64,000 nt of DNA from Pusillimonas noertemannii (lineage in GTDB: Bacteria; Pseudomonadota; Gammaproteobacteria; Burkholderiales; Burkholderiaceae_B): assembly GCF_003096595.1 (NCBI RefSeq), contig NZ_QEKO01000004.1:310001-374000 (forward strand). The letters are read 5' to 3'. The stretch's first letter is position 1, and each line of letters begins with the position of its first letter. The position numbers were made by a program, and so were the translations under genes. A model generated the notes under the pieces. That model saw nothing but the letters and a program-made list of their open reading frames with translations, searched no databases and was not told the DNA's origin. Below are positions 1-64,000 of the stretch, piece after piece.

Positions 1-30
1 GAAAAAGGCCCGCCGAAGCGGGCCTTTTTC
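1..30 (-). terminator. Rho-independent terminator after sucD
   Basis: A perfect inverted repeat with 13-bp arms around a 4-nt loop lies just beyond the sucD stop. Read on the minus strand the loop is TTCG, an exceptionally stable tetraloop, and the stem is bounded by A and T runs. The symmetry means it could also stop transcription arriving from outside the window on the plus strand. Confidence 0.85.
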
Positions 31-51
31 AGCATTACGGCATAAGCGGCC

Positions 52-933
52 TTACAGCACCGACTTGAGCAGCTTGCCCATTTCGGAGGGGTCACGCGTG
101 GTGCGGATGCCGCAAGCTTCCATGATCTCGAGCTTGGCGTCGGCCGTGTCGGCTCCGCCGGAGATCAGGGCGCCCGCGTGGCCCATGCGCTTGCCCGGAG
201 GCGCCGTGACGCCGGCGATGAAGCCGACCACGGGTTTCTTCATGTTGTCTTTGGCCCACTCAGCGGCATTGACTTCGTCGGGACCGCCGATTTCACCGAT
301 CATGACGACGGCGTCGGTGTCGGGATCGTCGTTGAACATCTTCAGGACGTCGACGTGCTTCAGGCCATTGATGGGGTCGCCACCAATACCCACTGCCGAG
401 GACTGGCCCAGGCCGAGCTCGGTAAGCTGTGCCACGGCTTCGTAGGTAAGCGTGCCCGAGCGGCTGACCACGCCGATGCGGCCCTTGCGCGAGATGTGGC
501 CGGGCATGATGCCGATCTTGATCTCGTCGGGGGTGATCAGGCCGGGGCAGTTGGGGCCCAGCAGCAGGGTCTTTTTGTTCTCGGCGCGCATGCGGTTGCG
601 CACCATCAGCATATCGCGCACAGGAATGCCTTCGGTGATGCAGATGACCAGGTCAAGGTCGGCTTCGACCGCTTCCCAGATGGCATCGGCCGCGCCCGCG
701 GGCGGCACGTAGATGACGGAGACCGTGGCGCCTGTTTCGGCCTTGGCTTCCTTGACGGAGGCAAAGATGGGCACGCCTTCGAAGTCCTGGCCGGCCTTCT
801 TGGGATGCACGCCAGCGACGAACGCCTCTTTGCCATTGGCGTACTCGCGGCAGTAATGGGTGTGGAACTGGCCGGTCTTGCCGGTGATTCCCTGGGTAAT
901 GACTTTAGTGTCTTTGTTGATCAAGATCGACAT
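52..933 (-). CDS. sucD: Succinyl-CoA synthetase, alpha subunit
   Basis: Alpha subunit of the TCA-cycle enzyme that converts succinyl-CoA to succinate with nucleotide phosphorylation; it forms a heterotetramer with SucC. The 293-residue protein has the usual family length. The CoA-binding motif [10 protein letters not shown] lies near residues 15-24, and the active-site histidine that is transiently phosphorylated sits in [10 protein letters not shown] at about residue 252. It lies 21 nt after sucC in the same direction and ends at a strong terminator, so sucCD form an operon. Nothing unusual is seen. Confidence 0.98.
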
Positions 934-954
934 TTACAAATCCTCGGCAAATTC

Positions 955-2115
955 TTATTTCGCGGCAGCCACGACTTTCTGCGCGGCTTCGGCCATGGTG
1001 TCGGCGCTGATGATGGGCAGGCCCGATTCGGCCAGCAGCTTCTTGCCCAACTCTTCGTTGGTGCCCTTCATGCGGACGACGAGCGGAACCTTGAGGTTGA
1101 CGGCCTTGCACGCGGCGATCACGCCTTCGGCGATGATGTCGCAGCGCATGATGCCGCCGAAGATGTTGACCAGGATGGCCTGCACGCCTTCGTTCTTGAG
1201 CATGATCTTGAACGCTTCGGTGACTTTCTCGGCCGTGGCGCCGCCGCCGACGTCGAGGAAGTTGGCCGGCTCGCCGCCGAACAGCTTGATGGTGTCCATG
1301 GTGGCCATGGCCAGACCGGCGCCGTTGACCAGGCAGCCGATGTTGCCGTCGAGCTGGATGTAGGCCAGGTCGAACTTGCTGGCCTCGACTTCGGCGGGGT
1401 CTTCTTCATCGAGGTCGCGGTACTCGACGATCTCGGGATGGCGGAACAGCGCATTGGAGTCGAAGTTGAACTTGGCGTCCAGGGCGATGATGTTGTTGCT
1501 GCTGTCGCGGTTGAGGGGGTTGATCTCGACCAGCGAGGCGTCGGTTTCCATGTAGCACTGGTACAGCTTCTGGAAGATGTCGACGGCCTGGTCAATGGAT
1601 TCGGCGGGCAGTTCGATCGCCTTGGCGATCTTGGTGGCCTGCTCGGTGGTAAAGCCGACCAGCGGATCGATGTAGTCGGTAATGATCTTCTCGGGAGTGG
1701 ACTCGGCCACTTCCTCGATGTCCATGCCGCCTTCGCTCGAGGCAATGAAGGCCACCTTCTGCGTTGCGCGGTCGGTGACCACGGACACGTAGTATTCCTT
1801 CTGGATGTCGGCGCCTTCTTCGATGTACAGGCGACGCACCTTCTGGCCTTCGGGGCCGGTCTGGTGGGTAACGAGCTGCATGCCCAGAATCTGGGAAGCC
1901 AGTTGGCGCACTTCGTCGAGCGAGCGGGCCAGCTTGACGCCGCCGCCCTTGCCTCGCCCGCCGGCGTGGATCTGGGCCTTGACGACCCATACCGGGCCAC
2001 CCAGCTTCTCGGCCGCGGCTACGGCCTCGTCTACGGAAAACGCGGGAATACCGCGCGGCACCGTCACGCCAAATTTCTTCAGCAGTTCCTTGCCTTGATA
2101 CTCGTGAATTTTCAT
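955..2115 (-). CDS. sucC: Succinyl-CoA synthetase, beta subunit
   Basis: Beta subunit carrying the ATP-grasp fold and the succinate site. The protein is 386 residues, as expected. It opens with [17 protein letters not shown], typical of the family, and contains the grasp segment [19 protein letters not shown] near residues 45-63 and the C-terminal GGIMRCD motif that contacts the phosphohistidine of SucD. It is the first gene of the sucCD operon. Confidence 0.98.
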
Positions 2116-2198
2116 TGCTTACCTGTCAGAACGTAAAAATGAGAAGAAAGCTTGCCTGGTGTCTTGCAACACGCACACTTGCCGGATAACGCCATGCC

Positions 2199-2780
2199 CT
2201 ACTCCTGTCTGGCCTTGCCCTGAGGGGCCGCATACCACTGCGGGTAGTGCTTTGCGGCCACCGGACCGTCCACTCGCAAGGCATGGCAGCCGTCGAGCTC
2301 GAAGGGCTTTTTATCGGACTGCTCGCCGCCGCGCGCCCGCTCTTCGCGCTTGCGGCCGGCCATGCATTGCACGGCCACCGTAGGCAGCAGATAGGACAGT
2401 TCGGTCAGGTGCGTACAGCCCGCCACACGGCCGAACCGGCCCTTGACGGCGTCGCGGAAGCGGCGCAAAAGATTAAGGCCCACCAGATCCTGGTAGGCCG
2501 AGGCGATACAGAAGCAGTTTTCGTCGAAGGGCGCCGCATCGTAAGCCGCCTGGGCAGCCGTAATGGTGAAGTCATTGTCGACGGTGACCCGCAGATGCAT
2601 GTGATGCACGGGATCGCCCATTTTATGGATGGTGCCGTTCTCGCGGGGAAAGTCGTAGCCCTTTACATCGATGAGCTCGGCGTCAAGGTCCCACTGGTCA
2701 TCGTCGCGCGCATAGGCGTCCACGCGCACGGAACGCGTGTGCAGCAATTTGCGGGGAACGTCGGGCAAGGGAAGCGGCAT
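2199..2780 (-). CDS. DUF2889 family protein
   Basis: A 193-residue soluble protein that I recognise as DUF2889, a proteobacterial family of unknown function. It shows the family pattern: an N-terminal segment starting PRKLLHTRSV and then RDDDQWDLDAEL, a central HHMHLRVTVD strand, and a cysteine/histidine patch (FCIASAYQDL, then GCTHLTEL). No signal peptide or membrane segment is visible. It lies between sucC and metE on the same strand, with about 83 nt to sucC, so co-transcription with sucCD is possible but not shown. No function is assigned. Confidence 0.8.
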   Translation of the reverse strand: MPLPLPDVPRKLLHTRSVRVDAYARDDDQWDLDAELIDVKGYDFPRENGTIHKMGDPVHHMHLRVTVDNDFTITAAQAAYDAAPFDENCFCIASAYQDLVGLNLLRRFRDAVKGRFGRVAGCTHLTELSYLLPTVAVQCMAGRKREERARGGEQSDKKPFELDGCHALRVDGPVAAKHYPQWYAAPQGKARQE

Positions 2781-2984
2781 TGAAAAAGCGGGACGGACAA
2801 TGACGATAAACTGAAGAAGTATAACGCAGCCCGCCCTCGCAGATGAAGCCAGCGCCCCGCCGAAGCCGCCGTGGCCCGGCCAGGGGCGCGGGGCGGACGG
2901 CCCTGGGCCGGGGCCCTCCTCCGGCGTCTGCCGCCCTTGCCGTGGAAAGCCCTGGCCTGCCCGGGCTGCCGCGCAGACCGGCCT

Positions 2985-5291
2985 CTAGGCCGCCTCGCGC
3001 AGCGTGCGCGCCGCCCGCACCATGGCCTCGAGGGCGCCCCGGGTTTCTGGCCAGGCACGCGTCTTCAGACCGCAATCGGGGTTCACCCACAGTCTTTCGG
3101 TCGGCAAGCGGGAAGCCGCCCTGCGCATCAACGCCACCATGGCGTCCACCTCGGGCAGGTTGGGCGAGTGGATGTCATAAACACCGGGGCCGATGTCGTT
3201 CGGATAGGCGAAATCTTCGAAGGCGCCCAGCAGCTCCATGTTCGAACGCGATGTCTCGATGGTGATGACGTCGGCATCCATGGCGGCAATGGCCTCGATG
3301 ATGTCGTTGAACTCTGAATAGCACATATGGGTGTGGATCTGCGTGCCGTCCCGCACGCTGGAGGTGGCCAGGCGGAAGCAATCCACCGCCCAATCCAGGT
3401 AGGCCTGCCAGTCGCCGCGGCGCAGGGGCAGGCCCTCGCGAAAGGCCGGCTCGTCGATCTGGATGACCCGAATGCCCGCGCTTTCCAGGTCGGAGACCTC
3501 TTCGCGCAAGGCCAGCGCCAGTTGGCGGCAGGTGTCCTGGCGCGGCTGGTCGTCCCGCACGAAAGACCACTGCAGCAATGTGACCGGCCCGGTAAGCATG
3601 CCCTTTACGGGCTTGTCCGTCAGAGACTGGGCATAGCTGCTCCAGCCCACCGTCATGGGCGCGGGGCGCAGCACGTCGCCATAGATGAGCGGCGGCTTGA
3701 CGCAGCGCGAGCCATAGCTTTGCACCCAGCCGTTCTGGGTGAAGGCAAAGCCGGCAAGCAGCTCGCCGAAGTATTCCACCATGTCGTTGCGCTCGGGCTC
3801 GCCGTGCACCAGCACGTCCAGGCCGACTTCCTCCTGAAAGCGGATGGCGGCCTCGATCTCGGCCCGCACTTGTTTTTCATATGCCGCATCGCTCAGGGCG
3901 CCCTGGCGCCAGTCACGGCGCAAGCGGCGGATCTCGGTGGTCTGGGGGAAGGAGCCGATGGTGGTCGTGGGAAAATCGGGCAAGTCGAGCTCTTTGCGCT
4001 GCCGGGCGATGCGCTCGGCAAAGGGCGCGCGGCTGCGCGACAAACCCTGTGATTCAGCCAGATGGCGACGCACCGCCTCGTTGTGTGTGCGGCTGGAGCT
4101 GCGGCGCGATTGCAGGGCCGCGCGCTGCGCCTGCACCGCGGCGGCGGTGGCCTCATCGACGTCGCCGTCAAGCAGGCGGGCCAGGCAGCGCAACTCTTCA
4201 AGCTTCTGGGCGGCGAAGGACAGCCATGACTTCAACTCGGGATCGAGCTGCGTCTCGGCGGCCAGGTCGACGGGCACATGCAGCAGGGAGCATGACGGAG
4301 CCAGCCACAGGCGGTCACCCAGGCGCTCACGCAGCGGCTCGAGCAACGCAAGGCGCTCGTCCAGGTCGGTGCGCCAGATGTTGCGGCCGTCTATCACACC
4401 CGCCGAAAGGATCTGGTCGCCGCGCAGCGCCGCAGCCACTTCCCGGGCCTGGTCAGGCGCCCGCGTCAGGTCGACGTGCACGCCTTGTACAGGCAAGCCC
4501 TGCAGTACGCCCAGGTTCTGGGTGATGCGGCCGAAGTAGCTGGCCAGCAGGATGCGCAGCCCGCTGCCCGAGAGTTCGTCATAAACGCGCTTGAAAGCCG
4601 CCTGCCAGGCGGGCGGCAGGTCCAGGGCCAGGATGGGCTCGTCTACCTGCACCCACTCCACGCCCTGTTCGGCAAAGCGTTGCAACACCTGGACATAGAC
4701 GGGCAGTAGCCCGTCCAGCAGTCCCAGCTTGCCCTCGTCTTGCGGGCCTTGGGCGAAGGCGTCTCCCTTGCCCAGCCACAGCCAGGTCAATGGGCCGGGT
4801 ATCACGGGCTTGGCGACATGGCCCAGGGACTGGGCCTCGGCCACCTGGTCGAACAGGTCGCTGCGCGCAATGCGGAAAGTCTGGCCGGGCGTCAGTTCGG
4901 GCACGATGTAGTGGTAGTTGGTATCGAACCACTTGGTCATCTCGCAAGCGGCCGCCGGCCTGCCCGAGGGCGCCCGCCCCCTGCCCATGCGAAACAGGGT
5001 ATCCAGGTCCACCGGTTCGTCGGCAGGTTGGCCGAAGCGCGCCGGCACCGCGCCCAGCAGGGTGGTCCATTCCAGAATGTGGTCGTACCAGGCAAAGTCG
5101 CCCACCGGCACCATGGCCTTGCGGGCGCCGTCGGCGCCGGCCTGCAGGGCCCAATGGCGGCGGCGCAGCTCGCGTCCCGTTTCGAGCAGTGTGGCCAGGT
5201 CGCCCTTGCCGGCCCAATAGGCCTCCAGGGCGAACTTCAATTCGCGTTGCGCGCCCATGCGCGAAAAACCCAGGCTATGAAAAACCGTCAT
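2985..5291 (-). CDS. metE: Cobalamin-independent methionine synthase
   Basis: Transfers a methyl group from 5-methyltetrahydropteroyl-glutamate to homocysteine, the last step of methionine synthesis. I place the start at [13 protein letters not shown], which matches the conserved family N-terminus; an upstream in-frame ATG would add 18 unconserved residues. A purine-rich GAGAGAAG sequence precedes the chosen ATG. The 768-residue protein contains the C-terminal zinc ligands in [11 protein letters not shown] and [10 protein letters not shown]. It is divergent from metR across a short region holding a 25-bp palindrome, so MetR control is likely, as in enterics. Confidence 0.97.
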
Positions 5292-5411
5292 GTCTTCTCT
5301 CAAGATGTAGAAACCGAAATCGCGTCCCTGCGGGCCAGGCGGCATGAGGGGATCGCTTCGAATGAAATTATGGCGCTACAATTCCATGAGGCAAAATCAA
5401 ATGCGACATCA

Positions 5412-5436
5412 TTAACATGAGATATACTCATGTTAA
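5412..5436. promoter_or_regulatory. 25-bp palindrome, candidate MetR operator
   Basis: Arms TTAACATGAG and CTCATGTTAA are perfectly complementary around the 5-nt spacer ATATA. The core TGAG-N5-CTCA matches the spacing and near-consensus of known MetR sites (TGAA-N5-TTCA), and it lies between divergent metE and metR. Seen: the palindrome. Inferred: MetR is the binder. Confidence 0.7.
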
Positions 5437-5488
5437 GTTTTCAAGCTCTCTTTTACCCAGCCCCCAGGACGCCCCCTTCGGAAAAGCC

Positions 5489-6418
5489 ATGCTGGAAATA
5501 CGCCACCTCGAGACCATCGCCGCCATCCACGAGGCCGGCAGCCTGCAGGAAGCTGCCGAACGGCTGCACGTAACACAATCGGCGCTTTCGCATCAGTTGC
5601 GCGACCTTGAAACCCGCTTGAAAACCCCCTTGCTCAATCGGCGCACCCGCCCTGCCCGGCTGACCACCGCGGGCTTGCGGGTACTGGCGCTGGCCGACGA
5701 CGTGCTTCCCCGCCTGAAGGCCACTGAACGCGAGCTGCAGCGGCTGGCCGCGGGCCGCACCGGGCGCCTGCACCTGGCCATCGAATGCCACTCGTGCTTT
5801 CAGTGGCTCATGCCGGCCATGGACGCCTTCAGGCAGGAATGGCCGGACGTCACGCTCGATCTTTCGGCGGCCTTCTCTTTCGCCCCGCTGCCCGCGCTCA
5901 TGCGGGGCGACTTGGACGTGGTTATTACTTCAGACCCGCAAGAAATCGATGCCGTCAGCTACCTGCCGCTATTTCGCTATGAGCTGGTGCTGGCGGTGTC
6001 GGCATCGAACCCGCTGGCCCAGTATCGCCATATCGAGGCCCGGCAGCTTGAAGACCAGGTGCTTATTACTTATCCGGTGGAAAAACAGCGGCTGGATGTG
6101 TTTACCGCCTTTCTGGACCCGGCCGGGGTCGAGCCGGCGGCGCTGCGCACGGCCGAACTGACACCCATCATTGCGCAACTGGTGGCCAGCCAGCGCGGGG
6201 TGGCGGCCTTGCCCAACTGGGCCCTGACCGAATACCTGGGCCAGGGCTGGCTGCGCATCTGCCACTTGGGGGAACAAGGCGTGTGGCGCACGCTGTACGC
6301 AGCTGTGCGCGTCGAGGACGCTGAAACGCACTACTTGAAAGCTTTCGTCGACAAAGCGCAGGAGATCTGTTTCAAGACCCTGAGCGGCATCAAGGCTGCG
6401 CGCGGCGTCAAGTTGTAA
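5489..6418 (+). CDS. metR: LysR-family methionine regulator MetR
   Basis: LysR-type transcription factor of 309 residues expected to activate metE in response to homocysteine. The start is set at MLEIRHLETIAAIHEAGS because MetR proteins begin there; the upstream in-frame ATG lies inside the operator palindrome. The winged HTH covers about residues 1-60, with LQEAAERLHVTQSALSHQ as the recognition region, followed by a LysR substrate-binding domain. It is divergent from metE, the standard arrangement. Confidence 0.95.
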   Translation: MLEIRHLETIAAIHEAGSLQEAAERLHVTQSALSHQLRDLETRLKTPLLNRRTRPARLTTAGLRVLALADDVLPRLKATERELQRLAAGRTGRLHLAIECHSCFQWLMPAMDAFRQEWPDVTLDLSAAFSFAPLPALMRGDLDVVITSDPQEIDAVSYLPLFRYELVLAVSASNPLAQYRHIEARQLEDQVLITYPVEKQRLDVFTAFLDPAGVEPAALRTAELTPIIAQLVASQRGVAALPNWALTEYLGQGWLRICHLGEQGVWRTLYAAVRVEDAETHYLKAFVDKAQEICFKTLSGIKAARGVKL

Positions 6419-6445
6419 GCGGAAGGATGTCTGTGCAGCGCGAGA

Positions 6446-6537
6446 GGTTCTTTTTTTGCAGCGGTCTGGGTTCTTTGGCGCTGCCGGTCTGGGTTCTTTG
6501 GTGCTATTGGTCTGAGTTCTTGAGCGCTGCTGCGGGT
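6446..6537. repeat. 23-bp tandem repeat, about four copies
   Basis: Three consecutive 23-bp units start at 6446, 6469 and 6492, each beginning GGTTCTTT and ending GGTCTG; a fourth diverged unit begins AGTTCTTG at 6515. The first copy is degenerate in its middle. The array lies in the gap between convergent metR and recX and runs directly into a 24-bp inverted repeat. No coding function is evident. Confidence 0.8.
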
Positions 6538-6610
6538 GGCCTGCCTGGAGCCGGGCGGTCGGGCGGTTTGTGGCAGCGCCCTCCAACGCCCGGCTCCAGG
6601 CAGGCCACCC
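6534..6610. repeat. 24-bp perfect inverted repeat with 29-nt loop
   Basis: The left arm (6534-6557) starts GGGTGGCCTGCC and the right arm (6587-6610) is its exact reverse complement. Outside the arms the flanks GCTGCTG and CAGCAGC extend the pairing with mismatches. The loop is G-rich. With the adjacent 23-bp tandem array it fills most of the 317-nt metR-recX gap. It could be a REP-like intergenic element or a large bidirectional terminator. Confidence 0.85.
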
Positions 6611-6638
6611 ACAGCAGCTTAGGCATGAGCAAGCATGC

Positions 6639-6656
6639 AAGACCGGGGTCTTTTAT
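6639..6656 (+). terminator. Possible terminator between metR and recX
   Basis: A short hairpin AAGACC-GG-GGTCTT is followed by TTATT. It lies past the large inverted repeat and could end plus-strand transcripts from metR. The stem is short and the T tract interrupted, so this is tentative. Confidence 0.35.
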
Positions 6657-6735
6657 TCGAGTGAGCCATACCGGGCTTCTTTGTGCACAAGCATTTAAAG
6701 CCAGGAAGAAACAGAACTGCCCAGCGTACTGGGAC

Positions 6736-7245
6736 CTAGTCGGCATCATTCGACTCTTGCTCGCCGATTATCTGCCGCAAGCATTGAGGCGAGAACCCCC
6801 GGGACGCCATGAAGCGGAATTGACGCGCATAGTCTTTGGCATCGACCGGCGTGCGCCCGAACTTTTTTTGCCAGACTTCGGTGGCGCGCTGGACTTCAGT
6901 GCTTTGCAACTGCTGGCGGATGTCGCCCAATTGCTCGTCGGACAGGCCGTGCTGGCGCAGCTCTTGCAGCACCAGCGCCGTGCCCTTGCGGGATGCGCGA
7001 CGATGCACCAGATTTTGCGCAAAGCGTTCGTTGGACAGCCAGTTGTCGCGCTGGAGTTCGTCGAGCACACGTTCAAGCTGGGAGGTGTCTTCGGGGTCGG
7101 CATGGGCGGCCAGCTTGCGCGCCAGTTCAATACGCGAATGCTCGCGGCGTGACAAAATGGCCACGGCCCTGGCCTTTAGCGAAGGCCCCTGCCGCTTGGG
7201 CTTGGGAACAAGCTGCTCGAAGTCGTCTTGATCGGAATCAGCCAT
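6736..7245 (-). CDS. recX: Regulatory protein RecX
   Basis: RecX binds RecA filaments and limits recombinase and coprotease activity. The 169-residue protein has the RecX repeat pattern of three-helix units: ARAVAILSRREHSRIELARKL, LDELQRDNWLSNERFAQNLV and the C-terminal DYARQFRFMASRGFSPQCL. It follows recA on the same strand with a 59-nt gap, as is usual, so it probably shares the LexA-controlled recA promoter by read-through. Confidence 0.93.
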   Translation of the reverse strand: MADSDQDDFEQLVPKPKRQGPSLKARAVAILSRREHSRIELARKLAAHADPEDTSQLERVLDELQRDNWLSNERFAQNLVHRRASRKGTALVLQELRQHGLSDEQLGDIRQQLQSTEVQRATEVWQKKFGRTPVDAKDYARQFRFMASRGFSPQCLRQIIGEQESNDAD

Positions 7246-7304
7246 GAATGCAAAAGCCGCGCATCGGCCGCAGCCCCGGCGGGAGCGCGGCCGATGGACG
7301 GGAA

Positions 7305-8381
7305 TCAGTCGAGAGGTTCGTCTTCTTCGGGGCCCTGGGCCTGTACCGCAACGCTGCCCACGTGGGCCACCACCCCAAGCTGCTCGCGCACCCTGTTTTC
7401 GATCTCGAGCGCCATTTCGGGATGCTCTTTGAGGTATTCACGCACGTTGTCCTTGCCTTGCCCGATGCGCGTGCCCGAATAGCTGAACCATGCGCCCGCC
7501 TTGTCGACGATGCCGGCCTGGACGCCCAGGTCGATGATTTCGCCCTCGCGGGAAATGCCCGCACCGTACATGATGTCGAATTCGGCCTGCTTGAACGGCG
7601 GCGCGACCTTGTTCTTGACGACCTTGACTCGGGTTTCGTTGCCGACGATTTCGTCGGCCTTCTTGATGGAGCCGATGCGGCGGATATCGAGGCGCACCGA
7701 GGAGTAGAACTTGAGGGCGTTGCCGCCGGTGGTGGTTTCGGGGTTGCCGAACATGACGCCGATCTTCATGCGGATCTGGTTGATGAAGATGACCATGCAG
7801 TTGGCGCGCTTGATGTTGGCGGTGAGCTTGCGCAGCGCCTGGCTCATGAGGCGGGCCTGAAGGCCGGGCAGCGAATCGCCCATGTCGCCTTCGATTTCGG
7901 CCTTGGGCACCAGGGCCGCGACCGAGTCGATGACGATGAGGTCGACCGAACCAGAACGCACCAGCGCATCGGTGATTTCAAGCGCCTGCTCGCCGGTGTC
8001 GGGTTGCGAAATGAGCAGGTCGGACAGATTGACGCCCAGCTTGGCGGCGTACTGGACGTCGAGCGCATGCTCGGCGTCGATGAAGGCGCAGGTGCCGCCG
8101 ATCTTTTGCATTTCGGCAATGACCTGCAGGGTAAGCGTGGTTTTGCCCGAAGACTCGGGGCCGTAGATTTCGACGACGCGGCCACGCGGCAAGCCGCCTA
8201 CCCCCAGGGCGATGTCAAGGCCCAGGGAGCCGGTGGACACCACCTGGATGTTGTGCTCGACCTGGTTGTCGCCGTAGCGCATTACCGAGCCCTTGCCGAA
8301 CTGCTTGTCGATTTGCGATAAGGCGGCGGCAAGCGCCTTGCTGCGTTCGGCGGCTGCGGCTTTGCTTTGTTTGTCGTCCAT
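7305..8381 (-). CDS. recA: Recombinase RecA
   Basis: DNA-dependent ATPase for homologous strand exchange and coprotease for LexA self-cleavage. The protein is 358 residues. It has Walker A GPESSGKT at about 74-81, the Walker B region [10 protein letters not shown], and L2-loop residues in [20 protein letters not shown]. The C-terminus is acidic (GPEEDEPLD), as in other proteobacteria. Its promoter region holds an SOS box. Confidence 0.99.
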
Positions 8382-8485
8382 AGGGACCCCTTGGCTAAGA
8401 AAACGAAATTGATCTGGAGCCGGGCCGTGGCATGTTGCGCAAGCCCTGGCGGCCCGTGGCTGGCTGACGGCGATTATTGCATCAA

Positions 8486-8507
8486 ATTATACTGTATGAA
8501 TATACAG
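8486..8507 (-). promoter_or_regulatory. recA -10 box and LexA operator
   Basis: CTGT-ATGAATAT-ACAG (8492-8507) fits the LexA consensus CTGT-N8-ACAG and closely resembles the E. coli recA SOS box. Directly downstream on the minus strand is a perfect TATAAT -10 (8486-8491), so bound LexA would cover the promoter. No lexA gene is in the window. Confidence 0.9.
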
Positions 8508-8606
8508 ATATCCAGAAAATGCCGTATTAACCCGTAGTGGCAAGGCAGCGGGCCAATGTCAGAATGGTTGCCTCTGCCTGAACCCGCCTATAGCCCCCAC
8601 GAGCTC

Positions 8607-9293
8607 ATGCGCATTCTCATCGCCGAAGACGACAGTATTCTTGCTGATGGACTTTCCCGTTCACTGCGTTACGAAGGCTACGCCGTGGACGTGGTCAATG
8701 ACGGTTCCAGCGCCGACTCGGCCCTGCAGCTGCAAAGCTTCGACCTGCTGATTCTCGACCTTGACCTGCCGGCCCTGAACGGCCTTTCGGTGCTGCGCAT
8801 GCTGCGGCAACGGCAAAGCAGCCTGCCGGTGCTCATTTTAACGGCCGCCGACACCATTGAACAGCGCGTGCGGGGGCTCGACCTGGGCGCCGACGACTAC
8901 ATGGCCAAGCCCTTCGCGCTGTCCGAGCTCGAGGCGCGGGTGCGGGCCCTTACCCGGCGCAGCGCGGGCACCGGCCTGGCCCTGCTGCGGCACAAGCGCC
9001 TTACCTTCGACCTCAATGGCCGCACCGCCCGCATCGACGACCAGCCGCTAGAGCTTTCGGCGCGCGAGACCAGCCTGCTGGAAATCTTTCTTTCCCGCTG
9101 CGGCCGCATGATCAGCAAGAACCAGCTGGTCGACCTGCTGTGCGAATGGGGCGAAGAAGTCACCACCAACGCCATCGAGGTCTACATCTACCGGCTGCGC
9201 AAAAAGCTCGAGCCCAGCGGCGCCCGCATCGTCACCATACGCGGCCTGGGCTACTGCCTCGAGCCCGACACCGGCGAACCCGCGGCGGCCTAG
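8607..9293 (+). CDS. OmpR-family response regulator (TctD/QseB type)
   Basis: A 228-residue two-component regulator. The start is placed at MRILIAEDDS, the canonical first strand of the receiver; an upstream ATG would add 17 residues without homology. The receiver runs to about residue 115, with the phospho-acceptor aspartate in LILDLDLPALNG near residue 51 and the conserved lysine in DYMAKPFAL. A winged-helix Trans_reg_C domain follows and ends NAIEVYIYRLRKKLEP and RGLGYCLE. The partner kinase begins 10 nt downstream. Known TctDE pairs control tricarboxylate uptake; the target here is inferred from the transporter that follows. Confidence 0.9.
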   Translation: MRILIAEDDSILADGLSRSLRYEGYAVDVVNDGSSADSALQLQSFDLLILDLDLPALNGLSVLRMLRQRQSSLPVLILTAADTIEQRVRGLDLGADDYMAKPFALSELEARVRALTRRSAGTGLALLRHKRLTFDLNGRTARIDDQPLELSARETSLLEIFLSRCGRMISKNQLVDLLCEWGEEVTTNAIEVYIYRLRKKLEPSGARIVTIRGLGYCLEPDTGEPAAA

Positions 9294-9303
9294 GGCTAGC
9301 TCC

Positions 9304-10773
9304 ATGCCCCACGGCTCCAGCACCAACGATTCCGGCTTTTTGCGCCGGTTGCTCCATCGCAAAAAACGCTCGCAAAAACACAAGACCCTGCTGGGCAAGA
9401 TTTTGCTCTGGATGTTCGGACCGCTGTTCCTGCTGTGGTCGATAGGCATCGTCATCACCTATTTCATTGCCCAGAACATCGCCAATGCCCCTTACGACCG
9501 CACCCTTACCGACCACCTGCGCCTGCTCAAGTACGAAGTCGAGCAGCAGCACGTGCGCCAGGGGGTTGAACTGTCGGCCTCGGCGCTGACCATACTCAGC
9601 GGCGAAAGCGGGCGTCCGGTACGCTGGCAAATACGCGATGCCAACGGCGATTCGTTGGCGGGCAACGCCGACATTCCCCTGCCCGACAACTGGGCCTATG
9701 AAAAAGACAAATTCAAGTTCCACAATGAAACCATCGACGGCCAGAGCGTACGGGTCGCCTATGTCTGGGGCGGGCGTGACCGGCAGGGTGAATCGTTTCT
9801 GACCCTGGTGGCCGAGACCAACGACAGGCGCGGAGTATTGCAGCAGGAGATCCTGACCGGCATGCTCACGCCCCAGCTTATCGTGCTGCCGCTGGCCGCC
9901 CTGCTGGCCGGCCTGGGCCTGACCCAGGGGCTGGAACCCTTGAACCTGCTGCAGGAACGCATACGCGCGCGGCGGCCCAACGACCTTTCCCCCATCAGTG
10001 ACGACCTGGCGCCCGCCGAGATCGCCCCTCTTGTGGACGCCATGAACGAGCTCCTTACCCAATTGGCGGCCAGTACCGAAACCCAGCGGCGCTTTGTATC
10101 CAATGCGGCGCACCAGTTGAAGACGCCTCTGGCGGGCATGCGCACACAGGCCGAATTGGCCCTGCGCGAGCAAGATCCCGACAAGATGGGAGAAAGCCTT
10201 CAGCAGCTGGTCAAGGGAGCCCAGCGGGCCACCCGACTCGTCAACCAGTTGCTGGCCCTGACCCGGGCCGAACACTCCGGCAACCCGGGCCTTTTCGTGC
10301 CCGAGAAGCTCGAGCTGAATGCCCTGGCCGAACGCCAGACCCGCCAGTGCGTCGACGCCGCCCTGCATCGCGGCGTCGACCTGGGTTTCGAGGCCTTCGG
10401 GCAGCCGCTCTGGATACAGGGCAACGGCCTGATGCTGGCCGAACTGCTGGCCAATCTCATCGACAACGCCCTGCTCTACACGCCTGCGGGCGGATGGGCC
10501 ACGGTGCGGGTCGCCGGCGACGCCGACACCGCCAGCATCGAGGTGGAAGATTCCGGGCAAGGCATTGCCGCCGAGCACCAGGCGCGCATCTTCGACCGTT
10601 TCTTCCGCGTATGGGGCAACAGCGCCGACGGCAGCGGTCTGGGCTTGTCCATCGTCAAGGAAATCGCCGACCAACATCGGGCCCGTGTCGAACTGGTCGA
10701 GCCCGCGCCGCGCGATGGCGCGCGCACCTGCTTTCGAGTCACCTTCCGCAAGGTCTCGCCGCCCCAGGCCTGA
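9304..10773 (+). CDS. Sensor histidine kinase (TctE/QseC type)
   Basis: A 489-residue inner-membrane kinase. A first membrane helix lies at about residues 36-60 and a second at about 186-206. They enclose a periplasmic sensor that looks like the 2CSK_N domain of TctE-type kinases. Then come a HAMP-like linker, HisKA with the phospho-accepting histidine in NAAHQLKTPLAGM, and HATPase_c with NLIDNALLYTP, EDSGQGI and GSGLGLSIV. It follows the response regulator immediately and an MHS transporter comes next, suggesting that the pair senses the transported acid. The ligand is not identifiable from sequence. Confidence 0.9.
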   Translation: MPHGSSTNDSGFLRRLLHRKKRSQKHKTLLGKILLWMFGPLFLLWSIGIVITYFIAQNIANAPYDRTLTDHLRLLKYEVEQQHVRQGVELSASALTILSGESGRPVRWQIRDANGDSLAGNADIPLPDNWAYEKDKFKFHNETIDGQSVRVAYVWGGRDRQGESFLTLVAETNDRRGVLQQEILTGMLTPQLIVLPLAALLAGLGLTQGLEPLNLLQERIRARRPNDLSPISDDLAPAEIAPLVDAMNELLTQLAASTETQRRFVSNAAHQLKTPLAGMRTQAELALREQDPDKMGESLQQLVKGAQRATRLVNQLLALTRAEHSGNPGLFVPEKLELNALAERQTRQCVDAALHRGVDLGFEAFGQPLWIQGNGLMLAELLANLIDNALLYTPAGGWATVRVAGDADTASIEVEDSGQGIAAEHQARIFDRFFRVWGNSADGSGLGLSIVKEIADQHRARVELVEPAPRDGARTCFRVTFRKVSPPQA

Positions 10774-10905
10774 TGTCCCGCGCATCCAGGCCTCTCCCCA
10801 CTCCCCCCTGACGCAGCACCTTGCCCTTGCGCCTGCTCATTGCACATTAACGGCGGCCAGGGCTGGTTTCATTTATTTACAAAATCCCCACATTCCGGTG
10901 TTTGC

Positions 10906-10924
10906 ACGTAAGTTTGACGTAAGT
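10906..10924 (+). promoter_or_regulatory. Direct-repeat site upstream of MHS transporter
   Basis: ACGTAAGT occurs twice with an 11-bp period (10906-10913 and 10917-10924), and a reverse-oriented CTTACG follows at 10937-10942. OmpR-class regulators bind direct repeats of about one helical turn, and the gene for one lies upstream in the same cluster. The link to that regulator is inference. Confidence 0.45.
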
Positions 10925-11007
10925 CTCGTTTTCTACCTTACGCATAATGCTGCTCCCGTGGCGGCAACAACAAGAGCCGAGCCCGGCCCACACTTCTAGG
11001 AGACATT

Positions 11008-12714
11008 ATGAGTACAACGGACACAATTGCGTCGCCTCCCCCGGGGCAAGGCCGCAGCGCCGGCGCGCCGGCAGCCACCAACCGCCCCATGACGTCGGAA
11101 GAAAGGCGAGTCATCTTCGCCTCGTCGCTGGGCACGGTATTCGAGTGGTACGACTTCTATCTGTACGGCTCGCTGGCCGCCATCATCGCTGCCCACTTCT
11201 TCTCGGGCGTGAATCCCACGGCGGGCTTCATCTTCGCCCTGCTGGCCTTTGCGGCCGGCTTCGCCGTACGGCCCTTCGGCGCCCTGGTGTTCGGCCGCCT
11301 GGGCGACCTGGTCGGGCGCAAGTACACATTCCTGATCACCATCCTGATCATGGGCCTGTCGACCTTCCTGGTCGGCGTGCTGCCCTCCTATTCGTCCATC
11401 GGCATGGCGGCGCCCGTCATCCTGATCATCCTGCGCCTGCTGCAAGGCCTGGCCCTGGGCGGCGAGTATGGCGGCGCGGCGACCTATGTGGCCGAGCATG
11501 CTCCGCAGAACCGGCGCGGCTTCTACACCAGCTGGATCCAGACCACCGCCACCATGGGGCTTTTCCTTTCCCTGCTGCTCATCCTGGGCATACGCAGCGC
11601 CCTGGGCGAAGAGGCCTTTCTTAGCTGGGGATGGCGCGTTCCCTTCCTGATCTCGGCCGTGCTGCTGATCATCTCGGTGTGGATCCGCATGCGCCTGAAT
11701 GAATCGCCCGCCTTCAAGAAGATGAAGGAAGAAGGCACCCAGTCGGAGGCACCCATCAAAGAGTCGTTCGGCCAATGGCGCAACCTGAAGATCGTCATCC
11801 TGGCGCTGCTGGGCCTTACCGCCGGCCAGGCCGTCGTGTGGTACACCGGCCAGTTCTATGCCCTGTTCTTCCTGACCAAGTCTCTTGGGGTCGAGGCCAA
11901 CACGGCCAACATTCTGATTGCTCTGGCCTTGCTGCTGGGCACGCCGTTCTTCGTGGTGTTCGGAGCCCTGTCCGACAAGATAGGCCGCAAGCCCATCATC
12001 ATGGCCGGCTGCCTGATCGCCGCCCTGGCCTACTTCCCGGTGTTCAAGGCCATCACCCACTTTGGCAACCCCGCCCTCGAGCATGCGCAGGCCACCGCCC
12101 CGGTTACCATCGTGGCCGACCCGGCGACTTGCTCGTTCCAGTTCAACCCTGTGGGCACCGCCTCATTCACCAGTTCCTGCGACATTCTCAAGGCCTTCAT
12201 GGCCAGCAATTCAGTCAACTACGAGAACGTGGCCGCACCGGCCGGCACCCTGGCCGTGGCGAGAATCGGCGACGAAGAGTTTCCGGCATTCGAGGGGGCC
12301 GGCATGAGCAAGGCCGACTTCACCGCCAGGTCGGCCCAGCTGCGCGAGGCCCTGACCCAATCCATCCGCGCCCACGGATATCCCGCCAAGGCGGATCCTA
12401 CGCAGATCAACTACTTCATGGTGGTGGTGCTGCTGACCTTCCTCGTCATCCTGGTTACCATGGTGTATGGCCCCATCGCCGCGATGCTGGTCGAGATGTT
12501 CCCGACGCGCATACGCTACACCTCCATGAGCCTGCCGTATCACATCGGCAACGGATGGTTTGGCGGCTTCCTGCCCCCGGTGGCGTTTGCCATCGTGGCC
12601 GCCACGGGCAATATCTATGACGGCCTGTGGTATCCGATAGGCATTGCAGTCATGTCGCTGGTCATCGGCACGCTGTTCGTGAAAGAAACCCGTCACAACG
12701 ACATCAACGCTTGA
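11008..12714 (+). CDS. MHS-family MFS transporter (proton-coupled metabolite symporter)
   Basis: A 568-residue, 12-helix permease of the metabolite:H+ symporter branch. It has the MHS signatures GTVFEWYDFYLYG near the N-terminus, AVRPFGALVFGRLGDLVGRK, the RLLQGLALGGEYGGAA helix, and a C-terminal TRIRYTSMSLPYHIGNG motif. Length exceeds the usual 430-450 because of an insertion of about 110 residues around 350-465 that contains two cysteines (ATCSFQF and SSCDILK). The insertion lies between membrane segments and is probably extracytoplasmic. The RBS is AGGAGAC just before ATG. The adjacent TctDE-like system suggests regulated organic-acid uptake; the substrate is unknown. Confidence 0.88.
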   Translation: MSTTDTIASPPPGQGRSAGAPAATNRPMTSEERRVIFASSLGTVFEWYDFYLYGSLAAIIAAHFFSGVNPTAGFIFALLAFAAGFAVRPFGALVFGRLGDLVGRKYTFLITILIMGLSTFLVGVLPSYSSIGMAAPVILIILRLLQGLALGGEYGGAATYVAEHAPQNRRGFYTSWIQTTATMGLFLSLLLILGIRSALGEEAFLSWGWRVPFLISAVLLIISVWIRMRLNESPAFKKMKEEGTQSEAPIKESFGQWRNLKIVILALLGLTAGQAVVWYTGQFYALFFLTKSLGVEANTANILIALALLLGTPFFVVFGALSDKIGRKPIIMAGCLIAALAYFPVFKAITHFGNPALEHAQATAPVTIVADPATCSFQFNPVGTASFTSSCDILKAFMASNSVNYENVAAPAGTLAVARIGDEEFPAFEGAGMSKADFTARSAQLREALTQSIRAHGYPAKADPTQINYFMVVVLLTFLVILVTMVYGPIAAMLVEMFPTRIRYTSMSLPYHIGNGWFGGFLPPVAFAIVAATGNIYDGLWYPIGIAVMSLVIGTLFVKETRHNDINA

Positions 12715-12744
12715 CACCCCCCGGCCGCGATTCTGCGGCGGCAT

Positions 12745-12780
12745 CGACCTGACGTGATCTTTCAGGCCCACGTCAGGTCG
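12745..12780. promoter_or_regulatory. 36-bp palindrome: MHS-gene terminator or operator
   Basis: Perfect 12-bp arms CGACCTGACGTG and CACGTCAGGTCG surround a 12-nt loop. It starts 30 nt past the transporter stop and is followed by TTTCC, so it may be a terminator. It also ends 6 nt before a TACAAT box that could start the small RNA described next, so it may instead be an operator. Confidence 0.55.
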
Positions 12781-12792
12781 TTTCCCTACAAT

Positions 12793-12956
12793 CGAAGCCA
12801 TAGAAAGTACTCCAGCGGTCTGCGGCCCTCGGCCCAGCGCCAGGCCCATCCGCCCGAGTACTGCTATCTCATCGGTATTGCGCGCCCCGCGAACTGTAGT
12901 AAGCGCAAGCCGATGTGTTATACCGGCCCGGTGCAATCGCATCCGGGCCTTTTTTT
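12793..12956 (+). ncRNA. Candidate structured small RNA upstream of rdgC
   Basis: The 335-nt gap between the MHS gene and rdgC contains three successive stem-loops. Stem 1 (12800-12867) pairs ATAG-AA-AGTACTC with GAGTACT-G-CTAT. Stem 2 (12870-12915) pairs CATCGG-TA-TTGCGC with GCGCAA-G-CCGATG around a 19-nt loop. The last is an intrinsic terminator (12925-12956) with stem GGCCCGG/CCGGGCC and seven T. A TACAAT -10-like box lies at 12787-12792; no good -35 is seen. This organisation suggests a transcript of about 160 nt. I do not recognise an Rfam family. The gap before rdgC (12957-13049) holds only another TACAAT box at 12983. Confidence 0.45.
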
Positions 12957-13049
12957 GCCGCCGAGGCGGCCGCGGCACGGTTTACAATCGTCGGTCCGTC
13001 CCATCCAAAGCAGGCCCAGGCCTCGCCTCAATCAAAAGTTGCATCAACA

Positions 13050-13952
13050 ATGTGGTTCAAGAACCTTAAAGTATTCCGCCTTGCCCCCTCGTGGTCGATA
13101 TCCCTGGACACACTTGAGTCCGCGCTTGAAAAACACGCCTACCGTCCCGGCAACAGCCTCGAGATGCAGAATCTGGGCTGGGTGCCGCCCTTCGAGAACT
13201 CGGGCCTGGCCTATGCGCTGCAGGGACAAATATTCCTGAGCCTGCGCGCCGAGAAGAAACTGCTGCCCACCACCGTCATCAATCAATTCGCCCGTGCACG
13301 CGCGCAAGAGATCGAAGAGCAGCAAGGCTTCAAGCCCGGCCGCAAGCAGATGAAGGAAATCAAGGAGCAGGTCACCGACGAGCTCCTGCCCAAGGCCTTC
13401 AGCGTCTATCGCGATACCCGCGTCTGGATCGACACCAAGAACCGCTGGCTGGTGGTCGACGCGGCCGCCGCCGCCAAAAGCGATGAAGTGCTTGGCATGT
13501 TGGCCAAGTCCATTGATCCCTTCCCCGTCCTGCAGCTGTATGTCGAACAATCCCCGGCAAGCAGCATGACCGACTGGCTGATCCAGGATGAGCCTCCGGC
13601 CGGCTTCTCGGTCGACCAGGACACCGAGCTGCGCTCGACCAGCGAAAGCCGTGCCGCCGTACGCTACCTGCGCCAGAGCATAGACATCGACGACGTACGC
13701 AAGCACGTTCAGGCGGGCAAGCAATGCACGCGGCTGGCGCTCACCTGGGCCGATAAAGTGTCCTTTGTGCTGACCGACGGCCTGGACATCAAGCGCGTGG
13801 CGCCCCTGGACGTGCTGAAGGAAAACCAAGACCTGGTTTCCCGCAACGACGCCGACCAGCTGGATTCGGACCTGGCCCTGATGACCGGTGAACTGTCGCG
13901 CCTGCTGGACAATCTGGTCGACGCATTGGGCGGCGAAAAGAAAATGGCCTGA
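13050..13952 (+). CDS. rdgC: Recombination-associated protein RdgC
   Basis: DNA-binding ring protein associated with the nucleoid that modulates RecA; in Neisseria it is linked to pilin variation. The start is set at [13 protein letters not shown], the family N-terminus, skipping 45 upstream in-frame residues. The protein is 300 residues, the standard length. Visible features are [22 protein letters not shown] near residues 45-66 and the central [18 protein letters not shown]. It lies downstream of a terminator-bounded small RNA candidate, so it should have its own promoter. Confidence 0.95.
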
Positions 13953-13972
13953 TCCGCAACGAAGGGCGGATC
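13951..13972 (+). terminator. Possible rdgC terminator
   Basis: GATCCGC and GCGGATC pair across an 8-nt loop that overlaps the rdgC stop, and are followed by AAGCTTTCTTT. It is weak because the T tract is displaced. A second hairpin (GGCGGCC/GGCCGCC, 14027-14047) lies beyond it and may serve convergent pyrB. Confidence 0.4.
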
Positions 13973-14055
13973 AAGCTTTCTTTGTACCGGTGGAATGGCT
14001 TGCGCTCGTCAGACTCCTGCTGAACAGGCGGCCCTTTACAGGCCGCCCGGCGGCA

Positions 14056-15348
14056 TCAATCGATGCCGTGGAACACGCTGTCGTCGGGCCCGATGTGCGA
14101 GGGCGGGCTCCAGGTAACATCGCGCAGCGAGTGCTGGACCAGGCCCTCGACCCCCAGCAGCACGGCAAAAATCGCCATCCGCACCGGTATGCCGTTGTCG
14201 GCCTGGCGGAAGATGGCCAGGCGCGGGTCGTGGTTCAGGTCGACGCCCAGATCGTGCGCACCTTCGCGGCTGTCGCGCGGCAAGGGATGCATGATGATGG
14301 CGTCCGAACGGCCGCAGCGGTCGACAATGGCCTTGTTCACCTGGAAATCAGCCGTATAGCCCTCAAGCTGCTCATCGGCGAAGCGCTCTTTCTGCACCCG
14401 GGTAGCGTAGACGACGTCGGCCCCGACCAGCCCCTGCTCCAGCGAACTGGTCTGCTCGATGACATGGCCGCGCTTGCCCGCCTGTTCAAGAATGTAGTCG
14501 GGCATCTCCAGCCCCTTGGGCGCCACCAGCGTGAACTTCAGGTCGCGATACAAGGCCAGCAGCTTGATCAGCGAGTGCACTGTGCGGCCGTATTTCAAGT
14601 CGCCCACCATGGCGATGTGGGCGCCGTCCAGCAGCTTGCCCAGGCGCGAGAACTCGGTCAGTATGGTGTACAGGTCGAGCAGGGCCTGGCTGGGATGCTC
14701 GCCGGCGCCGTCGCCGCCGTTGATCACCGGTATATTCGTTGCGTCGGCGAACTCGGCCACCGAGCCGCGCTCGGGGTGGCGTATGACCAGCGCGTCGACA
14801 TAGCCGCTCATGACGCGACTGGTGTCGTAAATGGATTCGCCTTTTGCCATGGACGAAAACGTAAAGCCCGTTGTGTCGCACACCGAGCCGCCCAGCCGGC
14901 AGAAGGCGGCGCCGAAACTGACCCGGGTACGCGTGCTGGCCTCGAAGAACAGGTTTCCAAGCACCGCCCCCTCGAGCACCCGCGATACCTTCTGACGCCG
15001 CGCAATGGGCTGCATCTGGTCGGCAATGCGAAACAGCTCTTCGACCGATTCGCGAGTGAACTGGTCCACCGAAAGCAGTTGGTGCTTGCCGTTATATGAA
15101 ATACGGTCTCGCAAAGGCCCCGACTGTGCGCTTTGCGCATATTTTTCAAGCAGAGCTTCGTTTTCGACAATCTCGGTGACAAAGCGGGACACCACCTCGG
15201 GCATGTTGCGGGCTTCCTGCGAGCCTTCGGGCAACAGCCAGGTATCGAGCGCACGCCGCTTGACCCCGATACGGACCGCGAACACATCGCGGGTCAGGTT
15301 GAGCCGACGCATTGCGTCGCGCAGAAAGACTTGCTGGGAAACAGACAT
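14056..15348 (-). CDS. pyrB: Aspartate carbamoyltransferase with N-terminal HTH-like extension
   Basis: Condenses carbamoyl phosphate with aspartate in pyrimidine synthesis. At 430 residues it is about 110 longer than the usual PyrB. Catalytic motifs are present: STRTRVSF at 138-145 for carbamoyl phosphate and HPSQALLDLYTI at 218-229. Because STRTR normally falls near residue 52, about 85 residues precede the enzyme fold. Residues 7-40 (FLRDAMRRLN then RDVFAVRIGVKRRALDTWL) resemble an XRE-type helix-turn-helix. An AGGGG RBS lies 7 nt before the ATG. The promoter is covered by a long perfect palindrome, so autoregulation is conceivable. Long PyrB forms exist in betaproteobacteria; the HTH reading is mine. 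Confidence 0.92.
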   Translation of the reverse strand: MSVSQQVFLRDAMRRLNLTRDVFAVRIGVKRRALDTWLLPEGSQEARNMPEVVSRFVTEIVENEALLEKYAQSAQSGPLRDRISYNGKHQLLSVDQFTRESVEELFRIADQMQPIARRQKVSRVLEGAVLGNLFFEASTRTRVSFGAAFCRLGGSVCDTTGFTFSSMAKGESIYDTSRVMSGYVDALVIRHPERGSVAEFADATNIPVINGGDGAGEHPSQALLDLYTILTEFSRLGKLLDGAHIAMVGDLKYGRTVHSLIKLLALYRDLKFTLVAPKGLEMPDYILEQAGKRGHVIEQTSSLEQGLVGADVVYATRVQKERFADEQLEGYTADFQVNKAIVDRCGRSDAIIMHPLPRDSREGAHDLGVDLNHDPRLAIFRQADNGIPVRMAIFAVLLGVEGLVQHSLRDVTWSPPSHIGPDDSVFHGID

Positions 15349-15360
15349 GGCGCGGCCCCT

Positions 15361-15396
15361 AAATAAAATATACGCAGTGCGTATATTTTATTTCAA
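15361..15396 (-). promoter_or_regulatory. pyrB promoter inside a 33-bp perfect palindrome
   Basis: Positions 15361-15393 form 16-bp arms (AAATAAAATATACGCA and its complement) around one central base. On the minus strand TTGAAA (15391-15396) and TATATT (15367-15372) are separated by 18 bp, a plausible sigma-70 promoter that the palindrome covers almost entirely. It lies 13 nt upstream of the pyrB ATG. The length and perfection point to a repressor operator. Confidence 0.75.
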
Positions 15397-15455
15397 CCGC
15401 CCTTCAAGGTGAACCTTTTTTGCGTCTTCATGCGCATTATTACAACGCAGGCTCT

Positions 15456-15977
15456 TCAGCCTCGGCGCAGATCGGAAGGCCGGGCCCACAATTGCGACGG
15501 TTCCGCCGATTGGGGCTGGGGCCGCGAAGCGCCGTCGAACGAATCATAGTCGTATGACCAGTCGTCATTGGCCAGGCTTCCCATGCCGAGCAGCAGCCAG
15601 CAGCCCGCCGCAAACATCACCATGCTTACGCAGTAGGAGGCCAGCACGCAAAGCACCGGCACCCAATGAGGGCGTCTCTGCCCATTGCGGATGCGCGACC
15701 CAAGGCTGGCTTGCACCATATATACCCACAACAAGCCCAGGCCCGCCAATGCCAGTCCGCACAGAAAAGCCACAAGCGGCATGCGCAATAGATACGCCGG
15801 CACTTCGATTGGCAGTATGGCCAGCGCGCACAGCACGACCAGCAGCACGCCCACCCCGTTGATCCAGGCCAGAAACTTGAAGCCCAGCGTCAAGACGTCG
15901 GACGAGGTGCGCTCCACCGCCCGTGGACGGTGGCCTTCGTTCAGCATTTCGTGAACCGCCTTGTATTCAGTGCCCAT
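15456..15977 (-). CDS. Small integral membrane protein, unknown function
   Basis: A 173-residue protein without a family I can name. About 25-50 soluble N-terminal residues precede three or four hydrophobic segments: LAWINGVGVLLVVLCALAI, LLRMPLVAFLCGLALAGLGL and VLCVLASYCVSMVMFAAGCW. The C-terminal tail is polar and acidic (NDDWSYDYDS). The ATG giving MGTEYKAV was chosen; a GTG six codons upstream is also open. It lies between the lipoprotein gene and pyrB, all on the minus strand. The hydrophobic pattern and codon use support a real gene. Confidence 0.6.
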   Translation of the reverse strand: MGTEYKAVHEMLNEGHRPRAVERTSSDVLTLGFKFLAWINGVGVLLVVLCALAILPIEVPAYLLRMPLVAFLCGLALAGLGLLWVYMVQASLGSRIRNGQRRPHWVPVLCVLASYCVSMVMFAAGCWLLLGMGSLANDDWSYDYDSFDGASRPQPQSAEPSQLWARPSDLRRG

Positions 15978-16084
15978 GGAAAAACGACACCCCACGACGC
16001 GGGACCCGTGGTCCGATCATGGAGTGCCGCTCCGAAGTGGGGTGATTGTTGCCCGAACCCGGATGGGCCCGGACAACACGCCCT

Positions 16085-16693
16085 TCAGTTGCCCGAAGGC
16101 GCCGATGCGCCAGGGGCGGGTGTCGCAGCGCCCGGGCCTTGCTGAGAGTCTGCGGGCGGCGCAATGGGGTTGCCGTTTTCGTCGACGCCCGCGATAGCAC
16201 GGGCAGCGGCCGTGGCGTTCTGCTCGGTACCCACCGCAAAGACCAGCTGATCGGTCGTGACGGGAGTGGTGAAGCTTGGAGCGGCAAGCATGGTGCGCCC
16301 CACTACCAGCGCCAGGCGCTTGTTGGGATTCTGAGTGGTGATGTCGGTGATCTTCTTTTGGCCCACATTGTTCAAGGCCAGGGCAAGCAGCCCGGTGCCT
16401 TCCTGGCTGGTACCGGCTTGAACGCCGACCAGGTCGTCACGCGTGATGACAGGCTGAGGGTTGACATACAGGGTACCGGCCTGGATCTGCACCGGCGTCC
16501 ATCCTTGCTGATTGACGGTATCGGCCAGGAACACAGCGACTGGAGCACCCTGGCTGCTGGCCTGCATGGAAGTCTCGGCCGATGCCTCGGGTTTGGCTTC
16601 AGTAGTCTGCTTGCCAGGCATCGTTTGGCAAGCAGCCAAAAGAACCAGACTGGCCGGCAACAGGATTCGACCCAACGTGCGTACTGCTTTCAT
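16085..16693 (-). CDS. Lipoprotein with SecD P1-head-like domain
   Basis: A 202-residue putative lipoprotein: the signal peptide ends in the lipobox LLAAC with Cys22. After a low-complexity Ala/Glu/Ser linker, residues of about 55-165 resemble the periplasmic P1 head of SecD, with LYVNPQPVITRDDLVGVQA, then LLALALNNVGQKKITDIT, then KRLALVVGRTMLAAP. The tail is Pro/Ala-rich. An AAGGGG RBS lies 9 nt before ATG. No SecD membrane domain is present, so this is not a translocase subunit; a role in envelope protein handling is only inferred. Confidence 0.75.
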   Translation of the reverse strand: MKAVRTLGRILLPASLVLLAACQTMPGKQTTEAKPEASAETSMQASSQGAPVAVFLADTVNQQGWTPVQIQAGTLYVNPQPVITRDDLVGVQAGTSQEGTGLLALALNNVGQKKITDITTQNPNKRLALVVGRTMLAAPSFTTPVTTDQLVFAVGTEQNATAAARAIAGVDENGNPIAPPADSQQGPGAATPAPGASAPSGN

Positions 16694-16862
16694 GAGATGC
16701 CCCTTCTTTTGGTTGTTACAAGGTTAAAATTCTAACAGGAAGCCCGGGTGGGGCACGCCAACAATTGTCAATTTATGGTTCAATTAGAAAAATACGTTAC
16801 CCCAAGCGGCGCCCCAGGCGGGCGCTTTATCGCAGAACCTTTTTTGCAGCGGAGACCCTTTC

Positions 16863-17036
16863 GTGGCTGATACGCATTCCACCCACCCCAGTTCCTCTAA
16901 CGCTCGCCGTTTTTCGGCGGGTCTGGTCACCGGCATCGTCACGCTGGCGTGGCTGGTCGTTTTCGGCGCGGTCATGGTGCACGGCCTCGACGGCATCCAT
17001 CAGCACGACGAGGTCGTGGCCACGCAGGCCAAGTAA
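16863..17036 (+). CDS. 57-residue single-pass membrane protein, GTG start
   Basis: A small ORF with a well-placed GGAG seven nucleotides before a GTG start. The product begins with a polar stretch (VADTHSTHPSSSNARRF), has one membrane helix (AGLVTGIVTLAWLVVFGAVM), and ends in a short charged tail (GIHQHDEVVATQAK). Its last 37 nt overlap the 3' end of convergent pbpC. The good RBS and typical hydrophobic profile support it. Function is unknown. Confidence 0.6.
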   Translation: MADTHSTHPSSSNARRFSAGLVTGIVTLAWLVVFGAVMVHGLDGIHQHDEVVATQAK

Positions 17037-19213
17037 TCGTCTTGGGCCGCCTGGGCGGCCCATACCGCTCCCCTCACCGTCAGCGTCACGCTGTCCAGCA
17101 CCTCTCCTCTCTTTCCCAGCAATTCCACACGATGCCGGCCCGGCCTGGGCAGCCACAGCATTTCCTGTTCCTGCACCGTCTTTCCTCCGTCTATGCGCCA
17201 TCCCGCCAGATCGCCCGGCCGTGGCGCCGCTCCCGATGCGCGAAATACTACCCGCTGATTGCGCGGGGGAATGTCGGGGTCCAGGGCCACCACGGTTCCA
17301 TCTGCCGGCGAGATGATGCGCACGGCCTCGTAGAGCCCGTCCTGCGGGCTTTCTGCAGGCCGCACGTGCGCAAGAAGGGTGTCGCCCACAAAATAGTCCA
17401 GGCGCGCAGGTTCAATGCCGCCTTCGAAATCAACGCGGCCCGCGCGCACGCGGCCGGGCATGGACGGCTGGCTGCTGCCCGCCCTGCCGTGCAGATAAAC
17501 CATCACGTCATGCCAGATGGGGCCGGCCCCCGTCACGCCCGAGACGTCCCGCATGCTCTCGCCGCTGCTGTTGCCCGCCCATACGCCAACGGTGTAGCGA
17601 CTTGACCAGCCCATGGTCCAGTTGTCACGCATGTCTTTGCTGGTACCCGTCTTCACGGCGGTCCAGAACGGCGTCGTCAAAGGGCTGTCCAGCCCGAAAG
17701 TACGCGCGCGCGCCTGCGCATCGGACAAGATGTCGCCGACTATCCATGACGCCCCGCCGTCCATTACCTGCCGCGCCTGCGTCCCGCCGCCGACACTCAG
17801 CCGCACGGACGAATAGCGGCCCTGGTTCGCGAGCGAACGATACGCATTGGCAAGCGTAAGCAGGCTGACGTCGGCGCTGCCCAGCGCAAGGCTGTAGCCG
17901 TAATAATCGCCGTTGTGCTCGAGCGGCAGTCCCAATTGCACCAGACGCCGGCGAAAGTCGTCGGGCGTCACCATGGTCAGCGCGCGCACTGCCGGAATAT
18001 TCAAGGAAGAGGCCAAGGCGGTGCGCACGCTGACCCAGCCTGAAAAACGCTCGTCATAATTGCGGGGAATATAAAGCCCGTTTCCGGTGGGAAGGTTCAG
18101 CGGGCCGTCGTCCAGCAAGGAAACCGCCGTGAGCCGCTGCTGCTCGATCGCCTGCTGGTACAAGAATGGCTTGAGCGTGGAACCCGCCTGGCGGCGTGCC
18201 TTCGCATGATCGACCCAGGCGGCCTCCGACCACTGCCCCGACGACCCCACATAGGCCAGCACTTCGCCGCTGGCGTTGTCCAGCACCACCACCGCCGCAT
18301 CCCTGACGTGGCTTGCCGTCAGTTCATGCAGGCGGCGATTCATGATGCGCAGCACCTCGCGCTGCAGCGCTCCGTCGATCGAGGTGCGCAGCGCCTCGCC
18401 CGGCTCGGACGAGGCCTGCTCCACGGCCCAGCGGGCGAAGTGCGGAGCCAGTTCGTTGCGATCGAACCGGGGCGACGACCGATTTCGAAGCCGAGCCTCG
18501 ACGAACAGCTTCATGTCGAAGCAATCGGCGTCCTGGCGGGTTCTGCCTAGCAGCCCGCAGGCGCGCCGGGCAAGCAGGTCGGCGGAAACGTTGGGGCCGC
18601 GCAGCATGACCGCCGCGATGGCGGATTCACGGGCATCCAGGCCGCTGGCATGTTTTTGAAACAGCACCCTGGACAAGGCGTCGACACCCACCAGCTCGCC
18701 CCTGAACGGAACCAAGTTGAGATAGGCCTCGAGTATCTGTTCTTTGCTCCAGCGGCGCTCGAGCGCCTGGGCATAAATCGCCTGGTCCAGTTTTTGCAGC
18801 GGGCCGCGGCCATGGGCGGGCCTGCGATGGCTGTTCTCGATGAGGCCTGCCAACTGCATGGTCAACGTGGACGCGCCGCGTTGCCCGGAACCCATGAGCG
18901 TTGCCCACGCCGCGGCGGCCACCGCCCGAGCGTCCACGCCATGATGCGTGTAGAAGCGCCGGTCTTCCGACTGGATGACAGCCTTCAGCAAGGCGGGAGA
19001 CACCTCGTCCAGGCTCAGCCAGTCGCCGCGCCGCCCCTGGAAATCGCTGCGCACCCGCTGCAGCGGCATGCCATTTCGATCGAGGACCAGCACATCGGAA
19101 GCCCGGTAGCTTTCGCGCAGCGACTCGAAGGCGGGTATGGGCGCGGACATTGACGCGGCGGCAGGCGCCCATGCCAGCAGCGCCACCGCCATCATCCGCT
19201 TCAGCGCACCCAT
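17000..19213 (-). CDS. pbpC: Penicillin-binding protein 1C
   Basis: Bifunctional class A PBP of the PBP1C type: glycosyltransferase GT51 plus transpeptidase. The 737-residue protein begins with an N-terminal signal/anchor, then GT51 with the catalytic glutamate in EDRRFYTHHGVD and the GASTLTMQLA motif. The transpeptidase has the active serine in GSTLKPF, the SLN triad in ASSLNIPAV, and KTGTS. The PBP1C C-terminal beta-domain follows. It starts 13 nt after the alpha-2-macroglobulin gene, the pairing known for pbpC/yfhM in E. coli, where the macroglobulin is thought to guard the wall-repair PBP. Confidence 0.95.
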   Translation of the reverse strand: MGALKRMMAVALLAWAPAAASMSAPIPAFESLRESYRASDVLVLDRNGMPLQRVRSDFQGRRGDWLSLDEVSPALLKAVIQSEDRRFYTHHGVDARAVAAAAWATLMGSGQRGASTLTMQLAGLIENSHRRPAHGRGPLQKLDQAIYAQALERRWSKEQILEAYLNLVPFRGELVGVDALSRVLFQKHASGLDARESAIAAVMLRGPNVSADLLARRACGLLGRTRQDADCFDMKLFVEARLRNRSSPRFDRNELAPHFARWAVEQASSEPGEALRTSIDGALQREVLRIMNRRLHELTASHVRDAAVVVLDNASGEVLAYVGSSGQWSEAAWVDHAKARRQAGSTLKPFLYQQAIEQQRLTAVSLLDDGPLNLPTGNGLYIPRNYDERFSGWVSVRTALASSLNIPAVRALTMVTPDDFRRRLVQLGLPLEHNGDYYGYSLALGSADVSLLTLANAYRSLANQGRYSSVRLSVGGGTQARQVMDGGASWIVGDILSDAQARARTFGLDSPLTTPFWTAVKTGTSKDMRDNWTMGWSSRYTVGVWAGNSSGESMRDVSGVTGAGPIWHDVMVYLHGRAGSSQPSMPGRVRAGRVDFEGGIEPARLDYFVGDTLLAHVRPAESPQDGLYEAVRIISPADGTVVALDPDIPPRNQRVVFRASGAAPRPGDLAGWRIDGGKTVQEQEMLWLPRPGRHRVELLGKRGEVLDSVTLTVRGAVWAAQAAQDDYLACVATTSSC

Positions 19214-19226
19214 GCTCCCGCCTGCC

Positions 19227-22200
19227 CTAATCGACGCTCACATCCATGTCGCCCTGATGAGGCAATATTCCCTGGACGTCGGGTTGATAAAGGGCTTCGA
19301 TGCGGGTGGGCGGCATGCTGAACCGCCCCGCCGTATTGAGGCGAACCGTGTAGTCGATTTCAGTCACGCCTTGAGGCAAGTGCTCGTAATAGGCGCGATA
19401 GCCGCTGAAGCTTCTTTCGACAAAACTGGGCGCTGGGCCCCGGTTGGCCTCCTCGGTGCGCGTCGCAATGGCCGAGTCGCGCCCCAAGCCGCTGCCAAGA
19501 ATGGTCGCACCGGCGGGAATCGGGTCGCTTATCACTGCCCACGAACTTGCGCTGCGCGCGGTGATGGTCAGCCGAACCCGATAGATGTCGCCAGGCGACC
19601 AGCGGTCGGGGTGCGCCCGCGAAACAGGTGTAAGGCTGCGCTGCAGCTCGAAGCCCGCCACCACGGGCTTGCGCACCGGCACCGCTGCCAGCGAACGCGT
19701 CCACACCCAGATCTTGCCGAACCCTTCCTGCCTTACGTCCAGTACACCCGATCCGCTTGCCGGCCAAGGTTGCAGAAGGTGGTGCACGATCGCGTCGGAC
19801 GGCGACCGGAAGTCGCCGCCGCCCTGCCCGGACGGCTGCGCGGCCTGTGAAGCCGCCGCATTCGGCTGGTCCCAATTGAAACTGCGGGATTCCGTGTCCG
19901 AGATGCCGACATGCACCTGGCCGGACACGGGCACCTGCTCGTAGGTCCGGGCGAATTTCTCCATGGCCAGGCTGGCCATCAGGTTCTCGGTGGTGGTGCG
20001 CCAGGCTCCGTTGTTTTGGGCGGCGATCAGGCCCTGGGCAAGGCGGGGCACGGCCTCCTCCCAATCAGGCCGGTCGGCCACCAGCGACAGCAGGCGCGCC
20101 GCATCCACCTGGGGGCTGCGCATCATCCACCATTGCTCGTCCCTTTCGTTTTCGACGAAGACGAGTTCGGTGCCGCGATTCAGCATGCGGGCCCTGATTA
20201 TCTGCTCGGCCTGCTGCATGTGTTCGGCGCGCCGGGGAATGTCTTGCACCCTGGTCAGGATGGACAGCCAATCGATGACCGAAGAGGTGGGCCAGCGGTC
20301 GGGAACGATCTGGATGCTGTCGAGCAGCGCAGGGCGCATCACGCCTTCGCGAGCCAGCGCCTCGAGGACCAGAAGCTTGCGCAGCTGCAGGTCGTTCATG
20401 GGCGCCCAGCGATGCCGCGCGATGCGGCCCTGCACGAACTCGAGCAGGCCTTGCCGCATGGATTCGCGCGCCCTCTCGGGCAAGGGAAAGTCCAGGCCCA
20501 GCGAACGGGCTTCGTGGCTGGCGGACAGCAGATAGGCGGTAAGCACTTCGCTGCCTTGCGAGCCGCCCGGGAAATAGGCCGCCAGGCCGTCCTCGTCGAG
20601 ATAGTCGGGCAGCTTGCGCATGAGGTCGCGCCACTGGTCGACGCTGCGCATGCCCATCGCGCGGGAACCCAGTTGCTCGAGGCAGGTGTACTGGTAGTCG
20701 GCGAACCATCGGGTCACGCCCGGCAGGCTGCCGCCCAGGGTCGATTGCAGATAAACCTCGAGCCCGCCTCGCGGCGCCCCGTTGCCCAGCCGCAGCGCCC
20801 CGTCGGGCGCCGCAAATGACAGATGCATGGGAGCCGATTCGTCCACAGCCTGCAGCGAGGCCTGATGCACGGTAATGGGCACGCTGGCTGCCAGCGCCTG
20901 ATGCACGACCAGCCTGTCGCCCGCGCCCTCGCCTTCGAGCTCGGCGGCCTCGAGCGTCCATGTCAGTTGGGCATCGGCGTCGGGCTGCTCGGCCTGGGGC
21001 GCGGTAAGCTCCCAGAACAAGGTGTCCGCCTGGCCGGCCCCCAGCTTCAGGGAGCGCGGCTCCAGGGCGCCATCCGGCACGCCCTCGCCCGTGTAGCGCG
21101 CCTGCACTTGCAGGCTCATGTCGCGCTCTGTGGTATTGCGCACGGTGATCGAGGCCCGGTAGTGGTCACCTTCGCGCACCAGCGCGGGCAGGCCCGAGAT
21201 CACCTGCACATCCTGGGTTGTGGCGATGGTGGCCTGCCCCTCGCCGAAGCGCGCAACGCCTTCATCGGCAATGGCCACCAGCCGGAACGAGCTGATGGAA
21301 TCGTTCAGGGGCACGATCACGCTGGCCCTGCCCTGAGCGTCCAGCTGCACGTCGGGCTGCCAAAGCAGCAAGGTATCCAGCAATTCCCGTGTCGGGCTTT
21401 TGCCGCCGCCGCCACCCGCGGGCAGGGCCTTGCGTCCGTAATGACGGCGCCCCACCACCTGGGTCTGGCCGGTGGCCGTCTGAACGCCATAACTGCGGCG
21501 CGGGTGCATGGCCTCGAGCAGCCGCCAGCTGTCGTTGCCGGCCAGTTCGAGCAAGGCCTCGTCCACCGCGGCAAAGGCCACCTGCCCATGGGCGGCGGGC
21601 TTGCCGTCGGCGGTGCTTACCTGGATCTGCACCTTCGCCTCGTCCCGCACCTGATAGCGCGGCTTGTCGGGCGTTACCTCGACCTTCAGGCCACCGCTTC
21701 CATCGTTGACGCGGATCTCGGCCAGGCCGAACCGGAAAGCCGGCTTGGAAAGATCGATAAGCGCAGTGGGCGCCTGATATTCCCGGCCGCTCCGGAAGGC
21801 ATCGAACCAGGACGCGGGCTGTTTCCAGCCCCAGGAAAAGAAGGAGTACCAGGGCACCTCATGCAGGCGGCCGCGCAGCACCAGCACCGACACATAGACA
21901 TTGGGCCCCCATTCGGCCAGCACCGGAATGCGAACGCGCGGATCATCGCCCTCGAGTTCGACCACGCTGGACGACAGGACACCCTCGCGCTCGACGGCCA
22001 CCAGGGCGGTTGCATGGCGGAAAGGCATGCGCACCTGGAACTCGGCGGTTTCGCCCGGCTGGTAGACCTTCTTGCCCGGAATGATGTCGATGCGGTCGTC
22101 GTTGCCCGCATCGAACCACAGGTCGTCGCCCCCCATGACCCAGATGGTGGTGGCCGCCTCGCTGCGCCGGCCTTCGCTGTCGGCGGCGCTGGCGATCAGT

Positions 22201-25166
22201 TCGATCGAACCGGATTGCTCAAAGCTTGCCTCGCATCGCAGTCCACCCCGCTCGTCGGTCTTGCCTTCGCAGACCTGGCCCAGGTCGGTCAGGCGCGTGT
22301 GATGCTCGTAGCTGTAGAACCCGCCCACCATGCGCTGGCGGGTCGAATAAACCGTGCGCGACACGGCACGTATGCTGACAGGAACGCCCGCTTGCGGCTG
22401 CCCTTCCGGAGACAGGGCGAGCGCATCGATCGACATCGGCTTGCCTTGCTGTCCCCAGCTTCCGCCGCGTATGCCCGCCACGACGCCCGCGGGCCAGGCC
22501 CTGGCGACCTGGCTGAGGGTTTGCACCTGCCCGTTCGGGTCGGAAAAACTGGCCTCGAAGCGCAATTCGCTGGGCCGCGAAATCGCGGGAATGGCATCGA
22601 GCGCAAGGCGCGCTGCGCCCTGCTCGTCGAGCGTGACCTCCTTCTTGTCCAGGAAAAGACGCTGGTCGACAGCCTCGCTATCTTCGGATGACTCGTCCTG
22701 CGTACCGGAAGGAGGAGCAAAAGAGTAGTCGTCGTAATCGTCATAGCTCAATTGCCTGTCGCGCAGCACGGCCGAGAGCTTGACAGGCAGCCTGGCCGCG
22801 GGCCCTCCGGACACGAAAGAAATCTGCAGGTCGGCGTTCAGCTTGGCCGGCGCCACGAGCACGGGCCCCGCTTCGGGCTGGCTGATCTTGAGGCTGCCCG
22901 CCAATATCGGCAGCTTGAATTCCTCGACCCGGAAACTGCCATCGGGCATGGCGTAGTCGTCGTCCCTTTGCAGAGCCACGCTGTAGTCGCCGAGCTTGGC
23001 CGAACGGGTCAGCTGGAATTCGCTGTGGGCACTCAGCCCCCCCGAAGGGGTTGTTTCCCACTTCAGTTCCTGCTCGTGGCTCTGGCCCGAACCCTGATGG
23101 ATGATGACCAGCTTGTTGGGCAGTTGATCGGGCTCGGGCAGGGCCAGGCCGTCGCGCGTCTGCACCCGCGCAAAATGCTTCATGGACACGGTTTCACCGG
23201 CGCGGAACAGGCTGCGATCGAACACGGTATGGGTGACCACGGTGGGTTCGGGCCGCATGTCGGTCGGCACATTGAAGCGCCAGGACTCCATGCCCCCGTT
23301 CCATTCCGACAGGACAAAGGCGAAATCGTCCTTGCCGCGCGCAAGGGGGTGGTTCTTGGGGATACGGGCCGAAACGTACAAGCCGCTCATGCCGGTATCG
23401 CTGCAATAATCCGGGCCGTCGAGCGCGCCATCGTGGTGCCACAGGCCGTGCGCATCGGTACTTCCTTCGGCCAGGAGCCGGCCCGAACAATCCAGCACGC
23501 GAAGCTGCGCTTCTGGAACGACCTGGCCACCGTCCAGGCTGGTTACCCACACCATGACGTCGTCACGGCCCTGCTTCAGATGCACCCCCAGATTGGTGAC
23601 CAACACGCCGCTGCGCACAAACATGGGCCGCTCTTCACCCAGCAAGGCCGTGCCCAGGCGGGCCGATTCGACCTCGAGCACATGAAAGCCGGGCTGGGCC
23701 ACCGGCACCCCGATGACCTCGAGGGGACGCTCATTGCCCTGCCCGCCCCCGGGCAAGGTGAGTGTGCGTACGCCCTCTCGATCATGAAGCACCGAATAGC
23801 CCCGCACGTCGATGGCATCGTCGCCGCCCTCGCCTGGCTCGTCTCCGTCCAGAATGCGGCCGATCTGCTGCCGGGTCCACCTGCCGCCGTCCAGCCTCTG
23901 CAGGCTGGCGTACCAGCGCAGCACCTCTTCGTCATCGGCGGGGACGTAGTCGCGTACCGTTCCCAAAGGCCTGGACAAATCCCTGGCAAGCAGTTCCTGC
24001 TCGACATTGCGCACGGTAAGCGGCACTGTGGGCGGGAAATCGGCTTCGTCCACGCCCGGCGGCGCATTGGCAAAGCGTTCTATGGTTCCGAAAGTGCCCG
24101 ACGAAAACTTGACCAGCGAAGGATAGCCGCCGGTCTGCACAATAAGAGGAAATTGATCGGTATTGCTGACTTGCCGGCCCGCATCGTCCTTGAAGCCGTC
24201 AGGCAGCACGACCTGCAGTTCGGCTTGTGGCTCAAAAGGCCCCGAGAACACCAGGCGCTGCGTGCTGGACTGCTCATCGCCTTCTCCGGGGAGATCAGGC
24301 TCGATCTGGCCGCCCGCGCTAAGCAGCCGAACGCCTCCCGCCAATTCTGCCGGGACCGGAGCGTTGAACAGCACGACGATGGGCAGCACCGGTGTGCAAG
24401 GCGCGTTGGCGTTTTCGCGCTGGCAGCTCGTCGAAACCTTGAATGGCGCACGCACCTTGAAATCAAACACCTGCGGCTTCGCGGAAGCCACGCCGCTGGG
24501 GCTTGCAACCCCTTTTCCCAGGACCAGCCGAAGGCCTGTATCGGCGGGCAACAGGCGCTTGCACTGCAGCAGCTGAATGGCCGGGTCGTCCGCCGAGTCG
24601 CCCATATAGGCCGCCTCGAGCAAGGCCTTGCGCTGGGCTGCGTCGTCGACCAGGCGCACCGGAACCGCCTCGCCCAGGCCCTGGACCGCGCAATGCGTGT
24701 GGGCCAGCAACGTCTGCGGATCTACCGCGCCGTTGAATTGCAGCAGGAAGATCTGGTCTTCATCGATGGTGTCGCCCCAGGGACGCCTGGAAACCACATG
24801 CGGGCCGCCCGTTGCAAAAGAGTATGAGGTAGTGCCCGTAATGGCTTGGCCGCCAAGCGTGCGAAAGCCGGAATCGACGCTTGCCGAGCACTTGACGCCC
24901 GGCCCCGGCGCCGACCTGAATACATAGGTCCAGTTCCTGGCGTCTGTCCAGCGGCCGTCACCCACCACGGAGTCATCATCGCAGCTGACTCGCAGCGGCG
25001 CGGGCGCAGCCGCGTCTCCAAAGGCGATGACGGCCTGGTCGAAGGTGACCTTGACGCTTTCTATCGTTGCAACCGTGCCCTGAGGAGAGAAATGCGTGAT
25101 GTGCGCCGCATGAACCGACGCCGCCATCGACAACAGCCACAACGCTAACAAGCCACGTCCCTTCAT
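19227..25166 (-). CDS. Bacterial alpha-2-macroglobulin (thioester protease trap)
   Basis: A 1979-residue secreted protein, longer than E. coli YfhM (about 1650). The start is at MKGRGLLALWLLSM after an AGGAAG RBS; an upstream ATG adds 10 residues. The signal peptide ends around ASVHA with no lipobox cysteine, so it should be periplasmic rather than lipid-anchored. An N-terminal Ig-like domain, several macroglobulin domains, and MG/bait regions lead to the thioester motif CLEQ at residue 1495 in a YTCLEQLGSR context, followed by the alpha-barrel TED domain and a receptor-like C-terminus. It is the first gene of the pbpC operon. A conserved CLEQ indicates a working covalent trap. Confidence 0.93.
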   Translation of the reverse strand: MKGRGLLALWLLSMAASVHAAHITHFSPQGTVATIESVKVTFDQAVIAFGDAAAPAPLRVSCDDDSVVGDGRWTDARNWTYVFRSAPGPGVKCSASVDSGFRTLGGQAITGTTSYSFATGGPHVVSRRPWGDTIDEDQIFLLQFNGAVDPQTLLAHTHCAVQGLGEAVPVRLVDDAAQRKALLEAAYMGDSADDPAIQLLQCKRLLPADTGLRLVLGKGVASPSGVASAKPQVFDFKVRAPFKVSTSCQRENANAPCTPVLPIVVLFNAPVPAELAGGVRLLSAGGQIEPDLPGEGDEQSSTQRLVFSGPFEPQAELQVVLPDGFKDDAGRQVSNTDQFPLIVQTGGYPSLVKFSSGTFGTIERFANAPPGVDEADFPPTVPLTVRNVEQELLARDLSRPLGTVRDYVPADDEEVLRWYASLQRLDGGRWTRQQIGRILDGDEPGEGGDDAIDVRGYSVLHDREGVRTLTLPGGGQGNERPLEVIGVPVAQPGFHVLEVESARLGTALLGEERPMFVRSGVLVTNLGVHLKQGRDDVMVWVTSLDGGQVVPEAQLRVLDCSGRLLAEGSTDAHGLWHHDGALDGPDYCSDTGMSGLYVSARIPKNHPLARGKDDFAFVLSEWNGGMESWRFNVPTDMRPEPTVVTHTVFDRSLFRAGETVSMKHFARVQTRDGLALPEPDQLPNKLVIIHQGSGQSHEQELKWETTPSGGLSAHSEFQLTRSAKLGDYSVALQRDDDYAMPDGSFRVEEFKLPILAGSLKISQPEAGPVLVAPAKLNADLQISFVSGGPAARLPVKLSAVLRDRQLSYDDYDDYSFAPPSGTQDESSEDSEAVDQRLFLDKKEVTLDEQGAARLALDAIPAISRPSELRFEASFSDPNGQVQTLSQVARAWPAGVVAGIRGGSWGQQGKPMSIDALALSPEGQPQAGVPVSIRAVSRTVYSTRQRMVGGFYSYEHHTRLTDLGQVCEGKTDERGGLRCEASFEQSGSIELIASAADSEGRRSEAATTIWVMGGDDLWFDAGNDDRIDIIPGKKVYQPGETAEFQVRMPFRHATALVAVEREGVLSSSVVELEGDDPRVRIPVLAEWGPNVYVSVLVLRGRLHEVPWYSFFSWGWKQPASWFDAFRSGREYQAPTALIDLSKPAFRFGLAEIRVNDGSGGLKVEVTPDKPRYQVRDEAKVQIQVSTADGKPAAHGQVAFAAVDEALLELAGNDSWRLLEAMHPRRSYGVQTATGQTQVVGRRHYGRKALPAGGGGGKSPTRELLDTLLLWQPDVQLDAQGRASVIVPLNDSISSFRLVAIADEGVARFGEGQATIATTQDVQVISGLPALVREGDHYRASITVRNTTERDMSLQVQARYTGEGVPDGALEPRSLKLGAGQADTLFWELTAPQAEQPDADAQLTWTLEAAELEGEGAGDRLVVHQALAASVPITVHQASLQAVDESAPMHLSFAAPDGALRLGNGAPRGGLEVYLQSTLGGSLPGVTRWFADYQYTCLEQLGSRAMGMRSVDQWRDLMRKLPDYLDEDGLAAYFPGGSQGSEVLTAYLLSASHEARSLGLDFPLPERARESMRQGLLEFVQGRIARHRWAPMNDLQLRKLLVLEALAREGVMRPALLDSIQIVPDRWPTSSVIDWLSILTRVQDIPRRAEHMQQAEQIIRARMLNRGTELVFVENERDEQWWMMRSPQVDAARLLSLVADRPDWEEAVPRLAQGLIAAQNNGAWRTTTENLMASLAMEKFARTYEQVPVSGQVHVGISDTESRSFNWDQPNAAASQAAQPSGQGGGDFRSPSDAIVHHLLQPWPASGSGVLDVRQEGFGKIWVWTRSLAAVPVRKPVVAGFELQRSLTPVSRAHPDRWSPGDIYRVRLTITARSASSWAVISDPIPAGATILGSGLGRDSAIATRTEEANRGPAPSFVERSFSGYRAYYEHLPQGVTEIDYTVRLNTAGRFSMPPTRIEALYQPDVQGILPHQGDMDVSVD

Positions 25167-25374
25167 GGTCTTCCTTTGGTAGTGAGCAATGGACACATCG
25201 CAGTGTACTCAAAGCCGTACCATGGAAGAAGGGTTCTGTTGCGCCGGCCCGCCCAGGGAAGCAAGCCGCCGCCAATCCTTACGCAAGGTAACATTTCATT
25301 GGCGGTGGGCGTTGTACCGTGGATCGAAGTGCAGCCGGCATTCCGCCGCAGCAGGTAATGATGAGGAAAGAGCC

Positions 25375-25815
25375 ATGAACATCTTCGAAGCCCTTCGCCA
25401 AAGTCATGAACTCCAGCGCGATCTTGCATCGCAAATATTGAAGACAAGCGGAGAGTCATCCGAACGCGAGAACCTGTTCGACAACTACAAGACCGTGCTC
25501 ACAGCCCATGCCACGGCCGAGGAACGCCACTTCTACATTCCCATCATGGACGACGACTCGGGCGTGGAAGCGGCCCGCCACGCCATTGCCGAACACCATG
25601 AAATAGACGAACTGATCGAGCAGATGGAAGACACCGAACCATCCAGCCCTTCATGGCTGTCGCTGGCCAGGAAGCTGACCGACAAGGTTCACCATCACCT
25701 TGAGGAAGAAGAACAGCGATTTTTTCAGATGGCCGGCAAGATCCTGAGCGAAAAGCAGAAGACCGCCCTGGTGAAACCCTATCTGGAGGAATATCAAAAA
25801 GGCCTTAAGGCCTGA
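25375..25815 (+). CDS. Hemerythrin HHE-domain protein
   Basis: A 146-residue four-helix protein expected to bind a di-iron centre. It has the His/Glu pattern RQSHELQRDL, TAHATAEERHFYIPIM, EHHEIDELIEQME and VHHHLEEEEQRFF. The start follows a GAGGAAAG RBS. It is divergent from the macroglobulin gene and single-gene in appearance. HHE proteins act in oxygen or NO sensing, iron handling and stress; the role here is not determinable. Confidence 0.9.
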   Translation: MNIFEALRQSHELQRDLASQILKTSGESSERENLFDNYKTVLTAHATAEERHFYIPIMDDDSGVEAARHAIAEHHEIDELIEQMEDTEPSSPSWLSLARKLTDKVHHHLEEEEQRFFQMAGKILSEKQKTALVKPYLEEYQKGLKA

Positions 25816-25830
25816 CCTACCGTGGCGGCG

Positions 25831-26034
25831 TCAGCCCGCCTCGCCCTCATCGTATTCTGTGTCGCTGAACATTTCGCGCAGCGTGCGGGGCCTGTCTTCG
25901 TGCTGGGGAAGCGAATGCAGGCGCAACTGGCCCAGGGCCGATTCATCGTCCTCGCTAAGGGGTTGCGGCAGCAGCCAGAAGACGCTCATGCGCCGCTGAT
26001 GCAGCTGCTGTGCATGAAAAAGCAATCGTCTCAA
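25831..26034 (-). CDS. Small 67-residue ORF with TTG start
   Basis: A possible small protein. An upstream ATG in the same frame would give 93 residues, but a strong AGAGGAG lies 8 nt before a TTG that begins LRRLLFHAQQLHQRRMSVF, making 67 residues more likely. The C-terminal half is acidic and polar (SEDDESALGQL; EMFSDTEYDEGEAG). No family is recognised. It is convergent with the hemerythrin gene, 15 nt from its stop. Confidence 0.4.
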   Translation of the reverse strand: MRRLLFHAQQLHQRRMSVFWLLPQPLSEDDESALGQLRLHSLPQHEDRPRTLREMFSDTEYDEGEAG

Positions 26035-26289
26035 ATCGAATTCTCCTCTTGTCCGTGACCGGCGGCCCGGAATTTTGCGTGCGGCGTCCGCATGCGGCAT
26101 GAAAGCGTGCATGCAAAAAGCGCCCTATGTCCATACCGTAGCACAGGATGATGACAGTGCGTGAACATTGTGAAGTTTCATCAAGTCGCCATAGAAATTT
26201 GCCCAGCCTTCAGTTCCTGCTACATAAAATAACGTAATGCGGCAGAATGCTTCGGCATAGAACTGAGAGTTTTCTTCGGGCGAGGTCTC

Positions 26290-29200
26290 ATGGCTAATAA
26301 ATATTCCGGCGATCAAAGAGTTTCGTTGTCATTGGGCTCCATGGCAATTCGTGCTGCAGGTGTCGTGTTCATACCTGTATTGCTCCCTGCGTCCTGGACG
26401 GGGTCAGCCGGTACCGCCTGGGCGGCATGTACGGGGCAGCCCGATGGCAGTTATCTATGCGTCGGCACCTCTGCCGGAGAAGCCTTGACAAGCGGGATGG
26501 GGCCATTGACTGTCGCCGCCGACAGCACGCTGAACATCAACAGCGCCGGCACCGGCTTTGACATGAGCGGCTCGGGCAGCAACCTGACGTTCTCGCAAGA
26601 AAGCGGAAGCGCGATCACGGGCGCCACCGGCATCAACGCAAAGCAATATGGTGACGGCGCGAGCATGATCACGACTGCCGGCGACGTGACAGGCAACGGC
26701 GACTACGCCATTTTCATGTATAACGCCCCTACGGCCACCGATGTCGTCATAGAACAGGCCGCCGGGACGATCACAGGCATATCGCATGGCATTCGCGTGG
26801 ACAATTACGGAACCGGGTCCACGTCGGTCACCACTGCGGGAACCGTCACCCAAACTGGCAGCACCGGCTGGGACACATACGGCGTCTATGCCTATAACGC
26901 GCCGTCGGCAAGCGATATCTCGCTGACTCAGACAAGCGGAGCAGTCTCGGGCCACTATTTCGGCATCTACGGAAACAATCAAGGCTCCGGCTCCATCGCC
27001 ATCAGCGTTGCCGGCGACGTAACCGCCACCGGCCGCGCGGGTGTCGCGGGCTATAACGGCAACGCGGCAAAAGACGTTCGCATAAGCCAGACTGCCGGCA
27101 CCATCACTGCCAATGACACCGGCATACACGCAAACAACGGCGGCACCGGATCCACCCATATCACCACTTCCGGAATCATCATCGCTTCGGGCTCCGGTAT
27201 TTTTGCGGACAACGGCAGCAATGCATCCGACCTTTCAGTAACCCAGACCGCCGGGACCATTACCGGCGGGATTTATGGCATTGAGGCGCGGAATGGCGGA
27301 TCGGGGGTAACGTCAGTTGCAGTCAACGGCGAAGTAAGCGGAGGCATGGGGGCAGGCATTCGAATCGCGAGCGCATACGGCGCCACCGTTGATATCGCTT
27401 CGACCGCGACAGTGAGCGCCTCGTCGGGCCTTGCGATACACGATGCCGGCACCGGAAACACCGTTGTGACGAACTCGGGCCAAGTCATTGGTGACGCAAG
27501 CCTCGGGCTTGGCGACGACACATTCCACTTGATGGGTGGCTCTTACACGGGGATTATTTTCGGCGACGAACGAGATGCCGCTCAAAGCAACGACGGCCTT
27601 GTCAACAGCGAAGGGAACGACACCTTCACCTGGACCGACGGCACGCTGGCCGGCGGCTTTTACGGCCAGGACGGCTCCGACACCGCCACGATCAGCGCAA
27701 CCGCCTATGACGGCAGCCAGGTCCTTGACGGCGGAGACGATACGTCCAGTGCCGACGGCATGGTCGACACGCTTGATCTGGCAGGCGTCACCGCGCGTTC
27801 AAACGGCGGCAACATCGCCAATTGGGAAATCGTCACGCTCGATGGCAGCATGCTGGCCATCGATAATGGGGCGTGGAAAGTGGGCGCAGCCAACGAAGAC
27901 AATACCGGTGTCTTCCTGAGCAACGGCTCCATGCTTGACGGCATGGCGGCGCTTGCCTTGGACGGCCGGGTCAATATTGATGCCACTTCTTCGTTCATAG
28001 CCCGAGGCGGCGGGGCGGGCGTCTATTCCGTCAGCGGCGGCGTGAACAATGCCGGCATCATCACTATGCAAGATGCCGCGGCTGGCGACCTCATGACGAT
28101 CGCCGGCAATTACGTCGGCACGAACGGCAGCTTGCAGATAGACACCATTCTGGGCGACGACACGTCCAGAACCGATAGCCTGCTTATCAGCGGCGATACG
28201 GCCGGCACGACACGCCTACTTGTCAATAATGCCAATGGAGCCGGTGCGCCTACTGTCGAAGGCATTCGAGTCATTGGCGTCGGCGGCAAGTCTGAAGGCA
28301 GCTTTTCACTTGTTGGCGACTATGTGGTCAATGACAAGCCCGCTATTGTCGCCGGTGCTTATGCTTACCAGCTCTACAAGGGCGGGCTATCGACGCCCGA
28401 TGACGGCGACTGGTATTTGCGTTCCCATCTGAATGTCCCTGAAACCGGCGAGCCGCCCTCTCCCATTGGCCCCGCCACGCCGGCAACACCGCTATACCAG
28501 GCCGGCGTTCCCGCATACGAAGCCTACCCGCAGGCACTGCTCGCCTTGAACAGCGTGCCCACTTTGCAGCAGCGCGTTGGCAATCGCTTTTGGGCAGCCG
28601 CCGGCCGGCGGCCGGGCCAGAGCACCGATACCACCGGCAGGCCATACAACTCGACCGACGGCACCGGCGCCATGATCGAGGGCAGTGGCGTATGGAGCCG
28701 CATCGAAGGCGCCCATAACGACATCAAGCCGCGCTCGTCCACCTCGAATACCGCCTACGACCAGGATATCTTCAAGATTCAGATCGGCGTGGATCGGCTG
28801 CTGAACGAGTCCGAGAACGGCAAACTGATTGGCGGGCTGGGTGTCCACTACGCCCATGGCAAAACCGACGTCAAGTCGGCGCATGGCAATGGGGAAATCA
28901 ACACCAAGGGCTACGGCGTCGGTGGAACGCTAACTTGGTACAACCACAACGGTTTTTATCTTGACAACCAGGCACGCCTTACCTGGTACGACAGCGACCT
29001 GAACTCCAGGCTCGCCAGCAGAAGCCTGGCCCAGGGCAACGACGGCTTCGGCTACGCATTATCCGTCGAAGGCGGCAAGCGCATTGCCCTGGATTCCGCA
29101 TGGTCCATTACCCCTCAGGCCCAATTGGCGTATTCCAACGTCGACTTTGACACCTTCACCGATCCGTTCGGCGCCCGCGTCGGCAACGGCCGCGGGGAAA

Positions 29201-29520
29201 GCCTTCAGGGCCGCATCGGCGTCACACTTGATCATGAAAGTTCTCATGCCAAGGCGGGCGGGGCACCGGTACGTACCCATGTGTACGCACTGGCCAACAT
29301 CCATTACGAATTTCTGGGCGGGACAAAGGTGAATGTTGCCACCACGACATTCACCAGCCAAAACGACCGCTTGTGGGCCAGTATGGGCGCGGGCGGTTCG
29401 TACAACTGGGACGGCGACAAGTACTCGGTATACGGCGAAGGCCTGGTCAAGAGCAGCCTGAACCAATTCGCGGACAGCTACTCCATCGTGGGGCGGGTGG
29501 GTTTTCGGATGAGGTGGTAA
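26290..29520 (+). CDS. Autotransporter with repetitive passenger
   Basis: A 1076-residue type Va secreted or surface protein. An extended signal peptide (about residues 1-45, ending GTAWA) precedes a Gly/Thr/Ser/Asn-rich beta-helix passenger. Residues of about 135-350 contain four to five repeats of about 54 residues, each with a GTGST-like turn, TTAG-V, and a QTAGTIT strand. A Pro-rich linker near residue 725 (ETGEPPSPIGPATPATP) leads to a 12-strand beta-barrel that ends in the hydrophobic, aromatic-terminated GRVGFRMRW, as BAM substrates do. A GGCGAGG RBS is seen. Roles of such proteins include adhesion, aggregation or biofilm; none can be assigned here. Confidence 0.93.
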   Translation: MANKYSGDQRVSLSLGSMAIRAAGVVFIPVLLPASWTGSAGTAWAACTGQPDGSYLCVGTSAGEALTSGMGPLTVAADSTLNINSAGTGFDMSGSGSNLTFSQESGSAITGATGINAKQYGDGASMITTAGDVTGNGDYAIFMYNAPTATDVVIEQAAGTITGISHGIRVDNYGTGSTSVTTAGTVTQTGSTGWDTYGVYAYNAPSASDISLTQTSGAVSGHYFGIYGNNQGSGSIAISVAGDVTATGRAGVAGYNGNAAKDVRISQTAGTITANDTGIHANNGGTGSTHITTSGIIIASGSGIFADNGSNASDLSVTQTAGTITGGIYGIEARNGGSGVTSVAVNGEVSGGMGAGIRIASAYGATVDIASTATVSASSGLAIHDAGTGNTVVTNSGQVIGDASLGLGDDTFHLMGGSYTGIIFGDERDAAQSNDGLVNSEGNDTFTWTDGTLAGGFYGQDGSDTATISATAYDGSQVLDGGDDTSSADGMVDTLDLAGVTARSNGGNIANWEIVTLDGSMLAIDNGAWKVGAANEDNTGVFLSNGSMLDGMAALALDGRVNIDATSSFIARGGGAGVYSVSGGVNNAGIITMQDAAAGDLMTIAGNYVGTNGSLQIDTILGDDTSRTDSLLISGDTAGTTRLLVNNANGAGAPTVEGIRVIGVGGKSEGSFSLVGDYVVNDKPAIVAGAYAYQLYKGGLSTPDDGDWYLRSHLNVPETGEPPSPIGPATPATPLYQAGVPAYEAYPQALLALNSVPTLQQRVGNRFWAAAGRRPGQSTDTTGRPYNSTDGTGAMIEGSGVWSRIEGAHNDIKPRSSTSNTAYDQDIFKIQIGVDRLLNESENGKLIGGLGVHYAHGKTDVKSAHGNGEINTKGYGVGGTLTWYNHNGFYLDNQARLTWYDSDLNSRLASRSLAQGNDGFGYALSVEGGKRIALDSAWSITPQAQLAYSNVDFDTFTDPFGARVGNGRGESLQGRIGVTLDHESSHAKAGGAPVRTHVYALANIHYEFLGGTKVNVATTTFTSQNDRLWASMGAGGSYNWDGDKYSVYGEGLVKSSLNQFADSYSIVGRVGFRMRW

Positions 29521-29527
29521 GAAACAT

Positions 29528-29555
29528 TTGGGCCAACCCCGAAGAGTTGGCCCAA
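29528..29555. terminator. Bidirectional hairpin between autotransporter and tRNA
   Basis: Perfect 10-bp arms TTGGGCCAAC and GTTGGCCCAA surround an 8-nt loop, 7 nt after the autotransporter stop and downstream of the minus-strand tRNA. T tracts on both sides are poor, but the position fits a terminator for both. Confidence 0.6.
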
Positions 29556-29569
29556 GTGCTTGATTTTAC

Positions 29570-29649
<80 letters not shown>

Positions 29650-29750
29650 AGCCTGCGATTATTGCATAAAACGGGCTGACACTTCTACTTGCCCTGTTTG
29701 CGGCGGCCTTGCCGGCGTCTTTCCCGCAAGGCGCGGCGAAGACCCGGCTT

Positions 29751-30572
29751 CTATGTCTCGTCTCCCCTGCGCCGGTACTCGGAAGGGGTCATGCCGGTGT
29801 AGTCGCGAAAGGCGGTGGCAAAATTGGCTGCGCTGGAAAAGCCGGCCTCCTGGGAGACGGCCAGGACGCTTAGCGCGGTCTGCATAAGAAGCCGCTTGGC
29901 CTGCTCCATGCGCTCGCGGCGCAGATACTCGAACAATGTCATGCCCAGCACCTTCCGGAAGGCGCGGGACAGCCGCCGTTCGCTTACGCCCAGGCCGGCG
30001 GCAAGATCGGCCAGGCTCTGCTCGTGAAACCGGTGCGACAGCAATTCTTGCTGGGCCGCCCGCACCAGGACCTCGTCCTGGTCCACCGGTTCGACGCCGG
30101 CGCCAGGGCCGGCCTGCGGCGCCGAAGCGCCGAAAGCATCGGTTTTCGTGCGCCCGGCGGCCTTGCCGGCCAACTCTAGATGTATCTGCACGCGGGCAAT
30201 GACTTCTTGCGCAGAGTAGGGCTTCAGGATGTAATCGACGGCGCCGCCCCGCAGCCCCTTCAGCCTTTCGTCGACGTCGGTGGCGGAGCTGAGGAAAAGA
30301 ATGGGGATATGGGCGGTGGAAGGATTGGCTTTCAGGTTGCGGCACAGCGCGAACCCGTCCAGGCGGGGCATGCGCACGTCCAGAAGGATGAGATCAGGCA
30401 TAATGGCCACTGCCCTTTCATAGCCGCGCATGCCGTCAAATGCCAGGCTCAAGCGCCAGGGCGTGGCCCGCAGCGCCTCGACCAGCAGGCGCAACTGATC
30501 CGGGTCATCGTCGACCAACAGAAGTTGCGGCTGCTCTGCATTCATTTGGGGGACGGCATCGGGTTTATTCAT
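29751..30572 (-). CDS. Response regulator with receiver and AraC-type DNA-binding domains
   Basis: A 273-residue regulator. The N-terminal receiver (about residues 15-130) has the acidic pair LLVDDDPDQ, the phospho-acceptor in LILLDVRMPRLDG near residue 66, and the lysine in DYILKPYSA. After a Gly/Ala-rich linker, the AraC/XylS double HTH covers about 170-268 (LADLAAGLGVSERRLSRAFRK and VSQEAGFSSAANFATAFRD, ending MTPSEYRR). AGGGA precedes the ATG. It is divergent from a TonB receptor gene that is itself followed by a histidine kinase, which makes it the probable output regulator for that receptor. Confidence 0.9.
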   Translation of the reverse strand: MNKPDAVPQMNAEQPQLLLVDDDPDQLRLLVEALRATPWRLSLAFDGMRGYERAVAIMPDLILLDVRMPRLDGFALCRNLKANPSTAHIPILFLSSATDVDERLKGLRGGAVDYILKPYSAQEVIARVQIHLELAGKAAGRTKTDAFGASAPQAGPGAGVEPVDQDEVLVRAAQQELLSHRFHEQSLADLAAGLGVSERRLSRAFRKVLGMTLFEYLRRERMEQAKRLLMQTALSVLAVSQEAGFSSAANFATAFRDYTGMTPSEYRRRGDET

Positions 30573-30582
30573 GCATCCCTAA

Positions 30583-30594
30583 GATTATCATTAG
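30583..30594. promoter_or_regulatory. Possible Fur-like half site in divergent promoter
   Basis: GATTATCATTAG lies in the 74-nt region between the receiver-AraC gene and the TonB receptor gene. It matches 11 of 13 positions of the 3' part of the Fur consensus (GATAATCATTATC). One partial match in a short region is weak evidence. Confidence 0.25.
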
Positions 30595-30646
30595 TTGCCT
30601 GCTCGGCCCAAAGAGCTTCATGACACGCACAGCTTCATAGAACGCA

Positions 30647-32803
30647 ATGCCGCCGCTACCGTTACGTCGTCGCCTTCAATACACCCGTTCGGCCCTCGTG
30701 CTATGCGGACTTCTGGCATCGGCGCCGCTGCATGCGCGCAAGGCCGATAATGCGCCCGCGCCTTCCGGCACCCGGGCGGCCCCGCTGCTGGAGTCAATCA
30801 TCGTATCGGGCGCGGTGAACGATCCATTGTCGCCGTCACCCCAGGCCGCCCTGCGGGCGCTGCAATCGCGACCGGGCAATATCAGCCTGATCACAGCGGA
30901 AGACTACGCCGACCGGCCCGCCCTGGGCCTGGGAGACGCACTTGCCGGCACGGCCGGCGTGTTCACGCAGTCGGCCGCGGGCCCGCAGTCGGCAAAGCTT
31001 TCAATACGAGGGTCGGGGCTGACCTCGCCCCTGGGCGTGCGCGGTCTCATGCTGCTGCGCGACGGCCTGCCCCTGAACCAGGCCGACGGCACCGTCGATC
31101 CGTCTTATGCCGACCCCTTCAATGCCCGCTACATCGAGATTCTGCGCGGGGCCAATGCCCTGCGTTACGGGGCGGCGACATTGGGCGGGGCGATCAATAT
31201 CGTATCGCCCACGGGCTACTCGCATCCGGGCCTGGAAACGCGCCTGCAGGGCGGTTCATACGGATACCTGCAGGCGCAGGCGCGGGCGGGCCAGGTCTTC
31301 GACAACGGCCTGGATGCCTTCGCCTCGGTCGGCCATTTTCAGACCGATGGGTCTGCGGCGCATTCGCGCCAGAAGGCCTTGCGCTTCTACGGCAATCTGG
31401 GCTATCGCGCCAGCGAGGGCTCCCGGGGCCGGTTCCATGTGGACATTCTGGATATGGACCAGGACGTCACAAACCCCTTGACCATGGCCCAGCTGCGGGG
31501 CGAGGCCGGCCCGGACAACCCTTCCCCGCCCTGGCCCGAGCGCCGTGCGCGCACCCACCCGCATGTCCGGCTGGCCTACCAGCACACCCTGACCCAAGGG
31601 CGCGACACCCTGAGCCTGGGAACCTACTACATCGACACCACCCTGGACCTGCTGGGCACCGTCGTGCCCATCTTCTATCGCACCCGCGACTACGGCGTGG
31701 CGCTGCGCGGCGAAATACTGCGCGACCTCGGGGGCCATGAAAACCGCCTCACTTGGGGAGCCAGCCTGGCACGGGGGCACAGCAACAGCCAGACCTACGG
31801 CCCTTTCGTCCTGCCGGGCGGCATGATCCTTGACCCATCGACGGAACAATATGAAGCCATCACCACCTCGGCCCAGACCGCCCTGTTCTATCTCGAGAAC
31901 TCATATTCGCTGACGCCTGCGCTGTCGGTCTCGGCCGCCATGCAGGCGATCACGGCACAAAGGCGGCGCGGCATCACGGCGCTGCGCAATCCGCCAGCGC
32001 TGCCCGCTTATTTCAAGGACGTCGACCAGGACCGGCGATACAACGGATTCAGCCCGAAGCTTGGACTATTGTGGCAAGTGGCGCCGGACGCGCAAGTCTT
32101 TGCCAACCTGAGCCGCAGCTTCGAGCCCCCTTCGACCCTGCAGTTCTACAACACCCAAGGCACGACTGAAGCCCAGAAGGCCACTACGTGGGAAGTGGGC
32201 TCGCGCGGATCCAGCCGACTGGTCAATTGGGAGGCCGCCTTGTTCTACAGCCGCGTCAAGGACGAGTTGCTCAACATAGCCAAGCTGGGACCCTCGGGCG
32301 AACCGATAGGCTACCAGGGTGGAAACATCCCGGACACCAGGCGCCTGGGACTGGAACTGCAGCTGCGCGGCGAAGTGTCGCCGGAACCGCTGGCCGGCTC
32401 CGTGCACTGGAGCCTCAGCTACACCTGGAGCCGCTTCCGCCATGCCGGCGATACGGCCTTTGGCGACAACCGCCTGCCGCTGATCCCCCAACACTATGGA
32501 CAAGCCAGCATAAGCTATCGCCATCCATCGGGCGTGTACTTCGGCCCCGAACTCGTGTTCGCCTCTTCATCCTACGTGGACCAGGCCAACACGCTGCGGG
32601 CGCCCGGCTACGGCGTGGTGAACTTCACCGTCGGCTATGCCCCCGCTTCGGGACGCTTTCGGGTCTTCGTGAACGCTCGCAACCTGGCAGACAAACGCTA
32701 TGCGGCGTCGATAGAACAAACGGCGCGGGCAGACCCTGGCGAAGCAGCCTTCTACCCCGGAATGCGCCGATCCATCTTCGCCGGCGCCCAGATACTATGG
32801 TAG
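30647..32803 (+). CDS. TonB-dependent outer-membrane receptor
   Basis: A 718-residue receptor. A signal peptide ends near residue 30 (LLASAPLHA), followed by a plug domain with NISLITAEDYADRPALGLGD, the conserved IRGSG, LLRDGLPLNQADG and YIEILRGANALRYGAATLGG, and a 22-strand barrel with terminal aromatic residue (FAGAQILW). The family covers iron-siderophore, heme, cobalamin and other receptors; the substrate is not readable from sequence. It overlaps the kinase gene by 7 nt and is divergent from the REC-AraC regulator, suggesting a dedicated sensing and uptake module. Confidence 0.93.
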   Translation: MPPLPLRRRLQYTRSALVLCGLLASAPLHARKADNAPAPSGTRAAPLLESIIVSGAVNDPLSPSPQAALRALQSRPGNISLITAEDYADRPALGLGDALAGTAGVFTQSAAGPQSAKLSIRGSGLTSPLGVRGLMLLRDGLPLNQADGTVDPSYADPFNARYIEILRGANALRYGAATLGGAINIVSPTGYSHPGLETRLQGGSYGYLQAQARAGQVFDNGLDAFASVGHFQTDGSAAHSRQKALRFYGNLGYRASEGSRGRFHVDILDMDQDVTNPLTMAQLRGEAGPDNPSPPWPERRARTHPHVRLAYQHTLTQGRDTLSLGTYYIDTTLDLLGTVVPIFYRTRDYGVALRGEILRDLGGHENRLTWGASLARGHSNSQTYGPFVLPGGMILDPSTEQYEAITTSAQTALFYLENSYSLTPALSVSAAMQAITAQRRRGITALRNPPALPAYFKDVDQDRRYNGFSPKLGLLWQVAPDAQVFANLSRSFEPPSTLQFYNTQGTTEAQKATTWEVGSRGSSRLVNWEAALFYSRVKDELLNIAKLGPSGEPIGYQGGNIPDTRRLGLELQLRGEVSPEPLAGSVHWSLSYTWSRFRHAGDTAFGDNRLPLIPQHYGQASISYRHPSGVYFGPELVFASSSYVDQANTLRAPGYGVVNFTVGYAPASGRFRVFVNARNLADKRYAASIEQTARADPGEAAFYPGMRRSIFAGAQILW

Positions 32804-35130
32804 GAGCGCGTGTGCTGTGGGCGATATGGTTGTGCGCCTGCCTTTGCCTAAACCCGGTACAGGCAGCGGTCGTCGACGTCGGCGATGCGCAATGGAGCTC
32901 GCAACTGACCGGCCAAAGCCGGCTGTTCAACGACCGTAGCGCGAGCATGAACGCAGCACAGGTGGCCAGGCTTCCGGACGGGCCCGGAGGCTTCGTCGGC
33001 ATCGAAGAACTCGACGGTTCGGGCAAGCCGGACCCGGCGCCGTGGTGGATACGGGTTCACCTGTCCAATACCGGTGATACGACGCAGCGCCTGCACCTCA
33101 TACTGAGCCCGGGTTCCGTCTTTCATTCAGCCAAGTTTTACGTACTGAACGACGGCCAATGGACAAGCCCGAAGCGCCCTGCTTCTCCCGCCGGGGAAAA
33201 AGCGGCCGAGCGCTACCATTCGCAAGCCTTCACCCTGGCTCCCGGCCAGGACCAAGTCGTGTTGATCAGGACAACGGGTGTGGCGCCCGTCCAGCTGGCG
33301 CCCTACCTGTATTCCGATGCGAAGTTCCGTGCCTACCTCGAGCGCAGCGCAATCTGGGACGGGCTGCTTTTCGGCGGCTTGCTGGCTTTGGCCTGGAGCG
33401 CGCTGATACTGGCCTTGTTCAGTCGCAGCAGAGGCTTTCTGCTGTTGGCCGCCCTGTCTTTCGTCACCTTGCTGGCCGAAGTGCTGCGGCGCGGCTACGG
33501 ACAGCAGCACATGCTGGCTGCCATGGGCGAATGGGCTTACCGGACACCCTTGATACTGGGCCAGCTCATCATCCTGCTCTTCATTGTTTTCGTTCTGGAA
33601 ATCGCTCGGGCCGAAAAGGTAAGGCTGCCCCTGCGAAGGCTTCTTGCCGCTTGGGCCGCGTACTACATCGGCCTGATGGTGGTGTCGGCTTTTGGAAACG
33701 TCTACCACGTGTATTGGGTGACCGGGTTCGTCAGGCCATTCTTCAGCCTGACCCTGCTGGCCATCGCCATCCTGTTCATCAAGCGCAACGCGCCTACCCG
33801 CAAGCTGATGCTGGCGGTTGCGGCATTTTCACTGGCGCGCGCCAGCCTTCTTGCGCTTGAAGTGAACGGTGCGCTGCCTGAGTATGTAGCCAGCCTGTCC
33901 ATGGGAACGCTCTGGGTGAACCCGGTTGTTGCACTGGCGGGTTTGTTCATCAACCTGACCTTGCTTGCCGGCTGGGTGGCGCATGTGGGCGTCCAGCGCA
34001 GGACCGCGCTTGAGAAGATTTCGCGCCTGCAGCGCGAAGAGAACGAACGCCTTGCGCTCGAGGTGGCACGCCAGACAAAGGCGCTGAACCAGGCGCTGGA
34101 ATATGCCGGCGAGAAGAACCGGCAGCAGGCGCAAATCGTCAGCTATGTAAGCCACGACCTGCGCGCGCCGCTGGCCACCATCATGGGGTACAGCCGGCTC
34201 ATCGAGCAGACGGCCGACCCGCGGCAAAAAGGCCTGCTCGACGCGATCACACGCAGCGTCGACTACCAGATGGCCTTGATCGACGACATTCTGGGCTATG
34301 CCGCTGCCGAACTCAAGCCGCTGGCCCTTAAGCCCCATGCAATCGATCTGCCCGACTACCTCGATGAACTGGTCCAACACGCCGTGGCGCTCAGCCGGCA
34401 ACAGAACAACCGTTTCATCGCCCATGCGCCGGGCCGTATTCCGCGTACGATATGCACGGACGGGCGGCGCCTGCGTCAGGTGCTGCTGAACCTGCTGTCC
34501 AATGCCGCCAAGTTCACACGCGCGGGAACCATCCGGCTGGACCTGATCGCTACGCGGAGCGACGCCGGCTGGAGGCTGCGCTTCACCGTCAGCGACTCCG
34601 GAGTCGGCATCGACGCCCACGGGCAAACACAGATATTCGAAGAATTTCGCCAACTCGACCCCGACTCCGCCGGAGTGGGCCTGGGCCTTTACATCGCGCA
34701 AAGCATATTGCAGACGATGGGCGGCCAACTGAGCCTGGACAGTTCGGCGGGAAACGGGTCGGCGTTCAGCTTTGAAATCGAAGTAAAGCCGGTCGGCGAT
34801 GAAGTGGCGGCCTGGAGCGCCCCCCGGCTTCTTCCGGCGAACCACCCCGCAGACAGGACCGCGGCGCCGGCACGCCCGGCAAGCGCTTCCATGGAGGCGG
34901 CAGAGCCCGAACCTGTCGCCGCCATGCCTCCTCCTCATGTGCGCAGCGAACTGGCCCTCATGGCCAAGAACGGCCAGCTTAGCGACATCGAAAGCTGGCT
35001 GGAAAGCACGCTGCCCCACTACCCCGGCTGCCGGTCCTATTTCCAGGCGATCCAGGACGCGATTGGCCGCCTTGATCTCGACGCGGTTGAACGCCTGGCT
35101 CTCGCACACCCCGCCTCGCCCGCTGCCTGA
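32797..35130 (+). CDS. 7TMR-DISM-like sensor histidine kinase
   Basis: A 777-residue membrane kinase whose ATG overlaps the receptor stop (ATGGTAG), implying translational coupling. A signal peptide (to about VQA) leads into an extracytoplasmic beta-domain of DISMED2 character (WWIRVHLSNTGD), then about seven membrane helices (DGLLFGGLLALAWSALILAL to AGLFINLTLLAGWVAHVG). A coiled coil, HisKA (SYVSHDLRAPLATIMGYSR), and HATPase_c (NLLSNAAKFTRAGT, DSGVGI, GVGLGLYIA) follow. An Ala/Pro-rich linker and a helical tail of about 70 residues with no histidine phosphotransfer motif end the protein. The likely partner is the divergent REC-AraC regulator. Confidence 0.9.
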   Translation: MVGARVLWAIWLCACLCLNPVQAAVVDVGDAQWSSQLTGQSRLFNDRSASMNAAQVARLPDGPGGFVGIEELDGSGKPDPAPWWIRVHLSNTGDTTQRLHLILSPGSVFHSAKFYVLNDGQWTSPKRPASPAGEKAAERYHSQAFTLAPGQDQVVLIRTTGVAPVQLAPYLYSDAKFRAYLERSAIWDGLLFGGLLALAWSALILALFSRSRGFLLLAALSFVTLLAEVLRRGYGQQHMLAAMGEWAYRTPLILGQLIILLFIVFVLEIARAEKVRLPLRRLLAAWAAYYIGLMVVSAFGNVYHVYWVTGFVRPFFSLTLLAIAILFIKRNAPTRKLMLAVAAFSLARASLLALEVNGALPEYVASLSMGTLWVNPVVALAGLFINLTLLAGWVAHVGVQRRTALEKISRLQREENERLALEVARQTKALNQALEYAGEKNRQQAQIVSYVSHDLRAPLATIMGYSRLIEQTADPRQKGLLDAITRSVDYQMALIDDILGYAAAELKPLALKPHAIDLPDYLDELVQHAVALSRQQNNRFIAHAPGRIPRTICTDGRRLRQVLLNLLSNAAKFTRAGTIRLDLIATRSDAGWRLRFTVSDSGVGIDAHGQTQIFEEFRQLDPDSAGVGLGLYIAQSILQTMGGQLSLDSSAGNGSAFSFEIEVKPVGDEVAAWSAPRLLPANHPADRTAAPARPASASMEAAEPEPVAAMPPPHVRSELALMAKNGQLSDIESWLESTLPHYPGCRSYFQAIQDAIGRLDLDAVERLALAHPASPAA

Positions 35131-35318
35131 GCGCCAGCGCTGAAGGAGCGGGGGCGCTTCGCCGGGCAAGTGCCCGCTCGCAACTCATCAGTTACCCAAG
35201 GCGCCGCGCGATGGGCTTATTAAGGCACTCGACGGGACAATAATTTTCCGCACTCCTGCGTTAAAACACAGTAAATACGGACACGCCTATCGCTAGGGTA
35301 TATACCAATAAATATGTA

Positions 35319-35347
35319 TTGACATAGAAATTGGCGGTTTCTATCAT
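35319..35347 (+). promoter_or_regulatory. Near-consensus sigma-70 promoter with internal inverted repeat
   Basis: TTGACA (35319-35324), a 17-bp spacer and TATCAT (35342-35347) precede the catabolic operon. ATAGAAA and TTTCTAT (35324-35344, 7-bp arms, 7-nt spacer) lie between and partly within the boxes, the placement of a repressor operator. A MarR gene ends the operon. The rest of the 458-nt gap (35131-35588) is AT-richer and shows no other feature I can support; the long leader has no clear hairpin. Confidence 0.8.
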
Positions 35348-35588
35348 TCATCAAAACTGATTCAAAAGAGTTTGCGCGGGGGATTCCGCTTATGCCGAGT
35401 CTTGCAACAAACCCATGAATCGGAACGCAGCAGCAGCCGGAAACCGGCGCCCATGCTCGTAGTTGGAAGTCCAAAACGTCACAAGACACCGGCCCATCGC
35501 GCTGGGCCGCCCCCTCGAGGAGGATGGGACGGAACGCGCCAGAACGATGGTCAACACTCTACTCAGCTTGCCTCATTACGGAGTCAGC

Positions 35589-36827
35589 ATGTCCAACTCA
35601 GTCGAATTGAACGCCGTCGCCCGCGCCGGCACCGGAAAACACATCGCCATACTTATGCTCTGTATGGCCGTCCTTGGAGAAATGTGCCTTGCGGCCGATT
35701 TCTATGGCTTCGCGGCAGTCCTCACGCTTGTATCGCAAGACCTAGCCCTGAGCGCAAGCCAGGCCGGCCTGGTACAAGGCGCCTTCGGCATCTCTTTTGG
35801 CTTAGGTATGCTTTACTGGGCGCCGCGTGGACGCGGCATGACGGCCAAGAGACTATATTTGATTGGCCTTACAGGGAGCGGCATTCTTATGTTGGTCCAG
35901 ATGAATGCGAATTCATTTCTTGAACTCGTCGTGCTGCGCCTCATCATCGGGTTCTTTGATTCGGCCGTTTTCATCGGCTCAGTCAAAATCGTCATGCAAT
36001 GGTTTACCCGCGAACGACAGGGCCTCGTGATGGGCGTCATCCTCGGCGCATACTCCTTGGCCATTACATTGGATTTTGCCTTCGGCCTGCCATACGCCAT
36101 GTCCACAAGCTGGCGCGAATTCTTCTTTGTCCTTGGCGTTCTGACATTGGCCGTTGGTGTGCTCGGGCAATTCCTTGTCAGACCAGGCCCCTTCAGCGCT
36201 CCTCACGATACGGCCAAGCACGGCCGCAAAGTATTTGTCGAGGTTTTCCGGTCGAAATGGGTCTGGGTCGGCCTACTCGGAATCTTCGGCGCGTTATTTT
36301 CCGTGGCGGCCTGCGCAACCTGGATGATTCCTAGCTTTATCGAGACACAAAACCTGGATCCCTCGCTCGCACCCGCCATCGGTACCATCATGGGGCTGGC
36401 GCAAGTCGCGTTCTTGATATTGGGCGGGTATCTCAGCGATAAGCTTACGCGTATTTCCACACTACTCATTGGCGTTGTGCTTACCTTGTTGGCGGCACTT
36501 CTGTGCGTTGCAACAACCGTTTGGCCGATGTCGTTCAACATGCTCGTAGTCGTGGCACTCATTTCCGGCGTCGGCGTTTTCAGCGGAGGCGCAATTTTCA
36601 GCCTCGTAGGTGAGAAATACGGTACCGATCTTGGCCCATCAGCCGCCGGCTATGCTGAAATGGGCGGCGTCTTCGCCACCTTCGTCGCCCCTGCCTTGAT
36701 GGGCGCGATATTGAGCATGACTCATTCCTTCAGCCTAGCTTTCTGGTCCTTCGTTATTGTAGAAGCGGGGGTTCTGGTCGCGTTGCTTGCCATGACGCGA
36801 ACGGAACGCCGAATGGCTGCTGCCTAG
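35589..36827 (+). CDS. MFS transporter of catabolic operon
   Basis: A 412-residue, 12-helix permease. The start at MSNSVELNAVARAG follows a GGAG 9 nt upstream; an earlier in-frame ATG at 35547 lacks a good RBS. Helices with MFS-type loops are visible, for example DFYGFAAVLTLVSQDLAL, MQWFTRERQGLVMGVILGAYS, and GGYLSDKLTRISTLLIGV in the second half. It is the first gene after the strong promoter and is followed by ring-modifying enzymes, so it probably imports an aromatic acid. Base composition is low for the window (31 of 60 G+C in 36481-36540), suggesting recent acquisition. Confidence 0.88.
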   Translation: MSNSVELNAVARAGTGKHIAILMLCMAVLGEMCLAADFYGFAAVLTLVSQDLALSASQAGLVQGAFGISFGLGMLYWAPRGRGMTAKRLYLIGLTGSGILMLVQMNANSFLELVVLRLIIGFFDSAVFIGSVKIVMQWFTRERQGLVMGVILGAYSLAITLDFAFGLPYAMSTSWREFFFVLGVLTLAVGVLGQFLVRPGPFSAPHDTAKHGRKVFVEVFRSKWVWVGLLGIFGALFSVAACATWMIPSFIETQNLDPSLAPAIGTIMGLAQVAFLILGGYLSDKLTRISTLLIGVVLTLLAALLCVATTVWPMSFNMLVVVALISGVGVFSGGAIFSLVGEKYGTDLGPSAAGYAEMGGVFATFVAPALMGAILSMTHSFSLAFWSFVIVEAGVLVALLAMTRTERRMAAA

Positions 36828-36933
36828 CGCACCAAAGCACCGGCTTGGATACATACATAACAGCAGCCGGTCCTATAAACCGACGCTCATGGCCGTAAGC
36901 GTCCTACTGGCCATGACAACAAGGAAGAAAATC

Positions 36934-37977
36934 ATGAGTAACTTCTTACGAAATACATGGTATGCCGTAGGGTGGAGTAGCGAAATCACGGGAGATCTGT
37001 TTTCCCGCACTCTTCTGAACGAGTCCATACTTATATATCGATTGCCCGATGGGAGTCCAGTTGCTCTGGACAACCGTTGCCCACATCGCTTTGCCCCTCT
37101 AGACTGCGGAAAACTGCTGGCCGACGGAGTAGTTCAATGCGGCTACCATGGTTTGAAATTTGATCGGACAGGTCACTGCATAGCCAACCCGATGGGCAAG
37201 GGAAAGGTCCCCTCGCGTACAAAGGTACGGTCGTACCCAATCATAGAAAGACATCAATTGCTCTGGATCTGGATGGGCCACCCCGATGCGGCCGATCCCG
37301 CCTCCATCCCCGACTATAGCTACATCACCGACGACTCGCTGGATCAGGCCAATATCGGGAACTATCTTCGTGTTCAAGCGAACTACCAACTTATCATCGA
37401 TAACCTGATGGACCTGACTCATGTCGGCATACTGCACGAAGGTTCGCTTGGAAACGAATCTATGCTGGCGGGCCAGCTAGAACTCGTCGAAAGCGGAAAC
37501 GACGTATGTGCAAACCTCTGGATGCCGCAGAGCGAGGCACCTCCCTATCTACGCAATCGCGGCCCCATCATCGACCAGTGGTTGGACATGCGCTGGACCT
37601 GTCCCTCAAGCCTAAGCCTGAATATCGGCGGCACGGCAAGCGGCGAACCCATAGAACGCCCTTCCAACTTCAACGCCATCCACATACTTACCCCCGAAAC
37701 AGAGTATTCGACTCATTATTTCTACGGTACACATGGGAGACTCAACCCCGACGACACAATAGAGCAAATGCGTAAGCTTCAGACTCATGCCTTCCTCGAA
37801 GAGGATCTACCTATGATCGAGAAATGCGCAGCCATGATGGGGCCGACACAAGATTTCTGGGCATCAAAACCCATCCTTCTCGAAAGTGATGCGGCCGCTG
37901 TCCGGAGCCGGCGGATTCTGGACCGGGCTATTGCGCAGGAGGCTGCCAGCACCTGCGTTGCGCACACCACTGAATAA
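36934..37977 (+). CDS. VanA-like Rieske non-heme iron oxygenase
   Basis: A 347-residue oxygenase of the vanillate O-demethylase / ring-hydroxylating type. The start MSNFLRNTWYAVGW follows AGGAAG. The Rieske 2Fe-2S ligands are CPH at 49-51 and CGYH at 69-72. The mononuclear-iron motif is seen in DNLMDLTHVGILH, with a bridging acidic residue. It should demethylate or hydroxylate an aromatic acid. No ferredoxin reductase (VanB) gene lies nearby, so an unlinked reductase is needed. G+C is low like the upstream MFS gene, and codons differ from the flanking core genes. Confidence 0.92.
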   Translation: MSNFLRNTWYAVGWSSEITGDLFSRTLLNESILIYRLPDGSPVALDNRCPHRFAPLDCGKLLADGVVQCGYHGLKFDRTGHCIANPMGKGKVPSRTKVRSYPIIERHQLLWIWMGHPDAADPASIPDYSYITDDSLDQANIGNYLRVQANYQLIIDNLMDLTHVGILHEGSLGNESMLAGQLELVESGNDVCANLWMPQSEAPPYLRNRGPIIDQWLDMRWTCPSSLSLNIGGTASGEPIERPSNFNAIHILTPETEYSTHYFYGTHGRLNPDDTIEQMRKLQTHAFLEEDLPMIEKCAAMMGPTQDFWASKPILLESDAAAVRSRRILDRAIAQEAASTCVAHTTE

Positions 37978-38070
37978 CCGTTCCCTCACACTTTCAATTA
38001 CGTAGGCTGCGGCTTCCGTCACCTACCGGCTTTAGACCAACACATACGAGAATATTGAGAATCCATTGCT

Positions 38071-39075
38071 ATGACTATGTCACATTCATCCCAGTACTCG
38101 CTTCTAGCGCCGACAGCCTTTTTCCAGCCCCGCCGCCTGGGCCACGTCAATCTTTGGGTCGACGACCTGGGAGCCTCAGAACGCTTTTACAACGAGGTAT
38201 GCGGCCTGAACGTCGAATTCACCGAGCCCGACCTCATCGCCACCTTCCTGGGCACGGGCCACACGCCCCACGACCTGGGCATGATGCAGACCACCAAGGG
38301 GGTGGACCGCTACGGACGCAACGGCCTGCTGCAGCTTCCTGGCAGCATCGGCCTGGCCCCCGGCCTGAACCACCTGGCCTGGGAACTGGAGAACGAGGCC
38401 GACCTGGTCTCCGCCTGGAAGCGCATGCGCGACGACGGCGTGGAGATGGACATGACGGTGGACCACCAGGTGGCGCACAGCGTGTACATCTTCGACCCCG
38501 ACCGCAACTACAATGAGTTCTATTGCGACACGGTCAAAGACTGGCGCAATGTGCTCCAGGGCGAGATGGAGCTGATCACCAGCCGGTGGGACCCGGCTTC
38601 GGCCGAGCCCTTCACCGAAGGGCGCTACGACACCTCGCCCACGCTGCGCTTCGTGGAATCGGCACCCATCCATCCCTACCGCATCACCCACGCCGTGCTC
38701 CAGACAGCGCAGCTGGAAGCCATGACCGACTTCTACACCCGCATAGGCGGCCTGCGCATCGCGTGCCAGGACGAGAACGTCGTCTACCTTCGCCCTTCGC
38801 TGGAAAGCTACGAGCACGCGCTGGTGCTGGTGCGGGGCGATGCCCCCGCCTACCATCACGCCTCTTTCCAGATCAAGGACGAACAGGAGCTCGAGGCGGC
38901 GCTGAAGCGCCTGGATGCGGCGGGACGCAAAATCGTCGGCCAGGCCGCCCTGCCTTGGAAGCGTTCTTTCTTCATGAAGGACGTCGACGGCCTGCTCAGC
39001 GAATGGTATGTTGCACGCTCTGCGCCCATCGACCTGGCCCGGCGCGGCGACACGCCGCTGGCCTGGGCAGTCTGA
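38071..39075 (+). CDS. Two-domain VOC extradiol-type dioxygenase
   Basis: A 334-residue protein with two vicinal-oxygen-chelate modules. Module 1 (about 20-165) has GHVNLWVDDL, LNHLAWELE and YNEFYCD; module 2 (about 205-320) has THAVLQTAQ, HHASFQI and LSEWYVA. Each module thus shows a His-His-Glu set, whereas classical extradiol dioxygenases bind Fe(II) in only one. It probably cleaves a catechol-type ring next to the hydroxyls. The RBS is weak. The first 15 or so codons are AT-rich and the rest markedly GC-rich (44 of 60 in 38221-38280), placing a composition boundary at its 5' end. Confidence 0.85.
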   Translation: MTMSHSSQYSLLAPTAFFQPRRLGHVNLWVDDLGASERFYNEVCGLNVEFTEPDLIATFLGTGHTPHDLGMMQTTKGVDRYGRNGLLQLPGSIGLAPGLNHLAWELENEADLVSAWKRMRDDGVEMDMTVDHQVAHSVYIFDPDRNYNEFYCDTVKDWRNVLQGEMELITSRWDPASAEPFTEGRYDTSPTLRFVESAPIHPYRITHAVLQTAQLEAMTDFYTRIGGLRIACQDENVVYLRPSLESYEHALVLVRGDAPAYHHASFQIKDEQELEAALKRLDAAGRKIVGQAALPWKRSFFMKDVDGLLSEWYVARSAPIDLARRGDTPLAWAV

Positions 39076-39117
39076 ACAGCGATTTCCAATTCAATACAAC
39101 GATACAAGCAGAGCAAT

Positions 39118-40269
39118 ATGGCTAAAGCATTGACAGCAATCATCGCCGGCGGCGGCCTGGGCGGCTTGGCCACGGCCGCCGCCCTGGCCCGCACGGGCTG
39201 GCGCGTCACGGTGTTCGAACGGCAGAACGAACTGCGCGCCAACGGTTCGGGCATCTATATCTGGGAAAACGGCCTGCGGGTGCTCGAGGCCCTGGGCGCC
39301 TGCGAAGATGCGATCCGCGATGCATTTCGCGGCACGCACTTCGAGCAGCGCGACAACCGCAACGCCATCATTGAATCAGCGGCCATCCCTTCCGACCGCC
39401 GCCTGATGACCACCTAGCGCAGCCAGTTGCTGGGCGCCCTGCGCGACGCCTGCCTGCGCGCCGGGGTGGAAATCGTCACCAGCGCAGAAGTCATCGGCGC
39501 CACGCCACGAGGCGAACTGCGGTTTGCCAATGGCGAGACGCAGCGCGCCGACCTGGCGGTGGGCGCCGACGGCATCTGGTCCAAGGTGCGCGAAACCCTG
39601 GGGCTCGAGCTGCTGCACGAGCAGACGCTGGAAGGCGCGCTGCGCACCATGATACCGGCCAGGCCGGGTGATTTCGCGCCCGAAGACACGGGCAAGTACA
39701 TCGAGAACTGGAACGGCACACGCCGGCTGCTGATTACGCCGGTAACGCAAGAGCATACTTATCTTGCGCTTACCTGCCCCTCCACCGACACCGCCGCCCG
39801 CAACACCCGGGTCGACAAATCGCTGTGGAAGGCTTCGTTTCCGGCCTGGTCGCACCTTATCGACCGGATCGGCGACGAGGTGTCGTGGGGCGTATACAGC
39901 ACCATCAAGTGCAAGGCCTGGTCGTCGGGGCGCAGCGTCATCCTGGGCGATGCCGCGCACGCCCAGCCGCCCAACCTGGGCCAGGGCGGCGGCATGGCCA
40001 TGCAGAACGGGCTGGCGCTTGCCACCGCCCTGCAAGATGTGGCCGCGCCTCAAGAAATACCCGACGCGCTCGAGCGCTGGGAACGGCAGGAACGCGATAT
40101 CGTCGAGCATTGCCAGAAATGGTCCTGCCTGTACGGCGAAGTCACCTTCCTGCCCGATGAGGTTCGCACCACCGTCATACGCAGCGCAATGGCCCATCCC
40201 TGGGTGGCCGGACAGGTCTTTCGCGCGGCCAACCACCAGCCCACCGGCGCTAGTGTCCTGTTTGGCTAA
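39118..40269 (+). pseudogene. FAD-dependent aromatic monooxygenase with in-frame TAG
   Basis: A salicylate- or 4-hydroxybenzoate-hydroxylase-like flavoprotein of 383 codons. The FAD motif GGGLGG lies at residues 11-16, VGADGIWSKVRETL in the middle, and LGDAAHAQPPNLGQGGGMAMQNG in the C-terminal half. Codon 100 (39415-39417) is TAG, and the frame continues unbroken in both directions, so one C-to-T change from CAG would explain it. Neither half could work alone, since the dinucleotide fold and the GD motif are separated. Either the gene is recently inactivated, the base is a sequencing error, or the stop is suppressed. It is 42 nt after the VOC gene in the same operon. Confidence 0.85.
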
Positions 40270-40289
40270 TTAACCAAGCAGGACACTAG
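40250..40289. repeat. 40-bp near-perfect palindrome across monooxygenase stop
   Basis: Two 20-bp arms meet with no spacer, starting CTAGTGTCCTG and ending CAGGACACTAG, with two mismatched positions. It overlaps the last codons of the flavoprotein and ends 19 nt before the MarR start. It could be a terminator, the MarR operator, or an abutted pair of transposon ends; CTAG at both outer edges is noted. Confidence 0.8.
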
Positions 40290-40308
40290 TCAGTAGATAT
40301 AATGCGGC

Positions 40309-40761
40309 ATGCCCAATGACGACCCTTCCATGCCGGACGCCTCGCTGGACCACAACATCGCGTCCCAGATGGCGTCCATTATCTTTCGCCTGGACCAGAT
40401 CCTGCGCGACACGATATTGCGCAAGCTGGATCTCACCTACATCCATTTTCGGGTGCTACAGTACCTGTATGAAAAAGACGGCCGGCAAATAGGCGAAATC
40501 GCCGCCGCCATCGTCGTGCGCCAGCCGGTGCTCAGCCGCGTCATCGACCAGATGGAAGAGCGCGCGCTGGTGCGCCGCAGCGCCGACCCTCAAGACAGCC
40601 GCCGCATGCGCGTCTATCTTACCGACCACGGCCGCAGCCGCTATCAAGAGGCCTGGCCGCCCGCGCACGAACTGCTGGAAACCTCGCTGAAGGGCTTCAA
40701 GGGACGCGAGCGCGAGGCGCTGCGCCGGCTGCTCAAGAAAATGGCCGCCAACCTGTTTTAG
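40309..40761 (+). CDS. MarR-family transcriptional regulator
   Basis: A 150-residue winged-helix dimer protein. It has the N-terminal dimerisation helix (MASIIFRLDQILRDTIL), recognition helix region (IGEIAAAIVVRQPVLSRVIDQMEE), and the wing with DPQDSRRMRVYLTD. MarR proteins usually repress neighbouring catabolic genes until an aromatic ligand binds. The candidate operators are the inverted repeat in the operon promoter and the 40-bp palindrome immediately upstream. The ATG has no clear SD; a TATAAT lies 5 nt before it but lacks a -35. Confidence 0.9.
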   Translation: MPNDDPSMPDASLDHNIASQMASIIFRLDQILRDTILRKLDLTYIHFRVLQYLYEKDGRQIGEIAAAIVVRQPVLSRVIDQMEERALVRRSADPQDSRRMRVYLTDHGRSRYQEAWPPAHELLETSLKGFKGREREALRRLLKKMAANLF

Positions 40762-40766
40762 ACATC

Positions 40767-40979
40767 ATGAACAACGATGATCTGCAACTGCTGGTCAGCA
40801 AAAGCATGCCTTTCGGCAAGTACCAGGGCCGGCTGTTTGCCGACCTGCCAGGCTACTACCTGGCGTGGTTCGCCCGCAAGGGCTTCCCGCCGGGCGAGAC
40901 GGGCCGGCTGCTGGCCCTGATGCACGAGATCGACCACAACGGCCTGCGCCATCTGCTTGATCCGCTGCGCGGGTCTTGA
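40767..40979 (+). CDS. DUF3820 family protein
   Basis: A 70-residue protein matching DUF3820 (sometimes labelled putative quorum-sensing-regulated virulence factor). It has the typical MPFGKYQGRLFADLPGYYL near residues 14-32 and EIDHNGLRHLLDPLR at the C-terminus. It starts 5 nt after MarR, so it is probably co-transcribed. Function is unknown; the family is widespread in proteobacteria and need not relate to catabolism. Confidence 0.85.
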   Translation: MNNDDLQLLVSKSMPFGKYQGRLFADLPGYYLAWFARKGFPPGETGRLLALMHEIDHNGLRHLLDPLRGS

Positions 40980-40985
40980 GCCGAT

Positions 40986-41942
40986 TCAACCCCCCATCTG
41001 CCGCGCCAGGCGCTCCAGCACCTCGTAGCAAGGCAGCACGCGGGCGGCGCTGGCATTGGGCTCGCGCCGTTCGCCTACGGCTGCCACGAATTCGCGATCT
41101 TGAAGCTCTATGCCGTTGATGGAAACGTCGACCCGGCTGACGTCTATTTTGTCGCCGCTTCCCGTGTACAGATCGTCGTACGAGGCCACGTAGGTGGCGC
41201 TGTCGCCAATATAGCGAAACGTCGTTCCCAGGGGGCCGTCGTTGTTGAAGCTGAGGGCCAGTGTGCACAAGGCGCCCGTGCTGCTCTTGAGCTGTATGGA
41301 CATGTCCATGGCAATGCCCAGCTCGGGATGCATGGGCCCTTGAACCGCATGGGCCTGCACCACCTCGCCGCCGTCCTGGTACAGGAAAAGGTCGACCGTA
41401 TGCGCGGCGTGATGCCACAGCAGGTGGTCGGTCCAGCTGCGCGGCTCGCCCAGGGCGTTCAGGTTGCTGCGGCGAAGAAAGAAAGTCTGGGCGACCAGGT
41501 GCTGCAAGCGGAAGCGCCCTTCTTCGATGCCCCGTCGCACGTACTGATGGCTGGGATTGAATCGGCGCGTATGGCCGCACATGGCCACCAGCCCCCGGCT
41601 CTGGGCCTCGCCGGCCACTGCGCGGGCGTCGTCCAGCCGGTCGGCCAGGGGGATTTCGACCTGGACATGCTTGCCGGCCTTCAGGCAGGCAATGGCCTGG
41701 CGCGCATGCATGGGTGTGGGCGTGCACAATATCGCTGCGTCGAGCCCCGGCAGCGCAAGCGCCTCCGCAAGGTCCGGGCAGGCATGGGGCACGCCGAAAC
41801 GGGCAGCCGCGGCGCGTGCCTTGTCGAGCTCGGGGTCGACCACTGCCATTACCCTGGCGCCGGGAACATGGGCCAGCCCTTCGAGATGCTTGATGCCGAA
41901 TGCGCCGGCCCCCGCCACTGCAATATTAAGGACTCGAGTCAT
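40986..41942 (-). CDS. ligC: LigC-like 4-carboxy-2-hydroxymuconate-6-semialdehyde dehydrogenase
   Basis: A 318-residue Gfo/Idh/MocA-family NAD(P) oxidoreductase. The Rossmann motif GAGAFGIKH lies at about residues 9-17. Several stretches closely match the protocatechuate 4,5-cleavage enzyme LigC/PmdC as I recall it: HVQVEIPLAD, GHTRRFNPSHQY, GEPRSWTDHLLWHHAAHTVD, and NGIELQDREF. The start MTRVLNIAVAG is chosen over an ATG 8 codons upstream. It is convergent with the catabolic operon and ends 7 nt from DUF3820, so it is separately expressed. The other protocatechuate 4,5-pathway genes are not in the window. Confidence 0.8.
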   Translation of the reverse strand: MTRVLNIAVAGAGAFGIKHLEGLAHVPGARVMAVVDPELDKARAAAARFGVPHACPDLAEALALPGLDAAILCTPTPMHARQAIACLKAGKHVQVEIPLADRLDDARAVAGEAQSRGLVAMCGHTRRFNPSHQYVRRGIEEGRFRLQHLVAQTFFLRRSNLNALGEPRSWTDHLLWHHAAHTVDLFLYQDGGEVVQAHAVQGPMHPELGIAMDMSIQLKSSTGALCTLALSFNNDGPLGTTFRYIGDSATYVASYDDLYTGSGDKIDVSRVDVSINGIELQDREFVAAVGERREPNASAARVLPCYEVLERLARQMGG

Positions 41943-42085
41943 TGAAAAGCCTTTGTGCCGTATCACTGCCTGGCATGATACCGGCTCAAGGCATGAAAAG
42001 GCGACCCCTCGCCCAAACTGGAACGACGCGCACTACGGGCTTCGGCCGCGGCTGCAATGACCCAAGGGACTGTTGGGCCTGCACG

Positions 42086-42114
42086 GCAAAACGGGCCCAG
42101 GGGGCCCGTTTTGC
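42086..42114 (-). terminator. rpoD terminator
   Basis: Perfect 13-bp arms GCAAAACGGGCCC and complement around a 3-nt loop, 33 nt past the rpoD stop. A/T runs inside the stem make it effective in both directions, but no plus-strand gene ends here. Confidence 0.85.
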
Positions 42115-42146
42115 GCCATGAAGCGGGCGGCGACCGCCCGCTCCGC

Positions 42147-44417
42147 TTACTGCCCCTCGAGGAAGCTCTTGAGCTTGTCGGCCCGGCTGGGGTGACGCAG
42201 CTTGCGCAACGCCTTGGCCTCGATCTGGCGTATGCGTTCGCGCGTAACGTCGAACTGCTTGCCGACCTCTTCGAGAGTCTGGTCGGTGCTCATTTCGATG
42301 CCGAAACGCATGCGCAACACCTTGGCCTCGCGAGGCGTGAGCGAATCGAGCACCTCTTTGACCACGTCGCGCATCGAGCCATGCAGGGCCCACTCGGACG
42401 GCGACAGCGTGCCGGTGTCTTCGATGAAATCGCCCAGGTGGGAATCGTCGTCGTCGCCGATGGGAGTCTCCATGGAGATGGGCTCTTTGGCGATCTTGAG
42501 GATCTTGCGCACCTTGTCTTCGGGCATGTCCATCTTTTGAGCCAGCGTGGCCGGATCGGGCTCGGCGCCGGTTTCCTGGAGGATCTGGCGATTGATGCGG
42601 TTCATCTTGTTGATGGTTTCGATCATGTGCACCGGAATGCGGATGGTGCGCGCCTGGTCGGCGATCGACCGCGTGATGGCCTGGCGGATCCACCAGGTGG
42701 CGTAGGTGGAGAACTTGTAGCCGCGGCGATACTCGAACTTGTCGACGGCCTTCATGAGGCCGATGTTGCCCTCTTGGATGAGGTCGAGGAACTGCAGCCC
42801 GCGATTGGTGTACTTCTTGGCGATGGAGATGACCAGGCGCAGGTTGGCCTCGGTCATTTCGCGCTTGGCCTTGCGCGCCTTGGCCTCGCCGGTGGCCATG
42901 CGCTTGTTGACGTCCTTGAGGTCTTTAAGCGGCAGCACGACGCTGGACTGCAGGTCGATGAGCTTTTGCTGCAGCTCTTGCACGGCCGGAACATGGCGCT
43001 CGAGCGTCTCGGAATACGGATGGCCCGCCGCGACTTCCTGGAGAACCCAGTCGAGATTGGTCTCGTTGCCGGGGAACACCTTGATGAAGTAGGCGCGCGG
43101 CATGCCGGCGCGATCGACGCAGATGTGCAGCACCTCGCGTTCGAGCTGGCGCACCTGGGCCACCTGGTCGCGCAGGGTGTCGGCCAGGCGCTCGACCATC
43201 TTGGCCGTAAAGCGGATGCCCATGAGTTCGTCAAGAATGGCCTGCTGGGCCTGTCCGTACTCGGGCGCTTCGTAGCCCTTGGTTTCGAAGGCCTTGCGCA
43301 TTTTCTCGAACCAGACCGAGACATTCTCGAACTTCTTGAGCGACTTCGTGCGCAGATGCTCGAGCTGCTTGCTGCTCATGCCGCCTGCCGGGCCGTCTTC
43401 GTTCTCGTCGTTGTCGACCGAAACGCCCGCCCCGGCGTATTCTTCGCCCTCTTCGTCGACCAGGCCGTCGACGACTTCGTCGATCTGGGCGTGGCCGTCG
43501 CGCACACGCTGTATGTGGGCGAGGATTTCGTTGACGGTGGTGGGACATGCGGCGATGGCCATGACCATGTGCTTGAGGCCGTCTTCGATGCGCTTGGCGA
43601 TTTCGATTTCGCCTTCGCGGGTCAGCAGTTCGACCGTTCCCATTTCGCGCATGTACATGCGGACGGGATCGGTGGTGCGGCCAAAGTCGGAATCGACCGT
43701 GGTCAGGGCCGCCTCGGCTTCGTCCTCGACGTCATCGTCGTTGGATGCGACAGGCGCATTGTCGTTCAGCAGCAGCGATTCGGCATCGGGCGCTTGGTCG
43801 TAGACCGAGATGCCCATGTCGCTGAAGGTGCTGATGATGCCGTCGATGGCCTCGGCGTCGACCAGGTCGTCCGGCAGGTGGTCGTTGATCTCGCCATAGG
43901 TGAGATAGCCGCGCTCTTTGCCGAGCTTGATGAGAACCTTGAGGCGGTTGCGGCGCGCCTCTTGTTCTTCAGGGGTCATCTGGCTGCGGGCGGGCGTGTC
44001 TTTGTCGCCCTTGCCGCGCTTGCCGCCGCGCTTGGGCATGGGCTTGAAATCGGGGATGACTTCGGCTTCGACATCGACGTCGTCGTCGGTGAAGTTGGCC
44101 GCATCATTGTTGGCCGACTTGGCCGGACGGCCGGGACGGCGTCCGGTGGATGCGGGACGGCCGGGCTTGGCTGCTTTCTTGGCCTCGGCCCCTTCGGCCG
44201 TCTTGACGGCGGTTTTCTTTACGGCAGCTTTCTTGACTGCCGCCTTCTTTACTGCGGCCTTTTTGGCAGGTGCCTTCTTGGCCGCCACATTGGCATCCGC
44301 CAGGGCCGCGACCTTTACAGCGGTCTTGGCGGCACTTTTGGTCGCAGCAGCCGATCGGGCTTTTTTTGCAGCTTCTTGCTCAGCTGACAACGGGGTATTA
44401 CCAGTGGCTTGGGTCAT
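42147..44417 (-). CDS. rpoD: RNA polymerase primary sigma factor
   Basis: Housekeeping sigma-70 of 756 residues. The start MTQATGNTP follows GGAAG; an upstream codon would add 17. The N-terminus contains a Lys/Ala-rich stretch (about residues 30-75) with four near-identical KKAAV units, then region 1.1. Region 2 has [21 protein letters not shown] and [19 protein letters not shown], and region 4.2 [21 protein letters not shown]. It is the last gene of the rpsU-dnaG-rpoD macromolecular synthesis group. A possible promoter in the 234-nt upstream gap is TTGGCC-N18-GATACT (44545-44574). Confidence 0.98.
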
Positions 44418-44651
44418 AGTGGCTTCCGTAAGTGCAATGCGCGCACGCGAAGGACCTCGCGCCGCCATTGCAGGGCAAAACTACTTTCGCAACGGCGTCG
44501 GGGCGGCGCAAAAAACGATTTTTCGCCCGGTGCCCGAATGTAGAAGTATCCTTGTCTTTCATATGCAAGGCCAAAATGGGGCAACCGCTTAAAACCGCAA
44601 ATTTTGCGCAATGCGCCTGATGGCGATGCGAAACTCTTTATTTTACAACAG

Positions 44652-46541
44652 TCAACGCGTAGCGGCACTATTCAAAAGAGCCAGCCTGCGCGTCAATTCC
44701 TGGTACCGCAGGCGCGAAGCGTCGTCTCGCAGGCCGCCCGCAATCAATTCGGATTGTTCGGCCTTGATCGTCTCGAGCTCGATGCGATGCAGCGCGTCAT
44801 TCCACTCGGCCCACGGATCGGGCAGGTCTTCCTGCTCAAGCAACTCTGTACTTAGACTATTCAGGACCTGGGTCAGTTCCTGGGCGGGGTCCGCCGCCTG
44901 CAGCAACGCCCCCACATGGCGGGCGCCGCTGGTGTGGGCCAATGCGATCAGGTCTCTTACCAGTATCAGATGGGGGCCCTGCTCGAGGATTTCAAGCTGC
45001 TGGTCGCCCAGGCGGTCGACCAGCTCGGGATGCGCCAGCAGCAGGCGAAGCAGGCGCTTGGCCATGGGCGTCACGGCGCGCGAACGCTGCTGCGTCCGCT
45101 GGGCGCCGCGGGCGGGTTCGCCCGGCGGATTTTCCCAGGGTTCGGCCGGCACGAAGCCTTCGGACGGCATATCCATAAAACCGGGGGGTTCGGCGTAATC
45201 GGGTTCGCCCTGGCGCGCGTCGTGCGCAGCGGCATGCGGCGGCGTCTCGGGCGCGGCCTCGAGCATTCCGGCCAGCTCTTCGGGGGTAAGCTTGACCAGC
45301 CGGGCAAACTCGCGCTCGATCTGCATGCGCAAGGTGCCCGCTGGCATCAGGGCCAGCAGGGGCTTGGCCTCGTGCACGCAGGCCGCCCGCCCCTCGGCCT
45401 CGTCCATGGCGTGGTGCGAAGCCAGCTCATCGAGCATGAAGCGCGACAAGGGGTCGGCCTCAGCCAGCGAGGCGCGAAAGGCTTCGGCACCAAACTCGCG
45501 GACGTAGGAATCGGGGTCGTGCTCTTGCGGCAGGAAAAGAAAGCGTATCGAAGCGTCGTCCCGCAACAAAGGCAGGCATACCTGCAGGGCCCGCCACGCG
45601 GCGCGCCGCCCCGCCTTGTCGCCATCGAAGCTGAACACGACCTTGTTGCTCAGGCGCAAGAGCTTCTGCACGTGTTCGGGAGTGGTGGCCGTGCCCAGTG
45701 TGGCGACGGCGTGCTCGATGCCCTGCTGGGCCAGGCCGACCACGTCCATATAGCCCTCGACCACCAGCACACAGCCTTCTGTACGAACGGCCGCCCTGGC
45801 CTCCCATAGGCCGTATAGCTCGCGGCCCTTGGAAAACACGGCGGTTTCGGGGGAATTCAGGTACTTGGGCTCGCCCTTGGCGATCAGGCGGCCGCCAAAG
45901 CCGATGATGTTCCCGCGCGTATTGCGAATGGGAAACATGATGCGCTCGCGAAAGCGGTCGTAGCGGCGACCGTCCTCGGCCTCGATGACCAGGCCGGATT
46001 CGACCAGGAGCGGATCTTCGTAATGGGGGAAAACCGCCGCCAGTCCGCGACGGTCTCCGCCGGTCCAGCCAAGGCCGAAACGCGCGGCGATCGAGCCGCT
46101 CAGGCCCCTCTGCTTGAGGTAGGAGATGGCAGCCGGAGAGGCCTTCAGGCCACGCTGATAATGAGCGTGGGCGGTATCGAGTATCTGCTGGTGCCTCGAG
46201 ACCTCTTCTTTGCGGCGCTGCGACGCGGCCCGTTGGGCCGGACTGCGGTTTTCTTCGGGAACCACCATGCCGACGGAAGCAGCCAGGCTGCGCACGGCCT
46301 CGGGGAAGCTGGCCCCGGTGTGTTCCATGAGAAACGAAATGGCACTGCCGTGCGCTCCGCAGCCGAAGCAGTGATAAAACTGCTTGGTGGGGCTGACAGT
46401 AAAGGAGGGACTTTTTTCGTTGTGAAACGGACACAGGCCAAGCAAGTTGGCCCCGCCCTTGCGCAACTGCACATAGCGCCCGACGACGTCGACTACATCA
46501 ACCCGGGCGAGAAGCTCTTGAACAAATGGTTCAGGTATCAA
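44652..46541 (-). CDS. dnaG: DNA primase
   Basis: Synthesises RNA primers for replication together with DnaB. The 629-residue protein has a zinc-binding domain with ligands C37, H40, C58 and C61 ([19 protein letters not shown]), the core RNA polymerase domain, TOPRIM with [14 protein letters not shown] and [11 protein letters not shown], and a C-terminal helicase-binding helical domain. The only start that keeps the conserved [14 protein letters not shown] is TTG, and that TTG overlaps the rpsU stop (TTGA), so expression is coupled to ribosomal protein S21. Confidence 0.97.
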
Positions 46542-46750
46542 TACAGGCGCGGGGGCAATTGTTGGCTGCGGATGCGCTTGTAGTGACGCTTGACCGCGGC
46601 GGCGTGCTTGCGCTTGCGCTCGGCCGTGGGCTTTTCATAGAACTCGCGCGAGCGCAGTTCGGTCAGAAGGCCGATTTTTTCAATGGTGCGCTTAAAACGA
46701 CGCAAGGCGGCTTCAAAAGGCTCGTTTTCTTTAAGACGAACAGTAGGCAT
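46538..46750 (-). CDS. rpsU: 30S ribosomal protein S21
   Basis: A 70-residue basic protein matching S21: [21 protein letters not shown] at the start, then [20 protein letters not shown]. It is required for efficient translation initiation. It is first in the rpsU-dnaG-rpoD cluster and its stop overlaps the dnaG start. The 193-nt gap upstream should hold the operon promoter, which I could not resolve. Confidence 0.97.
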
Positions 46751-46943
46751 GTACGGGTAAGCCTCGTAAAAGGGGTAAGCAAAATTCGTAAAGCATTAGA
46801 TTCTACCACGAAACCCGAAATTTCACGAATTTGGCCGCTTTTTTGCGCTCGGCAGCCCCACCATAGCCTGGTCGCCCTTTCGTGGCCGAAATGCGCATGC
46901 ACCCGCGCAAAGGACAAGGCGCCTTCTTGCCCGGACGGCCGGC

Positions 46944-47492
46944 TTATTCGCCGTTACGCTTGCCCTTACGGATCCAGGCCTCGAGCTGGTGGGGCCGAAG
47001 GCTGTCGTAGTCTTCGAACGGCTGGTGGATCCAGGGATTGGTGGGCAGCTTCTCGACGTAATAATCGGGCGAGGCCTTGGCATGCCCCTTCCACCACAGC
47101 ACGGCGCTCTTCATTTCGGTGATATCAGGGAACTGCGTGCGCAGATGCTCGCCCACCCGGTTGAAGGTCATGCCTGTATCCACCATGTCGTCCACCAGCA
47201 ACACCCGGCCGTCGAGCGTGCCGCGGGTAATGGTGATGAACTGGGCAATGTCGAGCGTTCCCTGTTGGGTGCCCGCGGCCTCGCGATAGCTGCTGGTGGC
47301 CAATATGCCCAGCGGAACGTCGTAGATGCGGGAAAGCACGTCGCCCACGCGCACGCCGCCGCGCGCCAGGCAGATGATCTTGTCGAATTTCCAGGCCGAC
47401 TCATGGATGATCAGGGCAAGACGCTCGATCAGCGCATGGTACTGGTCCCAACTGATCCAAAGATCGCGATCGGTGCTGGGCGGCAGGCTCAT
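46944..47492 (-). CDS. Phosphoribosyltransferase (purine-type)
   Basis: A 182-residue type I phosphoribosyltransferase. The PRPP-binding loop VLLVDDMVDTGMTF lies near residue 105, and the flexible-loop region is SYREAAGTQQGTLD. The start MSLPPSTDRD follows GGGAGAA; an upstream start would add 9 residues. It resembles Gpt/xanthine-type enzymes that salvage guanine, xanthine or hypoxanthine. It precedes rpsU by about 190 nt and follows purA by 67 nt, a context fitting purine metabolism. Exact base specificity is not certain. Confidence 0.85.
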   Translation of the reverse strand: MSLPPSTDRDLWISWDQYHALIERLALIIHESAWKFDKIICLARGGVRVGDVLSRIYDVPLGILATSSYREAAGTQQGTLDIAQFITITRGTLDGRVLLVDDMVDTGMTFNRVGEHLRTQFPDITEMKSAVLWWKGHAKASPDYYVEKLPTNPWIHQPFEDYDSLRPHQLEAWIRKGKRNGE

Positions 47493-47559
47493 GGTGTTCT
47501 CCCTTTTTTGCTTGAGCAAGGAGCGTAATCATACCCCCGCCCGTCCTGCTTGCAAAACG

Positions 47560-48858
<1,299 letters not shown>

Positions 48859-48936
48859 TTATCAAAGAATCCGGCCCCGGGGGGCCCGCAAATAAAAGGT
48901 TGAGCCGCGGACCTGCCTGTGCCGCGACAGAAAGGG

Positions 48937-50103
48937 TTAGTTTATAGCCCTGACCCGCCATGCTCCGTCAACGAAGACCAGTTCGCGGTCCACCGTGAAC
49001 TCGTCCAGGTCGTGGGTTTCGCCGGGCAGCGACTGCACGACGATCTCGCCCGAGCCGCGCAGGCCGCGGAGGGCTTCGGTAAGGGCCGGGTCGGTGCCCC
49101 ACGGGGCCCGGATGGCCTTGGCCAGCCGGGCTGGAGGCAGGCCCGACGACAGCTTGCGCAAATCGAGGCTGAAGCCGGTTGCCGGCCGCTCGCGACCGAA
49201 GGATCTTCCGATGCCGTCGTAGCGTCCGCCCTTGACGAGCGCATCGTGCCAGCCCTGGGCATAGATGGAGAACATGACGCCGGAATGGTAGCCGTAGCCA
49301 CTGCCCGCATCGGCCAGGTCGATGCTGAACTCGTACTCGGGCATGGCCTGGATGAGGGTCTGGAGATCGGCCATGGCCTGCTGGATGCGCGGCAGAGCCG
49401 GCAGCACCCTGGATGCCTCGGCCAGGACCTCGACGCCGCCATACAGCGACGGCAGGACAGTGAGCGCCTGGAGGGTTTCGGGCCGCAGGTCGGGCAAGCG
49501 CCCGCCCAGTTGCCGCATGCCCGGGACATCTTTGGTGCTTAGTAACTCGATGACCTCATCGGCCACATCAGCCAACGCAAGGTCTGAGTCGATGAGGGCG
49601 CGCACAATGCCCAGGTGGTTGAGGTCGAGCCGGGCACCCACCACACCAGCCCGCTGCACGCTTTCAAGGGCCAGCTGGATGATTTCGATGTCGGCCTCGA
49701 CCCCCGCATGCCCGAAAAGCTCGGCCCCGATCTGCAACAGCTCGCGGTCGGACAACAGCCCCGCCGGACGCGCATGCAGTACCGAGCCGCAATAGCACAG
49801 GCGTGTAACGCCCTCGCGATTGAGCAGGTGCGCGTCGATGCGGGCGATTTGCGGGGTGATGTCGGCGCGCAGGCCCAGCGTACGCCCCGACAACTGGTCG
49901 ACCAGCTTGCAGGTGCGAAGGGCCAGGTCGCTGCCCTTGTCGGACAGCAGGGAATCCAGGTACTCGACCAGTGGCGGTGCAACGAGCTCGAATCCATAGG
50001 CGCGATACAGGTCCAGAAGCTCTCGGCGCAATTCTTCGATGCGGCGCGCTTCGGCCGGCAGAACATCGGCCAGGCTTTCGGGCAACAACCAGGTGGACAT
50101 CAT
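48937..50103 (-). CDS. hisZ: ATP phosphoribosyltransferase regulatory subunit
   Basis: HisRS-like protein that lacks synthetase function and activates the short-form HisG at the first step of histidine synthesis. The 388-residue protein has class II-like motifs: [29 protein letters not shown] at the N-terminus, [17 protein letters not shown], and the C-terminal GGRYDGIG. Two adjacent ATG codons follow GGAA; the first is used. It begins 43 nt after a strong hairpin terminator that separates it from hflKC. hisG is not in the window. Confidence 0.95.
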
Positions 50104-50145
50104 GCGTTTCCGTTCAATACCAGGTACAGGTCAAGGACAAACAAA

Positions 50146-50179
50146 AAGCGACTTGGGGCGTAAGCCCGCCAAGTCGCTT
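50146..50179 (-). terminator. Terminator or attenuator between hflC and hisZ
   Basis: Perfect 11-bp arms AAGCGACTTGG and CCAAGTCGCTT surround a 12-nt loop, and on the minus strand are followed by TTTTTG. It ends hflKC transcripts; because it sits so close to hisZ it might also act as a leader attenuator. The rest of the 162-nt gap shows nothing clear. Confidence 0.85.
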
Positions 50180-50265
50180 GCGGATGTATTTCAACTTACG
50201 GCGTATTGTACCCTGTTGTGGCGCCATTCCCAAATAACGCGAGGGAACGGCGCCAGCCGCGCCGC

Positions 50266-51153
50266 CTAGGGATTGGCCGGTTCGGCGCCCTGCGCGCCGC
50301 CCCAGTAACGGAAGAAATCTGTCTCGGGACTGATCACAAGCAGATCGTCTTTGCTGGAGAACGCCGAGCGGTAGGCTTCTAGGCTTTTGAAAAAGCTGTA
50401 GAACTCGGGATTCTTGCCGTAGGCCTCGGCATAGATGGAGGCGGCTCGGGCATCGCCCTCGCCCCGCACACTCTGGGCCTGGGCGAAAGCATCGGCAAGC
50501 AGTTCTTCGCGCTGGCGATCGGCCTGGGCGCGGATGCGCTCGCTGTCGGCCGCGCCGGTGGCACGCAGGCGGTTGGCTTCTTCTTTGCGCTCGGCCTCCA
50601 TGCGCCGATAGACGGATTCAGAGATCTCGGGCGCGAAATCAATGCGGCGCAGGCGCACGTCGACCACCTCTACACCCAAAGGACGGGCACGCGAGTCGAC
50701 TGTGGTGAGCATTTCTTTCATGATGTCGCCCCGCTGGCTGGAAACGACTTCTTTGACGGTGCGCACGTTGACCGAGGCGTTGAGCGCATCGCGGATCTGG
50801 GCGCTGAGCCGCTCTTCGGCGGCGCGCGTGTTGGCGCCGAAGGTAACGTAGAACTGGCGCGGATCGATGATGCGCCATTTCACGAAGGAGTCGATCAGCA
50901 GGTTCTTCTTTTCAGCGGTCTGGATGCGCTCGGGGTCTTTCGACTCGATGGTCTGCAGGCGCCTGTCGAGCCGCACCACGTTCTGGAAGGGCGGCGGCAG
51001 CTTGAAGTGGAGCCCGGGTTCGGTAATGGTTTCGCGCACCTCGCCCAGGGCGAACACGAGCGCCGCGTCGCGTTCGCGCACGACGAAGACCATGGAAGAC
51101 AAGACGGCCAGCAGGATGACGAGGCCGATCAGGTAGGGAAAAAAGCGTTGCAT
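50266..51153 (-). CDS. hflC: FtsH protease modulator HflC
   Basis: A 295-residue SPFH/band-7 protein anchored by one N-terminal helix (FFPYLIGLVILLAVLSSMVFVV), with its bulk in the periplasm. It pairs with HflK to form the cage around FtsH and modulates degradation of membrane proteins. The SPFH domain follows (RERDAALVFALGEV; GVEVVDVRLRRIDF), and a coiled-coil region (RMEAERKEEANRLRATG) precedes the C-terminus. It starts 12 nt after hflK. Confidence 0.96.
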   Translation of the reverse strand: MQRFFPYLIGLVILLAVLSSMVFVVRERDAALVFALGEVRETITEPGLHFKLPPPFQNVVRLDRRLQTIESKDPERIQTAEKKNLLIDSFVKWRIIDPRQFYVTFGANTRAAEERLSAQIRDALNASVNVRTVKEVVSSQRGDIMKEMLTTVDSRARPLGVEVVDVRLRRIDFAPEISESVYRRMEAERKEEANRLRATGAADSERIRAQADRQREELLADAFAQAQSVRGEGDARAASIYAEAYGKNPEFYSFFKSLEAYRSAFSSKDDLLVISPETDFFRYWGGAQGAEPANP

Positions 51154-51165
51154 GAGGGCCCCCGG

Positions 51166-52473
51166 TTAGCGCGAATAAGGATTGGCGAGCGCGCCCGCGG
51201 CACCGTTGCCATACGGAGTGCCTCGCGTCCTGGACGAAGGCGAATCGCCCTGGGACGCTGCCCCGCCCGCAGCGGCGGCCGCGGATGGACTGGCCGAATC
51301 GGAACCGGACTCGGGTGCCGGCTTGCGCGCCGCCTGGCCCGCGATTTTGTCCAGCGGCAGATACAGCATATTGTTGTTGCTGTCGGTATCGACCAGAACC
51401 TTGGAGGTTTGTTCGAGGATTTCCTGCATGGTGGTCAGGTACATGCGCTCGCGGGTAATGTCGGGTGCCTTGGCGTATTCGGCCTCGATGCTGGTGAAGC
51501 GGGCCGTATTACCCTGTGCGTCGCCAATGACACGCGCCCGGTGGCCTTCGGCCTCTTGGAGCATGCGCGCCACCTGGCCCTGTGCTTCAGGCAGCACCCG
51601 GCTGGCGTAGGCATTGCCCTCGTTGATGAGGCGCTCGCGGTCCTGGCCGGCCTTGACGGCATCGTCGAACGCCGCCTGCACCTGCTCGGGAGGCTGCACG
51701 TTCTGGATGGCGACCGTACTGATCTGTATGCCTGTCTGGTAGCGATCGAGAATATCTTGAGCAAAGCGCTGCACCCGCGCGGCAATTTCGGTACGGCCCG
51801 AATACAGGACGGAATCCATGGGCTGCTGTCCGACCACCTCGCGCATGGCGGTTTCGGCCGCCTGGCGCACCGATTCGTCGGGCTGGCTGGTTCTGAAGAG
51901 ATAATCGGGTGCGCCTTCGGGATTGAGGCGGTACTGAACCACGAACTGGACATCGACGATGTTTTCGTCGGTGGTCAGCATCAGCGATTCGGACAGCACC
52001 TTGTTGCGCGCATTGCCCCGGAAGCCCACTTCGAACGTACGCAACTGCGAAATATTGACGGTTTGGGAATCTTCGATGGGATACGGCAGACGCCACTGCA
52101 AGCCGGGCGTCAGGGTCTTGGTGTAGGCGCCGAATCGCGTCACCACGGCAACCTGCCCTTCTTGGACGATGGTAAAGCCGCTGGCCAGCCACAGCGCGAC
52201 GATGATGATCAGAATGACCACGACGGTTTTGGGCGAACCCTTGGGCAGCGAAGCCCCCGGGCCGCCACTGCCGCCATTGCCATTGCCGCCGCGGCGCGGC
52301 TTGCGGCCAAAAAGCGACCCCAGCCTGTTGTTGAAATCACGCCAGACTTCATCCAGATCTGGAGGGCCGCCGCCTTGATTGGGGCGGCGAGGCGGCTCGG
52401 GGTCGTTGCTGTTGTTGCCGCCACGTCCCCAACCCGGGTCATTCAGGTTGAAAATTTTCGATATTGAACGCAT
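51166..52473 (-). CDS. hflK: FtsH protease modulator HflK
   Basis: A 435-residue partner of HflC. The start MRSISKIFNLNDPGWGRGG is the family N-terminus, 34 nt inside the end of hflX; a further upstream codon adds 20 unrelated residues. A Gly/Asn/Pro-rich cytoplasmic region precedes one membrane helix (VVVILIIIVALWLASGFTIV), then the SPFH domain (VVTRFGAYTKTLTPGLQWRLP). The C-terminal tail is Ser/Gly/Ala-rich, with no clear fold. Confidence 0.95.
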   Translation of the reverse strand: MRSISKIFNLNDPGWGRGGNNSNDPEPPRRPNQGGGPPDLDEVWRDFNNRLGSLFGRKPRRGGNGNGGSGGPGASLPKGSPKTVVVILIIIVALWLASGFTIVQEGQVAVVTRFGAYTKTLTPGLQWRLPYPIEDSQTVNISQLRTFEVGFRGNARNKVLSESLMLTTDENIVDVQFVVQYRLNPEGAPDYLFRTSQPDESVRQAAETAMREVVGQQPMDSVLYSGRTEIAARVQRFAQDILDRYQTGIQISTVAIQNVQPPEQVQAAFDDAVKAGQDRERLINEGNAYASRVLPEAQGQVARMLQEAEGHRARVIGDAQGNTARFTSIEAEYAKAPDITRERMYLTTMQEILEQTSKVLVDTDSNNNMLYLPLDKIAGQAARKPAPESGSDSASPSAAAAAGGAASQGDSPSSRTRGTPYGNGAAGALANPYSR

Positions 52474-53545
52474 TGTGTCTCGTAGTCTGACCTGCCTCGA
52501 CAATTGCCCCACGCAAACCGTCCAAGCCGGCACGCCTCAGGGCGCTTACAAATACTCGCGCAATGGTACCATGTTCATCGCGCTCGACCCGGGGCTCGTA
52601 GCCCGCTTCATCGATTTTGTTATAGACAAGAATGGTGGGAATAGCCCCCGCCCCGATGTCTTCCAGCACCTTGCGGACCTCGAGTATCTGCTCTTCGCGC
52701 TGGTGGCTCGACGCATCGACCACGTGCAGCAGCAGGTCGGCGTGCACCGTCTCTTCGAGCGTGGCCCTGAAGGCCGCGATCAAGGTCGGCGGCAAGTCGC
52801 GTATGAAACCCACGGTATCCGAAACCACCACCTGGCCCGCGCCTTCGATCCAGAGCTTGCGCGTAGTGGTGTCCAGGGTGGCGAACAGCTGGTCGGCCGC
52901 ATAGACGTCCGCCCGCGTCAGGGCATTGAACAGGGTGGACTTGCCGGCGTTGGTGTAGCCCACCAGTGAAACCGACAAGGTATTGCCCCGGGCGCGGGCG
53001 CGCCGTTGGGTGGCCCGCTGGCGCTGGGCCCGCTCAAGCCGCTCTTTCAGCAGCTTGACCTTGGCGCCGATCATGCGCCGGTCCATTTCCAGCTGCGATT
53101 CACCCGGGCCCCGCATGCCGATGCCGCCCTGCTGGCGTTCAAGGTGGGTCCACAGGCGTGTAAGCCGGGTCGACAGATGCTGCAGTTGGGCCAGCTCGAC
53201 CTGCAGCTTGCCTTCGTGGCTTTTGGCCCGCAGGGCGAATATGTCGAGAATGAGCGCTACCCGGTCGACCACCCGCAGGTTTATCGACCTTTCAAGGTTG
53301 CGCTGCTGGGCAGGGCTTAACGCCTGGTCGAACAGAACGACCTCGGCCTGGCCATCCTCGGCCAGCAACTGGGCCTCTTCAAGCTTGCCCTTGCCGATAA
53401 AATACGCGGCGTCCGGCCGTGCGCGGCGGGCGACCACGGTTCCGACGACCTGCGCCCCCGCACCCTCGGCAAGCATGACGAACTCGTCGGCATGCGCCTG
53501 GTAATCCGGATCGCCCAGATCGACGCTGACTATCAATGCCTTCAT
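52439..53545 (-). CDS. hflX: Ribosome-associated GTPase HflX
   Basis: A 368-residue GTPase that splits stalled or hibernating ribosomes. The start is MKALIVSVDLGDPDY with AGGA six nucleotides upstream; earlier codons lack homology. The N-terminal HflX domain contains YFIGKGKLEEAQ and RVVDRVALILDIFALRAKSHEGK, then GGIGMRGPGES, then the G domain with P-loop GYTNAGKSTLFN, DTVGFIRDLP and NKID. It lies 76 nt after hfq in the usual hfq-hflX-hflK-hflC cluster, and its end overlaps hflK by 35 nt. Confidence 0.96.
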   Translation of the reverse strand: MKALIVSVDLGDPDYQAHADEFVMLAEGAGAQVVGTVVARRARPDAAYFIGKGKLEEAQLLAEDGQAEVVLFDQALSPAQQRNLERSINLRVVDRVALILDIFALRAKSHEGKLQVELAQLQHLSTRLTRLWTHLERQQGGIGMRGPGESQLEMDRRMIGAKVKLLKERLERAQRQRATQRRARARGNTLSVSLVGYTNAGKSTLFNALTRADVYAADQLFATLDTTTRKLWIEGAGQVVVSDTVGFIRDLPPTLIAAFRATLEETVHADLLLHVVDASSHQREEQILEVRKVLEDIGAGAIPTILVYNKIDEAGYEPRVERDEHGTIARVFVSALRRAGLDGLRGAIVEAGQTTRHNAFNIENFQPE

Positions 53546-53621
53546 TGGCATCCTATAAAACGAAATACCCGCCGGCGCACTGCGCTCCGGCGGGTTTTCA
53601 TGCTGACTGAAGCCAAGCGGA

Positions 53622-53861
53622 CTACGCTGCGGATTGATCGTCCACCTGGAACGTAACCGGGCGGGCCGGAACGACGGTGGAGATGGCGTGCTTGTAAACC
53701 ATTTGCGTGACAGTGTTGCGCAGCAGGACCACATATTGATCGAACGATTCGACCTGGCCCTGCAGTTTGATTCCGTTGACGAGGTAGATGGAAACGGGCA
53801 CGTGATCCTTACGTAAAGCGTTCAGAAATGGATCTTGTAGTGTTTGCCCTTTATTGCTCAT
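53622..53861 (-). CDS. hfq: RNA chaperone Hfq
   Basis: A 79-residue Sm-like hexamer subunit that pairs sRNAs with mRNAs. It begins [18 protein letters not shown], with Sm1 [22 protein letters not shown] and Sm2 YKHAIST. The upstream in-frame ATG would add 14 residues that are not in the family. It lies 118 nt downstream of hisC and so probably also has its own promoter in that gap. Confidence 0.98.
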
Positions 53862-53979
53862 TGGCTTAGCTCCAATTGTGTTGTTATATGAGATGACGCT
53901 CAAAAAGATACTTTACAGGGTTTTCCCGCAATGCGCCACGAGAGACTGTTGACTTAGTGTATATTTTTGCGCGTCTTTT

Positions 53980-55056
53980 TTACTGCGCCTTGCGTAATAT
54001 TTCAGCCAGCGCCGCGCACAGGCGGGCGCAGTCGGCATCGGTGCCGATGGTTATGCGCAGGTACTGGTCGATGCGCGGCAGGGCAAAATGGCGCACCAGT
54101 ATGTGCCGTTCGCGCAGCGCCGCCGCCAGCTTGACGGCATCGCTCGAGCGATGGCGGGCAAACACGAAGTTGGCCATGCTCGGCAACACGTCGAAGCCCA
54201 TCTGCGCAAGGTCGACAGCCAGCTGGTCGCGCGAGCGCATGATGGCCTGCCGCGTCTTGTCGAAATAGGCTTTGTCCTGAATGGCGGCCAACGCGCCCGC
54301 CTGAGCCAGCATATCGAGCGGGTAGGAATTGAAGCTGTCCTTTATGCGGCGCAGCCCTTCGATGAGATCGGCCGAGCCCATGGCATAGCCCACGCGCAGT
54401 CCTGCCAGCGAACGCGACTTGGACAAGGTGTGGACCACCAGCAGATTGCCGTGCCGGGGCAGCAGGGCCACGGCCGATTCGGCGCCGAAATCGACATAGG
54501 CTTCGTCCACCACCACCACGGTGTCGGGATTGGCCCGGCAGATGCCGGCAACGGCGTCCAGGCCCAGCGCCATGCCAGTGGGTGCATTGGGATTGGCAAA
54601 GATGATGCCTGCCGCGCCCTGCCCGCCGACGTAGTCTTGGGGGTCGAGCGCGAAATCGTCGCGCAGCGCCACGGTTTCACAGGGAATGCCGTACAGGCGG
54701 CAATAGGTCGGATAGAAGCTGTAGGTGATGTCGGGCATCAGCAATGGCCTGCCGCCACGCAGGAACAGCCCATGAAAGACATGGGCCAGCACTTCGTCCG
54801 AGCCATTGCCCACGAACACCTGGGCGCTGGCCAGGCCGTGGTAGGCGGCAATGGCCTCGCGCAAGGCTGCCGCCTCGGGGTCGGGATACAGGCGCAGGCG
54901 CCCGTCGACGGCTTCTTTCATGGCCTTCAGGGCCTGGGGCGAGGGGCCGTAGGGATTCTCGTTGGTGTTGAGCTTGAGCAGGTCGGCAACCCTGGGCTGC
55001 TCTCCCGGCGTGTAGGGAACCAGACCGGCGACGTGGTCGCTCCAGAAGCGGCTCAC
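53980..55056 (-). CDS. hisC: Histidinol-phosphate aminotransferase
   Basis: PLP enzyme converting imidazole-acetol phosphate and glutamate to histidinol phosphate. The 358-residue protein has [11 protein letters not shown] near the N-terminus, [15 protein letters not shown], and the PLP lysine in [16 protein letters not shown] near residue 213. It starts with GTG overlapping the der stop (GTGA). A second hisC elsewhere is possible, since betaproteobacteria often carry two; this copy sits between der and hfq rather than in a his operon. Confidence 0.95.
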
Positions 55057-56510
55057 TTGGACTCCTGTATGTATGGGTTCTGCGAAGACTTGAACTCTAT
55101 GCGCAATGGCGTGCCGTCAAGGCCGAAGGCGGTGCGGAACCGGGCTTCGAGATAGCGGCGATATGAATCGGGCACGGCGTCGAGTGCATTGCCGTGCACA
55201 ATGATGCGCGGCGGATTCTGCCCCCCTTGGTGAGCATAACGCATCTTGGGGCGGAAGATGCCCTTGCGCGGTGGCGGCTGCTGCTCGACGGCGGCCAGCA
55301 GCTCACGCGTAAGGCGCGGCGTGGAGAGCTTGGCGAACGCCGCCGCATGGGCCGCATTGACCGAGCGCAACAGCGCATTCACGCCCTGCCCCTTCAGGGC
55401 CGACACCGTGTGCATCTTGGCAAAGGAAAGGAAACGCAGCTTGCGGTCGAACTCGCGGCGGATGCGGTCGCGCTGCTCGTCGTCCAGGCCGTCCCATTTG
55501 TTGATGGCCACGACCAGCGCGCGCCCGGTTTCAAGGATGAACCCGGCGATGTGCGCATCTTGGTCGGATATCTCGGCGCTGGCGTCCAGCATCAGCACCA
55601 CGACGTTGCTCGCCTCGATCGCCTGCAAGGTCTTGATGACGGAGAATTTTTCTATCGCTTCGAATACCTTGCCCCGCTTGCGCAGGCCGGCGGTGTCGAT
55701 CAGGGTGTACGACTTGTTGCCCCGCTTGAACTCGATCTCGATCGCATCGCGCGTGGTGCCCGGCATGTCGAAGGCGATGACGCGTTCTTCGCCCAGGAGC
55801 GTATTGATGAGCGTCGACTTGCCCACGTTGGGGCGCCCCACGATGGCCAGCTTGATGCGGTGGTCGATGGGCTGGCCGGGCGCAACGTCGGACGCCGGTT
55901 CGGCGCCCTCGTGGGCCAAGGCCTCGATGTCATGCGGCCCTGCGCCTTCATCGCCTGCCTCGGGCCAGGCATCGGCGTCGAGGGCCGGCACGGGCACTTC
56001 GTCTTCCGGGTCGGCCAGATAAGACAGCGCCTTTTCAAGCACATCGGCCACCCCGTCGCCATGCGAGGCGGAGATGGGCCAGGGTTCGCCCAGGCCCAGT
56101 TCGTGGAATTCGGCCACCGCGCCGCCATGGCGCATGCCTTCGGCCTTGTTGACCGCCAGCACCACTTTCTGGCCAGAACGGCGCAGCAGGCGCGCAATCT
56201 CGTGGTCGTGCGCATTGACGCCGGCCCTGGCATCCACCAGGAAGATGACCACATCGGCTTCGGCTATGGCTTGCTGCGTCTGGCGAGCCATCTCGCGCAG
56301 AATGCCGTCTTTGGCCACGGGCTCGAACCCGCCGGTGTCCACCACCAGGAAAGGCCGATCGCCCATGCGTCCTTCGCCGTAGTGCCGGTCGCGGGTAAGG
56401 CCCGAGAAATCAGCTACCAATGCCGCCCGCGAGCGGGTCAGGCGATTGAACAACGTGGACTTGCCCACGTTGGCCCGTCCCACCAGAGCGACGACCGGCT
56501 TGAACGACAC
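55053..56510 (-). CDS. der: Ribosome-biogenesis GTPase Der
   Basis: A GTPase with two tandem G domains and a KH-like C-terminal domain, needed for 50S assembly. At 485 residues it is slightly long because of an acidic linker between the G domains. The first P-loop GRANVGKST (near 10-18) has Ala where Pro is usual; the second is GRPNVGKST. The start GTG giving [12 protein letters not shown] fits the family; a TTG three codons upstream is also open. It follows bamB by 5 nt. Confidence 0.96.
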
Positions 56511-56515
56511 GTGTT

Positions 56516-57673
56516 TCAATTGACACCAACCAGAATGAGATTGCCATTGCCCGTCTGGACCAGCACGCCGCGCTCGCTGCCCACCAAGGGCGAGACGATT
56601 GCGCCGCCGCCGACCTGGACGCGGCCCAGCAGGCTGCCGTCGCTGCGCGACAGGAAATGCACATAGCCCTCGTAGTCGCCGACGGCAAGCGCCTGGGGCA
56701 CCACGGCGGGGCCGGCCAGGCGGCGATTGCGCAAGCCTTCTTGCTTCCAGGCCTCTTGCCCGTTGGTCAGGCCATAGGCAAACACGACATCGCGCTGATT
56801 GACCGCATAGACATGATGCGGATCGGTGGTTATGCCCGCGGTGCTGGAGAACGGCTGTTCCCAGATGGGGCGTCCGCCCTGGGTGATGTCGAAGCAGACG
56901 ATGTGGCCCTGGTAAGCCACCCCGCACAGCAAGGGCCCTTGCACCTGCGGCGCGCCCACGATGTCGCTGATGCGCTCGAGGTCGGTGGCGCCGCGCGATA
57001 CCGTGACAGTGCCTTCCCACTGCACCGCGCCGCTGGCGGCGTCGATGGCGATCAGGCGCCCGTTGGGCAGGCCCGACAGAACCATGTTCTCGAGGATGAG
57101 CATCTGCATGTTGGTCTTGAGCGCCAGCGCCGGCCCGGGACGCTGTACGTTCCACAGCGCCTCGCCCGTGTCGGCGTCAAAGGCCTGGATGCGGTAGTCG
57201 CTGCTGCGCACGGCCACGATGCCGGCCCCCACGGCGGGAGGAATGTCGACCTGGCTGGAAGCGCGGGTACGCCATTTTTCGCCGCCCTGCTCGTCGAAGG
57301 CGATGACGGTGCCGTCGCGCGCCGCGACGGCCGTGACACGGCCGTCGGAGCCAACGCCCGCCGAAAGCTCTGTGCCGGCGTCAGCCCGCCACTGGATGGC
57401 CCCCGTGCCCAGCGCCACCTTGACGATGGAGCCGTTGGGCGCGGCCGCGTAGACCGAGTCGCCTACGACCTGCGGCACGAAGCCGCTGCCGCCATTACGT
57501 CCGATGGAGACGTTCCAGGCGACGCTGGCCGACACGCCCGCGGGGTATTCGGTAAGAGGCACCGGCTCGTAACGCGGATTGCTCGGCGAGAACATCGAGC
57601 AGCCCGCCAGGACGGATGCCCCGAACACGAGCGCTGTTGCAGCCAGAAGACGACGGATGGGAGTAGTTTGCAT
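56516..57673 (-). CDS. bamB: Outer-membrane assembly lipoprotein BamB
   Basis: Eight-bladed beta-propeller lipoprotein of the BAM complex. The 385-residue protein has a signal peptide with lipobox SVLAGCSMF (Cys25) and repeated PQQ-type blades, for example [21 protein letters not shown] and [22 protein letters not shown]. The gene is 3 nt after the YfgM-like gene and overlaps closely with der, as in enterics. The autotransporter and TonB receptor in this window would be its clients. Confidence 0.96.
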
Positions 57674-57676
57674 GGC

Positions 57677-58312
57677 TTAGGCTCCACCGGTTGCATCGAT
57701 TTTGAGTTGAATGACCTGCACGAGCGGGTCGGCGCCCAGTTGCGCGATGGCCTTCTGCCAAGCCTCGATCGCCTCGTCCTTTTTGCCCTGGGCCGCCAGA
57801 ATGTCGCCCCGGCGGTCCGCAAACAGGCCCTCGAAGGCCGAAGGGGCCGGGTCGAGCTGCGCCAGGGCTTCATCGTACTGCTTCTGTTCCAGCAGGATGC
57901 CCGCCAGCCGAAGCCTGGCCAGCGGAACCAGCGCGGGGTCCTTGCCCTGGGCGACCAGCCATTCGAGCTGCTCGCGCGCGCCGTCGAGATCGCCCTGCCC
58001 CTTGAGGGCGGCCGCCGCAATGAGTATGCCGCGCGAGGTATAGCCCGAATCGGGAAAGTCTTGCCGCAAAGTGGCGCTGGCCGCCTTGATGCGCGGCGTG
58101 GAGTCTTCGGTTTGCCGCGTGGCGGCGTTCTCGAGCGCCTCGAAATAGCCCATAGCCTGGGCAGCCTGATGGCCCTGGTACCACTGCCAGGCGCGCCAGC
58201 CGGCAAAGATCAGCACCGCGCCGATCACCACCACCGCGATCAAGGTGCCGTAGCGGTCCCACCATGCCCGCAGCGCGTCGAGTTTCTCCTGTTCTTCTAA
58301 ATCGTATGCCAT
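57677..58312 (-). CDS. YfgM-like TPR ancillary translocon protein
   Basis: A 211-residue protein with a cytoplasmic N-terminus (MAYDLEEQEKLDALRAWWDRYG), one membrane helix (TLIAVVVIGAVLIFAGW), and a periplasmic TPR-like domain (GYFEALENAATRQ; DGAREQLEWLVAQGK). YfgM in E. coli binds PpiD and SecYEG and affects envelope stress signalling. It lies between hisS and bamB with 3-nt gaps on both sides, the standard position. Confidence 0.92.
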   Translation of the reverse strand: MAYDLEEQEKLDALRAWWDRYGTLIAVVVIGAVLIFAGWRAWQWYQGHQAAQAMGYFEALENAATRQTEDSTPRIKAASATLRQDFPDSGYTSRGILIAAAALKGQGDLDGAREQLEWLVAQGKDPALVPLARLRLAGILLEQKQYDEALAQLDPAPSAFEGLFADRRGDILAAQGKKDEAIEAWQKAIAQLGADPLVQVIQLKIDATGGA

Positions 58313-58315
58313 GCC

Positions 58316-59602
58316 TTAGACCTTTTGTTTCAATTCGTCGACGAGACTTTCCAGGGGAAGGGTCTCTTGCTGAGCTTGTGTATCGTCTGCCTGACGCAAC
58401 CACTTGATGCTGGCCTGCCGGTTGCGCAATTCGTCTTCGCCCAGGATGACGGCCACCTGCGCCCCGCTTGCATCGGCGCGCTTGAATTGCGACTTGAAGC
58501 TGGCGGAGCCGGGGTGAACGATAACCTTAAAACCGGCGTCACGCAGCTTTTCGGCCAGGGTGGCCGCCTCGCGCTGGGTTTCTTCGGACTGATGCACCAG
58601 ATATACCTGGCATTCGGGCGCGGCCTGGAAGGCTCCGGACTGGTCGCAAAGGTCGAGCAGCCGTTCCACGCCTATGGCAAAACCCACGGCCGGGGCGGGC
58701 TTGCCGCCCAGCAGTTCGACCAGGCCGTCGTAGCGCCCGCCGCCGCAGACCGTGCCCTGCGCACCCAGCCGGTCGGTTACCCATTCGAAGACCGTGAGGT
58801 TGTAGTAGTCGAGCCCGCGCACCAGACGGGGGTTCAGGGTATAGGCAATGCCCGCGTCGTCGAGACGCTTGCATACCCCTTGGAAATGCGCGCGCGAGGC
58901 CTCACCCAGAAAATCGAACAGGCGCGGTGCGCTGTTGGCCATCTCTTGCATGGCGGGGTTCTTGGTGTCGAGCACCCTGAGCGGGTTGGTATGCATGCGC
59001 CGGCGTGCTTCATCGTCGAGCACCTCGATGTGCTGTTCGAGATGGCGCACCAGGGCTTCTCGATGCGCCCTGCGCTCGTCGGCCTGGCCCAGGGAATTGA
59101 GCTCGAGGCGGATGTCGGCAAGGCCCAGCATTTTCCAGAGCCGGGCCAGCATGACGATCATCTCGGCATCGATGTCGGGGCCGGCCATGCCCAGGGCCTC
59201 GACGTCGATCTGGTGAAACTGCCTGTAGCGGCCGCGCTGCGGCTTCTCGTGGCGAAAGACCGGGCCCAGCGCATATACCCGCTGCGGCCGATCATAGAGC
59301 AGATTGTGCTCTATGGTCGCGCGCACCATGCCGGCGGTGAACTCGGGGCGCATGGTCAGGTGCTCGCCATTGAGCGCATCGGTAAACGAATACATTTCTT
59401 TCTCGACGATGTCGGTGACTTCGCCGATTCCGCGCGTGAAGAGCCGGGTATGCTCGAGCACGGGGGTGCGCATATTGCGATAGCCATAGGCGGCCAGCCA
59501 CTGGCGGACGGTTTCTTCGAGATGCTCCCAGTGGGCGCTGCCATCGGGTAGGATGTCCTTCATGCCGGTGATGGCATGGACCTTCTTGAACGACTGCGAC
59601 AT
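58316..59602 (-). CDS. hisS: Histidyl-tRNA synthetase
   Basis: Class II aminoacyl-tRNA synthetase, 428 residues. Motif 1 region is [19 protein letters not shown], motif 2 contains [15 protein letters not shown], the histidine-specific motifs are [15 protein letters not shown] and GGGRYDGL, and motif 3 has [12 protein letters not shown]. The anticodon-binding domain forms the C-terminus. It follows ispG by 22 nt in the same transcription unit. Confidence 0.98.
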
Positions 59603-59624
59603 AGCTGCTTTTTATAGAATTCGG

Positions 59625-60920
59625 TTAAGGTCGTTGCGAGCCCGGCGCCCCGTAGCGCCGCTCGACGTAGTTCTCGACGATGGCCTGGAACTCGCTGGCG
59701 ATGTGATCGCCCTTGAGCGTTACCGTACGCTCGCCATCGATATACACCGGGGCTGAAGGCACTTCGCCCGTGCCGGGCAGGCTGATGCCGATGTCGGCAT
59801 GGCGGCTTTCTCCGGGCCCGTTCACCACACAGCCCATTACGGCCACGTTCATGGTCTCGACGCCGGGATAACGCGTTTTCCAGACGGGCATCTGGCGCCG
59901 CAGATACGACTGTATGCTGTCGGCAAGTTCCTGGAACACCGTGCTGCTGGTGCGGCCGCAGCCGGGGCACGCCACGACCATGGGCGTGAAGGCGCGCAGG
60001 CCCATGGTCTGCAGGATTTCCTGGGCCACGACCACTTCGCGCGTGCGGTCGCCGCCGGGCTCGGGGGTGAGCGAAATGCGTATGGTGTCGCCTATGCCCT
60101 CTTGCAGCAGCACGGCCAGCGCCGCGGTGGACGCGACTATGCCCTTGCTGCCCATGCCGGCCTCGGTAAGGCCCAGGTGCGCGGGGTAGTCGCAGCGCGA
60201 AGCCAGGTCGCGATAGACGGCGATGAGGTCTTGCACATGGCTGACCTTGCACGAAAGTACGATGGCGTCGCCGGGCAGGCCAAGTTGCTCGGCCCGGCGG
60301 GCATTGCTGATGGCCGACACGACCAGGGCGTCGCGCATGACCGCCTGGGCTGTCCAGGGCTGGGTGCGCCGGCTGTTTTCATCCATCATGCGCGCCATCA
60401 GCTCATGGTCGAGGCTGCCCCAATTCACGCCTATGCGCACCGGCTTTTGATAGCGGGCGGCAATTTCGATCATCTGGGCGAAATTGTCGTCGCGTTTCTT
60501 GCCGCCACCCATATTGCCGGGATTGATGCGGTATTTGGACAGGGCCTGGGCACACTCTGGAAACTGGCTGAGCAGCTTGTGGCCGTTGTAATGGAAGTCT
60601 CCGACCAGCGGTACCGAGACACCCATGCGGTCGAGCTGCTCGCGGATCGCGGGCACCTCGCGGGCGGCCTCGGGCGTATTGACCGTGATGCGCACAAGTT
60701 CGGAGCCGGCCAAGGCCAGTTCTTTGACCTGGATGGCCGTGGCCACCGCATCGGCCGTGTCGGTGTTGGTCATGGACTGCACGACCACCGGCGCCCCGCC
60801 GCCGACGCGCACGGCCTTGTCGCCCCAGCGCACGGTCACGCCCCGGGTGGGGCGCCGCGCCGCCGGACCCACCGATACAGGCGCGGTCGCACAAAGGCCG
60901 GTGAGGGAAGAATCTGTCAT
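59625..60920 (-). CDS. ispG: 4-hydroxy-3-methylbut-2-enyl diphosphate synthase
   Basis: Iron-sulfur enzyme of the MEP isoprenoid pathway. The ATG giving [10 protein letters not shown] overlaps the RodZ-like stop (ATGA); a TTG seven codons upstream is also open. The 431-residue protein has the 4Fe-4S cysteines in [10 protein letters not shown] and [11 protein letters not shown], and [12 protein letters not shown] and [10 protein letters not shown] in the N-terminal TIM barrel. It belongs to the rlmN-rodZ-ispG-hisS operon. Confidence 0.97.
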
Positions 60921-61423
60921 TGCTTGAGGGCTTTGAGCCAATCAAAGACCAGCCAGGAATCGGGAACCCAGCCACGGTCGACGGCATAGATGCCGGCGAC
61001 GGCCAGCAGCACCACGATGACCAGCAGCCAGCCCCACGAGCGCGAACCGCCTTCGGGGTGCAGGGGCAGGTCGGCGCCGCTGAGCGAAGCGGCCGGAACG
61101 GGCACCGAGACCGACGCGGCCGAACGGGTGCCTACCTGGTTGTCGAGCATGACGAGCAGGGCCTCGACGTCTGTTTCGAGGAAGCGGCCATAGTTCTTGA
61201 CCAGACCCCGAAGCAGCACGCCCTTTGGCAGTTGCTGCCATTGCTCGTTCTCGAGCGCATCGAGCTGGCGCACGGTGTATTTCAGGCGTGCCGAAGCGTC
61301 GGAAAGACTGCAGCCCCTGGCCTTGCGCATGGCGCGAAGCGATGCGCCCAGGCCCTGGGCTTCGTCGGGCTCGACAACGGGTTGCGGTGTGGAGCTGACA
61401 GCTCTGAGCAGCGGTTTGTTCAT
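60917..61423 (-). CDS. RodZ-like HTH membrane protein
   Basis: A 168-residue protein with a cytoplasmic XRE-type HTH ([20 protein letters not shown] then [16 protein letters not shown]) and a single membrane helix ([19 protein letters not shown]) near the C-terminus. It corresponds to the N-terminal part of RodZ/YfgA, the MreB-anchoring shape protein, but it lacks the long periplasmic domain of E. coli RodZ (337 residues). The start MNKPLLRAV overlaps the rlmN stop (ATGA) and follows GAGGA. Position between rlmN and ispG is that of yfgA. Confidence 0.88.
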
Positions 61424-62580
61424 TCGCGTTCCTCTTTGATGGCTATGGTCGCACGATTGGGCAACCGCTCGTTGATGCGAGTGCGGTCCTTGACGTCGCC
61501 GGCCAACTGCCCGCAAGCGGCGGCGATATCGTCGCCGCGGGTCTTGCGTACCGTCGTGACGACGCCACCATCCATGAGACGCTGTGCGAACAATCGCACA
61601 CGAGCCGCAGGCGAACGCTTCAGGCCCGACTGCGGAAAGGGATTGAACGGAATCAAATTAAACTTGCATCGCACGCGTTTTGCAATAGCGATCAATTCCG
61701 CCGCATGCTCGTCGGCATCGTTGACGCCGTCGAGCATGATGTATTCGAAGGTGATGAAATCGCGGGGCGCATGCTCGAGATAGCGATTGCAGGCGTCCAG
61801 CAATTCGGACAGCGGGTGCTTGCGGTTGAGCGGCACGAGCTTGTCGCGCAGCGCGTCGTTGGGCGCGTGCAGCGATACGGCAAGCGCCACGGGGCAATCG
61901 TGCGCCAGCCGGTCGATCATGGGCACCACGCCCGAGGTGGACACCGTGACCCGCCGCCGCGACAGGCCGTAGGCATTGTCGTCGAGCATGAGACGCAAGG
62001 CCCCAAGCACCTGGTCATAATTGAGTAAGGGCTCGCCCATGCCCATCATGACCACATTGCTGATGACACGGACGGGTTCGGCGGCGCTGGAGCCGTCGCC
62101 CCCCGGGATGCGCGCGCTGGCCAGATCGGCCTCGAGCACCCTTTTGGCATGCCACAGCTGGCCGATGATCTCGGCCATGGTGAGGTTGCGGTTGAAGCCC
62201 TGGTAGCCGGTGGAGCAGAATGGGCAGGCCACCGTGCAGCCCGCCTGGCTGGAAATGCACAGGGTGCCGCGGTCATCTTCGGGAATGAAGACGGTTTCGA
62301 CGGCATTGTTGCGCCCGACGTCGAACAGCCACTTGCGGGTGCCGTCGGAGGAGCGCTGCTCAGTGGCCACGCTCGGCGCGACTATGGTGCAGCGCTCGCC
62401 CAGCTGGCGGCGAAAATCGCGGGCCAGGTCGGTCATGTGGTCGAAGGAATCCTCGCCGCGCTGGTGCATCCAGCGCTGCAGCTGCTTGGCGCGAAACGGC
62501 TTGCCGCCCCACTGCGCCACGAGATCGCGCAGTTCGGGGCCACCCAGGCCAAGAAGATTTACAGGTTCGGCAGACGACAT
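61420..62580 (-). CDS. rlmN: Dual-specificity rRNA/tRNA methyltransferase RlmN
   Basis: Radical SAM enzyme that makes 2-methyladenosine at A2503 of 23S rRNA and A37 of some tRNAs. The start [14 protein letters not shown] is chosen; upstream codons extend into the intergenic hairpin. The 386-residue protein has the 4Fe-4S motif [11 protein letters not shown] near residue 110, [11 protein letters not shown], and the C-terminal cysteine region with [17 protein letters not shown]. It follows ndk by 37 nt with a GCCCGC/GCGGGC hairpin (62594-62610) between. Confidence 0.97.
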
Positions 62581-62617
62581 GAGCAAGACAGTGGCCCGCT
62601 TTTCGCGGGCGGTGAAA

Positions 62618-63043
62618 TTAACGGCTGTAAACGTTGCTTTCGGGGAAGAAGAAAGCGATTTCGACCGCGGCGGTCTCGGCGGCATCGGAGCCGTGGACGG
62701 CATTGGCGTCGATGCTGTCGGCGAAGTCGGCGCGGATGGTGCCCGGCTCGGCCTTCTTGGGGTCGGTGGCGCCCATCAGGTCGCGGTTCTTCTGGATGGC
62801 GTTGTCGCCTTCGAGCACCTGGACGAAGACGGGGCCCGAGACCATGAAGTCGACCAGGTCCTTGAAGAAGGGACGCTCTTTGTGCACGGCATAGAAACGC
62901 TCGGCTTCGCCGCGCGACAATTGCTGCAGGCGTGCGGCAACGACTTTCAGGCCGGCCTGCTCGAAACGTGCGACGATTTGTCCGACGACGTTTTTGGCGA
63001 CGGCATCGGGCTTGATGATGGAAAGGGTGCGTTCAATAGCCAT
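62618..63043 (-). CDS. ndk: Nucleoside diphosphate kinase
   Basis: Balances NTP pools by phosphate transfer through an active histidine. The start [15 protein letters not shown] is the family N-terminus; the protein is 141 residues. The phosphohistidine lies in [12 protein letters not shown] near residue 117. It is the first gene of the long minus-strand group running to hisC and beyond. Confidence 0.98.
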
Positions 63044-63393
63044 AAAATATCCAAGGAATAGACAAAGATTCCCGCCCACCGGGCCCACGGGTGAATACAC
63101 CTGCATTCATGCCGGCCGGCAAGTCAGAAACCGCAAGGTTGTGAAAAACGGATTTTTCCAAGACAAAACAACGACTTCTGCGAAGTTTTCGCTAACCGCA
63201 CATTTTAACATGCCCATGAACGGCCACTCCATCATAAAATGGCGGATTACCCGGCCCGCGCAGACGTACGATTTATCCTTCTTCGCCCGCGCCCCGCGAA
63301 CGTCTGTTCAAGACACGACCGGCAACGCCAGGCCGCCCGGCGACAGTCTGCCCGCAACGTGCCCGGCCGGCCCCATTTCTTGTTTTTTCTGCC
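63044..63393. other. Divergent intergenic region, ndk and valS
   Basis: 350 nt without a gene. It must hold the promoters of ndk (minus) and valS (plus). A TAAAAT on the minus strand near 63200 could be an ndk -10, but no matching -35 is seen. The valS-proximal half is GC-rich with a C-rich then TTGTTTTTT leader. I see no T-box, riboswitch or repeat. Confidence 0.4.
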
Positions 63394-64000
63394 ATGACCT
63401 CTGATTCCGCAACGAACGCCTCCGCCCAGTTATCAAAAAGCTTCGAACCCCAGGAAATTGAATCGCGCTGGTATTCCCACTGGGAAGCGCGGGGGTATTT
63501 CAAGGGCGGCCAGCATGTCGAACCGGCTCCTGGCCATCAGAGTGTTCCGTATGCCATTCAGTTCCCGCCGCCCAATGTAACCGGCACCCTGCACATGGGG
63601 CATGCGTTCAACCAGACCGTCATGGACGGCCTGGTGCGCTACCACCGCATGAAGGGCGACGACACGGTCTTCATCCCCGGCACCGACCACGCGGGCATCG
63701 CCACCCAGATCGTCGTCGAGCGCCAGCTCGACGCCCAGAAGGTATCGCGCCACGACCTGGGCCGAGAGAAATTCGTCGAGAAAGTCTGGCAATGGAAGCA
63801 CAAGTCGGGCAGCGCCATTACCGAGCAGTTCCGCAGGCTGGGCTCGTCGGCCGACTGGGCGCGCGAATACTTCACCATGGACGACAATCTGTCGCGGGGC
63901 GTGGTCGAGACCTTCGTACGCCTGCACGAACAGGGCCTCATCTATCGCGGCAAGCGCCTGGTCAACTGGGACCCGGTGCTGGGCACGGCCGTGTCCGACC
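63394..64000 (+). CDS. valS: Valyl-tRNA synthetase, 5' part
   Basis: The first 202 codons of a class I synthetase, cut off by the window end with the frame open. It begins [10 protein letters not shown], then [21 protein letters not shown]. The class I HIGH-type signature is [15 protein letters not shown] near residues 56-70, followed by [23 protein letters not shown], which is typical of ValRS. A KMSKS motif would lie beyond the window. It is divergent from ndk. Confidence 0.97.

Follow-up and report, generated by a model that had tools for sequence, protein, structure and literature searches.

Which protein, if any, reads the long perfect palindrome that lies just ahead of pyrB at this locus? 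The gene encodes an aspartate transcarbamoylase (ATCase) with an N-terminal extension, and an earlier note on this DNA had proposed that the enzyme binds there through a helix-turn-helix (HTH) and represses its own synthesis. Our analysis supports that reading. The palindrome is very probably an operator of PyrB, and HTH-PyrB would repress its own pyrB through two operators. That the operator co-occurs with the HTH is observed, and the HTH fold is predicted; DNA binding, repression, looping and control by a ligand are inferred from sequence. Table 1 collects the features. By "the window" we mean the whole stretch of DNA that was analysed, 64 kb in length.

Table 1. Features of the pyrB locus, in window coordinates
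Feature	Position	Strand	Basis
pyrB, 430-aa long-form ATCase (NF008853 / PRK11891)	14056..15348	-	
N-terminal extension, residues 1-86: Cro/XRE-type HTH domain and linker	15091..15348	-	predicted fold
Predicted helices of the extension: residues 5-16, 20-27, 31-37, 51-62, 64-73			
Putative recognition helix KRRALDTW, residues 30-37	15238..15261	-	
Putative secondary operator O2, inside pyrB, centre +215 from ATG	15124..15142	.	codon-shuffle tests and conservation
Likely Shine-Dalgarno AGGGG, 7 nt ahead of ATG	15356..15360	-	sequence; inferred
Putative primary operator O1, 33-bp perfect palindrome	15361..15393	.	sequence and conservation at HTH-bearing pyrB
Conserved 19-bp core of O1, ATATACGCAGTGCGTATAT	15368-15386, centre 15377		
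Favoured -10, TAAAAT	15385..15390	-	operator's left flank read towards pyrB
Favoured -35, TTCACC, 17-bp spacer	15408..15413	-	inferred

The palindrome and its gene

The NF008853 model matches PyrB over its full length (residues 1-430, the extension included) at 815 bits against a cut-off of 560. The protein retains conserved ATCase sequence, and it is the sole ATCase found in the source genome, which is that of a Pusillimonas-like member of the Alcaligenaceae. Its gene stands alone: the downstream neighbour, rdgC, is on the opposite strand and convergent with it, and upstream on the same strand lie genes for a predicted membrane protein and a SecD-like lipoprotein. Farther on, positions 17000-25196 of the window hold a gene for penicillin-binding protein 1C (PBP_1c) with a 1989-aa ORF ahead of it on the same strand, which presumably resembles bacterial alpha-2-macroglobulin.

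The palindrome reads AAATAAAATATACGCA-G-TGCGTATATTTTATTT, that is, two perfect 16-nt arms with one base between them, and 12 nt separate it from the pyrB ATG (15348, minus strand). It is the longest perfect inverted repeat of the whole window. First-order Markov simulations of the window (n = 20) gave longest arms of only 8-11 nt, so the 33-bp palindrome described in the earlier note is real and far beyond chance. What relatives conserve is shorter. We rejected the 33-bp length as a conserved trait, as arms of at least 15 nt are found in just 6 of 100 non-redundant relatives. The conserved unit is a 19-bp core, ATATACGC-N3-GCGTATAT, together with a TAWAAT flank on the upstream side, which puts the conserved extent at about 19-23 bp. 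Within the operator, CGC/GCG is conserved at 0.95-1.0. In the source genome, O1 is the only site with at most 2 mismatches to the operator; the next best sites have 3.

Another perfect inverted repeat of the window, at 42086-42114, is GC-rich and terminator-like, with 13-nt arms (AAAACGGGCCC...GGGCCCGTTTT).

A predicted HTH domain on the enzyme

The extension is predicted to be an HTH of the Cro/Aca1 (XRE) type. An AlphaFold2 model has pLDDT 80.5 over residues 1-90, with the first 75 residues forming a compact helical domain. When this model is compared with the PDB using Foldseek, HTH regulators make up nearly all of the best matches (Aca1, C proteins, 434 Cro, HigA and P2 C), with a probability of 1.00 for Aca1 and TM values as high as 0.70 on the target. 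The Foldseek E-values are just ~0.1, as expected for such a short domain. In sequence, PHROG 4779 (transcriptional regulator) matches the extension with E 3.6e-5. Pfam HTH_3 gives no significant match: 10 of 21 members match it, the best at E 0.083, too weak to count. The assignment therefore rests on the predicted fold and on PHROG 4779. A sequence search of the PDB with the extension found designed proteins only. The full-length AlphaFold2 model of PyrB is poor (pLDDT 46.9); it was excluded from the analysis, and we claim no oligomer model.

How widespread is this domain? In a sample of the phylum it is present in 4 of 299 genomes, all of them Burkholderiales and all at pyrB loci. Among GTDB genomes, 336 candidates encode a relative of the extension.

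The putative operator follows the HTH

We collected PyrB homologues from 41 genomes (the source and 40 relatives), then from samples of the family, order and class, and added 80 named loci from GTDB genomes. The aligned upstream regions share the core 20-75 nt ahead of the pyrB ATG. Of 120 distinct pyrB loci with the HTH, 115 reach an operator score of at least 12/16; two of the remainder score 11 and three have no site. As background, a score of 12 is reached in 1 of 571 windows taken farther upstream. The carriers belong to six family-level groups of Burkholderiales (f1, f4, f7, f21, f22 and f31), where f1 includes Pusillimonas, Bordetella, Achromobacter and Castellaniella.

At pyrB genes without the extension, on the other hand, we find the operator at 0 of 17 loci, with a best score of 10/16. 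Of these 17, ten come from the same ATCase clade or from neighbouring ones; the other seven represent a more distant type (~34% identity). The earlier note had proposed that the palindrome should track the HTH extension, and had allowed that finding it ahead of short-form pyrB would refute its reading; the first expectation holds and the refuting observation does not arise at these 17 loci.

In reduced genomes (~0.8 Mb), either KRRALDTW has decayed (e.g. to SLHTLNLW), with loss of the basic residues of the recognition helix, or the extension is gone, and the operator is missing. In G016, HTH and operator were lost together. On a tree of the ATCase domain the two are concordant in every row after the labels of two rows have been corrected: L138 and L159 are counted as HTH-bearing, with intact helices (GVGRRALDSW and GVARRALDTW) for which our pattern was too strict. 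The simplest history on this tree has about one gain and some three joint losses. A sign test on independent pairs is not significant because there are too few independent events.

There is an exception. G163 has a near-intact HTH and no operator, and its pyrB abuts the upstream gene; in its congener G162 the operator is absent too and the helix is altered (KRRELDAW). In both of these draft genomes of genus g50 (loci L205 and L134, respectively), the spacer that separates pyrB from the SecD-like lipoprotein gene is reduced, with loss of the operator.

A scan of 399 genomes across the order, allowing at most 1 mismatch, reports the site in 15. Twelve of the 15 have an HTH-PyrB and the site at pyrB (in one of these, G450, it is the internal site discussed below). 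Of the sites in the other three, one lies in an ORF adjoining ATP synthase genes, one in a plasmid-like region and one in a mobile-element-like region.

A probable second operator inside the gene

The earlier note had identified O1 and missed a probable second operator, O2, which lies inside pyrB in the codons for the linker between HTH and ATCase (KYAQSAQ in the source genome). Across genes this internal site is found at +206 to +218, typically as TAT ACG CAA AGC GTA, encoding Y-T-Q-S-V. Could it be a mere by-product of a conserved linker peptide (KYTQSVQ), with no second operator at all? We consider this doubtful, though it deserves attention, since the peptide is partly conserved and many Alcaligenaceae match the +215 site at just 9-11/16. 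To separate codon choice from peptide, synonymous codons were shuffled within each gene with the protein left unchanged, and the results for 102 genes were combined (Stouffer). The choice of codons exceeds the same-protein shuffles, with z 13.0 at the O2 position vs. 5.2 at the next best place in the gene and a standard deviation of 1.9 along it. The genes are related, and thus z has to be taken as a ranking and not as a probability. Moreover, operator-like DNA is kept where the peptide differs, as in S-T-P-S-V-H (L135) and A-T-Q-S-V-Y (L138). The synonymous codons at O2 are biased towards the operator, and this second site is under selection.

The strength of O2 varies. It is weakened in the source genome (12/16), reaches 13-16/16 in most Bordetella, most Achromobacter and genomes of f4, f21 and f31, and is weak or missing in part of the Alcaligenaceae, in G440, in f22 and in most of g59. 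The f22 genomes and G440, which have no internal site, have instead a pair of operators upstream, spaced at 45-46 or 30 bp, and this too counts against a by-product of the linker. That two sites recur in differing geometry suggests bridging by an oligomer; we infer that one oligomer probably bridges the two operators.

Weak matches (11/16) at +72 of pyrB were set aside as by-products of the VFAARIG codons.

Promoter register and the direction of the effect

The promoter given in the earlier note, TTGAAA-N18-TATATT, does have a match here. A second register, TTCACC-N17-TAAAAT, is also present, is better supported by relatives, and is the more likely of the two. In a logo of 115 sites, the conservation additional to the operator is restricted to the upstream side. 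It comprises TAWAAT (-13 to -8), a weak hexamer (-36 to -31) and an A-tract (-45 to -40). Of all registers, the one with its -10 at -13 has the highest score (4.41/6, with 2.98/6 for its -35), compared with 4.33 and 2.56 for the previously proposed register and a -35 background of 2.48. Transcription would therefore begin close to the centre of the palindrome (15377), and the operator would cover -10/+1. This inference from sequence is the more likely one by a small margin.

Separately, an element GTTGTATTTT recurs in many Alcaligenaceae at about -95 from pyrB (loci L004-L016), some 60-70 bp upstream of the operator.

Either register predicts repression, with the operator core lying over -10/+1 or filling the -35/-10 spacer; this position is our sole ground for inferring repression and not activation. 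An alternative is that PyrB binds the operator but activates pyrB, or that it is mainly a ligand-gated switch independent of concentration. The sequence gives no direct sign of the direction of the effect, and an ATCase is plausible as a nucleotide sensor. We nevertheless think this unlikely, as both placements of the core are typical of repression and the internal site fits repression as well.

Similar sites away from pyrB

Do other genes use such a site? A very similar palindrome, with GATTTACGCAAA adjoining, is present in two genomes (G005, L199:2035-2053; G007, L200:2034-2052). Each of these sites (G005:C22:128934; G007:C1:892433) is flanked by an IclR-family gene and a gene for a tripartite tricarboxylate transporter binding protein, the latter adjoining a cytochrome P450-like ORF, and there the palindrome is probably the operator of that IclR-family regulator. 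In G644, two near-perfect copies of the motif (L214:1959-1977 and 2434-2452), 475 bp apart, each lie inside the spacer of a TTGAC(A/T)-N17-TATATT promoter and are followed by alike leaders (CCTCGGGTTA-CAGGGGTAAGGA-TCAAG). The region is mobile-element-like, includes an XRE-like ORF, and may be related to the source from which the HTH came. Further near-matches fall within ORFs, and none of the near-matches elsewhere is at a pyrimidine gene.

These sites show that other regulators can use such sequences, and the motif is that of a generic repressor-type palindrome. One may then ask whether the site at pyrB is the operator of a separate transcription factor, with the HTH of PyrB doing something else, such as oligomerisation. 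This is quite unlikely: the site is essentially confined to HTH-bearing pyrB, is unique in the source genome, recurs inside pyrB, and is lost where the HTH is lost or decayed, and such close tracking of one domain is not expected from a separate regulator.

Other forms of pyrimidine control

The earlier note had also held that the control here differs from PyrR and from attenuation, and the comparisons agree. PyrR is not matched in the source genome, and 13 genomes of f1 that encode long-form PyrB were tested (one of them with a decayed HTH) without a single PyrR match above the cut-off. Beside pyrB, PyrR is found in 7 genomes with the other PyrB. HTH-PyrB looks like a replacement for PyrR-linked PyrB. 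The exception among the HTH-PyrB genomes checked is G030, which has PyrR followed by a short pyrB and, in addition, a separate HTH-pyrB with its own operator. The two pyrB systems of G030 (C1:940652-942116 and 5138893-5140182) offer a natural comparison of two controls.

PyrI was found in 0 of 25 genomes tested, while control genomes were positive. In the source genome no PyrC' of the TIGR00857 type passes the cut-off (best 29.8 bits vs. 279). A search of the locus against Rfam reports nothing credible, and no known attenuator family. That the inverted repeat works as an RNA hairpin (attenuator or terminator), or as a site of recombination or methylation, is barely credible: such perfect arms could pair as a hairpin or cruciform, but there is no Rfam match and no minus-strand terminator-like hit at the palindrome, a start near its centre would leave only one arm transcribed, and what is conserved is sequence (the CGC/GCG positions) and not pairing at any length.

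A proposed mechanism

A conserved site essentially confined to HTH-bearing pyrB, with a second copy in the gene, makes it very likely that PyrB represses itself. We propose that HTH dimers form between subunits of the oligomeric enzyme, and that they would bind ATATACGC-N3-GCGTATAT over the pyrB -10/+1 and block transcription. One oligomer could sit on two sites, O1 and, about 240 bp downstream in the linker codons, O2, or, in some groups, another copy upstream at a distance of 30-46 bp; binding of both would give cooperative or looping repression. If PyrB occupies its own operator, the amount of enzyme present would govern its further synthesis, and a ligand such as carbamoyl phosphate, aspartate, UTP, CTP or ATP might modulate this. 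Since ATCases consist of trimers (PMC4581275), two trimers joined by HTH dimers would be a natural arrangement, as yet untested.

There is a wider proposal, on which our judgement is evenly balanced: an ATCase in the Burkholderiales became its own transcription factor by way of a phage-type HTH, its oligomer bridging O1 and the linker-codon operator, so that pyrimidine flux or nucleotide state is coupled to pyrB, in replacement of PyrR.

Relation to known systems

What sequence can be asked to provide for an autogenous enzyme-repressor, namely a DNA-binding domain and an own-promoter palindrome that comes and goes with it, is present here. So is the mark of a looping repressor of the gal or lac kind, a distant second operator under selection, with the bridging itself inferred.

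The nearest parallel is the trifunctional enzyme PutA (proline utilization A): it represses its own gene, and only some of its lineages have the DNA-binding domain. But PutA is a catabolic flavoenzyme with a ribbon-helix-helix domain that controls putA and putP, whereas PyrB is a biosynthetic ATCase with a predicted Cro/XRE-type HTH, its only well-matched site in the source genome is at its own gene, and one of its putative operators is within its own coding sequence. The likeness is by analogy in the way of working, and we claim no membership of the PutA family.

The DNA-binding domain of BzdR is of the XRE type. In BzdR, this N-terminal domain is joined by a linker to a shikimate-kinase-like domain (PMC3602430). 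The arrangement resembles that of PyrB; however, BzdR has lost enzymatic activity and is a dedicated regulator, and PyrB keeps conserved ATCase sequence. The nearest solved folds are those of the phage and anti-CRISPR autorepressors (Cro, Aca1 and C proteins), small HTH dimers on palindromic operators, which differ in being stand-alone proteins with no enzyme fused to them. PyrR-regulated pyr genes and the PyrB-PyrI and PyrB-PyrC' ATCases likewise control the first committed step of pyrimidine synthesis; the source genome differs from all of them in having no PyrR, PyrI, PyrC' at the TIGR00857 level, or known attenuator family.

We have found no report of an HTH on an ATCase, of an ATCase as a transcription factor, or of such an operator in the searchable open-access literature (subscription journals were outside our scope), and ATCase is among the most studied of regulatory enzymes. 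With an operator encoded in its linker, the gene for the inferred binder would itself be an unusual case in which coding and regulatory information overlap. With two defined sites and a separable domain, the proposal is directly testable. If it is true, several hundred species of Burkholderiales, Bordetella and Achromobacter included, use autorepression by the enzyme, and not PyrR or attenuation, at the first committed step of pyrimidine synthesis.
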